NCBI GenBank assembly: GCA_017829075.1
Contig: JAGAJA010000091.1
Coordinates: 1 to 56,405, forward strand
DNA: 56,405 nucleotides
Source: Oscillospiraceae bacterium
GTDB taxonomy: Bacteria > Bacillota_A > Clostridia > Oscillospirales > Ruminococcaceae
Direction: 5' to 3'
Shown here: in pieces, positions 1-56,405 of the stretch
How the letters are laid out: every line of letters begins with the position of its first letter
Position numbering within the stretch: the stretch's first letter is position 1
Notes under the pieces: generated by a model
The model's input: only the letters and a program-made list of their open reading frames with translations
Database searches by the model: none
Told to the model about the DNA's origin: nothing
Position numbers and translations under genes: made by a program

Positions 1-41
1 GCAGAAATGCTGTTATTTTTAAACAACGGAGGAATTTATAT

Positions 42-209
42 ATGAAAGCAACCGGAATCGTCCGCCGTATCGACGACCTCGGACGTATCGTTATCCCCAA
101 GGAGATCCGCCGCACCATGCGTATCCGCGAGGGCGACCCCTCATTGAATACATTGATACAGTCCGAGGTACTGGCTCTCGCGCTGGATAAGACCTCTGGC
201 AAAACATGA
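42..209 (+). pseudogene. Truncated AbrB/SpoVT-type regulator fragment
   Basis: The first 33 or so codons encode the swapped-hairpin DNA-binding motif of the AbrB/SpoVT family (MKATGIVRRIDDLGRIVIPK, then EIRRTMRIREGDP). A good ribosome site, cggagga, precedes the ATG. Family members continue with a second strand (typically P-L-E-x-F/Y) and often a C-terminal GAF-like domain. Here the frame changes abruptly to SLNTLIQSEVLALALDKTSG and stops after 55 residues. The break suggests a deletion or recombination junction near base 140. A functional short transcriptional regulator is less likely because the dimer-forming strand is missing. Confidence 0.6.
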
Positions 210-295
210 TTACATAAGGGCTAAACGACCGCCTGAACACTTGACTAATCACCAATTATGTGGTAAAATACAAATAACAGGAGGGCTTACAGACT

Positions 296-463
296 ATGTG
301 CAGAATCGTAGAAGAAATCGTTGAAAAAGAAGTTGCTGCGGCTAAAAATGATACCAAGCGTGAAGCTGCATTAAACATGTTAAAAAGCACAAATTTATCT
401 CCTGAGAAGATCTCACAGATACTGAATATCGACAGGAATATCGTTGATGAACTTTCAAAGTAG
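296..463 (+). CDS. Small coiled-coil/HTH-like protein, tandem copy 1 (55 aa)
   Basis: A 55-residue protein starting MCRIVEEIVEKEV behind the ribosome site caggagg. The N-terminal half is charged and helical (EEIVEKEVAAAKND). The C-terminal half (SPEKISQILNIDRNIVDEL) has the spacing of a small helix-turn-helix. Charged helix plus short HTH-like tail resembles the C-terminal tail of Rpn/PD-(D/E)XK transposase-like proteins of gut Firmicutes, but no nuclease domain is present, so this is either a detached tail or a separate small family. Copy 2 lies 15 bases downstream and is clearly paralogous. Function unknown. Confidence 0.55.
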   Translation: MCRIVEEIVEKEVAAAKNDTKREAALNMLKSTNLSPEKISQILNIDRNIVDELSK

Positions 464-478
464 GTCAGACAGTAAGCT

Positions 479-646
479 ATGAGCAGAATAGTGGACGAAA
501 TCGTTGAAAAAGAAGTTGATGCGGCTAAGCGTGAAGATGTAATTAATCTGCTGAAAAGCACAAAGATGTCCCCTGAGGAAATTTCACGAATACTAAAAAT
601 TGACAAAGACGTTGTTGATGAACTCTCAAAACAGGTCAGACAATAA
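479..646 (+). CDS. Small coiled-coil/HTH-like protein, tandem copy 2 (55 aa)
   Basis: A paralogue of the preceding gene with the same length. It starts MSRIVDEIVEKEVDAAKRED and ends SPEEISRILKIDKDVVDEL plus SKQVRQ. The two copies match through both the helical and HTH-like halves, with most differences conservative, which argues that the protein sequence has been under selection. There is no strong ribosome site of its own (gtcagacagtaagct precedes it), so translation may be coupled to copy 1. Function unknown. Confidence 0.5.
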   Translation: MSRIVDEIVEKEVDAAKREDVINLLKSTKMSPEEISRILKIDKDVVDELSKQVRQ

Positions 647-649
647 GCT

Positions 650-694
650 ATAAGCAGAATCGTAGAAGAAACCGTTGAAAAGTCGCAGACATAA
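650..694 (+). repeat. Partial third copy of the 55-aa gene repeat
   Basis: After copy 2 the sequence repeats again as ATA AGC AGA ATC GTA GAA GAA ACC GTT GAA AAG, matching the first 11 codons of copies 1 and 2, but with ATA in place of the ATG start. It ends at TAA after 15 codons. This is a decayed or unfinished tandem duplicate and shows that the array grows by local duplication. Confidence 0.65.
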
Positions 695-723
695 AAGCAC
701 CTGTCATTGTGGCAGGTGCTTTT
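693..723. terminator. Bidirectional Rho-independent terminator
   Basis: An inverted repeat aaaagcacctg / caggtgctttt with a 9-base loop, A-rich on one side and T-rich on the other. It can end both the plus-strand small-gene array and the minus-strand ATPase gene that finishes at 744. Confidence 0.75.
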
Positions 724-743
724 GCTTTATAGACAAAAATACC

Positions 744-2066
744 CTATTTATTCCGATTGAGTGCCAGTCTGACTAAATCAACCGTCCTGTCTGCGAGGAA
801 CAGCGGTATATTAAGGACTTTTCCGTCAAATGACAGATTCATCAGTGAAAATCTCACCATGACCGGAGTCTGCTCCTGGTACTGCTGCGAGTATTTTTTC
901 AGGCTCGTTGCCCTGACATTCGTTCCAGCCTTGCACTCGACCGGGACAATATCGTTATCAAGCTGAACCACGAAATCCACCTCATACGGTGTTTCAGTCC
1001 AGTATCTCGGAGCAGTTTCGAACTGGCGCGAGAGGCTCTGCAAAACGAAGTTTTCCGTAAGCGCGCCTTTGAACTCCGTGAAAAGCCTGTTGTTCTCTGC
1101 AAATGCGCTGGTCGCTAAGTGAGAATGCTTTCTGAGCAGTCCCACATCGGACATATAGATTTTGAACGCCGTCAGGTCATCGTATGCAGACAGCGGAAGT
1201 CCCGGCTTGCTGATACGGAATGTCTTACGAACCAGGTCGGCATTGTAGAGCCAGTTCAGGGCGTTTTCATATTCCCTCGCCCTTGCGCCGTCCTTTACCG
1301 CGCTGTACAGGAACTTCTTGTTTTCCCTTGCAAGCTGCGACGGAAGCGAATCCCAGATGAGCTGTATTTTCGGTACGTCCGTCGGCTCTGCGTGCTTGGC
1401 GAAATCGTTCTCGTATGACATTATTATATTGGAAAGCACACGGTCGGCTTCTCTGATGTCCTGATCTTCCGTCCATACAAGAACAGGCTCCGGCATTCCA
1501 CCAACGACAAAATACATTTTGAGTTTCTCAATTAGCGGGTTAAAGAATGCGTCCGGAATCGGCGAAAAATCGTTTATTCCGGACAGATATGCGGCAAGAT
1601 TCTCCGAGCCGTCAGCTATGAGATATTCCGTAAATGTCATGGGTCCCATCTCAAGGAAATCCACCTTCCCCACCGGGAATCCCTGCGCGAGTTTTATCCC
1701 AAGAAGCGAACCCGCACTAGCCACATAGTACTCCGGAGCGTCCTCGCAGAAGTATTTCAGCGAATTGAGTGCCTCCGGGCAAGCCTGTATCTCGTCAAAA
1801 ATAATTAGCGTGTCCGGTGTGATTTTCTGACCGCTTGCCATTGCAAGGTTCTGCATTATGCGGCGAACGTCCTTTGTTGACTGAAAGAACTGATGATATT
1901 CCGGCTCCTTATCGAAGTTGAAGTATGCGTATCCGTCCGCAAAACTGCGACCGAACTCCTGTAACGCCCAGGTTTTCCCGACCTGACGGGCGCCTTTTAC
2001 TATCAGCGGTTTTCTGCGTTTTGAAGCCTCCCATTTGTGCAATTCATTCAATACAAGTCTTTTCAT
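744..2066 (-). CDS. AAA+ ATPase with DUF4143 domain
   Basis: A 440-aa protein of the widespread AAA_14/DUF4143 family. The P-loop GARQVGKT is at about residues 25-32 and a Walker B-like LIIFDEIQ at about 88-95. A middle winged-helix-like region follows. Near the C-terminus EVDFVV followed by PVECKAG gives the D-(x)n-ExK signature of the degenerate PD-(D/E)XK fold found in DUF4143. These proteins are common and variable in number in gut anaerobes. Their biological role is not established, with stress, conflict or mobile-element functions proposed. It stands alone, with a terminator shared with the facing array. The length is normal for the family and the sequence appears intact. Confidence 0.9.
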   Translation of the reverse strand: MKRLVLNELHKWEASKRRKPLIVKGARQVGKTWALQEFGRSFADGYAYFNFDKEPEYHQFFQSTKDVRRIMQNLAMASGQKITPDTLIIFDEIQACPEALNSLKYFCEDAPEYYVASAGSLLGIKLAQGFPVGKVDFLEMGPMTFTEYLIADGSENLAAYLSGINDFSPIPDAFFNPLIEKLKMYFVVGGMPEPVLVWTEDQDIREADRVLSNIIMSYENDFAKHAEPTDVPKIQLIWDSLPSQLARENKKFLYSAVKDGARAREYENALNWLYNADLVRKTFRISKPGLPLSAYDDLTAFKIYMSDVGLLRKHSHLATSAFAENNRLFTEFKGALTENFVLQSLSRQFETAPRYWTETPYEVDFVVQLDNDIVPVECKAGTNVRATSLKKYSQQYQEQTPVMVRFSLMNLSFDGKVLNIPLFLADRTVDLVRLALNRNK

Positions 2067-2328
2067 TCAGCCACCCCCCATGATTTTATTATAGCAGTTA
2101 GTAGTCCGCAAGTCAAGCGCTTGTCACATTATTTTATATAATTATGTGAGTTTTATCACGCTTTTATTTAATATTTTGTGATAATCAAGAACAGCCTCGT
2201 ATCTATGTTCTTTTTTATATATGCACATCATTATCTAAAAGCGACTTTATTTATATCTTATGGATTATTTAGTTTATCTTCCGGATATACTATACTGAAT
2301 ACACAGCCACAAAAATGGAGGTATTCAG

Positions 2329-2643
2329 ATGATAGACCTTATCGGAATCGGAAAGCGCGTGAAAACCGCGCGTACAGAGCACAAACTCACCCGCGAAAAG
2401 CTCGCTGAAATCGTGAACGTAACGCCACACTATATCTACGAGATAGAACGCGGAATGAAAGCGATGTCCCTTGAAACTCTTGCAAACATTTCGTCGGCGC
2501 TGGAGCTTTCCTCGGACTACATTCTCTTCGGAAAGTACCACAACCCTGACGACAGCGTTTTCGCAATGCTGGAGGAACTCAGCGAGGAAAAGCGCCTGCG
2601 CGCGGAAAGGGCGTTCGCGGCTTTACTACCGTATCTTAAATAG
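2329..2643 (+). CDS. XRE-family helix-turn-helix regulator
   Basis: A 104-aa protein preceded by the ribosome site tggagg. Residues about 5-62 form a classical HTH_3 domain: IGKRVKTARTEHKLTREKLA, then VTPHYIYEIERG as recognition-helix region and LETLANISSALELSSDYI. The last 30 residues are a charged helix that may serve in dimerisation. The family represses or activates nearby genes by binding short palindromes. The tandem TATACT-like sequences at about 2285-2295 could be its own -10 region. No target can be named. It is separated from the lipoprotein gene, which runs toward it. Confidence 0.88.
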   Translation: MIDLIGIGKRVKTARTEHKLTREKLAEIVNVTPHYIYEIERGMKAMSLETLANISSALELSSDYILFGKYHNPDDSVFAMLEELSEEKRLRAERAFAALLPYLK

Positions 2644-2672
2644 AAATGGGGGGACGCGAAGTCCCCCTGTTC

Positions 2673-3473
2673 TTATGAGATTTGTATTGCGTATGATGTC
2701 AGATAATTCTTATAGATGTGGTCGCTCTTTCGGTTAGGGCAGGAGCTTTTACCGCATTTCGTATCGTACAGCCAGACTCTATCGTTTTCGGTGTAACTGA
2801 GCGTGTATATCGTAGGCAGAAATTTAAATCCGCATATCGGGCATGTCCACTGGGCTGAAACCTTGAATTTAGTCGGCTGAATGCCGTTGTTTATGTCTTC
2901 AATCGCAAGGCTGTAATCAGGTATGATAGTCCAGCCGTCATAGGTAGTTTCAAATGTGTGGGTGTACTGGTGAATTACTGTCTTAGGCACATTACTGTAA
3001 TGGTATACTGATGAAAATTCGCCTTTCTCATCTGGAGTTGCTATTCTGATTTTATAGTAGTTTTCACCTTTATATAACGCTCCAACAACAGGCTCGCCAA
3101 TATCCCCACTGCAGGAATACGACATATCATATGGAGAATCGCCCCAGTACACCTCAATCATTGATCCATCTGGATATGTATTTACAGGCAAGTAGTAGTT
3201 GATCTCACAAAGGGTTGATACAAACTCGCTTGGAACTACGCTTGATATTTCGATGGTTTCAATATTGATTTTAGAAGCTGTTGTAGTCTGCGGAGCAGTT
3301 GTTGTTTGAATTGTAGTAATGCGCGTGCTCGTTTTGGTTGTTGCTGTGGTCGTGACCTCCGGAACTGTGGTGGATACGCTTTCTGCCACACTGCTCTGCG
3401 GTCTTTCGTCTGCCTGGCAGCCTGTGAGCATAACCCCGCACAGCACTGCCGCTATGATTCTTCTTAATTTCAT
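2673..3473 (-). CDS. Thr-rich-linker lipoprotein, zinc-ribbon-like C-terminus
   Basis: A 266-aa predicted lipoprotein. The signal peptide is MKLRRIIAAVLCGVMLTGC, with lipobox LTGC and acylation at Cys19. Residues about 25-70 are a Thr/Ser-rich low-complexity linker typical of surface-exposed lipoproteins of gut Clostridia. The remainder is a globular domain I do not recognise. Near the end, CPICGFKFLP and a later KCGKSSCPNR give two CxxC-like pairs that could bind zinc, which is unusual for an exported domain. A ribosome site, gaggaag, lies before the ATG. The gene follows the 169-aa gene by 12 bases and is probably co-transcribed with it. Confidence 0.75.
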   Translation of the reverse strand: MKLRRIIAAVLCGVMLTGCQADERPQSSVAESVSTTVPEVTTTATTKTSTRITTIQTTTAPQTTTASKINIETIEISSVVPSEFVSTLCEINYYLPVNTYPDGSMIEVYWGDSPYDMSYSCSGDIGEPVVGALYKGENYYKIRIATPDEKGEFSSVYHYSNVPKTVIHQYTHTFETTYDGWTIIPDYSLAIEDINNGIQPTKFKVSAQWTCPICGFKFLPTIYTLSYTENDRVWLYDTKCGKSSCPNRKSDHIYKNYLTSYAIQIS

Positions 3474-3485
3474 TCTACTTCCTCC

Positions 3486-3995
3486 TTATTTTTGCGTAAT
3501 TGGTTTACCTGCCGCGTACATTTGGCTGAGCGCCTTTACTTCGCAGGTTTCAAGGCTGCGCGCAAGTTCCGCGAGTTCCCGGCTGTGGAACTCGTCAGCA
3601 GCTTTACGGCGGTCCAGAAGTGCGTTTAAAAGCACCGCGATTTTAATGTTGCTGAAATGCACCGACTGCGCCGGAAATGCCCTCCCGCCGGATATCATTC
3701 CGAAAATAGGCGATGATTCCAGCGGTATCTCGTAGCTTAAAATCAGCTCTTTCAGCCGCAAAATTTTCTTCCCGCCGAGGTAGGCTTCACAGCAGTCGTC
3801 CCGCATTGTCACCAGCAGATTTTCTACGCTGTCAGCGGAGATTTCGGCGCTTTCGCTGCGGAGCACCACGCGTAACAGGTTTGCTTCGCAGCACTGTTTT
3901 CCGAACAGGTAAAACGATTTGTTGCCACACGTCAGGAATCCGCATTTAACGCAGCTTGTGTTAAGATATTTCTGTATCATTTCGTCTGGGTTCAT
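3486..3995 (-). CDS. Hypothetical cysteine-containing protein (169 aa)
   Basis: A 169-aa protein with ribosome site aggagg and ATG start. The N-terminus has TSCVKCGFLTCGNKS and QCC, a cluster of cysteines suggesting a metal site. The middle (DDCCEAYLGGKKILRLKELI) resembles PilZ- or PH-like single-domain beta proteins that take up a ligand or phosphate, but that is only an impression. The C-terminus (about 120-160) is a long amphipathic helix. No family recognised. It is transcribed just upstream of the lipoprotein gene and divergently from the 352-aa gene at 4140. Confidence 0.6.
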   Translation of the reverse strand: MNPDEMIQKYLNTSCVKCGFLTCGNKSFYLFGKQCCEANLLRVVLRSESAEISADSVENLLVTMRDDCCEAYLGGKKILRLKELILSYEIPLESSPIFGMISGGRAFPAQSVHFSNIKIAVLLNALLDRRKAADEFHSRELAELARSLETCEVKALSQMYAAGKPITQK

Positions 3996-4049
3996 GTTTC
4001 GACCTCCTTTGACTTCATTTTAGCATGTTCAGAGATATGAAAACAGCTA

Positions 4050-4088
4050 TTTGAGTTCCGATAAAATAATTCTTTTTCGGAACTCAAA
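4050..4088. promoter_or_regulatory. Perfect 12-bp inverted repeat (candidate operator)
   Basis: The arms tttgagttccga (4050-4061) and tcggaactcaaa (4077-4088) are exact reverse complements separated by 15 A/T-rich bases. The repeat ends four bases before the -35 box at 4092, in the divergent intergenic region. The position fits a regulator binding site; a hairpin in the leader of the minus-strand transcript is the alternative. Confidence 0.5.
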
Positions 4089-4091
4089 TCA

Positions 4092-4120
4092 TTGCAAACG
4101 GTGCGAATCTGATGTATAAT
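4092..4120 (+). promoter_or_regulatory. Sigma-A type promoter for the 352-aa gene
   Basis: TTGCAA (4092-4097), 17-base spacer, TATAAT (4115-4120), followed by the ribosome site gaggtg and the ATG at 4140. The short distance implies a very short leader. Confidence 0.7.
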
Positions 4121-4139
4121 TACAACAGAGGTGATAACA

Positions 4140-5198
4140 ATGCCAGAATCACATGAATTTCACGAATTTGACGAGTTGGACGAGGTTGCTTCCGAATACT
4201 TCCCGAGCCTTGAAGAACGTCTTGCAGCGCGCGGGCTGACCCGCGAACAGGCTCTGGAGCTTGCTTTGCAGAACCTGTCGGAATATCGAACGCTTGCAAA
4301 GAAATGCGGACTTATCTATTGGAACAAGCCTTACATCTGGACTGACCTGATTTCGCTGTGCCGTCAGGAAATCACACCTGTCCGGCTGAAACTCTTTATA
4401 TGGCTGTGCGTTGACGGCAGACTGATCAAGCCGGATTCAGACGACGAGCTGATTTCAGGATGGATAACATGCACGGAAAGATCCGCGAAACTTACTGAAT
4501 TGCTTACCGAACGCCGCGAGAAAAACGTGCAGTTCCATGAAATCATGAAACTCTCGCAGACCGCAAAGCAATGCGGAATGAGCAGCTCAGACGAGCGCCA
4601 TCTGCGTGTATTCAACGCGCTGTGCGAAATGGGTTACGCCGACGGCTGCTCCGACCGGAATATCCTGCTGAACAATCTAGCGTGCATCGGCGGAATGATT
4701 TCGGAATTTCCATTCCTGGAGCCGATTGCGCCGCTTGTTTATTATCAGGTGTGCGTGCAGAACAGCCGGAAACTCCTTGAAAAGCCGGATTACCTCCCAA
4801 CGCTGAAAAATCTGTTCCGGTATCAAGAGTACAACATCACGCAGGACAACGGCAAGAATTTCGAGCAGTACCTTGATTACTGCGAAATTTTCGTGGTGCT
4901 GAAAGACTGCTTCCCGGAGGCTGACGAGCCGCTCTGCAATGCGGGATTCCTGCAATTGTCTAACCTCGCGGAATACTGCTTCGAACACGCGGAATCCGGA
5001 GGACGAATCCCGCTAACTGCGGACGGGATCGCTAAAACTCTTCCGATGTGTCTGTTTGATAGTCCATCGTGGGAAATACCGATATGGCGCAATATGGAAC
5101 TGGACAAATGCGACTTTTTTGACCTCACAAAGCGGTACTCCGTTATCTGGAGCGCGGCTGAAAAAGCAGCGTCTAAATTGTTGCTTCAGATATATTAA
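4140..5198 (+). CDS. Hypothetical protein (352 aa)
   Basis: I choose the ATG at 4140, behind gaggtg with a 7-base spacing, rather than the in-frame GTG at 4131 that lies within the ribosome site. The protein is acidic at the N-terminus (HEFHEFDELDEVASEYFP) and otherwise mostly helical, with many Cys and Trp residues and no P-loop, HTH, signal peptide or membrane segment visible. It could be a helical-repeat scaffold. No family recognised. It has its own promoter and is followed by a gene remnant in another frame, so it may once have had a partner. Confidence 0.6.
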   Translation: MPESHEFHEFDELDEVASEYFPSLEERLAARGLTREQALELALQNLSEYRTLAKKCGLIYWNKPYIWTDLISLCRQEITPVRLKLFIWLCVDGRLIKPDSDDELISGWITCTERSAKLTELLTERREKNVQFHEIMKLSQTAKQCGMSSSDERHLRVFNALCEMGYADGCSDRNILLNNLACIGGMISEFPFLEPIAPLVYYQVCVQNSRKLLEKPDYLPTLKNLFRYQEYNITQDNGKNFEQYLDYCEIFVVLKDCFPEADEPLCNAGFLQLSNLAEYCFEHAESGGRIPLTADGIAKTLPMCLFDSPSWEIPIWRNMELDKCDFFDLTKRYSVIWSAAEKAASKLLLQIY

Positions 5199-5377
5199 TA
5201 TTTGTTGAGCGCGGTGAAGAACTCATAGCCGATTTACTCGCCGGGGATATCTCTGATGTTGTCAGGGTTTCAAGCCTTGACATCGCCAGAAAACTGCTTG
5301 TTTATGCGGCAAAGTGCAGGTTTGAGAGTCTGCTTTGTGAAGATGCAGGGACTGTTCTGCGTGAATATCTTAACTAG
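5198..5377 (+). pseudogene. Start-less gene remnant
   Basis: Directly overlapping the stop of the 352-aa gene, an open frame encodes FVERGEELIADLLAGDISDV, then VRVSSLDIARKLLVY and a charged C-terminus ending REYLN. It has no start codon: upstream it is closed by TAA after a few codons. The composition looks like genuine protein, so this is probably the 3' end of a deleted gene, or a frameshifted tail of the upstream gene. Bases 5378-5430 hold nothing recognisable. Confidence 0.4.
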
Positions 5378-5430
5378 TTATCTTGTATTACTTTGATGTA
5401 TTTTTTTGTTGCTCTTAACCACAAAAGCTA

Positions 5431-5459
5431 TTGAAAAAACACTTTAAGTGTGATATAAT
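5431..5459 (+). promoter_or_regulatory. Promoter of the 5.6-15.2 kb cassette
   Basis: TTGAAA (5431-5436), exactly 17 bases, TATAAT (5454-5459). It is the only strong promoter seen before the ten-gene same-strand cassette. The roughly 140-base leader before the ATG at 5608 is A/T-rich, with no obvious attenuator. Confidence 0.75.
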
Positions 5460-5607
5460 AAACATAAATCATTTATTATTCCAAACAACTTGTATTTTCT
5501 CTTTCAGTGAACCCCGTACATATCGGCATTTTTATATTATTTCTCTTGCGGACATGATATAAAAAACTGCAAAATACATAATTTGCTTGCGAAAGGAATT
5601 GGTTCTA

Positions 5608-8532
5608 ATGACAAAAAAGCAATCTCAAGTCATGTCGCAGGATACTATAACAAATTTGCTGAATGAGGTCAGATCTATCGGAACTGAAGCCCCGGTTTTG
5701 CTGCCTGTCAAAGATTGCTCTTTCAACGAGAGAAACATTTGTTTCTACAAGGTTGAAAAGCTTTCCTATGACGAAAAGTACCCCATGAGGGAGGCTTTCG
5801 AAAACATTCTGATGAACCTGGACGACGCCTCTTTCAACCTTATCTATATCATTGATGGCGACATCAGCGGAATATCTGTCTACATCGGCATAGCTAAAGC
5901 CGGAACGTCCAATTCAAAATTTTCAGCAGGAAATTTCGGTGATATAATATGCAAGTCTTTTGAAAGCAACTATAATGGCAGCGTACTCAGACGAGTGACA
6001 AACGACAATGGTCAGCTGAGCAGCACAATACTTGGATCAACTGAAAAATTCAGGAATTTCGGATGCATCGTAGGCGTACCAGGAACAAAAGAAAATGAAC
6101 CGCACGAAAACATTGATTTTCAGGGTATAGACAGGCTCATAAATACCATGTTGGGAAGCGTATGGAGAATGATGGTGGTATGCGAGCCCGTCCCGAAAAG
6201 CGAGATATCAGGTCTACAGGATCAGGTTTTCGATCTGTACAACCGCCTCAGCACATATTCCAGATCCTCTTTGCAGCAAAGCATAAATTACGGCGAAAGC
6301 AATTCTAGTAACACCAGTTTCTCCGATACACGCGGAAAAAATATCGGCGTCAACAAAAGCCAAACGAACAATAAGGGAGAATCCAACAGCAGCGGCACTA
6401 AAAATTCCGGAACTTCAGATACAAAGGGAGCGCAGAAAGGTATCTCATTCAGCAGTACATACAGTACCGCCGCCACGGAAGGTACCTCAAAGGGCACTTC
6501 TTCCGCAGTGACCGTAGAGATTACAAATAAGTATGCTTCGGAAATCATGAAGTATATCGACGATGAGCTGATACCTCGTCTGAATACAGGATTCACAAGG
6601 GGAATGTACCGCACCTCGATTTCATACATGGCAGCAAATCCCGCTGATGCGATCAAGCTGAAAGCCGGTATCATGTCGCTTTTCCGCGGAGAGGCTTCAT
6701 CGTTCAGTACGCTGGCGACCGTTCCGATAGAGATACCCAAGGATGCAGAGCGTAGCAGCTTTCTGAACTGTTTCACAAGCAGAAAATGCATAAGAGGAAG
6801 CCAGAATAATGACCCGTATATTCTGAACTGCCGCCCGGTTTCTGACAATAACGCTCTGTTAAGCACCTACCTTACTCCGAAAGAGGTAAGCGTGATAGCA
6901 GCGCTTCCCCAGAAGGAAGTACCCGGACTCGCTCTGCGTGAGAGCGTTGAATTCGGGCTTAATGAAAAAGACCCAGGCAATGACCGCATCACTCTCGGCC
7001 ACATTATGCAGCGCGGAAGAAAGTTGGACATTCCCTTTGAGCTTGACCGGAAGTCGCTCAGCAAGCACACTTTTGTCGCAGGAGTGACCGGAAGCGGAAA
7101 AACAACGACCTGCCACAGGCTTCTTCACGAAGCCGGACTTCCTTTCCTTGTGATAGAGCCTGCGAAAACGGAATACCGCGCCCTGCTGACGTCCGAGGAT
7201 TTTAAGGATGTCACTGTCTTTACGCTCGGAAACGAATCTGCCGCGCCATTCCGATTCAATCCGTTTGAACTGGTTGAAGGAGAACTGCTCAGCGCTCACA
7301 TAGATATGATGAAAGCCGCATTCACCTCTTCATTCCCGATGGAAGCCTCAATGCCGCAGCTGCTTGAAGAAGCGATAATCAGATGCTATGAGAAAAAAGG
7401 CTGGGTCATCGGTCAGAATCTCAACACAAGATACCGAACTCCTGATGATATCGCACTGCACAGGGACGAAGCATACCCGATCCTTTCCGAGCTTCTGACT
7501 GTAATGAATGAAGTCGTTGGAGAAAAGCACTTCGGGAACGAACTGAAAAGCAACTACATAGGCTCCCTTGTCAGCAGGCTGTCTAACCTCACCGTCGGCT
7601 CGAAAGGAAACATGCTCGACTGCGGATGTTCGGTAGATTTCAACTATCTGCTTCATCATAACACCATAATCGAAATGGACGAGATGAAATCTCCGGAGGA
7701 CAAATCTCTTATAATGGGCTTCCTCCTGATGAGATTGTGCGCGGCAGTAAGAAACGAGCACAGGAAAGATCCCGGCTTCAGGCACATCACGCTTGTCGAA
7801 GAAGCGCACAGACTCCTCTCGCGCCCTGATTTCGGCGATGGAGGCGCAAGGAAAGCCGCCGTAGAAACCTTCACCGATATGCTTGCAGAAGTGCGCAAAT
7901 ACGGAGAGGGACTCGTTATTGCAGACCAGATCCCGAATAAGCTCGCTCCGGAGGTGCTGAAAAACACCAACACAAAAATCATTCACAAACTCCTCGCGCG
8001 CGATGATAAAGACGCAGTCGGCGACACTATGCTCATGAACGACAAGCAGAAAGAATACCTGTCGGCTCTACTGACTGGTCAGGCAGTTGTTTTCTCAGAA
8101 AACACCGAAAAGCCCGTACACATCTCCATTGACAGACTGACAGATACCAACGCCGCAGAAGTAGATGATGCTACTGTGCACCAAGCGTTCATCAGAATCA
8201 GGGATCATCTCGGCAACTGTTATGATGATATAAAATACGACGAAGCCGTGATTCCGTTTTCTATAATAATCGCTCACATTAAAAACGGCTTCAAAGGAGG
8301 TCAAGCGGAAGAAGCACTTGAGTCGTTCAGCCGTTTTGTTACCGTGAAAGGCATTGATGCCGGAGAGTGCACAGCGTCGCTGCTGCTTTCCCACTATCGA
8401 AAAACCGGAAAGAGCATGTCGGACGATCCCGAAGCCATAGCCGGGAATATAAAAAAGGTCTGCGCTTATATCGAAAGCTGCATTAAGCAAAAAGCAATAA
8501 TCCCTGACGCGGGAATCATAAAATACATATAA
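5608..8532 (+). CDS. HerA/DUF87-type ATPase with low-complexity insert
   Basis: A 974-aa protein. I use the ATG at 5608, nine bases after aaagga, rather than the in-frame TTG at 5587. Residues about 220-300 form a Ser/Thr/Asn/Gly-rich low-complexity stretch (for example SNTSFSDTRGKNIGVNKSQT) between an N-terminal domain and the motor. The P-loop GVTGSGKTTT is at about 492-500, followed by LVIEPAKTEYR. The Walker B LVEEAHRLL is at about 728-736, and IADQIPNKLAPEVLKNTNTK follows with the sensor region typical of HerA/DUF87/VirB4-like translocases. Such hexameric ATPases pump DNA or polypeptides. The C-terminal 120 residues are helical. It is the first gene of the cassette, so it is likely its motor. 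The substrate is unknown. Confidence 0.85.
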   Translation: MTKKQSQVMSQDTITNLLNEVRSIGTEAPVLLPVKDCSFNERNICFYKVEKLSYDEKYPMREAFENILMNLDDASFNLIYIIDGDISGISVYIGIAKAGTSNSKFSAGNFGDIICKSFESNYNGSVLRRVTNDNGQLSSTILGSTEKFRNFGCIVGVPGTKENEPHENIDFQGIDRLINTMLGSVWRMMVVCEPVPKSEISGLQDQVFDLYNRLSTYSRSSLQQSINYGESNSSNTSFSDTRGKNIGVNKSQTNNKGESNSSGTKNSGTSDTKGAQKGISFSSTYSTAATEGTSKGTSSAVTVEITNKYASEIMKYIDDELIPRLNTGFTRGMYRTSISYMAANPADAIKLKAGIMSLFRGEASSFSTLATVPIEIPKDAERSSFLNCFTSRKCIRGSQNNDPYILNCRPVSDNNALLSTYLTPKEVSVIAALPQKEVPGLALRESVEFGLNEKDPGNDRITLGHIMQRGRKLDIPFELDRKSLSKHTFVAGVTGSGKTTTCHRLLHEAGLPFLVIEPAKTEYRALLTSEDFKDVTVFTLGNESAAPFRFNPFELVEGELLSAHIDMMKAAFTSSFPMEASMPQLLEEAIIRCYEKKGWVIGQNLNTRYRTPDDIALHRDEAYPILSELLTVMNEVVGEKHFGNELKSNYIGSLVSRLSNLTVGSKGNMLDCGCSVDFNYLLHHNTIIEMDEMKSPEDKSLIMGFLLMRLCAAVRNEHRKDPGFRHITLVEEAHRLLSRPDFGDGGARKAAVETFTDMLAEVRKYGEGLVIADQIPNKLAPEVLKNTNTKIIHKLLARDDKDAVGDTMLMNDKQKEYLSALLTGQAVVFSENTEKPVHISIDRLTDTNAAEVDDATVHQAFIRIRDHLGNCYDDIKYDEAVIPFSIIIAHIKNGFKGGQAEEALESFSRFVTVKGIDAGECTASLLLSHYRKTGKSMSDDPEAIAGNIKKVCAYIESCIKQKAIIPDAGIIKYI

Positions 8533-8549
8533 CACAGGAGGACGAAAAC

Positions 8550-9152
8550 ATGATTGGAGCAATAATAGGCACTGTAGTAGGCGTTATCAGCACAGTGGCA
8601 AAATCCCTGGCAGTCGCCGGCCTTGCCATCAGCGGACTTAAAGCGATCGTTGGCGTGCTTGTCAACATTGCAAAAGCGCTGGGACTGGTGGAAGAGCCCA
8701 AACCGGAAGTGGCAGAAAAAGCCCTTCAGGCGGAAGAAGAAGGAATCACGCCTGAAAAATTTGACACCTATGACGAATACATGAACGCCATAGACAAATT
8801 TGAAATTGATCCGGAAAAGAAACATTCGGAAGATGAACTTCTGCAGAAACAGGCGGAAATACTTTCGGGATATATTCTGGAAAAGTCCCCTGACATGCCA
8901 ATTGAAACCATGGCAAATGCGGTCAGCGCAAATCCCGGATACCTCACCCCGGAGCGAATGACTGAAATAGGAAAGTTGATCGGCAATGATCCCGCCAAGG
9001 CCGAAAGTGTGTTCGGACTTCTCAACGGGACCGAGAAAAACACCGAAAGGATCGGCAATGCTGAAGAGCTCCTGATACAGGCAGAGCAGGCTCTGAATCC
9101 CGGTATGTCAGCAAATGACGCGCTTATCCGGGTGTATAATAACAGAACATGA
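8550..9152 (+). CDS. Small protein with hydrophobic Gly-rich N-terminus
   Basis: A 200-aa protein beginning MIGAIIGTVVGVISTVAKSL and continuing AVAGLAISGLKAIVGVLVNI, about 45 residues of Gly/Ala/Val/Ile-rich sequence that could form one or two membrane helices or an amphipathic pore-like hairpin. After this the chain is acidic and helical (EEPKPEVAEKALQAEEEG), with no known motif. The ribosome site is caggagg. It begins 18 bases after the ATPase stop and precedes the 154-aa gene by 22 bases, so it is in the same operon. It could be a membrane anchor or a membrane-active effector, but no family was recognised. Confidence 0.7.
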   Translation: MIGAIIGTVVGVISTVAKSLAVAGLAISGLKAIVGVLVNIAKALGLVEEPKPEVAEKALQAEEEGITPEKFDTYDEYMNAIDKFEIDPEKKHSEDELLQKQAEILSGYILEKSPDMPIETMANAVSANPGYLTPERMTEIGKLIGNDPAKAESVFGLLNGTEKNTERIGNAEELLIQAEQALNPGMSANDALIRVYNNRT

Positions 9153-9173
9153 ATCTGAATTGGAGGAAACAAA

Positions 9174-9638
9174 ATGGTTGATCTGCTGCTTGTAGCCACT
9201 CCAGAAAACATATTCACCTATGAGGTGAAAAACGGCAAATATGAACTGATTAATGTACAGGGCGCTTCCGGATTTCCTTATGACCGACGCAGCCCGCAAA
9301 AGTACATATCAGACTATCTCAGCGCTATCAGGAACGAATTCGGATACGACAGCCTTGCAACATTTAATATCAAGGTCACATTCCCGGACGATTCGGTGGA
9401 ACATAATTTTATGCGTGCTATAACCGAGAAAATTGAAGCGGTCGAAGTGAGCATGGACGCCCTTGCCACTAAAATATTCAATGTGCTGAAAAAGGACAAA
9501 GCGCTGAAAATCAGCGACTACGGCGCAAATATCGGATTATATTGTATTCGGCAGGACGGCAGTTCAATATTCAAGTCGCCTTTCAGCCTGCTCGCATATA
9601 CAGTGAAATTTGACGAATTTGGTCGTTATCTTGGATAA
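9174..9638 (+). CDS. Hypothetical protein (154 aa)
   Basis: A 154-aa protein with a strong ribosome site, ttggagg. The pattern LLLVATPENIFTYEVKNGKY, then short strand-turn segments and two helices around residues 60-105, suggests a small alpha/beta domain. No signal peptide, cysteine cluster or nucleotide motif is visible and no family was recognised. It sits between the hydrophobic protein and the GTPase. The stop TAA lies inside the aaaggag ribosome site of the GTPase gene, so translation of the two is probably coupled. Confidence 0.65.
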   Translation: MVDLLLVATPENIFTYEVKNGKYELINVQGASGFPYDRRSPQKYISDYLSAIRNEFGYDSLATFNIKVTFPDDSVEHNFMRAITEKIEAVEVSMDALATKIFNVLKKDKALKISDYGANIGLYCIRQDGSSIFKSPFSLLAYTVKFDEFGRYLG

Positions 9639-9651
9639 AGGAGAAACAGAC

Positions 9652-11184
9652 ATGGATATGAAAACCTGTTCCAGTTGTGGAGCTGCATTACAAAAAAACA
9701 GATACTTCTGTCCTGAATGTGGCGCACTAATAAATAAAGAACAATATCAAAATACAGAAGCCGCCGAAGAAATCGAGTTTAAAACCAAGCGAATACACAA
9801 AAATATTTCAATGGTTCCTCACCCCAGCATAGAATGGAACCAGAGCGCTGACGCTTACGCAGCCCAAATGGAAAAATTCCGCGCACTGCTCAGACTGAAG
9901 AACTTCGGTGAAAATGCTGATCAGAAATTAAAGGACAAGATGGATCTGTTCATCAGAACGTGCCGCAATCCCGAATTTCAGATAGCGTTCGTCGGAACAA
10001 TAAAAACCGGAAAATCCACGCTGATAAACGCGCTTCTCGGACACAACTATGCCTCAATGGCGGTCACTCCGGAAACAGCGGCACTGACGCGCTTCCGCAG
10101 CAGCGACAGGGACTATGTGAAAGTAACGTTCTATTCCACAAAGGAATGGACTCAGCTCTGGAAGTCCATCTCCTCAGGCGCTGATAAATTCATGGAAGAG
10201 TATAATCGTCTGAACGCAGACTCAGTCAAGAAGCAGTGGGTTGACCACGAATCCGTGAAGAAGTTCCTCAAAAATGAAGAAATCGAATCTGAGCTCTCTA
10301 TCTGGTCCTCATCAAAACACCCGGAACACTATTTTGTAAAGGAGATCGAAGTCGGTATTTCAACACTGCCGAAGGATTTTCCGAAGCAGGTCGTTTTCGT
10401 GGATACTCCGGGACTGTCCGACCCGGTAGGATATCGTTCCGATATTACCAAGCGCTACATAAAGCGTGCGAACGCCGTTTTCGTATGCGTCGAAGCCAAA
10501 AAGCTCAACAAAGAGGAGGTCGATACGATATCATCAGTATTCTCGATATCCTCCCACAACAAAGAAAAGGTGTATGTCATCGGCACTCACTGGGACAAGC
10601 TGAACAACCCGCTCAAAGACTGGCCTGACGCGAAGTCATTCATGATGGAACAGCTCACCGGCAAAGGATTTTACGACACCAGGGAAATAGCAGAAACTCA
10701 CCTTATCCATTCATCTGCATACCAGCATATCCTCTGCCGCGATTATAACGATAACGACATGGACGCCACACGTCAGCTGATGATGTTTGCGCTCTCCCTG
10801 GGACTGAATTTTCAGGATATCAGGTCCTGTATTCCTAAGATGATGGAATACGCCAACATCGGAACTATAAGTTCTATCGTCAACGGAGATCTTGTCAGAA
10901 ACTACGCTGAATATATGCTCGGCGATATAGCTGCAAATTACAGGTCGATATGCAGCGACCTGAAACGCTACGCCGAAGTAACCAGGGAATCTGCTGAAAG
11001 TATAATTTCCGCGGCAGACGCCGACATGGACGAGCTCCAGAGTAAACTACAGGAAGCGGAGGACAGGTGCAAAACGATACAGGCGAACAAGGAAGCCCTC
11101 AATGCGGCGCTCAAATCGATCAGCAAACAATCGCAGGCACGCCTTGCCAAAATGATGAAGTCCCTTGACGGCATAGTCAAATGA
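9652..11184 (+). CDS. Zinc-ribbon dynamin-like GTPase
   Basis: A 510-aa protein. The ATG at 9652 follows aaaggag with 8-base spacing. An N-terminal zinc ribbon has Cys6/Cys9 and Cys20/Cys23 (CSSC and CPEC). The GTPase domain has G1 GTIKTGKST at about 115-123, a switch threonine region around VTPETAAL, G3 DTPG at 251-254 and G4-like THWD at 312-315. This order and the GKSTLINALLG context match the dynamin/YdjA-like superfamily, which acts on membranes. The C-terminal 130 residues are predicted coiled coil (DELQSKLQEAEDRCKTIQAN), as in bacterial dynamin-like proteins. The stop overlaps the start of the LpxD-like gene by four bases, a tight functional coupling. Confidence 0.85.
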   Translation: MDMKTCSSCGAALQKNRYFCPECGALINKEQYQNTEAAEEIEFKTKRIHKNISMVPHPSIEWNQSADAYAAQMEKFRALLRLKNFGENADQKLKDKMDLFIRTCRNPEFQIAFVGTIKTGKSTLINALLGHNYASMAVTPETAALTRFRSSDRDYVKVTFYSTKEWTQLWKSISSGADKFMEEYNRLNADSVKKQWVDHESVKKFLKNEEIESELSIWSSSKHPEHYFVKEIEVGISTLPKDFPKQVVFVDTPGLSDPVGYRSDITKRYIKRANAVFVCVEAKKLNKEEVDTISSVFSISSHNKEKVYVIGTHWDKLNNPLKDWPDAKSFMMEQLTGKGFYDTREIAETHLIHSSAYQHILCRDYNDNDMDATRQLMMFALSLGLNFQDIRSCIPKMMEYANIGTISSIVNGDLVRNYAEYMLGDIAANYRSICSDLKRYAEVTRESAESIISAADADMDELQSKLQEAEDRCKTIQANKEALNAALKSISKQSQARLAKMMKSLDGIVK

Positions 11185-12116
11185 TGACATCAGGAAAACT
11201 GGCTGAGCTGTCGGGATACATCCTGTCAGGCGACCCCGAAATCGAAATCTGTGGAATATGTTATGCATACGCTCCACAGCCGGGCAAGGCAGCCGTTGCA
11301 ATGACCACAAAGCAAGCCAAGGAAACTGAATCAGACCTTATTCTGACAGAAGGCACGCCACTGAGTTTCGGCAAGAACTTTCTTTATGCGGATGACAACA
11401 TTAATATGGCGCTCGTAAAAGTAGCAAAGATACTCGCAGCTCAGGGAACATGCATAAACCATCTGAAACGTTCCGACGATCTTGTGATGTCAGGCGGGGC
11501 AATGATAAGTTCAGGTGCCACTATCGGGAATAATACGACTATAGGAGCGTTCACAGTGATACACACCGGTGCGGTGATCGGCAGCAGCTGCCATATAGGA
11601 AACAATGTGACGATTGGCAGCGATACGATAATCGGTGACAACACCACCATTGGCGATGGCTCCAGAATATCCACTGACAGCGTATTCCATTATTACGATG
11701 ACGGCTACGTCCATTTCCCCGGAATCGGCAAAACGATCATCGGTGCAAACGTGTTTATCGGCAGCAATGCAGTCATTCAGCGCGGAACTATTCAAGATAC
11801 GATAATCTCTGACGGATGCGTTGTCGGCGACCTTGTTGACATTGGGCATGACTGCGAGATAAGCGAAAACTGCCGGATTGTATCGCAATGCGGAATATCC
11901 GGAAATGTCCGTATCGGCAGGAACTCCGTTATTTTTGGTCAGAGCGGAATTCAGAATTTTGTCAGGATAGGAGAGAATGTCGTTGTTAAAGGCAAGACTT
12001 CAATTCCTAAGGATATACCTGACGGAATGACAGTGTCAGGACAATTTGGCAGAAGCAACATTGAAGAACTAAGGTTACAATCTGAGATAAGAAAACTATT
12101 TAACGAAAGGAAATGA
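11181..12116 (+). CDS. LpxD-like hexapeptide-repeat acyltransferase
   Basis: A 311-aa protein. The N-terminal 100 residues resemble the uridine-binding-like domain of LpxD. From about residue 105 there are many hexapeptide repeats (GNNTTIGAFTVIHTGAVIG, then IGNNVTIGSDTIIGD and others) that form a left-handed beta-helix. The motif IGHDC with His223 aligns with the catalytic histidine of LpxD. LpxD transfers a hydroxyacyl chain from ACP to an amino sugar during lipid A synthesis, which a Gram-positive host would not make, so the acceptor here must be different (another amino sugar or an amine). The start overlaps the GTPase stop. The C-terminus IEELRLQSEIRKLFNER is a short helix as in LpxD. Confidence 0.8.
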   Translation: MMTSGKLAELSGYILSGDPEIEICGICYAYAPQPGKAAVAMTTKQAKETESDLILTEGTPLSFGKNFLYADDNINMALVKVAKILAAQGTCINHLKRSDDLVMSGGAMISSGATIGNNTTIGAFTVIHTGAVIGSSCHIGNNVTIGSDTIIGDNTTIGDGSRISTDSVFHYYDDGYVHFPGIGKTIIGANVFIGSNAVIQRGTIQDTIISDGCVVGDLVDIGHDCEISENCRIVSQCGISGNVRIGRNSVIFGQSGIQNFVRIGENVVVKGKTSIPKDIPDGMTVSGQFGRSNIEELRLQSEIRKLFNERK

Positions 12117-12120
12117 TAAT

Positions 12121-12837
12121 ATGGGTGGCGGATGCGGCAACTGCGATAATCATCCGATAAGGGACTTTTTCAGGAGTATTTTTGGAGGTGGAAGAAGCGG
12201 CGGTGGATGCGGTTATACGCCTGGTCCATCGGAAAACGAGATTCATGCCAAGAAAATAGCCGGCGAACTTGAGGATATGAAAACCAAAATGCGCGAATCT
12301 TCAGAGAAAGCAGAATCCGTTATTGCTGATGATCTTATGGAATCAGCTAACTATTTTCTCAAAGAACTGGAACAGATTAATTATAAATCTTTCGGAACTG
12401 TCAAGCTTAAACTGAATATTGAAGAAATCAACAAGCAGAACCAAAAGCTTAAAGATTCCATAAAAGGAACGATTGCCGATCATATGGACGAACGACTAAT
12501 CCTGACCGACAAGGAACTTTCAGCTATACTTGAGGAACGCGATGATAAAAAGCGTGCCAAAAATTTTGACTCATTCTGCAAGAAAACGCAGAATGAATCC
12601 ATAGAAAAACTCAAAGCAAAAATCAAAAAGCTTGTGGAAGATCAAAACGAACTCATATCCAGTGAAATTCGTGCACGAATAACGGAAGTAGAAAAAAGCT
12701 CAAAAGAAACGCTTGACAATCTCGCCAAGATAACTGGAATAAAGCAGGCAGGCGACGACAAGGCAGAGTCTGAGAAACTGGACGCAGAGTACAAACATGA
12801 AATATGCGCTATAACCAACGATCTTATAAACACCTGA
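12121..12837 (+). CDS. Gly/Cys-rich N-terminus plus coiled-coil protein
   Basis: A 238-aa protein starting MGGGCGNCDNHPIRDFFRSI, followed by FGGGRSGGGCGYTPGP. The two Gly/Cys-rich patches are separated by an aromatic basic helix. From residue 40 to the end the chain is almost entirely charged helix (EIHAKKIAGELEDMKTKMRE and LKAKIKKLVEDQNELISSEI), a long coiled coil. It starts four bases after the LpxD-like gene stop behind aaagga. The glycine/cysteine head could bind metal, be lipid-modified or be a substrate of the SPASM enzyme at the end of the operon; this is inference. No family recognised. Confidence 0.75.
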   Translation: MGGGCGNCDNHPIRDFFRSIFGGGRSGGGCGYTPGPSENEIHAKKIAGELEDMKTKMRESSEKAESVIADDLMESANYFLKELEQINYKSFGTVKLKLNIEEINKQNQKLKDSIKGTIADHMDERLILTDKELSAILEERDDKKRAKNFDSFCKKTQNESIEKLKAKIKKLVEDQNELISSEIRARITEVEKSSKETLDNLAKITGIKQAGDDKAESEKLDAEYKHEICAITNDLINT

Positions 12838-12856
12838 CCTAGGAAAGGAGGATGCT

Positions 12857-13421
12857 ATGGGCGGATATTATGTCGGAGATTATAATCAACAAAGCAAGCA
12901 AGCGTTACAGGCTGAATCTGCAAAGAACACCTTTATTTCTTCTGTGGAAAAAGCAGAAAATGAACTATACAAATCAGCTGTCACAATATCGTACAAAACA
13001 AAAAGTGATATTGAAACGCTCGTTGGATTATTTCCAATCACTTTCTGCGTATGTTTCTATACGGATAGATGAATCAAATGACGCGTCAAATCAGTATATA
13101 CACAACGAAAGCGAGGAAGGAAACGAAGGAACAATTGCAAACTGTCGTGACATATGGAACACTTACTATGCGGAAATAAAAACGCACATCCAGCAAAAGC
13201 TCTTAAGACTTCTTGATGAACAAACATACTATTTCAGGTGCGCAATAATGGAAGAAATCAAGCGTCTGGAATATAAAGGATCTGCGGTCAAAGTCGACAT
13301 ACAGGGTATATCTTTATTTCATGATCCGCAATACTGGGACAGCATGTATCTGTATGATATTTGCCAGATAGCAGATAGTGAATGTGAACGTTCTTTTTTG
13401 CCAGGAGGATATTATGTATAA
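12857..13421 (+). pseudogene. Frameshifted Gly-start coiled-coil protein
   Basis: Ribosome site aaaggagg and ATG at 12857 open MGGYYVGDYNQQSKQALQAE, which reads in frame to KTKSDIETL near base 13020 and then meets TGA at 13069. In the +1 frame the sequence continues smoothly as DYFQSLSAYVSIRIDESNDA to a stop at 13421. The 3' end lies over the ribosome site of the next gene. A single-base change near 13020-13035 joins the two halves into a protein of about 188 aa of coiled-coil type, resembling its neighbours. It may be a sequencing or assembly indel, a real mutation, or less likely a programmed shift, as no classical slippery site is seen. Confidence 0.65.
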
Positions 13422-13884
13422 AAGAACAGCCGAAAGAATAGAAGATCTGCGACAGCAGATGGAAATGGAACATACTGATTTTACAGCTGCGTTGCAGCAA
13501 CTTCATAGCCAGACATCGGTTATCAGCGAGAGTATAAACAGGCTTTCCCAGAGCATAACGGAAATAATAGAAAACAGCGTCAGGACCTCTGAGGAGCTTT
13601 CTCACAAAATAGATTTGCTTGATGAAAGATTAGAAAAGCTGATGGAAAGCGAAGCATCCACATCTGCAAAGATGCAGAAAAACGCCAAAACAATGAAAGA
13701 CGCTCTAAATACCGTGAGTGAAACGGTAGCGGCAGTAAATTCAACCTCAGCCGAAACGGTTGACAAACTCACTGCGATGTGCACGGAAATGATCGCGGAA
13801 TACAGACGTGCGGTAAACGAATCAATCAGTCTGCTGATGACAGATGACCTGGTGAGAAAAATTCCCGGGAAGGAAAATAAATAA
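13414..13884 (+). CDS. Coiled-coil protein (156 aa)
   Basis: A 156-aa protein starting MYKRTAERIEDLRQQMEMEH at the ATG behind aggagg. It is nearly all heptad-like helix: SVISESINRLSQSITEIIEN, then KIDLLDERLEKLMESEAS and repeated T/S-A-x-x motifs like the cytoplasmic part of chemoreceptors. It has no cysteine-rich or hydrophobic segment. The start overlaps the previous frame's stop and its TAA overlaps the ATG of the 46-aa gene (taatg). Likely a structural or adaptor component of the cassette; function unknown. Confidence 0.72.
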   Translation: MYKRTAERIEDLRQQMEMEHTDFTAALQQLHSQTSVISESINRLSQSITEIIENSVRTSEELSHKIDLLDERLEKLMESEASTSAKMQKNAKTMKDALNTVSETVAAVNSTSAETVDKLTAMCTEMIAEYRRAVNESISLLMTDDLVRKIPGKENK

Positions 13885-14024
13885 TGGATATTCTTATTTC
13901 CGGAAACGACAGCATAATTAAAATCATAGCTTTACCGCTTGAACAATTTTCTGGTCTACCGGAGGATGTTTTAAAACAGATTGCGGATATAATGACCCGG
14001 GAGGATACAGCCGGTGAAGTATAA
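13884..14024 (+). CDS. 46-aa protein upstream of radical SAM enzyme
   Basis: A short frame: MDILISGNDSIIKIIALPLE, then QFSGLPEDVLKQIADIMTRE and DTAGEV. The start overlaps the previous stop and the end overlaps the radical SAM gene by 11 bases, so translational coupling is strong. Size and position fit a precursor peptide of a modified-peptide (RiPP) pathway, but it has no cysteine and no known leader motif, so a small scaffold or chaperone protein is equally possible. Confidence 0.5.
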   Translation: MDILISGNDSIIKIIALPLEQFSGLPEDVLKQIADIMTREDTAGEV

Positions 14025-15237
14025 ATGCTCTTTCTACAATATATGTGCTGATGGACAGGGGTGTCATATAATTTACAACACGCTGTACAATACTCTGGTG
14101 AGAATGAACGACAGAGAATACAAGATTTTCACATCGGAAAACGACATGGACCCCGAATTGACTGAGCAGCTTGTTGAAAATGGATTATGGGTGAATAATG
14201 AAATCGATGAACAAAAGCAGTATATATCACTCGCCGCTATGCTCCGCCAGGCAAACAAGCATGATTATTCATTAACAATAACTACGACTATGCAGTGCAA
14301 TGCCAGATGTCCATATTGCTATGAATCCGGCGTAGCCAAGCGGACTATGCTTCCGGAAACAGAAGAAAAGCTGTATTCATTTATACGCAGACTGGACGTT
14401 CATGACAGTATACAGCTGACATGGCTCGGCGGAGAACCGCTGATGAATACGGAACTTATAGACCATGTATCAGATCTCTTGTCAGAACGCGGAATTAAAT
14501 ATTCTTCATATGTAATAACAAACGGCAGCCTTTTAAACAGCGACATTATTGCAAAAATGAAGAATAAGTGGAATACTCATGACGTGCAGATAACACTTGA
14601 CGGAATTGGTGACGAATACGACAGGATAAAGCAATACACCGATGGTAAAAAGTACTTTTTTGAAATACTTGACTCAGTTGACAAACTGTGTGAAGCTGGA
14701 ATATTCACTCATGTCCGCCTGAACATCGGCAGAAACAATATAGAAAGCTGTGTCACGCTTTCAGAAATGCTTGAGAAGAAATTCGAAAAATATACTGATT
14801 TCTGCTACTATCCGGCGTTTCTTGCCGGAACAGGCAATCCGCTCTCGGATGATGAAAGATTGGACATAGTACGTCGCCTTATATCTGCCAGAACAACAGT
14901 CAGTAAATTGACAGTCACAAGAAGGCTTCATTCAACACCCAAGATTCGTCCATGTATGATCAACGACCCATGCAGTATGGCGATAGACGTGAACGGCGAT
15001 ATATTTGAGTGCGAACATTTTCTCGGCAATCGTGAAAAATCCATCGGGAGTCTTGAACAAAATGTTACGACGATAAACCGAAAAGACCTTGAGCTTAAAG
15101 AGGAATGTCAGAATTGCAAGTTTCTCCCCAAATGCATGGGCGGATGCAGTTCTGAAAGAAACAACGGCGATAAGGGCTGTATGATTGACCGATATCTTAT
15201 TCAGGCGTATTTAAAGACCTTATCCGGAGAGTTATAA
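14014..15237 (+). CDS. Radical SAM/SPASM maturase
   Basis: A 407-aa enzyme with a GTG start behind gggagg. The radical SAM cluster motif CNARCPYC has Cys95, Cys99 and Cys102. LTWLGGEPLM follows, which is the SAM-binding GGEP. The C-terminal SPASM domain shows CSMAIDVNGDIFECEHFLGN and then CQNCKFLPKCMGGC, the cysteine pattern that binds auxiliary [4Fe-4S] clusters. Enzymes of this group (AnSME, PqqE, thioether-forming maturases) modify protein or peptide side chains. The N-terminal 80 residues look like the small PqqD-like or adaptor region of peptide maturases. The candidate substrate is one of the cassette proteins. A terminator follows at 15280. Confidence 0.88.
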   Translation: MKYKCSFYNICADGQGCHIIYNTLYNTLVRMNDREYKIFTSENDMDPELTEQLVENGLWVNNEIDEQKQYISLAAMLRQANKHDYSLTITTTMQCNARCPYCYESGVAKRTMLPETEEKLYSFIRRLDVHDSIQLTWLGGEPLMNTELIDHVSDLLSERGIKYSSYVITNGSLLNSDIIAKMKNKWNTHDVQITLDGIGDEYDRIKQYTDGKKYFFEILDSVDKLCEAGIFTHVRLNIGRNNIESCVTLSEMLEKKFEKYTDFCYYPAFLAGTGNPLSDDERLDIVRRLISARTTVSKLTVTRRLHSTPKIRPCMINDPCSMAIDVNGDIFECEHFLGNREKSIGSLEQNVTTINRKDLELKEECQNCKFLPKCMGGCSSERNNGDKGCMIDRYLIQAYLKTLSGEL

Positions 15238-15279
15238 TTATAAGTATCGTTGATAGGATTCCCTAATAAATATAAAAAT

Positions 15280-15312
15280 GCTGCAAGCGCATAATGTACT
15301 TGCAGCGTTTTT
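15280..15312 (+). terminator. Terminator of the cassette
   Basis: gctgcaag, an 11-base loop, cttgcagc, then gttttt. It lies 43 bases after the radical SAM stop and closes the operon that began at 5431. Confidence 0.8.
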
Positions 15313-15406
15313 ACGTCCAAAAGTTATGAATCGGCATGAGAAAAAGGCTTTGGTACACTGCTATATCAAAACAGTATCATTATTGACACAGTATACATCT
15401 GACTGC

Positions 15407-15435
15407 TTGACACCAATACTGATTAGTGATAGAAT
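15407..15435 (+). promoter_or_regulatory. Promoter for the helicase-HNH gene
   Basis: TTGACA (15407-15412), 17 bases, TAGAAT (15430-15435), then a gcgagg ribosome site and the ATG at 15469. This separates the helicase unit from the preceding cassette. Confidence 0.65.
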
Positions 15436-15468
15436 TAAAATACATAATCACGAAAGCGAGGACGCATC

Positions 15469-17741
15469 ATGGCAACTCTGACTGATACGATTGAAGTAAG
15501 CTCCAGCGGAAAAGTGATTCCACAAGCGGGAACAAATCCGCGGCTCCCATATGAGCACCAGAAAAAGGCGATGGAATCCCTTGATATTCTCGACCGGGAG
15601 CGTTCTTACAGCACTCTGGTCGTACTCCCGACAGGCGGTGGAAAGACCTACACGGCTTCAATGTGGCTGCTGAAAAATGCTATCGACAAGAAAAAGAAGA
15701 TTCTCTGGATAGCGCACCGACAAATGTTGCTGGATCAAGCCGCGGAATCGTTCAAGAGGTTCGCTTATACAGAAGTGATACCGCACGTTTCTTCGTTCTG
15801 TTTCCGTATAGTTTCGGGAGCTTCAAGTCATGACCGCACCTGCGATATCCGTCCCGGCGATAATCTGCTGATAGTCAGCAAGGACAGCATCGGCCGCAAT
15901 ATCGAGCGCCTTGACGAGTGGCTGAACGGAGAACAGGAGCTGTTCCTGATAATTGATGAGGCGCACCATTCCACTGCAAAAACATATCGCCGCATAATCG
16001 ACTATCTCAAGGAAAAGGTGCCGTTCCTGAAGCTGATAGGGTTGACCGCAACTCCGTTCCGCACAGCTGAAAACGAGCAGGGACTGCTTGCAAAAATTTA
16101 CACCGATGGAGTAAAGGATGGACGCGCGGTGCACGGCGATGTTGGCATTGCTTACGACATAGGTCTGAATAACTGATAAATCGCCATATCCTCGCAAAGC
16201 CAGTTTTCGAGAGCTTCTATACTGACGAGGACTACGGAAGCAGCCTCGGTCTTGACGCATGGGAAAGCATTCAGCACCTCGATATCCTGCCAGATGATAT
16301 AGCCCAGCAGATGGCTTACAGCACCGCCCGAAACAAACTGATAGTTCAGACCTACAAGGACCATCAGGAGGAATACGGAAAAACTATTGTATTTGCTGTA
16401 AATGTGGTTCACGCAATTCAACTTGCGGAACTTTTCAATAAAGCAGGTATAGCTGCTGATTATATCGTATCATCTGTTAAAGATATAGTAACCGGAGTAA
16501 GTATAAACGATAAACCCAACGATGATAAGATAGAAGCCTATAAATCAGATGACAGAAATAAAGATAGAATTGATGTATTGATAAATGTAAATATGTTGAC
16601 CGAGGGAATAGATCTGCCGCAGACCAGGACAGTATTTCTTGCGCGCCCCACAGTATCTACGATACTGATGACCCAGATGGTCGGAAGAGCGCTGCGCGGA
16701 CCGGCTGCCGGAGGTACTTCCAGCGCATACATAGTGTCGTTCATCGATCACTGGAACGAACACATTGCGTGGGTAAATCCGGAAAGCCTATTCGATGGAA
16801 ACAACGATTTCACCGAGAACGAAACCGAGCGTGCCAAGCGCGATATCCGCATGATTTCCATATCCAAGATAGAGGAGTTCGCTTCCATACTTGACGATAC
16901 AGTTGATACCTCCTCGTTGGAAAAGGTGCCGTTTGAAAAGCGCATTCCGGTGGGAATGTACGCATTCAGCGTCATGGAGAAAAACGGCATGGACGGCAGT
17001 TATCAGGTGATGGTTTACGACAGCACTCAGGCCGCGTATGAGGAACTGATGAAGTCGCTTCCGGCGCTGTTCAGAAGCTTTGGCACTGACGAGGAATACC
17101 TTGTCGATGAACAGCTTGACGAAATGGAACAGCAGTGCCACGATACGTTCTTCTGCGGTGAGATGATACCATCCTATGAGAAAAAGGACGTTATCAATAT
17201 ACTGAAATTCTATGCGCAGAACGATGCTGCACCGTCGTTCTATACCTTTGATGAAGTAGACAGAAGCAAGCTTGATGTCGGGAAAATAGCAAAGCACATC
17301 TGGGACGAGGATATGGGGCAGCGCAAGAAGTCCGAGTATATCGACTCCCTGTGGGAATCCGGCGATGAAAATATGCTGAGCCTGTTCTTCGGCAGGAAGC
17401 TGTATTTCCTGCGGCAGCTTGATATTGAGCTTATGAAGCTTTCAGACCCGCATATTTACGATGAGCCGGTAGTTCACGAATCACGCAGGCTGGAGGATCT
17501 GCCGCTTTCTGAAATAGGCAGGATAGACCCGGCGCTTGAAAGTGAACTTCGTGACGGCGCATTTGAAAAATCCCGCGACAGTGATGGCTGTTACTGCTGC
17601 GCTGAGTGCGGCGTTCGCGATACATCGAGGGTATATTTCCAGGTTGACCACATCATTCCGATGAACAAGGGCGGCAAGTCCAGACCGGAGAATCTTCAGA
17701 TACTCTGCCGCAGCTGCAATGCCAGAAAGAGCGACAAATGA
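15469..17741 (+). pseudogene. DEAH helicase-HNH endonuclease, frameshifted
   Basis: Two frames make one gene of about 757 codons. The first (15469-16176) has the P-loop PTGGGKT at about residues 54-60, DEAH at 163-166 and the TATPFRTAE motif III, ending at TGA after IGLNN. The -1 frame resumes at 16173 as LINRHILAKPVFESFYTDED, then IVFAVNVVHA and the motif VI region TQMVGRALRGPA, and ends with an HNH nuclease (CCAECGVRDTS, then QVDHIIPMNKGG and CRSCNARK). Helicase-nuclease fusions of this type are typical of phage-defence and repair islands. The lesion is a single-base indel near 16140-16175. The gene may be inactive unless this is a sequencing error. Confidence 0.8.
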
Positions 17742-18274
17742 CAGACGAGCTTTATTACACCGCGCAGGACATTGCGGTATTCGTAAGTATGCTGAATCTC
17801 AGCTGCCGTGAGGAAAGCCGGCTCATCGCCTCAATATGGGACGGCGAACAGAAACTGCTCGCTCCATCATTGCGCGAAAGCAGAAGGCAGTACATTCTTG
17901 ACGTCAATTACTGGCTGCATTATTTCATTGCAAAGGACGAGATAGACGCTGAATTTCCGAGCATTCAGCGGGAGCTTTCGGGTTCCGGACACGACCTGGA
18001 TTCGGAAAGGTTCACGAGCGACCTCATGGGATTCTGGCTGTATTTTAAAATCGTCCGGCTTCGCATACTTTACGGAAACGAGCCTTATATCAGAGTTAAA
18101 TTGCGAACTCTGCTTGCGAAATACGGATACAAGCGTCGGTCACAGCAGATAATCAGCAGCTTTGAGCAATGTCTGGACTTTTACCGGCTGGAGGCTTCGC
18201 TACGTGGTGGAGCACCGTGCGTGATATCTGATGAGCCGCTCGACAGCATGGTCATATTCCGGGTAAAAAAATAA
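17738..18274 (+). CDS. Partner of helicase-HNH, hypothetical (178 aa)
   Basis: Its ATG overlaps the TGA of the helicase-HNH gene (ATGA), so the two are translationally coupled. The 178 residues are mostly helical (ESRRQYILDVNYWLHYFIAK and FWLYFKIVRLRILYGNEPYI), with no catalytic motif I can identify. The Arg-rich segment KYGYKRRSQQ could touch nucleic acid. It is probably an accessory subunit of the helicase-nuclease. The terminator follows at 18283. No family recognised. Confidence 0.7.
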   Translation: MTDELYYTAQDIAVFVSMLNLSCREESRLIASIWDGEQKLLAPSLRESRRQYILDVNYWLHYFIAKDEIDAEFPSIQRELSGSGHDLDSERFTSDLMGFWLYFKIVRLRILYGNEPYIRVKLRTLLAKYGYKRRSQQIISSFEQCLDFYRLEASLRGGAPCVISDEPLDSMVIFRVKK

Positions 18275-18538
18275 ACACAATTCCGGTACCCTCGTCATGA
18301 GAGTACCGGCTAATTTTTGTATAAATTCTGCTTTGATATCAGTGAAAATCTGATCAACGTCAAGAGCGGTAAGGCTCTGAAAGAATGGGGTATGTATATC
18401 GTATTCCAACTCTTTGATTTTCTGTTCAACGACCGAATTGTTAGGATAGTTCTGCTGCAATCTCAATAACGTGCGATAATCCTCGGCAGCACGGACGATA
18501 ATCGCGTTGGCAAGCTCCTGGTAAGCGTCGTATTCCAT
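18200..18538 (-). CDS. Hypothetical protein overlapping a convergent gene
   Basis: The ATG at 18538 follows a strong ggaggtg ribosome site (7 bases), giving MEYDAYQELANAIIVRAAED, a helical protein of 112 codons. The first 75 or so residues look natural. The last 35 run through the terminator hairpin of the facing gene and 75 bases of its coding sequence on the other strand, which is unlikely to be original. I read it as a small gene whose native 3' end was lost, so the ORF runs on to the next chance stop. No family recognised. Confidence 0.5.
   Translation of the reverse strand: MEYDAYQELANAIIVRAAEDYRTLLRLQQNYPNNSVVEQKIKELEYDIHTPFFQSLTALDVDQIFTDIKAEFIQKLAGTLMTRVPELCLFFYPEYDHAVERLIRYHARCSTT
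18283..18318 (+). terminator. Terminator after the helicase partner gene
   Basis: ccggtaccctc, a 5-base loop, gagagtaccgg with one mismatch, then taattttt. Starts 8 bases after the stop at 18274 and lies inside the minus-strand ORF. Confidence 0.7.
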
Positions 18539-18612
18539 TTTATCACCTCCAGTATTTTTTACTATACTGTTGGTGTGTTCAAAAAACGTTCGTTTAACGG
18601 ACACATAGAAAG

Positions 18613-18639
18613 CCCCCGAAATCCACGTGATTTCGAGGG
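18613..18639. repeat. Inverted repeat of unknown role
   Basis: cccccgaaatc / gatttcgaggg with a 5-base loop and one mismatch. It stands in the 284-base region between 18538 and 18823, which otherwise holds no gene. It may be an old terminator or part of a mobile-element end; there is no T-tract on either side. Confidence 0.4.
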
Positions 18640-18779
18640 TAATTTCGTTCGGAAAGCCGTTCGGGAATCTATGTTCGGAAAAGCACCGTTTTATGGAAGA
18701 AAAATGTCTAATGACCTTGATAATTTGTTAAAAGTGTGCTATAATCATATCAGCAACTTCTCATAATATAAACTACACA

Positions 18780-18820
18780 AGAAAAAATAAGCCTGCTGAG
18801 CGGCAGACTTATTTTTCTTC
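18780..18820. terminator. Terminator of the recombinase gene
   Basis: agaaaaaataagcctgc / ggcagacttatttttct forms a long hairpin with A- and T-rich ends, starting right after the minus-strand recombinase stop at 18823. It can act in both directions. Confidence 0.75.
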
Positions 18821-18822
18821 TA

Positions 18823-19377
18823 CTATCCATGCAGGTTCTTGTAAAGCGTAGTTTTCTTGACCACTGTCAATTCAGATATTTCACTGACAGTGTACTGACC
18901 GGTCTTGTAGAGTTTCACCGCCTTGCGAAAAGCATCGCTATCTATGGGCTTGCGACCGCCCTTCCTACCACGGGCACGAGCGGCGGTCAGTCCATCTCTG
19001 GTTCTGTCAGCCAGTACATCACGCTCAAACTGAGCCAGTGCTGACATCAGTGTGAACAACAATTTTCCAGTGCTGGTCGTTGTATCAATAGACTCTTTCA
19101 GAGATACGAGATTCACGCCTTTGGAGTTGAAAGTCTTCATGAGCCAAATCAGATCTTTTGTGCTTCTGCCCAGCCTGGAAAGGGATTCCACTACAACAGT
19201 GTATCCATTGGTCAGGCGTTCGAGCAGCTTTTCAAGTTCCGGGCGGTTGCGCTTTGTTCCTGTCATTTTCTCGTTGTAGATGAAATCCACGCCGTATTTC
19301 TGGAGCATATCAAGCTGGCGCTCGAGATTTTGCTGCTCTGTGGAAACCCTTGCATATCCGAATATGAAATTCTTCAT
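18823..19377 (-). CDS. Serine recombinase (resolvase/invertase family)
   Basis: A 184-aa protein of the small serine recombinase family (Hin/Pin/Tn3 resolvase). The catalytic motif YARVST is at residues 8-13, with the nucleophilic serine 12. VVVESLSRLGRSTKDLI and SALAQFERDVLADRTRDGL complete the catalytic domain, and GRKGGRKPI plus a C-terminal HTH (YTVSEISELTVVKKTTLYKN) bind DNA. The length is normal and it looks intact. Its start overlaps the stop of the amidotransferase pseudogene by one base. It may be the recombinase of the mobile region 18.6-22.1 kb, or an invertase acting on local inverted repeats, but no clear cross-over sites were identified. Confidence 0.9.
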   Translation of the reverse strand: MKNFIFGYARVSTEQQNLERQLDMLQKYGVDFIYNEKMTGTKRNRPELEKLLERLTNGYTVVVESLSRLGRSTKDLIWLMKTFNSKGVNLVSLKESIDTTTSTGKLLFTLMSALAQFERDVLADRTRDGLTAARARGRKGGRKPIDSDAFRKAVKLYKTGQYTVSEISELTVVKKTTLYKNLHG

Positions 19378-20360
19378 CAGAATTCACTGCAATAGTCGTA
19401 GGCGCATTCGTTCAGGATTTCGCACAAGGCTTCCTCGATAACTCCAGGCTGGTACTGTATTTCTTCAATTTCCTCAACGAAATATCCGTAACTGATGAGC
19501 AGGTCGATGTCCTCCCGTGACACTCCAATGGAGCTTGCGAAGTCTTTCAGCTGCCTTACGTCCTGCGGTTCGCTTTCACAGGCTTCAGGGACATTTCACC
19601 AGTCGCGGCGAAAATAGCGATAGTCGTACATCATCAGATTTGTGGTATCGAACATTCCCTTTTCCAGAGATCCGGTGCTGTCGATTTTCAGAATATCACC
19701 GCATGACATATTAATTTTCTGGTGTTCTATACTGAGAATGCCTAACCTCGTAAGTGCTCGGTCAAGTATCGCTTCGGTACTGGATTAGACGTACAGTCCG
19801 CAAGTTTCATAATGATAGAGCGCAAGAGGATTATCGCCTTTGACAAAGTACAGATTACTATTTTCGTCCAGAACCGTAAACACAAAAGAACCCTCGACAA
19901 GTTCATCTATCTCGCTGATAGACTGTATGTCGAGGGATTTCTGCTGCTCCAGAAGTTGAACCGCAATGTAGCTGTCTGTCTTGACAGGCGTACTCGGCAG
20001 CGACATCTGCTTGCGTAACCGCACATCATTGTGAAGGACACCATTGTGAGTAAACGCAAAATGCATTCCGTTTACTATTCCGGGGAACGGGTGGTTGTTA
20101 CGGTTATCGAGTTTGTTACCTTGCGTTGCCATTCGGGTGTGTCCCATTATAATATTGCTGTCCTCGTGCAGTCTGAGATGTACCTTATGAGCGGCATAGG
20201 GACGCTTGAATATCGTCAGCTTGCCATTGTGGTTGAATGCGTAGCCGGTAGCATCGGTTCCGCGCTACTCGCATTCCTCGGAAAGTACACGAAGCAGCTT
20301 CTCACGCTGCTTCGCATTTAAAGTATGGTTATAGTCTATCAAACCGAAAATTGCGCACAT
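19377..20360 (-). pseudogene. Class II glutamine amidotransferase with three in-frame stops
   Basis: From ATG 20360, with ribosome site gaggagg, one uninterrupted frame of 328 codons runs to TGA at 19377. It begins MCAIFGLIDYNH, with the catalytic Cys2 of Ntn-hydrolase amidotransferases, and includes RGTDATGYAF, GHTRMATQGN and FAFTHNGVLHNDV, the glutamine-binding signatures. Three codons inside are stops: TAG after LSEECE, TAA after CGLYV, TGA after RYFRRDW. No frameshift is seen, and the C-terminal segment after the third stop still looks like protein. The neighbour upstream is an amidoligase fragment, a known partner pair in peptide-modifying or cell-wall-modifying mobile clusters. As written it is inactive. 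Confidence 0.75.
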
Positions 20361-20394
20361 AATTAATCATCCTCCTCTGCTGTGATTGGTGTGT

Positions 20395-20907
20395 TTATGT
20401 AGATCTGGCGCTCTTCAGGTAGGTAATAAGTTCGGGCTCCGTGCTGTTGTCCAGCGAACCTACGAAATCGGACCAGCTATCGGATTTCAGTTCGCTGTCT
20501 GCTGTTGCAAGTTCGCAGATTTTATCTACGAGTTCCAAAGTGGCTATGAGCGTGTTATACTTGAGCGTGCCCCTGAACATACGAAATTCAATGGTGTGGT
20601 AGTTTGTGATGTTCACGCAAGCATAGCGACCGTTACAGCCTTTCTTCGCATCTTCCAGGATTTCTTTCGGACTGTTCTTATAGCCGTAACGAGCTGCCCA
20701 GCGATTCATCTGGTACTCGGTACGACGGTTGAATTTAAATAGCTCCAGCCAGTGGTGTTCCACAAAATAAAGCACCCGGGAAATGCGCTCGTCCTGTGCT
20801 TCCCGGGTTGCTCCAAATGCTGTTCTGTTGACGTGAACGTGTAATCCACAGGTGTTGAACATACCGAACGGAACAAGTGGCAACCGATAATTCGACAAAT
20901 AATGCAA
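20395..20907 (-). pseudogene. 5'-truncated amidoligase (Amidoligase_2-like)
   Basis: The frame encodes FNTCGLHVHVNRTAFGATRE, then RTEYQMNRWAARYGYK and TIEFRMFRGTL, the C-terminal half of the COOH-NH2 ligase-like Amidoligase_2 family. The conserved CGLHVHV and EFRMFRGT segments are intact. Family members are about 300 residues and begin with an E-x-E strand pair, which is missing. The frame closes by a TGA a few codons upstream of the only possible starts, and a hairpin (gaaactctc / gagagtttc) lies where the 5' part should be. Amidoligases of this kind form amide bonds and often pair with a class II amidotransferase, the next gene here. Confidence 0.7.
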
Positions 20908-20922
20908 ATAAAAGAAACTCTC

Positions 20923-20968
20923 CCATAAAGCTCACCTGCAATAATGTCAACTTTTGAGAGAGTTTCAT
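20923..20968. repeat. Imperfect inverted repeat at the amidoligase breakpoint
   Basis: gaaactctcc near 20924 and gagagagtttc near 20958 face each other where the amidoligase coding sequence is lost. It may mark the deletion or the end of an inserted element. Bases 20908-21005 contain no gene. Confidence 0.35.
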
Positions 20969-21005
20969 TTCTTGATGGCTCATTTACCCCAAACGATAAT
21001 TCAAA

Positions 21006-21755
21006 TTACCGTAATGGCATACTGTCGGCGCGCCAGCCTTGTTCTGTTTTAACAAAACTGTAATCGGCATATTCCTTTTCATACTCATCTTCTTTGGCTG
21101 AATCATAAATCGGTTCTTCACCAATATTGACATGCCAAGTTGTACGTTTCAGAACGATTCGGTCATCAGTTTTGTCTGTCACTTGATATTCAGTTTTCAC
21201 TACTGATGTATCACCCCCGCCGCTGACAGCTCCGATCCACAGAGCACCATCGTAAGAGTATATTCTGCTTGCTGCATCAGCTATCAATTCATCTGCTTTT
21301 TCATGGGTAAATACATCGAGCAGTGCATTATAAAAGCTGTCATAACTTATTCCGGTAAAATAATAACGGTAGAATTCACCTCCCGATTCTGATACATCAA
21401 TGCTTGCCGATTCAGTCGATGCGCCAGTACCGTTGGGAGTCGGGAAATCACTTATTCCATAACTCAGCCATAATGCCAATGATTGAGCGCGCTTATAGCA
21501 ATCGCCTATCTGATTGCAATCGCTCTCTTTCAAGAAATCTGTATCAAATTCCGCCAAGGGGGTATATTCAAACTCCGACAGCTTTGCTCGATCATATATC
21601 CCATTTTCAGTCACTGTATAGGATTCCGATATTGATGAGTTTTCATCTGTAGATGAGCCGGAACTGATGTTGCTGTTCTCTTGAGCGCTGTTTGTACAAG
21701 AGCATAAAACAAGGCTTCCAAGTAGAACTGCAATAATGATCAGATTTCTTTTCAT
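21006..21755 (-). CDS. Lipoprotein (249 aa)
   Basis: A predicted lipoprotein. I take the ATG at 21755 behind aggagg, because it gives a clean signal peptide MKRNLIIIAVLLGSLVLCSC with lipobox VLCSC. The longer frame to 22022 belongs to another gene. A Ser/Asn/Glu-rich linker (SSGSSTDENSSISES) follows. The mature domain of about 200 residues (YTPLAEFDTDFLKESDCNQI, GISYDSFYNALLDVFTHEK) is soluble and acidic. The family is not recognised, though the form matches small extracellular lipoproteins often found beside integrated elements in Clostridia. It follows the membrane pseudogene by 17 bases. Confidence 0.75.
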   Translation of the reverse strand: MKRNLIIIAVLLGSLVLCSCTNSAQENSNISSGSSTDENSSISESYTVTENGIYDRAKLSEFEYTPLAEFDTDFLKESDCNQIGDCYKRAQSLALWLSYGISDFPTPNGTGASTESASIDVSESGGEFYRYYFTGISYDSFYNALLDVFTHEKADELIADAASRIYSYDGALWIGAVSGGGDTSVVKTEYQVTDKTDDRIVLKRTTWHVNIGEEPIYDSAKEDEYEKEYADYSFVKTEQGWRADSMPLR

Positions 21756-21772
21756 ATCAAGTAACCTCCTAA

Positions 21773-22096
21773 TTATTTTTTTGCCATTTTGCTGGTGAAT
21801 TTTTTTGCTGCAATACCTGCGCCTATAAACAGTATAATCGTTACAAACCAAATAAGTACGCCGTGATGTAAGGAACGATATTCGATTTCTCCAATGTTCA
21901 TATTGGTTGTAATATTCCCCATACGCTGATTTTTGATAAAGCCGCCAAGAACTTCTCCGATAATCGTTCCAAAAAGATTTCCGAAGATTATGTAATTGTA
22001 TTGTCAATATAGCTTTACTCATATTTTCAGCGCCGGATTTACTGACTCTTCCTTGTAGCTTGTGTCGTATTTCTTTGATTCTGATAAGTCCTTCAC
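21773..22096 (-). pseudogene. Two-helix membrane protein with two in-frame TGA codons
   Basis: From a GTG at 22096 (aggagt upstream) the frame reads KDLSESKKYDTSYKEESVNP, ALKI, TGA, VKLY, TGA, QYNYIIFGNLFGTIIGEVLG and so on to TAA at 21773, 108 codons. The C-terminal part has two hydrophobic segments (IIFGNLFGTIIGEVLGGFI and VLIWFVTIILFIGAGIAA) separated by a polar loop. Reading TGA as tryptophan would give a smooth protein (ALKIWVKLYWQYNY). This resembles the TGA at a Trp-like position in the nearby amidotransferase pseudogene. The simplest explanation is decay by TGG to TGA changes. A clean promoter lies upstream. Confidence 0.55.
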
Positions 22097-22108
22097 ACTC
22101 CTGATCTT

Positions 22109-22137
22109 AGTATATTCTTTTGGGTACTAAGTGCCAA
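22109..22137 (-). promoter_or_regulatory. Minus-strand promoter for the membrane/lipoprotein unit
   Basis: Reading on the minus strand, TTGGCA (22137-22132), 17 bases, TATACT (22114-22109). It lies 13 bases before the GTG at 22096, so the transcript has almost no leader. Confidence 0.6.
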
Positions 22138-22153
22138 GCCTTATTATACAACA

Positions 22154-23185
22154 TCATTCCGGAAAGGCAGTTTCCCGCTTTATCAGTATCGGGGTTATTA
22201 TTCTGTGAATGGGTTCTGGATCCGGCGTAGGTCTGCGCTTCCTTCTTTCATTTATCTGAGCTGTCAGAAGCTCCATGGCGGAATCAGCCATGACGCCGAC
22301 CTGCTGACCTATGGTGCTGATGGGAATGATAGCTTCCCGTGAAACGGGCGAGTTATCAAATCCGATTATCCTATATCTGTCCGGAAGCTTTCCGTATTTC
22401 TGGACTATAATATTGAGAAGAATGCTTGCATGGGTATCGTTTGGCATAAACAGACCGATTTTCATTCCCTTATAGGAGCTTTCAAGTTCTGTAAACAGCT
22501 TCTGTATCCTGCTGTGATTCTCTTCAAAATTGTTTCCGAGATCGGTCAGTATCACCCTGTGATTTATATTCCTGCTTTCGCAGAATTCCCGGAATCCCTT
22601 TATTCTGCCGTATGCGGGGACGGCTTCGCTCAGATCGCCGTTCACATGTATCACGATATCGCAGCCGCTTTTCACCAGCAGACTTGCCGCCTGAACTCCG
22701 CCCATGTAATTATCCGTGTTCACGCTGCTTACAAACCTGTCCTCGCGTTCTATGGTTACAACAGGGATATTATACTTCCTGAGCTCTTCGGACGGAACGG
22801 TGTGACTTAAAACTATAAGTCCCTCAATGTTGTATGCGAGCAGCTCAGAGATATACCGGCGCTCCGTTTCGGGATTGTCATTCCCTGAAAAAACGATGAA
22901 CTTGTAACCGTATTTTTCGTATGTGAGTATCAGCTGGTTCAGCATATCCGAGTAGTAATGCATATATAAATTCGGAATGATCACTCCGACTATTTCGCTT
23001 TTTCCGTTTGCAAGCACCTTTGCAAGCTTGTTTTGCTTATAGTCCAGCGCTTCAAGGGCTTCGGCTATCTTCTGCTGATTGTCCAGCGTCAATGAATCCG
23101 GCGAATTGAAATACCGTGATATCGTAGTTTTGGAAAAACCGGTATATTCTGCAATATCTGCGAACGTGACTTTGTTCTTTTTCAA
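22154..23185 (-). CDS. scrR: LacI-family repressor of the sucrose operon
   Basis: A 343-aa LacI/GalR protein. The HTH is at residues about 6-30 (VTFADIAEYTGFSKTTISRY, then FNSPDSLTLDNQQKIAEA). The hinge helix is NKLAKVLANGKSE, and the rest is a periplasmic-binding-protein-like sensor (VGVIIPNLYMHYYSDML, RIIGFDNSPVSREAIIPIST). These regulators leave DNA when a sugar or sugar phosphate binds. Two near-identical 24-bp operators lie in the 360-base gap to the divergent sucrose-uptake operon, one of them at the -10 of its promoter, so this is very likely its local repressor. The inducer is inferred, probably fructose-1-phosphate, fructose-6-phosphate or sucrose. The start is fixed by the ribosome site aaagaggg. 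Confidence 0.85.
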   Translation of the reverse strand: MKKNKVTFADIAEYTGFSKTTISRYFNSPDSLTLDNQQKIAEALEALDYKQNKLAKVLANGKSEIVGVIIPNLYMHYYSDMLNQLILTYEKYGYKFIVFSGNDNPETERRYISELLAYNIEGLIVLSHTVPSEELRKYNIPVVTIEREDRFVSSVNTDNYMGGVQAASLLVKSGCDIVIHVNGDLSEAVPAYGRIKGFREFCESRNINHRVILTDLGNNFEENHSRIQKLFTELESSYKGMKIGLFMPNDTHASILLNIIVQKYGKLPDRYRIIGFDNSPVSREAIIPISTIGQQVGVMADSAMELLTAQINERRKRRPTPDPEPIHRIITPILIKRETAFPE

Positions 23186-23361
23186 AATAAATCCCTCTTT
23201 CTACTATAGCCGCCTTTGCAGATTTCTATGACTTACCAAGAAACGTCGCTTCGCTCCTTATCCATCATTACTGTACGAAAGAGATCTGCTGTGAATGGGG
23301 AGAGTCCGACATTTTTATTATATATCAAAATCCATCTTATTTCAATACATTAACCCGCGTA

Positions 23362-23385
23362 GTAACCGGTAAAGTAACCGGTTTT
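23362..23385. promoter_or_regulatory. LacI-family operator, upstream site
   Basis: gtaaccggtaaagtaaccggtttt. It matches the reverse complement of the downstream site at 22 of 24 bases. It is 126 bases away, which would permit DNA looping by a tetramer. Confidence 0.75.
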
Positions 23386-23447
23386 GTGGAAACTGTCCAA
23401 AACGCAGTCGGCGTTTTGGGTGTTTTTCCGAATTTCGACTAAAGGTA

Positions 23448-23511
23448 TTGACAAAATTCAAGAATTGATGTAATATAAAATCACAAAGTAACCGGTTACT
23501 TTACCGGTTAC
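23448..23511 (+). promoter_or_regulatory. Sucrose operon promoter with operator
   Basis: TTGACA (23448-23453), 17 bases, TAATAT (23471-23476). Twelve bases later comes the operator gtaaccggttactttaccggttac (23488-23511), containing the palindrome gtaaccggttac at 23488-23499. An operator just after the -10 box would block transcription when the repressor binds. The region between the repressor start and the promoter holds no other gene. A -10-overlapping cre site was not recognised. Confidence 0.82.
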
Positions 23512-23547
23512 GAAACTGGACATAAAATGATGGAAAGAGTGGGTGCA

Positions 23548-24867
23548 ATGAAAAAATGGATAAGTCTTGCAGCGGCGGCAGCAGTCTGTATGACTTTAAC
23601 AACAGGGTGCAGCCGGACGGTAAAACCTGGGGACAAAGCAGGCTATGACGAGGGCGAGCAGTATCTGAGCCTTTGGGTACATATCATCGAGGAAACCCCC
23701 GAGGGACAGGCTTATCTTGAGTCTGTGAACAGTTTTAATGAACACTACAATGGCAGATACTTCGCCGATGTGGAGTTTATTCCCCGAAACGACAGCGGCG
23801 GCGGTTACTCCGATAAGGTGAATGCGTCGGTGCTTTCCGGAAATCTGCCGGACGTACTCACGGTGGACGGCCCGAATGTCGCGGCATATGCGGCAAACGG
23901 GATTATTCAGCCGCTTGCGGAACTAACCGAGGAGGAAAAAGGAATTTATCTCGACTCAATTATCGAGCAGGGAACTTTCAATGATGAGCTTTACGCCCTG
24001 GGCGCAATGGAATCAAGCGTTGGACTTTACTACAACAAAGCCATTCTTCAGGAAGCGGGAATCGAAGTTCCCGAGGCGGGAAATCCGTGGACGTTTTCCG
24101 AGTTTCTCGACATTCTGGAACAGCTCAAACCGCTCATGGAAAGCAAAAACGGTTATGCTCTGGATATGACTTTCCCCGTAGGCGAAGCAACGATCTACTA
24201 CTACGCTCCGTTTATATGGGCAAACGGCGGTGAACTTGTAAGCGAAAGCGGTCTTGAAACGGACGGTTATTTCAATTCCGACACGAATGTTGAAACAATG
24301 CAGTATTTCAGAACGCTCGCTGAAAACGGCTATATGTCGTCCGTGCCTATTCAGAATCTCTTTGAAAGCGGACGCGCCGCATTCAAGTTTGACGGCGCAT
24401 GGGAGGTAAACACGATCTACACAAGCTACCCCGATATTGAACTTGGAGTTGCGCCCTACATTGTCGGCGACGAGTGGGACGGCGGGCGATACACTCCAAC
24501 AGGCTCATGGGCGTATGCGGTTTCCTCGGGAACAACGGACGTTGAGGGTGCGACCGAGCTTGTGAAATGGATGAGCGGCGTGGAAAGCGGTCTGAAATTA
24601 TATGAAAACACAAAATCAATGCCCTCTACCTACGCGGCATATGAGCAGATTTCCGCGTTCACCGAGGACGAAAACTACAAGGCTCTGTATGAACAGCTAA
24701 GGGATTACGGACATCCAAGACCCAAAACTCCCGCATACCCGCAGCTAAGCTCCTCTTTCCAGCAATCGCTGGAGAACATCGCTGTCAGCGGCATGGACGC
24801 AAAGGAGCAGCTCGACAAATCTGAAGAAAGGATAAGCGCTAAGCTGGAGCGTTACACAAGAGAATGA
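23548..24867 (+). CDS. Sugar ABC transporter solute-binding lipoprotein
   Basis: A 439-aa extracellular solute-binding protein of family 1. I take the ATG at 23548 because it gives a good lipoprotein signal (MKKWISLAAAAAVCMTLTTG, then Cys), rather than the earlier ATG at 23527. The mature protein has the features of MalE-like proteins: YSDKVNASVLSGNLPDVLTV, then ALGAMESSVGLYYNKAILQE and the hinge near FKFDGAWEVNTIY. It delivers the sugar to the permeases encoded next. The stop overlaps the start of the first permease gene by four bases. The substrate, sucrose or fructo-oligosaccharide, is inferred from the GH32 and fructokinase genes of the operon. Confidence 0.9.
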   Translation: MKKWISLAAAAAVCMTLTTGCSRTVKPGDKAGYDEGEQYLSLWVHIIEETPEGQAYLESVNSFNEHYNGRYFADVEFIPRNDSGGGYSDKVNASVLSGNLPDVLTVDGPNVAAYAANGIIQPLAELTEEEKGIYLDSIIEQGTFNDELYALGAMESSVGLYYNKAILQEAGIEVPEAGNPWTFSEFLDILEQLKPLMESKNGYALDMTFPVGEATIYYYAPFIWANGGELVSESGLETDGYFNSDTNVETMQYFRTLAENGYMSSVPIQNLFESGRAAFKFDGAWEVNTIYTSYPDIELGVAPYIVGDEWDGGRYTPTGSWAYAVSSGTTDVEGATELVKWMSGVESGLKLYENTKSMPSTYAAYEQISAFTEDENYKALYEQLRDYGHPRPKTPAYPQLSSSFQQSLENIAVSGMDAKEQLDKSEERISAKLERYTRE

Positions 24868-25757
24868 AGATAAAATCAAAACTCAACTCTATAATGGGAA
24901 TGGCGTTCTTCGGACCCGCTTTAGTCCTGCTGACGGTGTTCCTGTTCATTCCGATGATACTCACGCTGGTGTACAGCTTTACCGACTACTTCGCGTTAAG
25001 TCCCGACACAACTCACTTTGTTGGATTTGAGAACTTTGCGAAGATATTCGGAGACGAATTGTTTGTTCAGTCGTTTTTCAACACTGTGAAATTCGTGCTG
25101 ATAATCGTTCCTGTTCAATGTCTGGGAGCGCTGGGATTGGCGCTGCTTATCAACAAGGCTGCCTACTGCAAAAAATATTTCAAGGTAGCGTTCTTCGTGC
25201 CTGTCGTAATGTCGCTTGCGGTGGTATCCACCCTCTGGATGCAGATTTACAGTCCCGAGGGTATTCTCAACACCATTCTCACCAACATGGGCTTTGACCC
25301 GCAGCCGTTCATTCACAGCGCCGACCAGGCGCTTCCGTCCATCGCGCTGATGAGCGCATGGCAGGGCATGGGCTATCAGATGATTATCTTCCTCGGTGGA
25401 CTTCAGGCGATAAATCCCGCGCTTTACGAGGCCGCGGAAATGGATCATGCAAGCGCATGGAAGAAATTCAAGGATATAACGCTTCCGGAACTGAAGCCGC
25501 TGTGCATATTCGTGTTCATAACCGTTACGATAGGCGCTTTCAGAATGATCGTTCAGCCTATGGTAATGACCGGCGGCGGACCTTCGAACTCCACCTACAC
25601 AATAGTATACGACATCTACGAAACCGGTACGGTAAACTGGGAAATAGGTCTTGCTTCTGCGATGGCAGTAGTATTCGTGATATTCGTTATCGCGCTTACC
25701 ATTATCCAGAATCTTCTGACAAAGGACAAGGAGGACAAAAATGAGAACAAGAAATAA
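24864..25757 (+). CDS. Sugar ABC transporter permease, MalF type
   Basis: A 297-aa inner membrane protein with about six membrane helices. The EAA motif, the site of ATPase docking, is EAAEMDHASAWKKFKDITLP at about residue 185-205. The N-terminus FFGPALVLLTVFLFIPMILT is the first helix. It overlaps the binding-protein gene and the next permease (17 bases), forming a tightly coupled transporter operon. It belongs to the carbohydrate uptake transporter-1 family. Confidence 0.92.
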   Translation: MKIKSKLNSIMGMAFFGPALVLLTVFLFIPMILTLVYSFTDYFALSPDTTHFVGFENFAKIFGDELFVQSFFNTVKFVLIIVPVQCLGALGLALLINKAAYCKKYFKVAFFVPVVMSLAVVSTLWMQIYSPEGILNTILTNMGFDPQPFIHSADQALPSIALMSAWQGMGYQMIIFLGGLQAINPALYEAAEMDHASAWKKFKDITLPELKPLCIFVFITVTIGAFRMIVQPMVMTGGGPSNSTYTIVYDIYETGTVNWEIGLASAMAVVFVIFVIALTIIQNLLTKDKEDKNENKK

Positions 25758-26589
25758 GGTTTTCAAGATAGTACTGGTCGTCGTCATGATACTCCTGTCG
25801 CTGTTCTTCCTTTTCCCCGTCGTTTGGATGATCGCAAATTCGTTCAAGCCCGACGCAGAGATAACCGCAGATATGAACTCGGTCCAGGCGTTTATTCCCC
25901 CCGTCCCCGGAAACGGATTCTTCGACAATTACATTTCGATCCTCACAGACACGAACTTCCTGGTTTACATGGGAAACACGCTTCTTTACGCGGCGCTGCT
26001 TATCGTACTTGGCATAATAGTAAACGGTCTGGCGGGATATGCGCTTGCAAAAATTAAGTTTCCGTTCTCTGACAAGTGGCTGCTTATCATCATGATGCTG
26101 ATGATAATTCCGTCCGAAACTATCATAACGATAAACTTCCTTTTCATCGCAAAGATGGGGCTTCTCAATACGATAGTCGGCTATATTCTCCCGATGATCG
26201 TGAATCCGTTCAATATCTTCCTGTTCAGACAGGTATTCGTAAGCCTGCCCGACGATGTATGGGAGGCGGCACAGCTTGACCACTGCGGACCTGTGAAATA
26301 CTTCTTCACAATGGTGCTGCCGATGTCAAAAACGGTAGTGGCTACCGTAAGCGTGTTTACGTTCCTCGGCGTATGGAACGACTATCTCTGGCCGTCGCTG
26401 GTATTCACCTCAAGCGACCTTCTCACCGCACAGATAGGTCTTAACGCAATTACCGCAAACGAAAATACGACAATGGGACAAACCCTTGCAGCGATAACGC
26501 TGATAACCATTCCAGTAATCATAATCTATTCGCTGTTCTCAAAGCAGATTGTAGAGGGCGTTGTTTCCACAGGTTCTAAGGAGGGCTGA
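25741..26589 (+). CDS. Sugar ABC transporter permease, MalG type
   Basis: A 282-aa protein with six membrane helices. The EAA loop reads EAAQLDHCGPVKYFFTMVLP near residue 176-195, and the N-terminus FFLFPVVWMIANSFKPDAEI is typical of MalG-type permeases. It forms the pore with the preceding permease and is driven by the ATPase encoded next. The ribosome site aaggagg is inside the preceding gene. Confidence 0.92.
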   Translation: MRTRNKVFKIVLVVVMILLSLFFLFPVVWMIANSFKPDAEITADMNSVQAFIPPVPGNGFFDNYISILTDTNFLVYMGNTLLYAALLIVLGIIVNGLAGYALAKIKFPFSDKWLLIIMMLMIIPSETIITINFLFIAKMGLLNTIVGYILPMIVNPFNIFLFRQVFVSLPDDVWEAAQLDHCGPVKYFFTMVLPMSKTVVATVSVFTFLGVWNDYLWPSLVFTSSDLLTAQIGLNAITANENTTMGQTLAAITLITIPVIIIYSLFSKQIVEGVVSTGSKEG

Positions 26590-26591
26590 TC

Positions 26592-27686
26592 ATGAGCTAC
26601 ATTCAGTTAAAGGGTCTTTGCAAGAAATATCCGAATTCAAATAAAAACTCCGTCACGGACTTCAATCTTGAAATTGAGGAAAAGGAGTTTATAGCGTTTG
26701 TCGGTCCGTCCGGCTGCGGAAAATCCACAACGCTCAGAATGATCGCAGGATTTGAGGACATCACCGCAGGCGAGCTTTACATAGACGGCAAGCTGATGAA
26801 CGATGTTCTCCCCCGCGACCGCGGTATCTCAATGGTGTTCCAGAATTACGCGCTGTACCCCCACATGACCGTTGAGAAAAACATCTCCTACGGACTTAAG
26901 AATATGAAGGTCCCGAACGACGAAATAAAGCGCAAGACCGACTGGGCGATAAATATCCTCGGTCTGGAGGAATACCGCAGCAGAAAGCCGAAGAACCTCT
27001 CCGGCGGTCAGCGTCAGAGGGTTGCGCTCGGGCGCGCTATCGTCAAGGATTCAAAGGTGTTCCTTATGGACGAACCGCTGTCAAACCTTGACGCAAAGCT
27101 CCGCGTCAGCATGAGGAACGAGATAAGCAAGCTGCATCGTGAGATAGGCAGCACAACGATCTACGTTACCCACGATCAGGTTGAAGCCATGACAATGGCG
27201 GACAGGATCGTCATTATGAAGGACGGTATCGTTCAGCAGATAGGAAAGCCCATGGAGCTTTACGACCACCCTGTAAACAAGTTCGTTGCAGGCTTTATCG
27301 GTTCCCCGCAGATGAATTTCTTCGATGTGACCATTGAGGGAAACGAGGTAATATTCTCCGATGGAAATAAGATCACCCTGCCGGACAACGTCATCAGACA
27401 GCTGGGCGGAAAAACAAATGGTCTTATCATGGGAGTACGCGGCGAGGACATAAAGCTTGACGCGCAGAATATTGACGTTTACAGCGAAACCAAACAGAGC
27501 GCAGTTGTAGAGAACGCCGAAGTAATGGGTAATGAGAACAATCTGTACTTTACATTCGGTGGAGCTCCGGCTGTTGCAAGAGTGTCAAAATACGAGATAA
27601 GCCGCGCCGGCGATACGATCGATTTCGTGTTTGTGCCTTCAAAGCTGCATTTCTTTGACAAGGAAACCGAAACTTGTCTTTTCTAA
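26592..27686 (+). CDS. Sugar ABC transporter ATPase, MsmK/UgpC type
   Basis: A 364-aa ABC ATPase. The Walker A is GPSGCGKST near residue 38-46, the signature LSGGQRQRVALGRAIV near 136-151, Walker B VFLMDEPLSNLD and the switch His in YVTHDQVEAMTMAD. The C-terminal 120 residues form the TOBE/MalK-type regulatory domain. In many Firmicutes one such ATPase energises several sugar transporters, but here it is encoded with its own transporter, which is less usual. It begins three bases after the permease stop. Confidence 0.93.
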   Translation: MSYIQLKGLCKKYPNSNKNSVTDFNLEIEEKEFIAFVGPSGCGKSTTLRMIAGFEDITAGELYIDGKLMNDVLPRDRGISMVFQNYALYPHMTVEKNISYGLKNMKVPNDEIKRKTDWAINILGLEEYRSRKPKNLSGGQRQRVALGRAIVKDSKVFLMDEPLSNLDAKLRVSMRNEISKLHREIGSTTIYVTHDQVEAMTMADRIVIMKDGIVQQIGKPMELYDHPVNKFVAGFIGSPQMNFFDVTIEGNEVIFSDGNKITLPDNVIRQLGGKTNGLIMGVRGEDIKLDAQNIDVYSETKQSAVVENAEVMGNENNLYFTFGGAPAVARVSKYEISRAGDTIDFVFVPSKLHFFDKETETCLF

Positions 27687-27697
27687 GGAGGAAAAAA

Positions 27698-28981
27698 ATG
27701 AGCGAATTACACCTTAAAGCGCCCCGGGGCTGGATAAACGACCCCAATGGATTCATATACTACAACGGCGAATACCATCTTTTCTATCAGCATTTTCCCT
27801 ACGCCCCGAGGTGGGGAAGAATGCACTGGGGTCACGCCGTGAGCAGCGACCTGACGAACTGGAAGCACCTTGATATAGCGCTTTTCCCCACAAAGACGGA
27901 CGACAAGGACGGCTGTTTTTCGGGCAGCGCTATCGAAAAAGACGGCGCTATGCACCTGTTTTATACGGGCGTGAATTACAACGTTCCCGACCCCGAAAAT
28001 GTGAACTGCTGTCTGGACGATAAATTCACCGCTGCACAGCTCCATATCTCGTCCGAGGACGGGTACAGCTTCGATAATTTCGGCGGCAAGACTACGATTA
28101 TCCCGCCGATTAACGACAGCAAGACTGGCGACCGCAACCACACCCGCGACCCGAAGGTTTGGCAGGGCGAGGACGGAAATTTCTACATAGTTCTTGGAAC
28201 GACCGTTGACAATAAGGGCAGGCTGCTTTTTTACAGAAGCGCCGACCTTACCAGCTGGGAGTATGTCAATTACGCTGCGGCTGACGGCTACGGCTGGATG
28301 TGGGAGTGCCCCGATTATTTCAGAGTTGACGGCTCTGATGTGCTGGTATTTTCGCCAATGGGTACAAAATACGGAAATCAGGCGGTTTGCACGCTGGTTG
28401 ATTTTGATGAAAAAACCTGTTCAATGAACATCGGAAGCGATTTTCAGTTCCTCGATTACGGTCTGGACCTGTATGCGCCACAGAGTACCATGGACAGGGA
28501 TGGCCGGAGAGTAGTGATCGCATGGCTCAGAATGCCTGAGCCTGCCGATGACAACACGATAGGAATGTTCAGTATGCCCCGCGTCTGCGAAGTTAAGGAA
28601 GGACACATTTTCTTCAGACCGCACCCCAGCGTAAGGGCACGGTTCAGCAGGAAAATCTCCGCTCCGGAGGGCATATTCATGGTAAAATCAAGGCTTTCTG
28701 ACGGAGAGTCGCTCAACATCGGCGGGTATGTTGTCAGAAATGAAAACAACCGTATAATTACCGACAGAAGCGCAGTTATCAGAAATCACACAGAGATCTG
28801 CAACACCTTTGAAACTCCGGCGCTGGACGGCGCTGCGGAAATCGAGGCTTACGTTGACGGAAATATGATCGAGGTTTTCGTGAACAACGGAGAGTATGTT
28901 ATAACGAATGCAGTGTATGATCTTTCAGACGAATTGAGCGGCAATGCCGAACTGTTCGGACTTGCCTGCGCGGAGGAATAA
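27698..28981 (+). CDS. scrB: GH32 sucrose/fructoside hydrolase
   Basis: A 427-aa glycoside hydrolase family 32 enzyme. I use the ATG at 27698 behind aaggagg. The nucleophile is Asp15 in WINDPNG, the transition-state stabiliser is in RDP at 150-152, and the acid/base Glu203 is in WECPDYF. There is no signal peptide, so it acts in the cytoplasm on sugar taken up by the transporter. It cleaves sucrose or short fructo-oligosaccharides, or the phosphate form, to give fructose. The C-terminal beta-sandwich is shorter than in some family members. Co-occurrence with fructokinase supports release of free fructose. Confidence 0.92.
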   Translation: MSELHLKAPRGWINDPNGFIYYNGEYHLFYQHFPYAPRWGRMHWGHAVSSDLTNWKHLDIALFPTKTDDKDGCFSGSAIEKDGAMHLFYTGVNYNVPDPENVNCCLDDKFTAAQLHISSEDGYSFDNFGGKTTIIPPINDSKTGDRNHTRDPKVWQGEDGNFYIVLGTTVDNKGRLLFYRSADLTSWEYVNYAAADGYGWMWECPDYFRVDGSDVLVFSPMGTKYGNQAVCTLVDFDEKTCSMNIGSDFQFLDYGLDLYAPQSTMDRDGRRVVIAWLRMPEPADDNTIGMFSMPRVCEVKEGHIFFRPHPSVRARFSRKISAPEGIFMVKSRLSDGESLNIGGYVVRNENNRIITDRSAVIRNHTEICNTFETPALDGAAEIEAYVDGNMIEVFVNNGEYVITNAVYDLSDELSGNAELFGLACAEE

Positions 28982-28983
28982 TT

Positions 28984-29955
28984 ATGGCTGAATTTGACGT
29001 ATGCGCTCTCGGTGAACTGCTGATTGACTTCACCGAAAACGGTATCAGCGAGAACGGAAATCCTATCATGGAAGCAAACCCCGGCGGTGCGCCCTGCAAT
29101 GTGCTTGCAATGCTGAATAAACAGGGCTACAAAACCGCGTTCATAGGCAAGGTGGGAAACGACATTTTCGGCAGGCAGCTTAAAGCGGTAGTGCGGGAAG
29201 CGGGGATAAATACAGACGGACTGGTAACGGACGAATCTGTAAACACAACGCTTGCCTTTGTTCACACATTGCCCGGCGGAGACCGGGAGTTCTCCTTTTA
29301 CAGAAACCCTGGCGCGGATATGATGCTGAGCGAATCAGATATAGATTATAAGCTGGTACAAAATTCCCGTATCTTTCATTTCGGCTCGCTTTCAATGACG
29401 GGCGAAATATGCGAAGCGGCTACAAAAAAGGCTGTCGAAACGGCAAAGGAAAGCGGCGCGATCATTTCATTTGACCCAAATCTTCGTGAAAATCTGTGGG
29501 ACAGCCTTGACAAGGCACGGGAAAAAATCGCTTACGGAATATCCGAATGCGATATTCTGAAAATCTCGGATAACGAAATACAGTGGTTCACAGGGGAGCA
29601 GGATTTTGACCGCGCGGTGGAAATCCTGCGCGGCAGATACGGCAATATAAAGCTGGTGCTTTTATCCCTCGGAAAGAACGGAAGCCGCGCCTATTGCGGC
29701 GAAAACAGCACATTCGCGCCTGCGGTTCCCGCAAACACAATAGAAACCACCGGCGCGGGCGATACTTTCTGCGGTGGGATCCTGGCGAAGGTGCTGAAAT
29801 ACGGTTTGAGGAATTATTCCGCCGAGGAACTCACGGGAATACTGAACTATGCAAATTCCGCAGCAGGAATCGTAACGGAACGCAGGGGAGCGTTAAAAGT
29901 TATGCCTTCCCCCGCAGAAATAAACGAAAGAATGGAGAGGATCACCAATGACTGA
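28984..29955 (+). CDS. scrK: PfkB-family fructokinase
   Basis: A 323-aa ribokinase/PfkB sugar kinase. The N-terminal motif PGGAPCNVLAMLNKQGYKTA is the first family signature, and the second is ETTGAGDTFCGG near residues 255-266 with the catalytic Asp260. SFDPNLRENLW is also typical of fructokinases. It phosphorylates fructose released by the GH32 enzyme to fructose 6-phosphate. The gene begins two bases after the GH32 stop, with a weak ribosome site (gaggaa), and overlaps the HPr-like gene by eight bases. Confidence 0.92.
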   Translation: MAEFDVCALGELLIDFTENGISENGNPIMEANPGGAPCNVLAMLNKQGYKTAFIGKVGNDIFGRQLKAVVREAGINTDGLVTDESVNTTLAFVHTLPGGDREFSFYRNPGADMMLSESDIDYKLVQNSRIFHFGSLSMTGEICEAATKKAVETAKESGAIISFDPNLRENLWDSLDKAREKIAYGISECDILKISDNEIQWFTGEQDFDRAVEILRGRYGNIKLVLLSLGKNGSRAYCGENSTFAPAVPANTIETTGAGDTFCGGILAKVLKYGLRNYSAEELTGILNYANSAAGIVTERRGALKVMPSPAEINERMERITND

Positions 29956-30187
29956 AATAACTATCAGACTGACGTCGGTAAACGACGTAAAGAACTTTGT
30001 AAGCGCTGTAACATTCTGCAGCTGCGACGTGGATATCGCAGCGGACAGATATATTATTGACGCTAAATCAATAATGGGTATTTTTAGTCTTGACCTTAGC
30101 AAAACTCTGGTTTTACGGATACATTCCACAGATGAGAACGTTATAGCTGACCTGACCTCAAAGATACAGCAGTTTATCGTAAAGTAA
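29948..30187 (+). CDS. HPr-like protein lacking the active-site His (Crh-like)
   Basis: A 79-aa protein of the HPr fold: MTEITIRLTSVNDVKNFVSA and DAKSIMGIFSLDLSKTLVLR. The KSIMG segment keeps the regulatory serine (Ser41, equivalent to HPr Ser46) that HPr kinase phosphorylates. The segment that should contain the phosphotransfer His15 (G-x-H-A-R) is instead AVTFCSCDVDIAADRY, with no histidine. That is the pattern of Crh, which cannot transfer phosphate to sugar but can serve as a co-repressor with CcpA. Its location at the end of a sucrose operon suggests a local signal of carbon state. The start overlaps the kinase stop by eight bases. Confidence 0.75.
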   Translation: MTEITIRLTSVNDVKNFVSAVTFCSCDVDIAADRYIIDAKSIMGIFSLDLSKTLVLRIHSTDENVIADLTSKIQQFIVK

Positions 30188-30207
30188 TTTCAGACCTCAT
30201 AAATGCC

Positions 30208-30238
30208 GAACCGCCGCTTTCATGGAAAACGGCGGTTC
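30208..30238 (+). terminator. Possible terminator of the sucrose operon
   Basis: gaaccgccg / cggcggttc with a 13-base loop just after the HPr-like gene. It lacks a clear T-tract, so it may instead be a stabilising 3' hairpin. Confidence 0.45.
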
Positions 30239-30289
30239 GCTGTATTCGGCACTTTCCTGCTCATATTCAGTTCAACTGCGGCAGAACAT

Positions 30290-30500
30290 TATGAGCTGAC
30301 GGTCTGATGTTCATTGCACGGGCAGGGACTTCCCTTCCACGGCGAGGCTGCGATTATAGACGAACGACATCTCAGAGTAAGTCTGGGGAAAGTAAGCTGA
30401 ATAACATATCCCCTGCAGGAGCATTTGACCTGTGGGGGAAATCTGTATATGAACCGAGCTCAGGGTGCTGTCAGAAATGGCGGCACTTATTCTTTTTCTA
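30290..30500 (+). ncRNA. Candidate structured noncoding RNA
   Basis: The 467-base gap 30188-30654 has no credible gene. Between about 30290 and 30500 the DNA is unlike spacer: balanced base composition and several pairs of complementary segments, such as tcccctgcagg / cctgtggggga (30409-30441), gggacttccc (30325-30334), ctgac near the 5' end against gtcag near the 3' end, and the T-run tattctttttc at the end. The string CTCAGAGTAAGTCTGGGGAA looks like a conserved RNA core. The size (about 200 bases) and style would suit raiA-motif RNA or a 6S-like RNA, but I cannot assign a class without a covariance model. The orientation is taken from the terminal T-run. Confidence 0.4.
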
Positions 30501-30571
30501 AATGATGTAATGTATTTATCAAGTGCATTTTAATATACAATTCTGGTATGATGATTATATTCATCTCACAG

Positions 30572-30600
30572 TTTACACATAGCTGGGTAAGTGCTATAAT
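30572..30600 (+). promoter_or_regulatory. Promoter of the succinate-to-4-hydroxybutyrate operon
   Basis: TTTACA (30572-30577), 17 bases, TATAAT (30595-30600), about 55 bases before the start of the CoA-transferase gene. Confidence 0.78.
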
Positions 30601-30654
30601 AACCACAGAACGAAAAAGCGCTGAGTTCTCAAAGACAACAAGGAGAAGATGAAC

Positions 30655-32145
30655 ATGGATACACATGAAGATTTCCTGGGTAGGATAAGGTATCCCGGAT
30701 ATCACGACAGGATAATGTCCGCAGAGAAAGCGGCGGAGTTCATAAAGCCTGAAATGACGCTCGGCGTCAGCGGATTCACCATCGCGGGATATCCGAAGGC
30801 AGTCGCAGGAGAGCTTGCGAAGCGCGCAAGGAACGGCGAAAAGCTGGAGCTTACGGTGTATTCCGGAGCCTCCCTTGGTGAGGAGTTCGATGGCGAGCTT
30901 GCAAGAGCGGGCGCTCTTAAAGCGAGAATGCCTTACCAGACCAACAAGGATCTGCGTAATTCGATAAACGCCGGTATGATATCCTATCACGACGTTCCGC
31001 TGGGACAAATGCCGGTGTGGGTCAAGAACAACTTCCTGAAGCACATCGACGTTGCGATAATCGAAGCCGCTGCAATTGACGAAAACGGCAACATTATCCC
31101 CACCACATCGGTCGGAACCTCCAACATCTACGCCGAATACGCGGATAAGATCATCATTGAGGTGAACACCTACGTTCCACGCTGTATTGAGGGAATCCAC
31201 GATGTTTATTCTCCGGCGCGCCCTCCGCACACGCAGCCCATTCCGATAACAAAGGTCAGCGACCGTATCGGCACGCCCTACATAAAGTGCGACCCGGCAA
31301 AGGTAGTTGCAGTTGTCGAGAGCAACATTCCGGACAACGGCAGGACGGTTTCCCCGGTGGACGACGAGTTCCGCAGCATGGCGAATAACCTCATCGGATT
31401 CCTGCACAGCGAGGTCGAGCACGGCAGGCTGTGCAATCCGCTTCCTCCGGTTCAGGCGGGCGTCGGGAGCGTTTCCAACGCGGTTTTGCAGGGACTTGCT
31501 GAGTCGGATTTCGAACATCTCACCGTGTATTCCGAGGTGCTCCAGAACTCGATTTTCGACCTAATCGACGCCGGCAAGGTGGATTTCGCTTCCGGTACGT
31601 CGCTAACCATTTCATGGGACAAGCGCGATGAATTCTTTGAGAACTTTGAAAAATACCGCGATAAGATGATACTCCGTCCGCAGGAGATAAGCAACCACCC
31701 GGAGGTCATCAGACGGCTGGGCGTTATCGCGATAAATACAGTCATCGAAGCGGATATTTACGGCAATACTAATTCCTCGTATATCGATGGCTGCCGCCTG
31801 ATGAACGGCGTCGGCGGTTCCGGCGACTACTGCGAGAACGCGGGGCTTTCGATATTCATTACGAAGTCCACCGCGAAGGACGGCACGCTTTCCTGCATAG
31901 TTCCGCAGGTCAGCCACGTTGACCACACTATCCACGAGATCCACGCGCTGATAACCGAACAGGGCGTTGCAGACCTCAGAGGTCTTGACCCGGTAGAGCG
32001 TGCAAATCTCATCATTGATAAATGCGCGCACCCGAAGTTCCGCAAGGCGCTTCACGAATATCTTGACAATGCAGAATCCACCTGCAAATACAAGGAAAAC
32101 CCCGTAGATATGCAGGCGGCTCTTAACTTTGAAAAAGCAATGTGA
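30655..32145 (+). CDS. cat1: Succinyl-CoA:acetate CoA-transferase (Cat1-like)
   Basis: A 496-aa protein of the acetyl-CoA hydrolase/transferase family I. I take the ATG at 30655, nine bases after aaggag, rather than the one at 30649, which is too close. The motifs SGASLGEEFDGELARAGALK, GVGSVSNAVLQGL and the C-terminal GVGGSGDYCENAGLS match the family. The glutamate in SEVLQN is the likely catalytic residue that forms the CoA thioester. With the neighbouring genes it makes succinyl-CoA from succinate, as in C. kluyveri. The stop is 14 bases before the next start. Confidence 0.85.
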   Translation: MDTHEDFLGRIRYPGYHDRIMSAEKAAEFIKPEMTLGVSGFTIAGYPKAVAGELAKRARNGEKLELTVYSGASLGEEFDGELARAGALKARMPYQTNKDLRNSINAGMISYHDVPLGQMPVWVKNNFLKHIDVAIIEAAAIDENGNIIPTTSVGTSNIYAEYADKIIIEVNTYVPRCIEGIHDVYSPARPPHTQPIPITKVSDRIGTPYIKCDPAKVVAVVESNIPDNGRTVSPVDDEFRSMANNLIGFLHSEVEHGRLCNPLPPVQAGVGSVSNAVLQGLAESDFEHLTVYSEVLQNSIFDLIDAGKVDFASGTSLTISWDKRDEFFENFEKYRDKMILRPQEISNHPEVIRRLGVIAINTVIEADIYGNTNSSYIDGCRLMNGVGGSGDYCENAGLSIFITKSTAKDGTLSCIVPQVSHVDHTIHEIHALITEQGVADLRGLDPVERANLIIDKCAHPKFRKALHEYLDNAESTCKYKENPVDMQAALNFEKAM

Positions 32146-32159
32146 TGGAGGACAAAACA

Positions 32160-33533
32160 ATGGACGAACAGGCAGTAAACATGGTAAATGAACTCATAGC
32201 AAAGGCAAGAGTGGCTCAGAAGCAGTTCGAGAGCTTCTCCCAGGAAAAGACCGATGAAGCGGTACGCGCGATAGGCAAGGTAGTCTACGACCGCGCCGAG
32301 GAGCTTGCCAAGATGGCGTGCGAGGAGAGCGGCATGGGCGTTTACGCCGATAAGGTAGCCAAGTGCCACGGCAAGTCCAAGTGTATCTGGAACAGCTTAA
32401 AGGGCAAGAAGTCCGTAGGTATTATCGGCGAGGACAAGCAGACCGGAATTATCCGTGTTGCTAAGGCAAAGGGCGTTGTTGGCTCCGTAACTCCGGTAAC
32501 TAACCCGGTAGTTACCCCGATGTGCAACGCGATGTTCGCACTCAAGGGTCAGAACGCTATCATCGTAGCTCCGCACCCAAGAGCGCAGAAAACCAACAAA
32601 TACGTTATCGACCTGTTCCGCGCAGAGCTGAAGAAGCTCGGACTTCCCGAGGACCTCGTGCAGACCGTTGAGCAGTGCTCCATGGACGCGACAACAGCCC
32701 TCATGCACGGTGTTGACGTTGTAGTTGCGACCGGCGGCGGAGCGATGGTGAAGTCCGCTTACTCCAGCGGCAAGCCCGCGCTCGGCGTTGGTCCCGGCAA
32801 TGTTCAGGTTATAGTTGACCGCGGCGTTGACCTCGAGGAAGCAATCCCGAAGATAATCAGCGGCAGAATTTTCGATAACGGTATCATCTGTTCCGGTGAG
32901 CAGTGCGTATTCCTGCCGGAGGAGTCCTTCGACAAGGGTATCGATATTTTCAAGAAGAACGGCGTGTTCTATGTTGACGACGCTGAAACCGCAAAGAAGT
33001 TCGCGGACGCTATCTTCCCGGAAAACGGTCCTATCAGCAGAAAGGTCGTAGGTCAGAGCGTGCAGACCATCGCAAAGCTGGCTGGCGTTGACGTTCCGGA
33101 CGGCACCAGAATGATACTCATCAAGGCAAGAAGCATAGGCAAGGACGAGCCCCTCTGCCGCGAGAAGATGTGCCCGGTAATGATAACCGCTTCCTACGAC
33201 ACATTCGAGAACGCAGTAAAGCTTGCGCAGACCGACCTCGACTGCGAGGGCAAGGGTCACACTGCTTCCCTGCACAGCAACGATATAGAGCATATCAAGT
33301 ACGCTGGCGAGAAGCTGACAGTAAGCCGTCTGATAGTAAATCAGCCGTCCTCAACCGGCGCAGGCGGAAGCCTCTACAACGGCTTTGCTCCGACAACAAC
33401 GCTCGGCTGCGGCTCATGGGGCAACAACAGCATTTCCGAGAACCTGAACTACACTCACCTCATCAATGTATCTCAGATAGGTCTTTACAATAAGGACGCG
33501 GCAGTTCCCACCGATGAGGAGATCTGGGGCTGA
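32160..33533 (+). CDS. sucD: CoA-acylating succinate-semialdehyde dehydrogenase (SucD-like)
   Basis: A 457-aa enzyme of the CoA-acylating aldehyde dehydrogenase family. I choose the ATG at 32160, eight bases after ggagg, instead of the GTG/ATG at 32142-32145. The Rossmann motif VGSVTPVTNPVVTPMCNAM, the NAD-binding VVATGGGAMVKSAYSSGKPA and the catalytic Cys244 in GIICSGEQC are all present. It is probably the C. kluyveri-type reductase of succinyl-CoA to succinate semialdehyde; related EutE enzymes act on acetyl-CoA. The operon context supports the succinate reading. Confidence 0.85.
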   Translation: MDEQAVNMVNELIAKARVAQKQFESFSQEKTDEAVRAIGKVVYDRAEELAKMACEESGMGVYADKVAKCHGKSKCIWNSLKGKKSVGIIGEDKQTGIIRVAKAKGVVGSVTPVTNPVVTPMCNAMFALKGQNAIIVAPHPRAQKTNKYVIDLFRAELKKLGLPEDLVQTVEQCSMDATTALMHGVDVVVATGGGAMVKSAYSSGKPALGVGPGNVQVIVDRGVDLEEAIPKIISGRIFDNGIICSGEQCVFLPEESFDKGIDIFKKNGVFYVDDAETAKKFADAIFPENGPISRKVVGQSVQTIAKLAGVDVPDGTRMILIKARSIGKDEPLCREKMCPVMITASYDTFENAVKLAQTDLDCEGKGHTASLHSNDIEHIKYAGEKLTVSRLIVNQPSSTGAGGSLYNGFAPTTTLGCGSWGNNSISENLNYTHLINVSQIGLYNKDAAVPTDEEIWG

Positions 33534-33551
33534 ACGGACTAAGGAGTTTTT

Positions 33552-34667
33552 ATGGAACAGATAATTTTCCGCCCGAAACTTTATAAATTCGACACGTTGA
33601 AAGCCTTTACCGATGAATTCAAGGTAGGCGGCAGCGACCTTATCCTGACGAACAAGTACATCTACGATCCGTATTCCGATAACAACAAGTGCGGCGCGCA
33701 GATGATATATCAGGAGGAATTCGGCGGCGGCGAGCCTACCGACACCATGGTTGACGCGATAATCGCCGAGGCTTCCAAAAAGCATTTCGAGCGCGTAATT
33801 GCCATCGGCGGCGGTACTGTGATCGACATTGCAAAGGTGCTTTCCGTATCCGACGGAGGCTCGGTGGATTCCCTCTACGACCACAAGGACAGCATTACAA
33901 AGCTGCACCAGTTAATTATAATTCCGACCACCTGCGGCACCGGCAGCGAGGTCACGAACATCTCGATAATAAACCGCACGCGCCTTGGCGTGAAGATGGG
34001 TCTGACCTCCGAAAATATGTTCGCGGATTACGCTGTGCTGGTTCCCGAACTTCTTGCGAGGCTCCCTTTAAAGGTGTTCGGCGCAAGCTCCATTGACGCG
34101 CTTGTCCACGCAGTTGAGTCCTCGCTCTCCCCGAAAGCAACCGTATACACCAAGCTGATGGGATACAAGGCTATCGAAATGATAATCACCGGCTATCAGA
34201 AGCTGGTCAGCGAGGGCATGGACAAGCTGCCGCAGTATATGGGCGACTTCCTTACCGCTTCCAACATGGCTGGATTTGCATTCGGCACGGCGGGCTGTGC
34301 GGCAGTCCATGCGCTGAGTTATCCCCTCGGCGGTACATATCACGTTCCGCACGGCGAGAGCAACTACGCGCTGTTCACCGGAGTGCTGTACAAGTACATG
34401 GAGAAAAAGCAGGACGGCGAGATAGCACATCTCAACGCGTACCTCGCGGAGCTTCTGCACTGCAACGTGAAGAATGTCTACACGGAGCTTGAAAACCTGC
34501 TGAACCACATTCTCCCGAAGAAACCGCTGCACGAATACGGCGTTACCGAAGCGGATATTCCGGTATTCACCGACAACGTGCTCGCAACGCAGGGCAGACT
34601 GACTGCGAACAATTTCGTTCCGCTCAGCCGCGATGATATTCTTGATATCTACAAGAAGCTTTATTAA
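33552..34667 (+). CDS. 4hbD: 4-hydroxybutyrate dehydrogenase (iron-dependent ADH family)
   Basis: A 371-aa group III alcohol dehydrogenase, the exact length of the C. kluyveri 4-hydroxybutyrate dehydrogenase. The NAD motif is AIGGGTVIDIAK, and metal ligands lie in HAVESSLSP and in YPLGGTYHVPHGESN. It reduces succinate semialdehyde to 4-hydroxybutyrate, the third step of the operon. The ribosome site aaggagt precedes the ATG. The downstream steps (4-hydroxybutyrate CoA-transferase and 4-hydroxybutyryl-CoA dehydratase) are not in the window. Confidence 0.85.
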   Translation: MEQIIFRPKLYKFDTLKAFTDEFKVGGSDLILTNKYIYDPYSDNNKCGAQMIYQEEFGGGEPTDTMVDAIIAEASKKHFERVIAIGGGTVIDIAKVLSVSDGGSVDSLYDHKDSITKLHQLIIIPTTCGTGSEVTNISIINRTRLGVKMGLTSENMFADYAVLVPELLARLPLKVFGASSIDALVHAVESSLSPKATVYTKLMGYKAIEMIITGYQKLVSEGMDKLPQYMGDFLTASNMAGFAFGTAGCAAVHALSYPLGGTYHVPHGESNYALFTGVLYKYMEKKQDGEIAHLNAYLAELLHCNVKNVYTELENLLNHILPKKPLHEYGVTEADIPVFTDNVLATQGRLTANNFVPLSRDDILDIYKKLY

Positions 34668-34701
34668 GGCTTCTTAATGATAAATCTTCTCCCACTATAT
34701 G

Positions 34702-34738
34702 CGCTCAGCGCTGCTGCGGCAGTGCTGGGCGTTCTTTC
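34702..34738 (+). terminator. Terminator of the succinate operon
   Basis: cgctcagcgctgc / gcagtgctgggcg, pairing with G-T wobbles, then ttctttctc. It falls in the 96-base gap before the aminotransferase gene. Confidence 0.6.
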
Positions 34739-35828
34739 TCAAATGAAATGAAAGGCGAAAACCATGAAATACAGCGAAATGGACAAACAGGCGCTCGAAG
34801 CCGAAAAACAGAAGTGCCTTGAGCGGCTCAGCAAGTATTCAAAAGAAGATATCTCCCTCGACCTCTCCAGAGGAAAGCCCTCAAAGGAGCAGCTGGAGCT
34901 TTCGATGAAAATGCTGGACGTCCTCGATCACCACAGCCTGCTGGACAGCGAAAGCGGTCAGGACTGCCGCAACTACGGCGGGCTTGACGGAATCCCGGAG
35001 GCAAAGCGCCTGCTGGCGCATATGATGGGTACGCACTCCGTGAACACGATAATCGGCGGAAACAGCAGCCTTACGATGATGTACCAGCTTATAAGCCACG
35101 GAATGACGGACGGTATCTGCGGCTCCACGCCATGGCAGGAGGTCAAGGGCAGAAAGTTCCTTTGCCCTGTTCCGGGCTACGACCGGCATTTCGCGATAAC
35201 CGAGCATTTTGGATTCGAGCTTGTTCCGGTGCCGATGAACTCCGACGGTCCTGATATGGATATCGTGGAAAAGCTGGTCAGCAGCGACGATAAGATAAAG
35301 GGTATCTGGTGCGTTCCGAAGTACGAAAACCCCACTGGAATAGTTTACAGCGCCGATGTAGTCCGCCGTTTTGCCGCGCTGAAGCCTGCGGCAGAAGATT
35401 TCCGCATTTTCTGGGACAACGCCTACTGTGTGCATAATTTCGACGGAAAGTGCGCCGAAATTCCGGATATAATCTCCGAATGCGACAAGGCGGGAAATTC
35501 AGACCTCGTGTATGAATTTTGCTCCACAAGCAAGATAACGTTCCCCGGTTCGGGTATTTCGGCGGTAGCCTCCAGCCCGGCAAATCTCATTGATATCCGG
35601 GCGTTCCTGAAGTTCGCGACGATAGGTCCGGATAAGATAAATCAGCTCCGCCACGCGAGATTTTTCAGGAATTCCGCAGGACTCCGCGCGCACATGAAGA
35701 AGCACGCCGCGATAATGAAACCGAAATTCGACGCGATGTACAAAGTGCTGAACGAAGAACTGGACAGGCTTGGAATCGCAGAATGGACGGTCGCAAAGGG
35801 CGGGTACTTTGCTTCCTACGCTATGTGC

Positions 35829-35857
35829 CGTGCGTTCGAATCGCATCAGGCGTACCA
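35829..35857 (+). other. 3' end of a tRNA-Arg-like gene, candidate attachment site
   Basis: cgtgcgttcgaatcgcat followed by caggcgtacca has a T-arm (gtgcg, loop ttcgaat, cgcat), the 3' half of the acceptor stem (caggcgt), discriminator A and CCA. The 5' half is absent; the aminotransferase coding sequence stands in its place. The sequence fits the end of a Clostridial tRNA-Arg. The 3' end of a tRNA gene is the usual integrase target, so this is a good candidate att site of the prophage to its right. Confidence 0.6.
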
Positions 35858-35863
35858 AATCAT

Positions 35864-35907
35864 AATCCCCGCCAAATGGCTGTTTGAGCTGCTTGACGGG
35901 GATTTTT
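35864..35907 (+). terminator. Terminator after the tRNA fragment
   Basis: aatcccc / ggggatt hairpin with an attttt run just after the CCA of the tRNA fragment. It is probably the native terminator of the tRNA, showing that the tRNA's 3' flank was retained. Confidence 0.6.
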
Positions 35908-36082
35908 GCTATCTGGAATCGCGACGCGTAACGAATGCGTTTTGCCGCGTTTTTGCGTATTTTTTCGCAAGTATGGGTGTCAACATGGGTGTCAAGTTTG
36001 GCGTTAAAACCATTTTTATCGTGATGAGTAGGGGGAATGCAGCTGCCAAAAATCAAAGTTCTGTTTTGTGCAAAACAACAAA

Positions 36083-36109
36083 ATCCCCGGAGCCTCAGCC
36101 CCGGGGATA
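36083..36109 (-). terminator. Terminator of the phage late operon
   Basis: On the minus strand, atccccgg / ccggggat with an 11-base loop followed by TTTTGTTGTTTT, directly after the amidase stop at 36114. Confidence 0.75.
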
Positions 36110-36113
36110 ATCA

Positions 36114-36791
36114 TTATTCGATTTTCACAGAGCACCCCAGAGCCTGGAGTGCCTGGCGGTAACGCTCTACTTTACTTTGCCCGACGGAAATCTCGGCGGT
36201 GATCCTGACCTGCTTCTCCGGTGCGACCCGAGAACGGAACCAGTCCATATTCTTCCCGAACCTTGCAAGCCAGTGCTCCGGGTCGCCGTGGTTGGAAGCA
36301 TACCCGCGCCCGCAGGCTTCCTTGTGGCTGATGATGTTTTCCGGCTTAATGGACGGATAGTTCTTCATCAGCCGCTTGCAGAGGTCAGCGGCAAGCCCGA
36401 ATGCTTCCTCAAAATACTTCTGGTCAGTGAGCGCGTCCTCTGCTATCTCTATCTGTATGTAAGCCGGATTGTAGTTGTAGCTTCCCTTAGCGCCGCGCCC
36501 GCAGCCCCAGCAGCACACGTCCCATGGAAGCAGCTTAGCCGCTTTCACTTCGCCGTTCTTATCCCTGCCGATGACCGCGTGCGGACAAACATCAGAAGCC
36601 GCGCGGTCGAAATAATTCTTGTAGGGATTCTCGCCGCAGATATCCGGCGCGTTGACGTAGCGTTTCAGATTCGGATTGTTCGCCCCGGTGCTGTGAATGA
36701 TTATCCCCGCCGGACTTCCCGCAGGCATTTTCCGCGCCGCTTTGAATGCGCCGTTATTCCGCGCGTAGGCTTCAAATGTTATCGCTGCCAT
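36114..36791 (-). CDS. Phage endolysin, N-acetylmuramoyl-L-alanine amidase
   Basis: A 225-aa Amidase_2 (T7 lysozyme-like) enzyme. Zn ligands and active site lie at IIIHSTGANN (His33), later ISHKEACGRGYASNHGDP and HW, and an aromatic WGCGRGAKGSYNYNPAYIQ typical of the family. It cleaves the amide between muramic acid and the stem peptide at lysis. The C-terminal 45 residues (ITAEISVGQSKVERYRQALQ) may be a small wall-binding or SPOR-like region. The gene overlaps the holin gene by 20 bases and is last in the late operon. Confidence 0.9.
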   Translation of the reverse strand: MAAITFEAYARNNGAFKAARKMPAGSPAGIIIHSTGANNPNLKRYVNAPDICGENPYKNYFDRAASDVCPHAVIGRDKNGEVKAAKLLPWDVCCWGCGRGAKGSYNYNPAYIQIEIAEDALTDQKYFEEAFGLAADLCKRLMKNYPSIKPENIISHKEACGRGYASNHGDPEHWLARFGKNMDWFRSRVAPEKQVRITAEISVGQSKVERYRQALQALGCSVKIE

Positions 36792-36996
36792 CGTCGTTAT
36801 CCTCCTTGTGCCCTCCGTCCGCGAGACCCTCGCCGATAACGTACCCGACTACCGCCGCGCCGCTGAGAATACAGCCGGATACAGTCTCAGCCGTCTCGGA
36901 CGAGCCGCCGAAAGCTACGATAAGTCCGGCGATGAAGCCCGCCAGCGCCACCCAGAGCTTCCGCGATGTAAGTTTTCTTTTCCAGTCGATTTTCAT
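36772..36996 (-). CDS. Phage holin-like protein
   Basis: A 74-aa protein with N-terminal MKIDWKRKLTSRKLWVALAG, then two hydrophobic helices (FIAGLIVAFG and ILSGAAVVGYVIGE) and an acidic tail (GGHKEDNDDGSDN). The size, two-helix form and charged tail fit the phi LC3-type holins of Firmicutes. It opens the membrane at lysis for the amidase encoded next. Confidence 0.75.
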   Translation of the reverse strand: MKIDWKRKLTSRKLWVALAGFIAGLIVAFGGSSETAETVSGCILSGAAVVGYVIGEGLADGGHKEDNDDGSDNI

Positions 36997-37008
36997 GATG
37001 TTTCCTCC

Positions 37009-37311
37009 TCAGTTGTTCGGCAGTTCCATAAGTTCGTTGTAAAGGTCTGTCGCGATGTCGTTTCCGCCCAGCGCATGATAAGCCTTGTACGCCCTTGTGA
37101 GCGCTTCACGCGCATATATAGGGCAGCTTCCGCGCTCAACGTATTTTTCGTGCGACCTGATTATCTCAGCGCGCAGCAGGCACTGAACGCCCGCTTCAAG
37201 CTGCTCAGTGCGCTCGTCGCGCTTCTGTTTTCTGGCTGCAAGAGTTGTAAAAAGCACGTTTCCGATTGTCACTCCAGCGCCTATGATAGCTACAATAATG
37301 CTGCTGTCCAT
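37009..37311 (-). CDS. Phage small membrane protein (100 aa)
   Basis: A 100-aa protein with one N-terminal hydrophobic helix (SSIIVAIIGAGVTIGNVLFT) and a cytoplasmic helical domain (QCLLRAEIIRSHEKYVERG). Such proteins commonly precede the holin in Firmicutes phage lysis modules and may act as a second holin or an antiholin, but the exact role is not known. It ends 13 bases before the holin start. A good ribosome site (gaggaa) precedes it. Confidence 0.6.
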   Translation of the reverse strand: MDSSIIVAIIGAGVTIGNVLFTTLAARKQKRDERTEQLEAGVQCLLRAEIIRSHEKYVERGSCPIYAREALTRAYKAYHALGGNDIATDLYNELMELPNN

Positions 37312-37548
37312 TTATTCCTCCATTCCCGCCAGTTCCACGCGAAGCGCAGCGGCTTCCTCCTCCAGCGCTTTCAGCCGGGATTTATCCTCATCACTGCCGA
37401 TACCCGCGACTATTGCCGCAAGCGGGCGTATACGCTCCCGGTCTATCTCTGCGAATCTCCGCGCGATTTCAGCCGCACGGAGACGATTTTCACGCTCTAT
37501 ACGCTCCTGTTCGGTTTCTCTCGGTTCATAATCAAAATTCTGCGACAT
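37312..37548 (-). CDS. Phage coiled-coil protein (78 aa)
   Basis: A 78-aa highly charged helix (EQERIERENRLRAAEIARRF and LKALEEEAAALRVELAG) with no membrane segment. It lies between the tail fibre gene and the small membrane protein and overlaps the fibre by 17 bases. Function is unknown, perhaps a small structural or XkdX-like linker protein. Confidence 0.5.
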   Translation of the reverse strand: MSQNFDYEPRETEQERIERENRLRAAEIARRFAEIDRERIRPLAAIVAGIGSDEDKSRLKALEEEAAALRVELAGMEE

Positions 37549-38551
37549 ATGCGTATCCTCCTGTAACTGCCTTGATATCCGTAGGCGTAGTCCTCATTGT
37601 GGGGCGTAAATCCACAGCCGCGATATCGTTCGTACTGCGTATCTGGTAGTACCGCTGGCACTTCTCCAGTTCCACCGCCGGATTCGGCGGGCAGAATGGA
37701 GTAGCGTAGCCGCCTATCTCCAGCTTGGCGCTGTACAGCTTCGCCTTGCCCACAACATCAGCCGTAACGGGCGTATGTATCATTATCGCCGCTTCTACTG
37801 CTGTTGTAAGCTCGGCGGGAAGCTGTACGGTAACGGCGCTGATGTTTCTTCCGACCTCTGTAAAGAACACCTGCTGCGACCACTCGTTGTTGTATTTAAG
37901 CTGCAGGCAGCAACGGGAACCGGCGTTCAGTATATCCCAGTCCACCGAGAATGTGACTGTTTTTCCCACCAGTCCGGGACTGTTCTCCATTGTCTGGCGG
38001 AGCGAAGCCACGGTCAATGCGTCCAGCGCTTCAAGCGTGATGTGACCGCCACCGACTTCGACCTTGCCGTTGTAAACACGCCAGCGGTCGACCGCGTATC
38101 CGTCGGAGTATGAGGTCTTGCCGCGCTGATTAATGCTGAAATCCGGATTATCCAGCAGATTCGGATTTGAAATCCCGTTCCACTTCTCCTTATCTGCGGC
38201 GGTGACGTGGATATCCGTATCAGCTTCGTGCGCTTCTATAGCGGCTCTTGCAACTTCGTCCGCGCCCGAGCCGCCGGAAGCTGCGGACGATTCAAAAGGG
38301 CTTGCGGTGTAGTCCGAGCCGACCAGCAGCACCGAGCCGGTGCCGAGCAGATAGACCGCCCCGCACGCGCCGTAGATTACCGCCTTGCCGCCTGCCGGAA
38401 TGCTGACAACGCCGTCCGCGCCTGCGGTAACGCCGGGTGCAGCGGAAGCGTACACAGCCCCCGTGCTGTCGTTGCGAAGCCACGCGTTCGCGCCGCCTGA
38501 GTACGCCGCGCGGGTCTCAGTCCCCGCGAGCGTGATTGTTTTTATTGTCAT
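37532..38551 (-). CDS. Phage tail fibre/receptor-binding protein candidate
   Basis: A 339-aa protein. The N-terminus is beta-rich (NAWLRNDSTGAVYASAAPGV). The middle HEADTDIHVTAADKEKWNG is a sequence widely seen in Firmicutes phage baseplate and fibre proteins. The C-terminal part (ISNPNLLDNPDFSINQRGKT, with carbohydrate-binding-module-like strands) resembles tail fibre tips, and it is the last structural gene before lysis. It is likely to contact the host surface. Confidence 0.7.
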   Translation of the reverse strand: MTIKTITLAGTETRAAYSGGANAWLRNDSTGAVYASAAPGVTAGADGVVSIPAGGKAVIYGACGAVYLLGTGSVLLVGSDYTASPFESSAASGGSGADEVARAAIEAHEADTDIHVTAADKEKWNGISNPNLLDNPDFSINQRGKTSYSDGYAVDRWRVYNGKVEVGGGHITLEALDALTVASLRQTMENSPGLVGKTVTFSVDWDILNAGSRCCLQLKYNNEWSQQVFFTEVGRNISAVTVQLPAELTTAVEAAIMIHTPVTADVVGKAKLYSAKLEIGGYATPFCPPNPAVELEKCQRYYQIRSTNDIAAVDLRPTMRTTPTDIKAVTGGYAYVAEF

Positions 38552-38563
38552 GATTTACCTCCG

Positions 38564-40240
38564 TTATTCTGTGAGTACCTTTTTGCCCTGAAAATACAAT
38601 TCGCCGTCTTTTACCGTCAGTGAAAGCAGCTTATCCTGTTTTCCACAGTCAATGTAGAATCCGCCCGGAAAAATATTGATGCTGACTCCGGTGTTGATAA
38701 TAAATTTCGTATCACTTCCGCCTACTGTCGTCAACATTCTGAGGGCTTCTCCATCGCCTGTGCCCGGAACAGAGAACTGAGCCTGAGACCTACCGTTGAC
38801 TATCGCAAATCCGTCCCCGCTGACCGAAAGAAGATACGGACCGTATGCGGACAGTTCAAACCCACCGCTTGCAGTGCCTGTCAGGTAAGCGAACGGTGCT
38901 TCCTTTCCGTCATCGCCGCCAACTCCGAACTGCACGCCTTTTTCATCTGTTTTCGCATAGTAATTCGTGCCTTTGGTGTGGAGTTTCTGCATATCTCCGC
39001 CGCCGCGCGCCTCCAGCGCGTCCACACGCTTTTCAAGCTGAGACTTCGGCTGTACTCTCTGATTCCCGGGCATGCCTGTATCGGAATATACCGCCACCGC
39101 GCTTGACTGCAGGTCGATACTGCTGACCGCCGTAAGCGATGACGGCATTGTACATTTTATGGTGTGCTGACCCCGGTAGCGCCATGTTTGGGAGGTTATC
39201 ATGCCGGTCGCGTAACCGCGGCTGGTATCTATCGCCCCGCCGCTCAGACGGACGTAATCCCCAACATCAAGCGCAGGGTCCCCGTTGAAATCCGAATCAT
39301 ACACGCGGTTAAGGCACTGATAAAGCTCCGAAAGCTCGCTGTTCAGTACTGAAACGACATCGGAATCATCAAGCTCGGCAAGCAGCGGATTTTCATTCAG
39401 CTCCAGCCCCGTAAGCTTTTCACTGCCGCCCGCCGTGACGTTCATTGTTGAGAAAACAGCCTTTCCGTTCCGGCGGGTGAACAGCTTTGCAATGCAGGTA
39501 ACATCGTCCGAAAACTCGGTATTATAGCGGATATTCCCCGCTATCTCCCGCACCGGAGTTATAACGCCGCCGGGCGTTCTTATACAGGTCAGCGGAACAA
39601 ACTCCAGCTTGTAACCGCGGCTTATCCGCGCAAACGAAGCAGTCATCATTCCAACGTACATCAGCAGGTCGCGTTCGGTCTGTATACGCGCGGTGTTGAC
39701 TGTCGCAGTACGCCCCCCGTTTGGAAGAGCCTCAAATTCCGGCTCGGACATTCCTATCTCTATACCCGCCGCGTCGCATGCGCCCGTCACCAGCTCATAT
39801 AGCTTGCCTGTACGCTCGGTAGCAGCTATGTCGAAAACCGCCATGCCGTCATATGCGGAAAACGAAACCTCCTTGCTGCGGCGCTTTATCGACGAACCGT
39901 CCACATAGTAGCTGCCCAGCGGTATCATTTCTGATTTCGACAGGAGCATGCTGCTGTCGTGAAACAGAACGAACGTCAGCTTGATGACCGCTCCGTCAAG
40001 GTCGCCCGTTGTCCCGTGGAAGTCTTTCAGCGTAACGGAAAGCTCACCGGAATACACACCGCCGGGTCTGAGGTCGCCGCGTCCGTTCATTTTGTGCGTA
40101 ATGGAAAGCGAACCGGCGGCTATATCGTCATCGTTGATAGATATGGTGCTGCCATCTTTAAGCCTTATCGCGCCCCTTATGCCAGTATATCGCACCGGCG
40201 ATTTTATCAGGCTGGTGTATTTTTCTGAAACATCGTACAT
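38564..40240 (-). CDS. Phage tail-tip/minor tail protein
   Basis: A 558-aa protein. The ATG at 40240 (ribosome site cggag) is preferred over the longer frame from 40339. It starts MYDVSEKYTSLIKSPVRYTG, with a beta-rich N-terminal part (DGSTISINDDDIAAGSLSIT) typical of tail-tip and distal tail proteins. The later region GDYVRLSGGAIDTSRGYATG and DALEARGGGDMQKLH suggests a connector plus a short coiled coil to the fibre. It follows the tape-measure and 125-aa genes, as expected for a tail-tip component. Confidence 0.65.
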   Translation of the reverse strand: MYDVSEKYTSLIKSPVRYTGIRGAIRLKDGSTISINDDDIAAGSLSITHKMNGRGDLRPGGVYSGELSVTLKDFHGTTGDLDGAVIKLTFVLFHDSSMLLSKSEMIPLGSYYVDGSSIKRRSKEVSFSAYDGMAVFDIAATERTGKLYELVTGACDAAGIEIGMSEPEFEALPNGGRTATVNTARIQTERDLLMYVGMMTASFARISRGYKLEFVPLTCIRTPGGVITPVREIAGNIRYNTEFSDDVTCIAKLFTRRNGKAVFSTMNVTAGGSEKLTGLELNENPLLAELDDSDVVSVLNSELSELYQCLNRVYDSDFNGDPALDVGDYVRLSGGAIDTSRGYATGMITSQTWRYRGQHTIKCTMPSSLTAVSSIDLQSSAVAVYSDTGMPGNQRVQPKSQLEKRVDALEARGGGDMQKLHTKGTNYYAKTDEKGVQFGVGGDDGKEAPFAYLTGTASGGFELSAYGPYLLSVSGDGFAIVNGRSQAQFSVPGTGDGEALRMLTTVGGSDTKFIINTGVSINIFPGGFYIDCGKQDKLLSLTVKDGELYFQGKKVLTE

Positions 40241-40241
40241 A

Positions 40242-40619
40242 TCAATACTCCGTGAATGAGGTGGAAAAGCTCCACCATGTTTTCTCAGGGTCGGAATCGT
40301 CCCAGCGCAGCACCTCCGGCTCGCGGGTCGGGTCGGCATAGCACTTCATCGTGCTGTATTGAATACTTTCGGGCTGGTTTATATCAAAAAAAGTGACCTC
40401 CACTTCCGGAGGTCTTATAGCTTCGCGGATAGCGCGCAGGTCGGGGGTCTGGACTATCCATGTGAACGACATCTTCCGCACGTCCGACCGGACTATATCG
40501 CGGGTCGCTATCATTGATTCCGAACGCCCGGAGTTTTTGCTGTCGTAGTCCTTGTAGAGCGGCTTGAAGCTGCTGGGCGCGGGCATTTCTATGCCGTCTA
40601 TCTTAATTATTGACGCCAT
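40242..40619 (-). CDS. Phage tail protein (125 aa)
   Basis: A 125-aa protein: MASIIKIDGIEMPAPSSFKP, then KMSFTWIVQTPDLRAIREAI and a Trp-rich end (EKTWWSFSTSFTEY). This resembles the small distal-tail-like proteins found between tape measure and tail tip in Firmicutes phages. No further assignment is possible. Confidence 0.6.
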   Translation of the reverse strand: MASIIKIDGIEMPAPSSFKPLYKDYDSKNSGRSESMIATRDIVRSDVRKMSFTWIVQTPDLRAIREAIRPPEVEVTFFDINQPESIQYSTMKCYADPTREPEVLRWDDSDPEKTWWSFSTSFTEY

Positions 40620-40631
40620 TTATTGCTCCTT

Positions 40632-42869
40632 TCAATACCCGTTTGACCGGGTCTGCTCGCCGTTCTGATACTGCGTAACGCTCTCGCCGATAACCCGACC
40701 GTCAAGGTCAATATAATTGTGGAACTCGATTATCTGTGGAGAAGCCGCGACGTCCGGAAGCTGCACCGGACCGGTCATCGCCCCGCCGCTGTATATTCCC
40801 TGTGGGATTCCGCTCTGCGGCGCGGTGTGATCCGCGTATTCATATCCCGCGCCTGTCAACTGCCCTGATTCCTCCAGCAGTTCTTTCAGCTCATGCGCAT
40901 ACAGATAGTTGAGCTGCTCGTCATAGCCCTGCTCTCTGTAGTACCTTGCCGCGTCAGTATCGCGTTTTTCGCCCAGATACTTGTCTTTAGCCAGCTTCAG
41001 CGCTGTATCTTCATCATTGCCCTGCCGGAGATAATCGACAAGCGCGTTGCTGATATCTGCGTACAAGCTGGAATATTTCTGAGAATCGGCGGCAGCCTGT
41101 TCCATTTTTCCAGCGTTAAAGGAATGTCCGATACCCTCCCAGAACTCAGACCACGCGTCTCCAAATTCGCCCATCCAGCCGGTGAGGAACTCGTTGATCT
41201 CATTAAGCCACCCCTCGATATCCGAAAGTGCTTGGAAGCGGTCGTATTCGCTGTTGTTCTCGCCAAAAGCCCGGTACATCGTGCTTCCGACATTTGTCCA
41301 GAAATCCGACCAGTCATCACCGAAAAGCGCCCTGATTTTATAATCCAGCACACGGAGACTTGTAAGCTGCGTATCGCTGTCGAAATTGAACGCGTCTATC
41401 ATCGTGCTGAACCCGGTGCCGATATCGGAAAATGTCTGCCTGAATGTATCTCCGATATTTCCAAGACTGAACCCCTTGGTTTTGCCGTTCAGCTCGTCCA
41501 GCCCGAGAGAAGCTTCATCAATGCCGTCCGTCAGCCCCGCTACTGAATCCTTTGCGATGCCCGCGCTGTCGGTTATCGCACTGAAATCAATACCGCCGGT
41601 GCTGCTTCCGGAATCGAAAATATTCAGCGTGTCGATGTCGGCAAGCTTCTTTTTTGTCGCGTCCGAGCTTTTTCCGAGATTCGCCATGCTGTCCGAAAGG
41701 TCGTCGGTGCTTTCGGCTGCCTTGCCGGCTCCTGCGGCGGTCTCCTCCATCGCCGCACCCTCGCCGCTGCTCATTTCCCGGGCGGTCGCACCTACGGAAG
41801 CGACCACGGCAAGCAGTCCCGCGATGATGACAAGCCAGCCCGCCGTAGCTTTAAGTATGGTGGCGCGGGTGACTTCTTTCGGAATGAGTACGTCAAGCAC
41901 CGCGCTCCACCCGGCGTTTACCGCTTTCCAGAGCGCCTGCGCCTTTGTCGCAGCCGGGATAGCTACAGCCGCTCCCACTGCTATCCCAAGCATTGTCTTT
42001 GCGCTGGGCGACATATTCAGCAGATACTGTCCCGCACTGTTCAAGCCCTCTCCGAGAGATATCACCAGCGGGGAAATAAGTCCCAGACCGTCCCGCGCCA
42101 TCGTGACGAGCGTTGTCGCAGTCGGCAGAAGCCGGGTACCGAGGTCGGCGGTAAGGTTATCCAGCTGAGCCTTTGCAGTAGTCAGCGAACCTGAGAACGT
42201 GTCGTTTTCCCGGGCGTAGTTCCCGGCGGCGTATTCTGTCTTGTCAAGGAACATCTGCATTGCCGCGCTGACCTTCTGCTGCGTGGTTTCGAGCTTGCCG
42301 AGCCCCTTTTCCTGCGCGTAAGCCTGCAGTGTGGTGTCGTTCATGGCAACGCCGAGATTGTCCATCATCGTGAAATTGCCCTTTGCCGCGCCGGTGACTG
42401 CTTCCATCGCGTCCTTGACGTCAACGCCCATGATGGAAGCAACGTCAGAAGCCCGCTGCATTACCTGATTGGACATATCTGCCGCGTACCCGGTATCGAA
42501 CCCCGAGCCTTTAAGCAGCGCCCCCATTTTGTTAGCCTTTGCAAGATAATCGGATTCGGAAAGCCCCATGTCCTCGAATGCGGTCGAAGCGGCTTTCTTC
42601 ATAGAATCCGCGTGCTTCCGGAAAACCACCTCAACGCCGCCGAGCTGCTGTTCAAGTTCGCCGCCGGACATAATGCTGTCGCCGATCACCTTTCCAAGTC
42701 CGAGACCCGCAGCTATTTTCCCCAGCTTCGAGAACATACCGCCGATGCTGTCGGTCGATTCGCGAGAATGTTCTTCAAGGTCTTCAAGGCGGTTTATCAC
42801 ATCGTCAATCGCTTCGTTGAATTTGCGGTCGTTCGCGGAAACGACTATATTCAGTTCCTCAACGGTCAT
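40632..42869 (-). CDS. Phage tail tape measure protein
   Basis: A 745-aa protein. I use the ATG at 42869 rather than the longer frame to 43052. An N-terminal coiled coil (IDDVINRLEDLEEHSREST) leads into the TMP domain (AASTAFEDMGLSESDYLAKA and SQVMQRASDVASIMGVDVKD). Hydrophobic segments follow around residues 280-330 (TMLGIAVGAAVAIPAATKAQ and WLVIIAGLLAVVASVGATAR), then an acidic helical tail. The protein fixes tail length and passes into the cell during infection. It follows the tail chaperone genes, as is usual. Confidence 0.85.
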   Translation of the reverse strand: MTVEELNIVVSANDRKFNEAIDDVINRLEDLEEHSRESTDSIGGMFSKLGKIAAGLGLGKVIGDSIMSGGELEQQLGGVEVVFRKHADSMKKAASTAFEDMGLSESDYLAKANKMGALLKGSGFDTGYAADMSNQVMQRASDVASIMGVDVKDAMEAVTGAAKGNFTMMDNLGVAMNDTTLQAYAQEKGLGKLETTQQKVSAAMQMFLDKTEYAAGNYARENDTFSGSLTTAKAQLDNLTADLGTRLLPTATTLVTMARDGLGLISPLVISLGEGLNSAGQYLLNMSPSAKTMLGIAVGAAVAIPAATKAQALWKAVNAGWSAVLDVLIPKEVTRATILKATAGWLVIIAGLLAVVASVGATAREMSSGEGAAMEETAAGAGKAAESTDDLSDSMANLGKSSDATKKKLADIDTLNIFDSGSSTGGIDFSAITDSAGIAKDSVAGLTDGIDEASLGLDELNGKTKGFSLGNIGDTFRQTFSDIGTGFSTMIDAFNFDSDTQLTSLRVLDYKIRALFGDDWSDFWTNVGSTMYRAFGENNSEYDRFQALSDIEGWLNEINEFLTGWMGEFGDAWSEFWEGIGHSFNAGKMEQAAADSQKYSSLYADISNALVDYLRQGNDEDTALKLAKDKYLGEKRDTDAARYYREQGYDEQLNYLYAHELKELLEESGQLTGAGYEYADHTAPQSGIPQGIYSGGAMTGPVQLPDVAASPQIIEFHNYIDLDGRVIGESVTQYQNGEQTRSNGY

Positions 42870-43210
42870 GAGCCGTCCCCCTCTCTGTAATGCTGATTGT
42901 GCGCGGCTGCTATCCTCGCCATCGCCGCCTGCGAGCGCTTCCATGCCGGAACGTCGTCCTCCTGCGCCAGGAATCTGAAATGCTGCTCCGGCGACCGCGG
43001 GAAGCTCCGTGGAACGTTCACCGCGAATCCGGTCAGATACGCCGTGTGCCACGCGAACGCCGCCCGTGACCGCGCTTCATAATTCCGGCGCTTTACCGCC
43101 GAAGCGGTGAGGTCGGATATCTCAGCCGGCGTGAGGTCGTAGAACTGCTCCGTGTAAGCGCCGCAGTCCACTGCTGTTTCTTTAAGACGGGCTATCAGTT
43201 CCCCCGCGCT
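42866..43210 (-). CDS. Tail assembly chaperone, frameshift extension
   Basis: A downstream frame open from within the preceding gene, encoding ELIARLKETAVDCGAYTEQF, then YDLTPAEISDLTASAVKRRN and ending REGDGS. It has no usable start with a ribosome site (the GTG at 43171 is poorly placed). It opens in the -1 frame at the run of five G (43205-43201) at the end of the first chaperone gene. In lambda-like phages such an extension is made by programmed -1 frameshifting (gpG-gpGT). The stop overlaps the start of the tape-measure gene by four bases. Confidence 0.65.
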   Translation of the reverse strand, partial: SAGELIARLKETAVDCGAYTEQFYDLTPAEISDLTASAVKRRNYEARSRAAFAWHTAYLTGFAVNVPRSFPRSPEQHFRFLAQEDDVPAWKRSQAAMARIAAAHNQHYREGDGS

Positions 43211-43545
43211 GCACGGTCGAGGAGCTGACCCTGGATTTTTTTTGCCGCGTCCACCGCCGCCTGCGAGATGAACCCGCCGTTCCTGAGCGCGGTCACGATG
43301 ACCTCTGCGGCGCTGTCTACAGTACCGCCGTTTTCAACGTATTCATCAAAGGCGCTGCAGGCTTCATCATGCGGGATATCCGCGCCGCACGCGATAAAGC
43401 GGGTCAGCACTCCCACGCGCTGGCAGCGGGAAAGCCCGCGGAGCAGGTCGCAGTCAAGCTCGTTTTCCAGCTTTTCCGCGCGCCGCGCCGTGAAGCGAAG
43501 TTCAAGGCTCTTGTCCTCTGAGATTTTAAGATATGCTCCAGTCAT
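43195..43545 (-). CDS. Tail assembly chaperone (gpG-like)
   Basis: A 116-aa protein: MTGAYLKISEDKSLELRFTA, a helical middle (VGVLTRFIACGADIPHDEAC) and end AKKIQGQLLDRAARGN. Size and position, between tail tube and tape measure, match tail assembly chaperones. The last codons CGG GGG AAC TGA contain a G run that can support -1 slippage into the following frame. Confidence 0.75.
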   Translation of the reverse strand: MTGAYLKISEDKSLELRFTARRAEKLENELDCDLLRGLSRCQRVGVLTRFIACGADIPHDEACSAFDEYVENGGTVDSAAEVIVTALRNGGFISQAAVDAAKKIQGQLLDRAARGN

Positions 43546-43560
43546 ACTCTGCGCCCTCCG

Positions 43561-43992
43561 TTAAGATTCTGACCATGCCAGCTTGCTTTCCAGCGATACG
43601 CTGAGAGTGAATTTCATCGCGTCGCCGACATTGCCGCTGTTCATGTATACCGTAGGCTTGCCCTCCCACGCGTAGGAAGTGCCGTCCGGATAACTGAGCT
43701 TCCAGTGAAGCTTGTCGCCTGCTTCTTCAAGCTCCTTCAGCTTCGCGAAAGCCTTTTTTATCACCTTTCCGCTGTCGTCCGCAGTTTCCTTGTTGTAGAA
43801 GAAGCTGAATTTCAGGTCCCCGACATCAGGAATGCCGCCGATATAGCGTTCGTTGCTGTCGCGCATATTCGATACCTTTACTTTAGGCGGGTCGCCGCCC
43901 ATGTCCGGATAGCTGTCCATGCCGTACAGCTCGCTCCATGCAGTACCGTCCGATGAAAAATCAAGGTGCGTGTCCTTGGTTAAAAGCTCCAT
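43561..43992 (-). CDS. Major tail tube protein
   Basis: A 143-aa protein: MELLTKDTHLDFSSDGTAWS, KVKVSNMRDSNERYIGG, then strands and LHWKLSYPDGTSYAWEGKPT. It has the beta-sandwich pattern of Firmicutes siphophage tail tube proteins (phage_tail_2/TP901-like) and the expected position between the tail terminator and chaperones. A ribosome site, aggagg, precedes it. Confidence 0.8.
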   Translation of the reverse strand: MELLTKDTHLDFSSDGTAWSELYGMDSYPDMGGDPPKVKVSNMRDSNERYIGGIPDVGDLKFSFFYNKETADDSGKVIKKAFAKLKELEEAGDKLHWKLSYPDGTSYAWEGKPTVYMNSGNVGDAMKFTLSVSLESKLAWSES

Positions 43993-43994
43993 AT

Positions 43995-44351
43995 TTACCT
44001 CCTGTAAACTAGTCCTGTGTGTTCGTCTATCACTGCGCTGAACGTAAGCGTGCGGCGGTGCAGTCCGTCCTCCCGGATATCCGCGCCGGCGTTCCGGACG
44101 AATCCCCGGGAGATAAGCCGCGCGGATATTTTCAGCGCCGTTTCAGTGCAGCGCTGAAGAGAAGTGTCGTATACATCTATCTGAAACGACACCGCCGCGA
44201 GCCGCTCCTCGCCGGAAATTATCGTGCCGGAACCCATGTCCAGCGGCGTGAGTATCGCCAGAGGGTACTCCGGAACTATCTCCGGGTATTGCGGCTCCAA
44301 CCGGACTATATCCTCCACCAGCGGCGGAATTATGATGTTGACGTCAAGCAT
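43995..44351 (-). CDS. Tail terminator/completion protein
   Basis: A 118-aa protein (MLDVNIIIPPLVEDIVRLEP, SGEERLAAVSFQIDVYDTSL, ALKISARLISRGF). Its length and order between the gp10-like protein and tail tube fit the phage tail terminator family, which caps the tail tube. Overlaps the previous gene by eight bases. Confidence 0.65.
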   Translation of the reverse strand: MLDVNIIIPPLVEDIVRLEPQYPEIVPEYPLAILTPLDMGSGTIISGEERLAAVSFQIDVYDTSLQRCTETALKISARLISRGFVRNAGADIREDGLHRRTLTFSAVIDEHTGLVYRR

Positions 44352-44769
44352 TTTCTATAGCCTTTCTCAGTTCCTCCGCGACGATGGCGTATATCTTCTT
44401 TTCCTCGTTCTTCCCGACCGCCGCCCTGAGAAACGACTGCGCCCTGTGCCCGTGCGAGGTGTGCCAGTTGCCCTGTTCGTCCTGCCAGCGCCAGTAAAGC
44501 TTCGCCGTATGCGGAACGCCCGGGTCTCCCATCGTGCCGGTGCCGAACTCAACGAACACCGCATATTCCTTGTTTGTCCCGACCGTGACTACGCCCGGCG
44601 CGAGCCGCTGAACCCGGATACTGTTCCGAAGCTCGCCGGTGTCCACCGGGCAGAGAAGCACGGCGTTCCCGCGTATCTTCTCGCCGCCTTTGAGCAGGGC
44701 GCGGTCGAGCACCGCGCTGCTGTCCGCGCGGACGGACTGCATTTTCTTGATAAGCTCCTGTATCGTCAT
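44344..44769 (-). CDS. HK97 gp10-like head-tail protein
   Basis: A 141-aa protein; the ATG at 44769 overlaps the stop of the upstream gene (ATGA). It contains ALLKGGEKIRGNAVLLCPVD, TGELRNSIRV and EYAVFVEFGTGTMGDP, the hallmark of the HK97-gp10 family of head-tail joining proteins. It is part of the neck assembly. Confidence 0.82.
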   Translation of the reverse strand: MTIQELIKKMQSVRADSSAVLDRALLKGGEKIRGNAVLLCPVDTGELRNSIRVQRLAPGVVTVGTNKEYAVFVEFGTGTMGDPGVPHTAKLYWRWQDEQGNWHTSHGHRAQSFLRAAVGKNEEKKIYAIVAEELRKAIENA

Positions 44770-45068
44770 ATCAGCTCGCACACCGCCTTCCTGACGTTGC
44801 CGTAGGTAGTCACCCCTCTGACCTCGTAGGTGCCGCCCGGCAGCTCCACCCGGTCGCGCTCGCGGATATCCGTGCCGGTATCGCAGAGGAGTTCCACCGA
44901 GCGGCTGAATTTCACGCCGTACTGCTCGGCGGTGGCGTTATCGCTGAGCGGCTGGACTTCCGCGCGGATAGTTCCGGCAGGCTGCCAGCGCGTTTCAGTA
45001 CCGATATAGGGACTTTTCGCGGTCGCCGGGCGCGACAGCGGCGACGCCTTAATCCTGTTCTGTATCAG
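44766..45068 (-). CDS. Head closure/minor capsid protein, start uncertain
   Basis: A small open frame ending at TGA 44766, encoding QNRIKASPLSRPATAKSPYI, then GTETRWQPAGTIRAEVQPLS and DRVELPGGTYEVRGVTTYGN. That is the beta pattern of Firmicutes head-closure (stopper) proteins. No ATG, GTG or TTG fits; the likely start is the CTG at 45068 or an ATA just upstream, within the end of the preceding gene, so translational coupling is probable. Length about 100 aa. Confidence 0.65.
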   Translation of the reverse strand: MIQNRIKASPLSRPATAKSPYIGTETRWQPAGTIRAEVQPLSDNATAEQYGVKFSRSVELLCDTGTDIRERDRVELPGGTYEVRGVTTYGNVRKAVCELI

Positions 45069-45372
45069 CCGTATAAAGCACCCCCGCCTTTCTGGGATAG
45101 TTTTTCAGCCGCGCCAGAAGCTCCGGCGGAAGCCCGTCGAAGCTCTGGGATATCCCGCCCTCGCTGCGGGAGGATTCGCCCTCAGCGCCGCGCTTGTTAT
45201 ACGCTATCACTGCAAGCTGAACCTGCACGGATATCAGCCGCGCCGGGACTTCCTCCCGCCCGATATAGTCGCGGACGGAATCCGCCGCGTCCGAAAGCAG
45301 GGCGGTTACTAACCCGTCCTGCGAATCGTCCGTTATCCCGGCTAGGAGCTTGAAGCGCTCCAGCGGGCTCAT
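45049..45372 (-). CDS. Head-tail connector (gp6-like)
   Basis: A 107-aa protein: MSPLERFKLLAGITDDSQDG, LVTALLSDAADSVRDYIGRE, VPARLISVQVQLAVIAYNKR. It matches the small helical gp6/gp15-like connector family that binds the portal after packaging. It overlaps the capsid gene stop by four bases. Confidence 0.8.
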   Translation of the reverse strand: MSPLERFKLLAGITDDSQDGLVTALLSDAADSVRDYIGREEVPARLISVQVQLAVIAYNKRGAEGESSRSEGGISQSFDGLPPELLARLKNYPRKAGVLYTADTEQD

Positions 45373-46454
45373 GCGCCGACTACCGCGTCAAGCACGGAGG
45401 AAGCCGCTACGACCTTGCCGTCCACAACGGAAACGACTGCGACCTTGTTCCCGGCGGCTGCGGTGATTATACCGTCCGCGGGGACCTCTGCAAAGCCAGT
45501 CGCAGCCGCGCCGAACTTCGGGACGGTGACGGAGGAATCAGCCTTATACATCAGCTTACCCGCCGCGTTGCGCGCGATTTTCAGTCTGCCCCTGCCGGAA
45601 TCAGCGGCGGACATGGATACACTGATATCGCCCATAGCGCCGAAGTGAACGCCGACGGAGCACTTCTTGTTCTCGGTGACGAACGCGTCGTAGTACACCA
45701 GACCCTCGACAAGGTGACCCGCGATACCGGGAGGATTGTCGTGTATCTTGTATTCCGCGAGTTTCTCCGGAGAGCACACGGATTCACTGTAAGCAATGAT
45801 AAAGGACGCGCCCGCGGGCATTCTGTTCTTGGGGACTGCAACTATCTTCACGCCGTCAACATCGCCGACCTGCCCGGTAATGAGCATATTCTGCGCAAGC
45901 TCGGAAGCCTTAGTGTAGCCGTCGCACTGCTTTATCGCGTTAAGGAACGCGTTGGAAACATACGCCACTCTGCCGACCGCAGGCACCTCGTCATCAGAAA
46001 TAGCGCTGTTTATCGCTAGGAAATCGCTGTATGCGGTGGAGCTGCTTGTGGTGCTGACCGCAACGTGCGCAGCCTTGTTCGCGGCGGTCCTGAAGCGGTA
46101 GGTATCCACCTCCGGGATAACGACCTGATCGAGCTGTCTGCGGAGAGCCTTTGCCGCGTCGCGGATACCAGCCGGGGAATCCACCGCGTTGGTGGCGTCG
46201 ATGGTGAACGTGAACGAGCGCTTCTGAGTGAGAGTCAGTTCCTCGGTGGTGTCCTCCAGCTCCTCGGGGTTGCCGTAGCGGTTGGAGCCTGTCGCCTTGT
46301 AGTCGTTCATTTCAGCGGTGCCCATGCTGTAGACCTTGACGGTCTGCGCGCCGGTGAACTCATACGCGCCGCCTGCCATAGCCGTGGTGAGCGCCCCGAG
46401 CCTGAATACTTCGTCTACCTTATCAGAATACTTTGTTGCAAGATTTACTGCCAT
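45369..46454 (-). CDS. Major capsid protein
   Basis: A 361-aa protein starting MAVNLATKYSDKVDEVFRLG, then a variable region and PSFIIAYSESV-like strands (MPAGASFIIAYSESVCSPEK), HDNPPGIAGHLVEGLVYYDA and a C-terminal Ig-like tail with VPADGIITAAAGNKVAVVSV. The preceding scaffold and following connector identify it as the coat protein. It belongs to the group found with DUF4355 scaffolds. Confidence 0.82.
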   Translation of the reverse strand: MAVNLATKYSDKVDEVFRLGALTTAMAGGAYEFTGAQTVKVYSMGTAEMNDYKATGSNRYGNPEELEDTTEELTLTQKRSFTFTIDATNAVDSPAGIRDAAKALRRQLDQVVIPEVDTYRFRTAANKAAHVAVSTTSSSTAYSDFLAINSAISDDEVPAVGRVAYVSNAFLNAIKQCDGYTKASELAQNMLITGQVGDVDGVKIVAVPKNRMPAGASFIIAYSESVCSPEKLAEYKIHDNPPGIAGHLVEGLVYYDAFVTENKKCSVGVHFGAMGDISVSMSAADSGRGRLKIARNAAGKLMYKADSSVTVPKFGAAATGFAEVPADGIITAAAGNKVAVVSVVDGKVVAASSVLDAVVGA

Positions 46455-46468
46455 AAATTAACCTCCTG

Positions 46469-47011
46469 TTATACTCCCAGTCCGTCAAGGAAAGGGTCCT
46501 TTGCGCCGGGTGCGCCCTTTTTCGGGGGAGCTCCGGCTAACTTCTTTGCTACCTCCGCGCTGACTGCGTCCGCGAAAGCCTTTGCAACTGCCGCCGCGCT
46601 GGTTTCGATACCGTCGGGGTCGGAGATATCCACAGCGCACACGAGCGTGGCGGGGACGTTCTTCTCCGCGAGGTATTCCTTTGCGAGGGCGGTGCGCTCC
46701 CGCTTCGTGAGAGCGGCTTCACGGTCTGCGAGAGCCTTTTCCTGCTTCTCGCGCTCGTGCTTCGACTTCTCCTCTGCGGTCATTGCGGCAACGCGCTCTG
46801 CTTCCGCCTTTTCGTCCGCGGCTTTCTTCTCCCAGCGCTTCTGGCGTTCCGCGATGATCTTGTTGAGTTCCGCCTGCGTGAATGTTCTCTCGCTGGGCTT
46901 GTCGGTTTTGGTCTCCCCCTCCGATTCGGGGGCAGATACGTTAGGATCACCTCCGGCGGTCTGAGCGCCGCCCTGCTCCTGTGTTGCCTGAGTGGTCTGT
47001 TCGTCTGCCAT
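46469..47011 (-). CDS. Capsid scaffolding protein (DUF4355-like)
   Basis: A 180-aa protein with low-complexity N-terminus (TTQATQEQGGAQTAGGD), a central coiled coil (FTQAELNKIIAERQKRWEKK, then KAEAERVAAMTAEEKSKHER) and an Ala-rich tail ending DPFLDGLGV. The domain pattern is that of DUF4355 scaffolding proteins, which guide capsid assembly and leave before packaging. It directly precedes the capsid gene. Confidence 0.85.
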   Translation of the reverse strand: MADEQTTQATQEQGGAQTAGGDPNVSAPESEGETKTDKPSERTFTQAELNKIIAERQKRWEKKAADEKAEAERVAAMTAEEKSKHEREKQEKALADREAALTKRERTALAKEYLAEKNVPATLVCAVDISDPDGIETSAAAVAKAFADAVSAEVAKKLAGAPPKKGAPGAKDPFLDGLGV

Positions 47012-47140
47012 TGTTGTTACCTCCGTTTATAGCCTGTCGGCTGTTATTCCGCGCGCAGTTTAACGCCTTGAGCGTGTTTCGGGCAATAAAAAAGCAACCG
47101 TTTCCGTTTTGGAAATAGTTGCTGAATTATTTGATTGTAT

Positions 47141-47159
47141 GGTGAACGATTCGTTCACC
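47141..47159. promoter_or_regulatory. 19-bp perfect palindrome
   Basis: ggtgaacga t tcgttcacc, with 9-base exact arms, in the 193-base gap between the scaffold gene and the 101-aa gene. It may be an operator of an internal late promoter. No regulator is assigned. Confidence 0.5.
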
Positions 47160-47170
47160 GTTTGGAATGA

Positions 47171-47198
47171 AAAAGCACCCTGTTTTTGTGCAGGGTGC
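47171..47198 (-). terminator. Terminator after the 101-aa gene
   Basis: agcaccctg / cagggtgct hairpin with T-rich flanks. It sits seven bases beyond the stop of the 101-aa gene, an unusual place for a terminator within a phage late operon, which suggests the two genes upstream were acquired as a cassette. Confidence 0.7.
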
Positions 47199-47204
47199 TA
47201 AAAA

Positions 47205-47510
47205 CTATCTTTCAAATCGAGACCGGACAAGATTGTCAATAACCTTATCCTCGCCATCGTACTGTTCGTTTCTCAAAATACAGAGGGCGGCGGCGGCAAA
47301 TTTACTAAGCGGCAACCCCATTACTTTCTCTGTTGAACTACTGGATATCTTTTTTATCGCTTCAACAAACTTCGGGTCAGTAATACGGAGCCTTGTACCG
47401 GACATGATAGCATTGACCACAACGATTGGTCTGTCAGATAAAATGCCGGATAGTATTTCATCTTTATTCCCAGAAATCATGCGGTCTATTTTGATCTGTA
47501 CCTCATTCAT
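47205..47510 (-). CDS. Candidate immunity protein next to MuF-toxin
   Basis: A 101-aa protein (MNEVQIKIDRMISGNKDEIL, SDRPIVVVNAIMSGTRLRIT, KVMGLPLSKFAAAALCILRN). The base composition is visibly A/T-richer than the GC-rich phage genes on both sides. It overlaps the end of the MuF protein gene by eight bases and is followed by its own terminator. In MuF polymorphic toxin loci the gene directly after the MuF protein usually encodes the immunity factor, and this one is in that place. No family recognised, so the function is inferred from context. Confidence 0.6.
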   Translation of the reverse strand: MNEVQIKIDRMISGNKDEILSGILSDRPIVVVNAIMSGTRLRITDPKFVEAIKKISSSSTEKVMGLPLSKFAAAALCILRNEQYDGEDKVIDNLVRSRFER

Positions 47511-49038
47511 ATTGCGTCACCTCTTTATCACGCAGCTTTTTCAGGCGTTCAACGATATCGGGACGTCCAGCCTTTTCAGCCATATCAATTTCTACTTGAT
47601 AAGCGTCAATTTCTCTTTGCCTGCATTTTGCAGGGTCCTCAAAAACTCTAAACCCGAGGAAGCCGTCATTGCGGTCATCACAGAAATGTTTATACTCATG
47701 ACACCACGCACTAAAGCTTGCATTTCTGTCTATTAAGAACTGACCGGGCTCGCCGGGGCGTATACCAGGTGCGTAAGCCATATCATGGTCGGTAATTATA
47801 AGCTCAACGCCGGAATCGGTCAAATCATTTTTCATTGCTTCAACTTCATCAGGATTTGAACTCATTGCAGAGCCTGTTACTTCACGCATGGGGTCGTCAG
47901 TGGTATTGAATCTTCCTGATTTTATTATACCACCATATTGGGTATTTGTCAACGCTCCGTTGGTATTCGATTTCTCCAAATCGTCAAAGGTAAGCTGAAC
48001 CGCGCCGCCATTCCCGGAAAGCCCCTGCTTCCATTGTTCATAGGTCATATCCGCCGGAACCTTAACAGTATTCCCGTCCTTATCCTTAGCCCGGCGCTCC
48101 AGACCCTCCAGTTCATCATCTCCGAAATCCGCTATCGTAGTCGAGCGGCAGAACGGGTGCATGGGCGGATAGTTCGTGCCGGGCTTCGCCTTTGCAAGCT
48201 CGAACACCTTGCCGTCCAGCGCGGCGCAGCACTCGCAGGTGCGGCTGTCGAGGGTGGCTATGAATCTGTAGCGGTCTATACCGGCTTCGTCATACGCCTT
48301 TGCCTGCGCCGCATTCGCGACATATGCGCTCTCCGTGCGGACGATTCTCCGAGCGCAGTATGCATTCACGCCGAACTGCTCCTGAAATATCCGCGCGGTC
48401 TTTTCGCTGGAGCGCCCGGAAAGCATACTGACCAGCAGTTCACTTTTCAGCCGCGCCGTCATTCCGTTCACATCTTTCCAGATACGCTGAGAATAATTCC
48501 CGCCCGACCAGTTGGAACGCAAAATGCGGTCAACGTCCTGCCGGGGGAACTTCGAGAAGCTGAAACCCAGCCCCGTGCCTTTCTGAATGCTGAATATCTC
48601 GTGATAGTAGCTGTCCTCCGCGACATTCCGCAGCGCGGACGTGATGTGCCGGTTCTCGGTCTTGTACAGCTCCCGGCACTGCTTCACGATATCCTTGTTC
48701 AGCTCCTCTATCCGGGTTATGCGGTAGCGGTAGGCTCCGGCGCTGTTTATCGCGTTCAGGAGCGCTTCGCGTTTCTCCGGGTCGCCGACCTGCTGCGCGG
48801 CTTTCCGGAGCCGCTGGAGCGCCGTCCCGTCACCGGCGGCGTTCAGTATCTCCCGGGCTTCCGCTTCCGAAATGCCAAACGACTGCATTCCGCGCATGAC
48901 CGCCTTAACTTCCTTTTCGAGATACGCGGAGGTCTGCTGTATCGCGGCGTTCATTTCTGCGGCGGTATCCTCGGCGGTGCCCATGCGGTCGTACATGTCC
49001 TGAGCGGCGCGGCGCTCCCAGTAATCACGGCTGTTCAT
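47503..49038 (-). CDS. MuF head protein with zincin-like C-terminal toxin domain
   Basis: A 511-aa protein. Residues about 1-330 are a phage MuF/SPP1 gp7 head-morphogenesis domain (VRTESAYVANAAQAKAYDEA, ATLDSRTCECCAALDGKVFE, MHPFCRSTT). After a linker, the C-terminal 150 residues differ in base composition and contain WCHEYKHFCDD: His447-Glu448-x-x-His451 fits a zinc protease core, with a later REIDAYQVEIDM carrying a possible third ligand. MuF proteins are known to carry variable C-terminal toxin domains (polymorphic toxins of temperate phages), so this is likely a metallopeptidase-type effector injected with the head. The gene overlaps the portal by 14 bases. Confidence 0.75.
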   Translation of the reverse strand: MNSRDYWERRAAQDMYDRMGTAEDTAAEMNAAIQQTSAYLEKEVKAVMRGMQSFGISEAEAREILNAAGDGTALQRLRKAAQQVGDPEKREALLNAINSAGAYRYRITRIEELNKDIVKQCRELYKTENRHITSALRNVAEDSYYHEIFSIQKGTGLGFSFSKFPRQDVDRILRSNWSGGNYSQRIWKDVNGMTARLKSELLVSMLSGRSSEKTARIFQEQFGVNAYCARRIVRTESAYVANAAQAKAYDEAGIDRYRFIATLDSRTCECCAALDGKVFELAKAKPGTNYPPMHPFCRSTTIADFGDDELEGLERRAKDKDGNTVKVPADMTYEQWKQGLSGNGGAVQLTFDDLEKSNTNGALTNTQYGGIIKSGRFNTTDDPMREVTGSAMSSNPDEVEAMKNDLTDSGVELIITDHDMAYAPGIRPGEPGQFLIDRNASFSAWCHEYKHFCDDRNDGFLGFRVFEDPAKCRQREIDAYQVEIDMAEKAGRPDIVERLKKLRDKEVTQYE

Positions 49039-50359
49039 CGGTCATATCCGGCGGGAGGTTCGGGAAATCGTTCTGCTGCTCCCTGACCTTCTCGGCGGCT
49101 CCCTCGGGGTCGTCCACAAAGGGCAGAAGCCCGAGCAGTATCTCCCGCGGGACTAAATCCCGAAGCTCCGAAACAAGCTGGGCTATCTCCGATTCATTGA
49201 CCGGAAGCGCCCTGGTAAACTGTATCGTGATGTCCCCGCTGTCTATTTTCGCCATGCCCGTGAAGTCCAGCCAGCTGCAGAGAAGCCGCAGGCGCTCCTT
49301 CAAACCCTCCCGGAAGTAGCGCTCCTTGATTTTCGTTATCTGCTCGAACCCGAGGAGCTTGTAGCGCATTGCAACGCCGGAAGCGTTCCCGCCGAAGCTC
49401 TCGTCGCTCATGCAGGGGACGTTCGCGAACTTATGTATATCCTGCTCCAGCGATTTCCGGAGGACTTCCACGCTGTTCTCATCAAACTGACGGGTCAGCC
49501 ATTCGGCGGAGCTGTCTGCGTCAAGTTCCAGCAGACCGTTTTCGCGGAGCGCCTTGTAATTTTCGGACTTCTCGTCGTTGTCGTCCCCGAGGACTGAACC
49601 CTTGATAAGCAGTATCGCTTCCACGAACTGTTCCTTGTCGTTCACGCGGTCGCTCTGCAATGTGTTGTACGCGTCTATAAGCGAAAGCACCGGCTCAAAG
49701 TCGCTGCCGCAGGTGGAGTTGTTGTATATCTCGATGAGCGGCACACCGTCCATTCCGTGCGGTCTGCTCTCAGGTTCGCCCGTGACAGAAAAGCCCGTGT
49801 CAGTCGTGAAATGCATGACATTTTCCGAATCGCAGAGATACACGGAATACCCGGTGTCCCGGTCGGTAACGCTGTCGTGGAGCGGGTAATAATACACCCC
49901 CGCGACCGGCTTCTGTCGCACCGTGTCGTCATAGATAACGAACGCCTGCCGCGGGTCCGGGGAATACAGCCGTGGCTGTCCGTCCTCATCGGTGTAGATG
50001 AACTCGTACGCCGTGCCGAATATGCTCGCTTTCTGCGCAAGGTCTATGTCCTGAGTGTCGCTGTCAGCGGCTCTCAGCAGCGCCAGGAGCGGCTCTATAT
50101 TCCCGCCGGAATACTTTACCGGGTTGCCCGCAAAGTAGCCTGTGCAGGTGTCCGAGATGTATTTCGCGTGATTACACACCAGCTTATTATTCGCGAGGAC
50201 TGAACGCTTCTCGCGGTCGCATATCGGGTGTCTGCCCTCGTAGTAGCGCTCCAGCGCGTCGTATCTGGCGTGCGTGTGCAAGGTATGCTCCTTGATGAAT
50301 TTGCAGGCGACTTTCGGTGTGACCGGAGTATCTGCGGATATGGTGAACGGCTTTATCAT
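49025..50359 (-). CDS. Phage portal protein (SPP1 gp6-like)
   Basis: A 444-aa protein of the SPP1 Gp6-like portal family: PVTPKVACKFIKEHTLHTHA, LERYYEGRHPICDREKR, NNKLVCNHAKYISDTCTGYF and the central DGVPLIEIYNN. It forms the dodecameric ring through which DNA is packaged. It overlaps the terminase large gene by one base and the MuF gene by 14. Confidence 0.9.
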   Translation of the reverse strand: MIKPFTISADTPVTPKVACKFIKEHTLHTHARYDALERYYEGRHPICDREKRSVLANNKLVCNHAKYISDTCTGYFAGNPVKYSGGNIEPLLALLRAADSDTQDIDLAQKASIFGTAYEFIYTDEDGQPRLYSPDPRQAFVIYDDTVRQKPVAGVYYYPLHDSVTDRDTGYSVYLCDSENVMHFTTDTGFSVTGEPESRPHGMDGVPLIEIYNNSTCGSDFEPVLSLIDAYNTLQSDRVNDKEQFVEAILLIKGSVLGDDNDEKSENYKALRENGLLELDADSSAEWLTRQFDENSVEVLRKSLEQDIHKFANVPCMSDESFGGNASGVAMRYKLLGFEQITKIKERYFREGLKERLRLLCSWLDFTGMAKIDSGDITIQFTRALPVNESEIAQLVSELRDLVPREILLGLLPFVDDPEGAAEKVREQQNDFPNLPPDMTDEQP

Positions 50360-51681
50360 CAGTAAATTCCAAGCTCCTTTCTGCTGCCTATTTTTGCGGT
50401 CTTGCGCCCGATGTAATTTTCAAGCGCATATCTCACTGCGTCTATCGAGTGGTTGTCCTTGTCCGGGAACTCGTCCCGAAAACCGCCGTTTCCGTCCGGG
50501 ATAAGCTCATACCCGCAGAACTCGCGCCGGGTGTTCGGGCAGGAGACCGGGTCGATGACTATTTCCGCGAGGTTCTGCAGCCATGTTATGCCGTGCTCGA
50601 CTGAACCCGCGCCTTTCTTCACGGCGGTGATTTTCAGCCCGCGGGAACGCATTTCATCGTTGCTGCGCGGGTCGGCTGATTCGGCGTATATCGTATTGTT
50701 CAGCGTGTTTTCCGCTTTTATCGCTTCCGCGAGCGGGTCGTATTTTATCCCGTAGCGATATATCTCGCCAAAAATATAAAGCCGCCCCGCCTCGAACGCG
50801 CAGACCACATAGGCGGTAGGGTCGGCGGCGTAGCCCCAGTCCAGTCCGCGGCGGATATGGGCGAACGCTGCGCGCTCCTCCGGGGGAATAGTCCGCACGG
50901 TGACGTTCGGGAACACCTCGCCGCCGGTGCCGGTGACTTCTCCGAGATATTCGTGGGCGTATGCGGCGGGGTTATTCACGCGGAGATATTCCGCTTCCGC
51001 GAGGAACTGCTCGCCGAGCCATTCCGGAGGAACTCCGCGATAGTCGCTGTGATGGACTAACTTATCCGGCGCGGGGGTCGTGACCTCTGCGTTTATCCAG
51101 TTGCGCTGGGACTTAGGCGGGTTGTATGTGTAGAACACCGTGAATTTACTGCCGCCGCGCAGCAGCGACTGATTTATCGTGCGTATCTCCTCGATACCGG
51201 CGAACTCGTCCGCTTCCTCGTACCAGACGTACTTGATATACCCCTTGTGCACCTTGGTGGATTTCAGCTTCTTCGGCTTATCTGCGCCGCGGAAAAGAAT
51301 GCGCTGTCCGGTCGGGGTATACACAAGTTCCAGCGGGGACAATTTTGCCTGCCAGAGGTGGGAGACCCCCAGCTTGTCGATAGCCCAGAGGAGCTGCTCG
51401 TATACGCTGTCCTTGAGGTACAGTCCGACCTTGCGGATAACTACGGCGTTCGCCTGCGGGTCCTTCATCATGCCGAGGGGTATCTCCGCGCCGACAAAAG
51501 ATGATTTCGTGGAACCGCGCCCGCCTTTCAGCCAGTAGTGGGTGTGCAGTCCGGCGGCGATATCGCGGTGAAGCGCGTAGAACGGCGGCGACACGATGTC
51601 GCGAAGCCGACACCCAGGGCGCGGCACGGACGCCGCGCAATTAAGTGTCGGCGGAGCAATAATATCCGTCAGGTTAGCCAT
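50359..51681 (-). CDS. terL: Terminase large subunit
   Basis: A 440-aa protein. Walker A is GGRGSTKS at residues 53-60, Walker B VWYEEADEFAG near 152-162, and the C-terminal nuclease domain contains GLDWGYAADPTAY and DNHSIDAVRYALEN. It is the motor and nuclease of DNA packaging, of the PBSX/SPP1-like class. The start overlaps the end of the small subunit gene by eight bases. Confidence 0.92.
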   Translation of the reverse strand: MANLTDIIAPPTLNCAASVPRPGCRLRDIVSPPFYALHRDIAAGLHTHYWLKGGRGSTKSSFVGAEIPLGMMKDPQANAVVIRKVGLYLKDSVYEQLLWAIDKLGVSHLWQAKLSPLELVYTPTGQRILFRGADKPKKLKSTKVHKGYIKYVWYEEADEFAGIEEIRTINQSLLRGGSKFTVFYTYNPPKSQRNWINAEVTTPAPDKLVHHSDYRGVPPEWLGEQFLAEAEYLRVNNPAAYAHEYLGEVTGTGGEVFPNVTVRTIPPEERAAFAHIRRGLDWGYAADPTAYVVCAFEAGRLYIFGEIYRYGIKYDPLAEAIKAENTLNNTIYAESADPRSNDEMRSRGLKITAVKKGAGSVEHGITWLQNLAEIVIDPVSCPNTRREFCGYELIPDGNGGFRDEFPDKDNHSIDAVRYALENYIGRKTAKIGSRKELGIY

Positions 51682-52048
51682 CTGGGATATCGTCCACTAT
51701 CTGGACTACGCCGCTGCCGGATACGTTCACCTTGTCGGTGAACAGCCCGAACCGCTTACCGAGAAGTTCAGCGGCTTTAAGCTGATTAGCCTGATTACGC
51801 ACATTGTATGCTTCCATTTCGCCAAGTGCGTTTGCAGCCATTTTTTCCTCTTTTTCCTCGCCGCGCATGACTGCTGTTAAATACTCAAGTATTTCCTGAA
51901 CATCGGCAGTGCGCTCGTTGTGAAGCTGTTCAAGGCGATCGTTAAGGTAAGCACGAACACTAGCATTTCCTAGCAATCTAGCAGCATTAACCCCAGCGGT
52001 TTTGTTTGATTTCACGGACGGATATGCGACTTTATATGCACGGGTTCC
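51674..52048 (-). pseudogene. terS: Terminase small subunit, disrupted by Mu-like insertion
   Basis: Residues corresponding to GTRAYKVAYPSVKSNKTAGV, then NAARLLGNASVRAYLNDRLE are the middle and end of the Terminase_2 small subunit. Members begin about 20 residues earlier with a helix and a GN-G/A-T motif. Here, immediately before GGA ACC CGT, the sequence changes to TGTGAACGACAAAATAATAT, the terminal repeat of the Mu-like element. The open frame can be read back to a TTG at 52084, but those codons come from the element. This gives an exact insertion point (52048/52049). Confidence 0.75.
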
Positions 52049-52300
52049 TGTGAACGACAAAATAATATGTAAAATAAACGACAAGGACTAACGAACAAAA
52101 AAAGGCGAAAAAACGGCTCTATTAAGCCAAACAGTTTTTTGCTCACTATCATTTTATTTTGTCGGATAAAGTGCGAAAAAACGGCATTTTCGATAAAAAT
52201 AAACGACAATAAAGGTACTAATTCAAATAGCCCTTAAACCCCGATTAACAGCGGATTTAAGGGCTATTTTTATTTTGTTTTGGTCTTGAAAATTGTCGTT
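52049..52300. repeat. Transposase-binding end repeats of the Mu-like element
   Basis: A motif ataAACGACAA occurs in three direct copies (aacgacaa at 52053-52060, 52077-52084, 52202-52209) and one inverted copy (ttgtcgtt at 52293-52300). Repeats in both orientations at a phage end match the L1-L3 pattern of MuA-binding sites. The 309-base region 52049-52357 holds no gene apart from this and a terminator. Confidence 0.65.
52227..52272. terminator. Terminator downstream of the phage repressor
   Basis: aatagcccttaaa / tttaagggctatt with a 16-base loop and T-runs on the outside. It can stop the minus-strand repressor transcript and also block read-through from outside. Confidence 0.75.
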
Positions 52301-52357
52301 TATACTAAAAACTAATAATTTGCAAGATTGCCATATGAACCTTGCAAAAATATAAGT

Positions 52358-52909
52358 TCATTTGGAATATATTTCGAATATAGATTCTGTAATTGATTCG
52401 CTTACTTGAACCAAAGCATTCCTTACACCAATTTTTTCACCTTTTTCGAGCCGCTCAATAATAGATATGTACTCTGAAACAAAATCGCTTAATTCGGATA
52501 GAATAAGGGCTGCTTTGTTCTTGTTCTCTAAATCTGCTATTTCGAAGATAGAATGGACGATAGTACTTACAGGCAGTGAAATCGCTGACTCTTTAATATC
52601 TGCCATCATGTTTGACAACTCAGAAATCTGAAAAAGAGCGTCTTTTTTCAATGGTTCGGCACTAGGTCTATCCCAATAATCAAAACCTGAATTGTTTATA
52701 TCCATTTGAGAAACACCATTTTTCAGCCATTCAAGAGAGCAATCAAACTCAAGAGAAATGAACTTGATGAGCATATCTGTCGGTTGTTCCTTGCCTGTTT
52801 CAACTCTACTTAAGTAGGACTGTGTAACGCATATTCTTTCTGCAAAGTCTTTTTGCGTCACATTGCGTGCTTTCCTTAGTGATTTTATACGAAAACCTAT
52901 ACTTTCCAT
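52358..52909 (-). CDS. Mu-like prophage repressor (XRE HTH)
   Basis: A 183-aa protein. The ATG at 52909 with ggaggtt seven bases upstream is better than the longer frame to 52987. The HTH is residues about 3-60: IGFRIKSLRKARNVTQKDFA, VTQSYLSRVETGKEQPTDML. The C-terminal 100 residues are helical and do not look like a LexA-type peptidase, so induction is probably by another signal. It is divergent from the ner-transposase operon and has a perfect palindromic operator in that promoter. Confidence 0.85.
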   Translation of the reverse strand: MESIGFRIKSLRKARNVTQKDFAERICVTQSYLSRVETGKEQPTDMLIKFISLEFDCSLEWLKNGVSQMDINNSGFDYWDRPSAEPLKKDALFQISELSNMMADIKESAISLPVSTIVHSIFEIADLENKNKAALILSELSDFVSEYISIIERLEKGEKIGVRNALVQVSESITESIFEIYSK

Positions 52910-52950
52910 TGTTGAAACCTCCAAAAATATTCGCGTACTAATCTTTTGAC

Positions 52951-52979
52951 TTGACAATATTCGTATACGAATATATAAT
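52951..52979 (+). promoter_or_regulatory. Early promoter of the Mu-like phage with operator
   Basis: TTGACA (52951-52956), 17 bases, TATAAT (52974-52979). The spacer is itself a perfect palindrome, atattcgtatacgaatat (52957-52974). A related half-site, atattcgcgtac, is at 52928-52939 nearer the repressor gene. Repressor binding would block RNA polymerase directly. Confidence 0.85.
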
Positions 52980-53050
52980 AATATCATAGGGTTTTGAGAT
53001 AATCCTATTATATCATATTTCTAACGAAAAGAAAAGAGGTAAAGTGAAAA

Positions 53051-53287
53051 ATGCAAAGAACAGCATACAAAAAGTTACCGCCGCTCGGTAAACTAATAGC
53101 AAAATGCCTGTTTGAAAACGGCATTTCCCAATGCCAGCTTGCAAAAGACGCAGGTATTTCTCCGCAGCACCTCAGCAAGCTGATCATAGGTCAGAGCGAA
53201 CCACGCCCAAAGACACTTCGTAAGATATCCGTTGCGCTGAATATCCCTTATGAAGATTTCGTTGCGGCATATATGGAGCAAGGGTGA
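53051..53287 (+). CDS. Ner-like HTH regulator
   Basis: A 78-aa protein: MQRTAYKKLPPLGKLIAKCL, FENGISQCQLAKDAGISPQH, LSKLIIGQSEPRPKTLRKIS. It is a single XRE-type HTH and the first gene of the early operon, the place of Ner in Mu, which restrains early transcription. Ribosome site gaggtaaag. The stop is six bases before the transposase start. Confidence 0.8.
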   Translation: MQRTAYKKLPPLGKLIAKCLFENGISQCQLAKDAGISPQHLSKLIIGQSEPRPKTLRKISVALNIPYEDFVAAYMEQG

Positions 53288-53293
53288 GGATAA

Positions 53294-55252
53294 GTGATTT
53301 TTTTAACTTCAAAAGAAGTATCCGAACTCTTGAGGGTTGATGAGAGATCGATTCAGAGGTATGCACTTAACGGCAAATACGGCAGGGAAACCGAAGGCTA
53401 CATCTATACCAGCGGCAGAGGACGGGGCGGAAAGCAGCTGAAAATAGCTTTAGCCGCTCTCCCGGAAGATAAGCAGGAAGAATACCTTAGAACCGTTGAC
53501 GCACGAAAGCTGAAACAGGAAGTTGAACGGGAAAGCACCTTCAAAGCCGCTCCCAAGCAGCAGTATGAAGCAGACTACAAGAAACAGGTCGTTGACGAAT
53601 ATCTGTATTTCTGCGAGTATCTGAAACAGGACGGATTAACAGCAGCGGACTTTCTGGAACACTGGAACAGCGAACACCCGGAACGCCCGGTTACATCATC
53701 AGCGCTTTACAGGTGGCTGAACAAGTTCAATACAGGCGGTTATGACGCTCTGGTGGATAAGCGAGGTTACAGCAAGAAAGGCTACTCCAGTATTCCGGTT
53801 GAAGCGTGGGAGTATTTCAAGAACCTATGGCTATCTGAAACAAGACCGTCAGCGGCTCAGTGCTATGAAATGACTAAGTCCCATTTCCCAACACTGAATC
53901 TCCCTACACTGAACACCTTCAAGAACCAGATCGCAAGCTCAATACCCGAAGCGGTAATATTCTATTTCCGTCTAGGAAAGAAAGCATTTGAAGACAACTT
54001 TGCTTCCACCTGCATGCGTGATTTGTCGGGGATGTCTTCAAATAAATACTGGGTTGCAGACCACCACATCTTTGATGTGCTTGTAGACTGCAACGGCGAG
54101 ATTGGGCGACCGTGGATGAGCGCATGGCAGGATCTGAAAAGCAAGAAGATCGTGGGCTATGTTATCAACATGGTTTCAAACCCTAATGCCAATATCGTAA
54201 TAGACAGCTTTGCTCATGCCGTGGAACGCTTTGGAATACCCGAATGTGTTCTGCTGGATAACGGTAAAGATTACAAGGCTTTCGATATGTTCAATAACGA
54301 AAACTTCTTGTCCATCTCCAACAGGCTTCAAATCAGCGTTGTGAACGCAAACCCATACAACGCAAAATCAAAGCCTATCGAGCGTTATTTCAAGACGCTG
54401 GAAGAGAAATACTGCAAGTTTCTCCCTTCGTATATCGGCAACGATCCAAAGAAGCGCCCGGAAAAGCTGTCTGTAACAAACGATAAGGTTAAAGCCCTCG
54501 GTCTGGCTATGCCCTATGATGAATTTGTAGAACTAGCCGCCAAAATCGTTGAGGACTACAACAACACCCCGCATTCCGGCAACGGCATGAATAATAGAAC
54601 ACCGAATGAGGTATATAAAACCTCGTTTAAAAAGCCTTTAAGGCTTGCTTCAGGTGAAGACGGAATAACATTGCAGTCCCTTTTCCTCAGAGCAACAAAG
54701 GCGCTTTCCGTTACCAAGAACGGCGTAAGAGTAAAGGTGAACAACACTATCGGCTACAAATACTATGATAGTGACGAGCTTATCCGGATCAGAGGTAAAA
54801 AGGTAATCGTTCACTATCGTGGAGATGATACCGAAAAGGTGTATGTTCATGATCTGCTTGACCGTTACCTGTGTACGGCGTACAAGATCAGGTACTCCAC
54901 CCAGACCGGCAGCGAAAACGACATACAAGCCATCAAGGACACCCAGCACAAGAACAGACTGCTCCGTGAAATTGTGCGTGAAGCCAAGCCGAACATACCT
55001 GAAGCGAACATCAGTACATACCTTGATGAAAGGAGCAGCAGCTATGACAGCAACGAGCTTGACGGTGTTGAGAAGCAGTTCAGCGACATTCCCGAAAGCA
55101 TAATCCAAGAGGAAAAAGCCAAAGCCCAAGCCGAACAGCGGCACAATGGAACATTAAAGCCAAAGAAGACGGCTGTCAAAATGGATATTGACGCTGCACT
55201 GTTTAATTATGTGATGGCAGTGTCAAATCACAGAAAGGATGATGAAGACTAA
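53294..55252 (+). CDS. MuA-like DDE transposase
   Basis: A 652-aa protein with a GTG start behind ggtgagg. The N-terminal part has HTH/Mu-type DNA-binding segments (SKEVSELLRVDERSIQRYAL, then VTSSALYRWLNKFNTGGYDA). The rve catalytic core carries Asp256 (WVADHHIFD), Asp322 (LLDNGKDY) and Glu363 (KPIERYF). The beta-barrel segment RIRGKKVIVHYRGDD and a charged C-terminal helix follow. It performs replicative transposition together with the MuB-like protein, whose start overlaps its stop by one base. Confidence 0.93.
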   Translation: MIFLTSKEVSELLRVDERSIQRYALNGKYGRETEGYIYTSGRGRGGKQLKIALAALPEDKQEEYLRTVDARKLKQEVERESTFKAAPKQQYEADYKKQVVDEYLYFCEYLKQDGLTAADFLEHWNSEHPERPVTSSALYRWLNKFNTGGYDALVDKRGYSKKGYSSIPVEAWEYFKNLWLSETRPSAAQCYEMTKSHFPTLNLPTLNTFKNQIASSIPEAVIFYFRLGKKAFEDNFASTCMRDLSGMSSNKYWVADHHIFDVLVDCNGEIGRPWMSAWQDLKSKKIVGYVINMVSNPNANIVIDSFAHAVERFGIPECVLLDNGKDYKAFDMFNNENFLSISNRLQISVVNANPYNAKSKPIERYFKTLEEKYCKFLPSYIGNDPKKRPEKLSVTNDKVKALGLAMPYDEFVELAAKIVEDYNNTPHSGNGMNNRTPNEVYKTSFKKPLRLASGEDGITLQSLFLRATKALSVTKNGVRVKVNNTIGYKYYDSDELIRIRGKKVIVHYRGDDTEKVYVHDLLDRYLCTAYKIRYSTQTGSENDIQAIKDTQHKNRLLREIVREAKPNIPEANISTYLDERSSSYDSNELDGVEKQFSDIPESIIQEEKAKAQAEQRHNGTLKPKKTAVKMDIDAALFNYVMAVSNHRKDDED

Positions 55253-56181
55253 TGACACCAACACTCGACTACAATGAAATGCGTGATAAGCTCCGTGAGT
55301 ACATGAAGTTGTCGGGCAAAACACAGGCGGTAATCGCTAAGGAGCTTGATTACAGCGTTGCGGCTGTATCACAGTTCCTTAACGATAAGTACACGGGCGA
55401 CAATGAAGAATTCGCCGCTCGTGTCAACCAGCTTCTAAACATGGGAGCGGTGAGGAAATCGCTTGCAAAAGCCCCGGATTTCTGCATGGAGCTTAGCAAT
55501 ACCAAGAGTATGCTTAACCAGATAAGCATAGCCCATGCAACTAATGATATCCTGCTTCTTTACGGTCCTGCAGGCTGTGGAAAGAGTACGGCTTGCAGCT
55601 ACTATGCGGATCATCACAAGGGTACTGTTCTGATCGAAGCTGACGCAACTACCAATTCCCCCCGTGCCGTTCTCAGCTTGATAGCCGAGGAAGTTGGCGA
55701 AAATTCAAGAGGAACAACGACCATCATCATGCGAACGCTGGTGAAGTACTTCAAGGGTTCTAACAAGCTGCTTATAATTGATGAAGCCCAGCACCTCACA
55801 GAAAAGACCTTCGACACCATAAGGGCGTTGAACGACAAAGCCGGTATAGGCATTGTGTATTCCGGAAATCCCAGCATTTTAAAGAATATGTTCGGCTGCC
55901 ATCAGGAGCAGTTCGATCAAGTATTCAGCCGGATCGGATATCATTGCAAGCTGGACAATGAATACAGCTTTGATGACATTAAGCAGATATTCAGAAATCA
56001 TAATCTTGATAAAGACTGCTTAAAGTACCTTTTAAAGACCTCTCATAAAAAGGGCGGTTTAAGAATAATGATCAAGCTGTATAAGCTGGCTGCCAATATC
56101 GCAAATGCGCTTGAAGTGCCTGTTTCCGTGGATATTCTGGAAGACGCTAAGCGGAGAATGGGCATTTCGGGGGTATCATGA
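55252..56181 (+). CDS. MuB-like target-selection ATPase
   Basis: A 309-aa protein. An N-terminal HTH (LDYNEMRDKLREYMKLSGKT, KELDYSVAAVSQFLNDKYTG) is followed by an AAA+ core with Walker A GPAGCGKST starting at Gly105 and Walker B LLIIDEAQHL. It binds target DNA and activates the transposase, as MuB does. It overlaps the next small frame by four bases (ATGA). Confidence 0.9.
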   Translation: MTPTLDYNEMRDKLREYMKLSGKTQAVIAKELDYSVAAVSQFLNDKYTGDNEEFAARVNQLLNMGAVRKSLAKAPDFCMELSNTKSMLNQISIAHATNDILLLYGPAGCGKSTACSYYADHHKGTVLIEADATTNSPRAVLSLIAEEVGENSRGTTTIIMRTLVKYFKGSNKLLIIDEAQHLTEKTFDTIRALNDKAGIGIVYSGNPSILKNMFGCHQEQFDQVFSRIGYHCKLDNEYSFDDIKQIFRNHNLDKDCLKYLLKTSHKKGGLRIMIKLYKLAANIANALEVPVSVDILEDAKRRMGISGVS

Positions 56182-56267
56182 TGAATCTGAGCAGCAAAGA
56201 GAAGCGGCAGCCGTTACCGCAAATAACCGCCGCCGCCATAACGGAATCCGTTATTTTGGAAACATAG
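56178..56267 (+). CDS. Possible 29-aa peptide
   Basis: MMNLSSKEKRQPLPQITAAA, then ITESVILET. It overlaps the MuB-like stop (ATGATG), so translation could be coupled, but it has no recognised family and may be chance. The region contains the imperfectly repeated aacggaatccgtt and aacgaatccgtt. Confidence 0.3.
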   Translation: MMNLSSKEKRQPLPQITAAAITESVILET

Positions 56268-56335
56268 CTAACGAATCCGTTCTTATTATAATATATCTGA
56301 CACAAAAAATCAAGACATTTTTGGAGGAACATACA

Positions 56336-56405
56336 ATGAAAGTTGAAAGATACATACAGAGCCGGGAACAGATGGTTGAGATCGGTGAGCGGCTCAGGAA
56401 GATCA
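56336..56405 (+). CDS. Early gene of Mu-like phage, cut by window end
   Basis: ATG behind ggagg starts MKVERYIQSREQMVEIGERL, charged and helical, and runs off the window. It is probably a small early gene of the transposable phage; too little is visible to assign. Confidence 0.6.
   Translation, partial: MKVERYIQSREQMVEIGERLRKI

Follow-up and report, generated by a model that had tools for sequence, protein, structure and literature searches.

The DNA considered here, hereafter referred to as the window, is a stretch of 56,405 nucleotides from an Oscillospiraceae bacterium. A sequence scan of the window revealed, from position 5431 to 15312, ten packed open reading frames, all on the plus strand, with a promoter-like site at the 5' end and a hairpin at the 3' end (Table 1). 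Throughout this cassette the frames either overlap or are separated by fewer than 25 bases. An earlier note, made from the sequence alone, had described one promoter, one terminator, and ten tightly arranged genes on a single strand. That layout was indeed found, except that G is frame-broken and nine of the ten frames are intact. The promoter scan yielded 30 promoter-like sites versus 18.6 expected from shuffles, so only strength and position favor the site at the head of the cassette; a second site with 11/12 matches lies at 15407, 5' of the downstream helicase. The T run of the hairpin base-pairs within the stem, and this may be why the terminator scan did not list it. The start of A is the ATG at 5608, with an in-frame TTG also present at 5587, and the searches with D employed a query spanning 9646-11181.

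Table 1 Features of the cassette in the window.
Feature	Position	Strand	Basis or comment
Promoter-like site, TTGAAA-17-TATAAT with TG	5431..5459	+	11/12 matches; best in scanned stretch
A, 974 residues, predicted VirB4/HerA-type motor ATPase, Ser/Gly/Asn-rich linker	5608..8532	+	Pfam DUF87; AF2 model
B, 200 residues, Gly/Ala-rich hydrophobic N-terminus	8550..9152	+	Usual partner of A
C, 154 residues	9174..9638	+	No family above cut-off
D, zinc ribbon and predicted dynamin-like GTPase	about 9652..11184	+	Pfam Dynamin_N, 61 bits
E, LpxD-like hexapeptide acyltransferase	11181..12116	+	Family-model matches; conserved His 223
F, Gly/Cys head on long-helix body, proposed substrate of I	12121..12837	+	Alignment, model, head motif
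G, extra protein, F-like MGG start, frame-broken near 13030	12857..13421	+	ORF calls
H, coiled coil	13411..13884	+	Sequence
46-residue peptide (MDILISGN...), separate frame here	13884..14024	+	ORF calls; fused to I in relatives
I, radical SAM/SPASM enzyme, nearest RiPP maturases	14014..15237	+	Pfam, family models, PDB match
Hairpin terminator	15273..15313	+	-21.4 kcal/mol, z -5.7

The encoded proteins

The domain assignments of the earlier note, namely DUF87/HerA, a zinc ribbon with dynamin, an LpxD-like hexapeptide protein, and radical SAM, were borne out by Pfam and family models. Its description of A as a HerA ATPase holds with regard to the DUF87/HerA match and requires amendment with regard to the fold. 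The AF2 model of A (pLDDT 72.8, pTM 0.52) is closest to VirB4 and displays the ATPase fold of that type known from type IV secretion and conjugation. A has a VirB4/HerA-type motor, and 673 relatives of it were identified among 7991 scored candidates. An EccE-like N-terminal domain of A is absent from the VIA list, an absence that does not amount to an exclusion. Pfam provided no family for B, C, F, or G.

By its sequence, D is a dynamin-like GTPase. E shares with LpxD of lipid A synthesis a fold family and one conserved His, but its scores of 167.9 of 207 and 163.1 of 242.5 bits fall below both LpxD cut-offs, and membership in that family was rejected on this basis. The residue in question, His 223, is invariant in 22/22 aligned rows and falls in the column of the His in the LpxD stretch LVQIAHNV, a position that is catalytic in LpxD; E has kept this LpxD-type His. 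The Lachnospiraceae, which are among the hosts of the cassette, to our knowledge make no lipid A. Some Selenomonadaceae carry E as a fusion with an F-like domain.

Enzyme I carries both the CxxxCxxC radical SAM motif and the Cys residues of a SPASM region. Cys 95, 99, 102, 314, 333, 365, 368, 374, 378, and 389 are invariant in 19/19 rows. Its best-scoring models are TIGR04280 (151.1 of 400), CefB (139 of 600), and TIGR04463 (135 of 525), and it also matches the PapB model (104 of 340) and PDB chain 5wgg, which we take to be CteB. The cut-off of no named maturase family was reached, and assignment of I to any of them was rejected, the best score being that with TIGR04280.

The 46-residue frame, which overlaps that of I, is separate here; in other genomes it proves to be a conserved peptide fused to the start of I, namely in the Selenomonadaceae, in Treponema L019 and in L043. 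In all seven loci where it is separate, the peptide lacks Cys. It was considered as a RiPP precursor and rejected because it forms part of I elsewhere. The broken frame of G occurs in other contigs as well (P0243), and intact relatives exist (P0245 and P0246). In relatives, coiled-coil proteins of this type have a common LEELLRLxAANQxM-like motif at their end. No match to it in the H protein of the window was observed among the best 60 listed of a motif scan that used 16 seeds, some of which were re-found by the scan and two of which deviated in a single residue from the protein sequence.

Recurrence of the gene set

For comparison, 57 loci were fetched by way of A, which is hence present in all of them by selection. 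D occurs in 21 of these, the window included, and in 21/21 the genes A-B-C-D-E-F follow one another in that order on one strand. This arrangement is accordingly seen in 20 loci besides the window (18 of which also contain I), and I is present in 19 of the 21, hereafter type-1 loci; C is found in 21/21. Two pairs among the 21 are more than 90% alike in A (L005/L023 and L017/L034). The hosts include Lachnospiraceae, Selenomonadaceae, Eubacterium, Treponema, and UBP6, and the record titles span two or more phyla and a number of families. The earlier note had held that finding the ATPase, GTPase, LpxD-like, and SPASM genes syntenic across unrelated genomes would speak for a system, and such synteny is what was observed. 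Neither of the outcomes it had named as refuting, co-occurrence only here or derivation from separate known operon types, was encountered. Since 20 further loci show this gene order, chance proximity was rejected; the cassette genes travel together.

A search based on F, the loci from which are partly the same as those fetched with A, revealed E and I on either side of F in all 12 strong matches (at least 297 bits) from the taxonomic order to which genome G010 belongs. B accompanies A in 51 of the 57 loci, and A-B is a wider module than the full cassette. D and F-like proteins are likewise found without A, B, C, E, and I. The type 2 protein P (940-980 residues) exceeded the cut-off of no model, one row reaching 29.5 of 34.9 with Lcl_C; it may be Hsp70-like, as judged only from motifs.

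The presence of F is patchy: 17/189, 2/392, 2/247, and 1/100 genomes in four taxon samples, query genomes included. The 17 comprise 12 full-strength matches, the remainder being cut contigs, fragments, and hydrophobic-headed relatives. A phage element was rejected, given that A and F had no match in viral contigs and D had none in phages. A conjugation element was rejected as well, for in spite of the VirB4-type fold of A, the nine cassette and ten flanking proteins contain no type IV secretion set, that is, no further T4SS genes and no relaxase.

The head of F and enzyme I

The F proteins are 226-277 residues in length. They open with the Cys part, behind which some 200 conserved residues make up the body. 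A fold search with F found nothing in the PDB at an E-value of 0.001 or below. Homologs of F begin with CC[VI]x[DN] repeats, which contain the CX3[DN] repeat. This pattern fits 236 of the 272 CC pairs in 111 distinct heads, versus a mean of 1.3 and a maximum of 6 in shuffles, a comparison that ignores the kinship of the heads. The fifth place is Asn in 143 cases versus Asp in 93. Among the matches listed (120 of 239), CC is present in 119 of 120 and CC pairs lie at an MG start in 118. The head of F in the window, residues 1-36, is modeled with low confidence and has three single Cys residues and no CC pair.

The most telling point, absent from the earlier note, is the link of the Gly/Cys-headed F to the radical enzyme I. 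Both I and a Cys-bearing head are present in 19 of the 21 type-1 loci (18 with CC, and the window with its three single Cys residues). The near-identical L005 and L023 have neither. Loci L086, L090, and L092 contain both I and a Cys-headed F, and CC heads are seen in 12/12 of the strong F matches from the taxonomic order of G010. Six more groups of loci with D and F-like proteins (L082, L083/L084, L085, L098, L104, and L105) show hydrophobic heads only and no I within the fetched stretch, and the plasmid record of L098 has no match to I. With the F model, no more than 18-38 bits are reached by the F-like proteins of L085, L098, and L104; that of L105 does not exceed 12 bits and is 30% identical to that of L098. 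In searches of genomes, I was matched at 369 to 685 bits in 5/5 with a Cys-headed F (G002, G003, G781, G092, and G113) and at no more than 123 bits in 8/8 without one (G001, G009, G075, G129, G130, G231, G962, and G1190). The head-enzyme count excludes F fragments (L073/L087) and contigs truncated at F (L069/L088). In the loci assessed, a Cys-headed F occurs with I, and I is missing where the head of F is only hydrophobic or amphipathic.

In the tree, L005/L023 are placed inside the Cys-headed clade. Head type changes label four times, or three after correction of L015, in a tree with long branches and a tool warning. L015 had been scored as non-Cys owing to a frame started too far upstream, and its Cys head is seen otherwise (same contig as L059). 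The link of head and enzyme rests on few independent events.

On the basis of these patterns, I probably cross-links the head of F in the manner of ranthipeptide or sactipeptide maturases. Such maturases (PapB, CefB, geopeptide, and TIGR04463) are the best matches of I, and F with its CX3[DN] repeats is encoded nearby as a Cys-rich candidate substrate, though the head in the window has just three Cys residues. PapB is described as a CX3D cross-linker that acts on Asp or Glu (PMC9413430). Given that Asn exceeds Asp at the fifth place of the F repeat, the reaction could be of the sactipeptide type or of another kind. There are further differences from these maturases: the scores of I lie far below the curated cut-offs, and the part modified would be the N-terminal head of a ~240-residue coiled-coil protein, with no short leader-then-core layout. 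Two observations speak against F as the substrate, namely that F in the window lacks CC although I is intact, and that a protein of such length with its Cys part first is unlike the usual RiPP precursors.

Known systems and possible functions

The earlier note knew of no system with this gene set, and this holds after searches of the open-access literature, where no paper on such a combination was found and one membrane-stress review surfaced. The A-B pair resembles the FtsK/HerA-superfamily ATPase with its VirB4-like motor and the small helical protein paired with it that are described in the type III-A CoCoNuT text, which mentions neither dynamin nor radical SAM. The two ATPases, likened by description and not by sequence, may form one family. 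In relative L002, a DUF2357 gene lies immediately upstream of A-B, a trait shared with CoCoNuT. Membership was rejected, however, since an McrB-like GTPase, DUF2357, and VWA are absent from the nine cassette and ten flanking proteins. D resembles LeoABC and DynA in being a bacterial dynamin with helical partners, but scores 42.6 of 325 bits with the LeoA/HP0731 model, for which LeoABC was rejected, and 22 of 1600 with DynA. DynA is reported to confer phage resistance in Bacillus (PMC8844932). BnzB-like proteins of the Bunzi system (BnzA/BnzB) occur in relatives L098 and L105. Membership in Bunzi, for which a TerB domain is listed (PMC10952713), was rejected because neither BnzB nor TerB (the latter by Pfam) was detected in the nine cassette proteins. 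The PADLOC models for MADS mad8 and HerA, given without cut-offs, match the motor part of A at 71 and up to 58 bits. A scores 45.8 of 800 with the NCBIfam anti-phage HerA, and the Sir2 or DUF4297 partner of Sir2-HerA and DUF4297-HerA is absent from the nine cassette proteins; HerA-based defence was rejected on these two counts.

We give an even chance to the reading that the cassette genes specify a single modular machine acting on membranes, whose likeliest role is in conflict, whether anti-phage or envelope-stress. A membrane or conflict role, as the earlier note had suggested, may apply. A more specific version is offered tentatively. It holds that a RiPP-type radical SAM enzyme places repeated Cys thioether cross-links on the N-terminal head of a large structural coiled-coil protein. 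This would make it an anchor or pore element that inserts into the membrane and serves a dynamin and a VirB4-like motor, as parts of a defence machine not yet described; in loci lacking the enzyme, the head would be a simple hydrophobic helix. In the mechanism proposed under the main reading, whose steps are listed in order of falling confidence, I, aided by the 46-residue peptide, would form thioether cross-links within the CC[VI]x[DN] units of the F head. The finished head would then insert into or bind the membrane, as the hydrophobic head would elsewhere. F and H-type coiled coils would recruit or regulate D there, and E, in keeping with its fusion to an F-like domain in some Selenomonadaceae, would acylate F or a lipid partner. 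The A-B(-C) motor would act at that membrane site to move B, a different protein, or a nucleic acid, and, on a trigger, the machine would remodel, break, or seal the membrane so as to stop a phage. If this is correct, small-peptide chemistry would serve intracellularly to form the membrane end of a protein linked to a dynamin, the known uses of radical SAM RiPP enzymes would be widened, bacterial dynamins would gain a defined set of partners, and gut bacteria would have one more conflict system, large and modular. The large orphan VirB4/HerA family to which A belongs also gains a role to test.

It is unlikely that the Cys head instead holds a metal or an iron-sulfur cluster, or carries an S-acyl group, with I acting elsewhere, for example on the 46-residue peptide or H. 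Eukaryotic MGxCC starts are S-acylated, and the CC pairs at the MG starts of the listed F homologs resemble such acylation sites; E, moreover, is LpxD-like, and the overlap of the 46-residue frame with that of I would suit action on that peptide. Against this, the separate peptide is free of Cys, and in the Selenomonadaceae it is part of the enzyme. L005/L023 retain E though the CC head is gone, which indicates that the head Cys residues track I rather than E. Similarly improbable is a secretion or peptide-export device, in which the VirB4-like A-B would export B or F, and I and E would decorate an exported peptide or lipoprotein as a bacteriocin-like product. The domain search of the nine cassette proteins brought up neither a transporter nor a peptidase nor any other T4SS domain, the conserved body of F is not a cleavable leader, and D-F occur without A-B.

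A role in envelope stress or cell-envelope maintenance with no part in conflict is likewise unlikely, though slightly less so. The dynamin, LpxD-like, SCP2, and patatin proteins are all of kinds that act on membranes or lipids, and many type-1 loci lie, by eye, among housekeeping-looking genes. A survey of neighboring genes at least 150 residues long, covering 18 of the 21 type-1 loci, revealed mixed company, with restriction/CRISPR-like genes near only L018 (MmeI-type), L021, and L020, the latter two by eye. The sparse distribution of the cassette argues against maintenance, as do the WYL and BnzB-like genes beside the D-F module. The window itself contains no WYL gene of the family concerned. 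That one family of WYL regulators is found within about 6 kb of type-1 loci L005, L020, L023, L043, and L051 and adjoins the D-F genes in L098, L104, and L105; its members are 31-62% identical, apart from the L005/L023 pair. The BnzB-like proteins (73.9 bits in L098 and 91.2 bits in L105) are encoded between the WYL and D-F genes, and L104 contains a patatin (92 bits). Together, these WYL, BnzB-like, and patatin genes near relatives lend indirect support to a role in defence.

Architecture and recurrence of the cassette

The ten open reading frames found by an ORF scan of the window are separated by gaps of less than 25 bases or overlap one another (table). The earlier note had described a tightly packed, single-strand, ten-gene cassette with a promoter and a terminator; the same-strand frames, a promoter-like site and a hairpin agree with this, and the gene count requires amendment in that G is frame-broken. 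On the basis of Pfam and NCBIfam models, A is a DUF87/HerA ATPase, D a zinc ribbon joined to a dynamin, E a protein with LpxD-like hexapeptide repeats, and I a radical SAM enzyme. The coiled-coil protein H matched coiled coils only, and no family scored above its cut-off for B, C, F or G. The remainder of G, beyond the stop, lies in another frame. The same broken ORF is present in other contigs (P0243, 98% identical, four contigs), and thus the break is not an error confined to a single assembly. G also has a shorter in-frame form (P0244) and two intact relatives, P0245 and P0246, which are 210 and 211 aa long and share an MGGGCYVGDY head.

Positions of the features in the window and in related loci
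Feature	Location	Strand	Basis
Ten-ORF cassette	5431-15312	+	ORF scan
Strong promoter-like site	cassette start	+	promoter scan
Stable hairpin with T run	cassette end	+	folding
Stop in the start frame of G	13072	+	
ResIII/DEAD helicase with C-terminal HNH, just 3' of the cassette, split into two frames near 16170	15469-17741		
E. coli plasmid genes: two dynamins, hypothetical, A relative, then HNH/ENDO VII and SMI1	L004:4743-13142		
Sel1-repeat protein beside D-F module	L083:622-2667		
Loci with the 17-residue motif	L005, L008, L009, L011, L012, L015-L021, L023, L027, L034, L044, L082-L084, L086		

An alignment of 34 A rows led to 52 loci from GTDB species genomes, which with four annotated plasmid loci and the window gave 57; genes were assigned by profile matches above 60 bits. 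B lies alongside A in 51 of these. In the 21 loci of type 1, window counted, A-B-C-D-E-F occur without exception in the same order on one strand, and I is present in 19. Because the loci had been chosen by A, the search was repeated with F: within the taxonomic order that includes G010, E and I adjoin F in all 12 strong matches, at loci that are partly those fetched with A. The cassette is genuine, and it is a system, as the recurrence of its gene set in other genomes, raised in the earlier note, bears out. The type-1 hosts are Lachnospiraceae, Selenomonadaceae/Selenomonadales, Eubacteriaceae/Eubacterium, one Treponema, one UBP6 genome and the isolate Mitsuokella jalaludinii. The spread of F and D is patchy. 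With query genomes counted, F was found at E up to 1e-8 in 17/189, 2/392, 2/247 and 1/100 genomes of four taxon samples, and D at E up to 1e-50 in 3/391 and 2/249. The individual parts are of known kinds; no description of the set was found in the open literature searched, which likewise shows no known system with this combination, as had been proposed.

The A-B pair outside type 1

In type 2, which also comprises 21 of the 57 loci, A occurs with P (about 940 aa) and mostly with two further families, Q and R; B is present in 18, and C, D, E, F and I have no match above 60 bits. P measures ~900-1030 aa in the type-2 operons with A-B (L001, L036, L041, L042, L045, L046, L050, L052, L054, L055). 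It matched no Pfam model at its cut-off in the rows tested and, judged by eye from its motifs, is presumably Hsp70-like. The remaining 15 loci carry A, with B in 12, and neither set (R alone in L049); some contigs end early.

G010 contains, besides its type-1 cassette, a second, diverged A-B pair (L089); next to this pair lie a fragment of P at the contig end and a large protein that weakly resembles dynamins (33 bits, D model). ATPase, HNH and SMI1 genes are present in Exiguobacterium (L003) as in the E. coli plasmid. A protein-kinase-like gene, recognized by eye, lies upstream of A on the same strand in L013 and L032, and another near the D-F module of L083.

The Cys-bearing head of F and enzyme I

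F homologs open with MG followed by Cys pairs: among 120 listed of 239 found, 119 have a CC in the head, the N-terminal part, and 118 the MG start. Cys accounts for 747 of 5861 head residues versus 213 of 22984 in the body. Of the 272 CC pairs in 111 distinct heads, 236 conform to CC[VI]x[DN], compared with a mean of 1.3 and a maximum of 6 in shuffled heads, the shuffle ignoring kinship. Successive pairs most often lie five residues apart.

The radical SAM and SPASM-region Cys are kept in all 19 rows of I. Its best scores are with geopeptide, CefB (Cys-every-fifth) and TIGR04463 maturases, with PapB lower down, in every case far below the model cut-offs. PMC9413430 describes PapB as joining Cys to Asp or Glu within CX3D/E repeats. 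The CC[VI]x[DN] motif of the F head has the form of a CX3[DN] repeat. Given that Asn outnumbers Asp at the fifth position (143 versus 93), the bond that I would make may differ from the Cys-Asp/Glu bond of PapB. A conserved 46-aa ORF precedes I, separate in L008, L009, L013, L020, L032, L051 and the window. In Selenomonadaceae, Treponema L019 and L043 it is joined N-terminally to I, and it is therefore regarded as belonging to the enzyme.

Nineteen of the 21 type-1 loci combine I with a Cys-bearing head, which has CC in 18 of them and three single Cys in the window; L086, L090 and L092 combine both as well. The near-copies L005 and L023 have A-F without I, and their F head, MGMIADTIGCIGAIAGGV, has one Cys and no CC. 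In genomes the I alignment scored 369-685 bits in 5/5 with Cys-headed F versus at most 123 bits in 8/8 without; I had no match in the plasmid record of L098. In an F-body tree, which has long branches, L005/L023 fall inside a supported Cys-headed clade, so Cys head and I went together there. The independent events behind the pairing are few, about three. At the level of sequence, co-inheritance, the predicted folds and the head-enzyme pairing are established. The open literature searched describes no pairing of a RiPP-type enzyme with the head of a coiled-coil protein that is associated with a dynamin.

The D-F module and a shared motif

D-F is a module in its own right. Searches with F and D gave D with one to three F-like proteins in L082, L083/L084 (alike), L085, L104 and L105; A, B, C, E and I are absent from the stretches fetched. 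L098, found by a D search of plasmids, lies on the large plasmid of [Eubacterium] eligens, where a WYL regulator is followed by a BnzB-like protein (73.9 bits), a dynamin, an F-like protein and IS256. The order in L105 is the same (BnzB-like protein, 91.2 bits), and in L104 a patatin (92 bits) takes the position of the BnzB-like protein. The D model scored 273-403 bits in L082-L085, L098 and L104; in L105, D is split over two ORFs. The F-like proteins scored 16-62 bits with the F model, that of L105 being placed by 30% identity to that of L098. These proteins carry a hydrophobic or amphipathic head, such as MGFFGDLWDIAKSAAAIAVG in L083. L086 is intermediate, with D, E, two F proteins (one with a hydrophobic start, the other bearing CC pairs), a coiled coil and I; A-B-C is not in the 16 kb fetched. 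The WYL regulators of L098, L104 and L105 and those near type-1 L005, L020, L023, L043 and L051 form one family, in which identity is 31-62% if the L005/L023 pair is set aside.

We propose that the F head would be cross-linked and inserted into the membrane, and that the dynamin D would be recruited; the cassette may have a conflict role.

A 17-residue LEELLRLxAANQxM-like motif is shared by otherwise unlike proteins, namely coiled coils, Sel1-repeat proteins and an SCP2 protein. With seeds included in the scan, it scored at least 21.7 in 28 of 1030 genes, all in loci with D-F; the next score was 15.6 and the shuffled maximum 16.8. The motif resembles a docking helix common to these proteins.

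In L018, L021 and L092, E has an F-like domain fused to its C-terminus, which lengthens it to 515-567 aa. The Sel1-repeat protein of L083 has a C-terminal phosphopantetheine (ACP-like) domain, PF00550, possibly another lipid-linked part.
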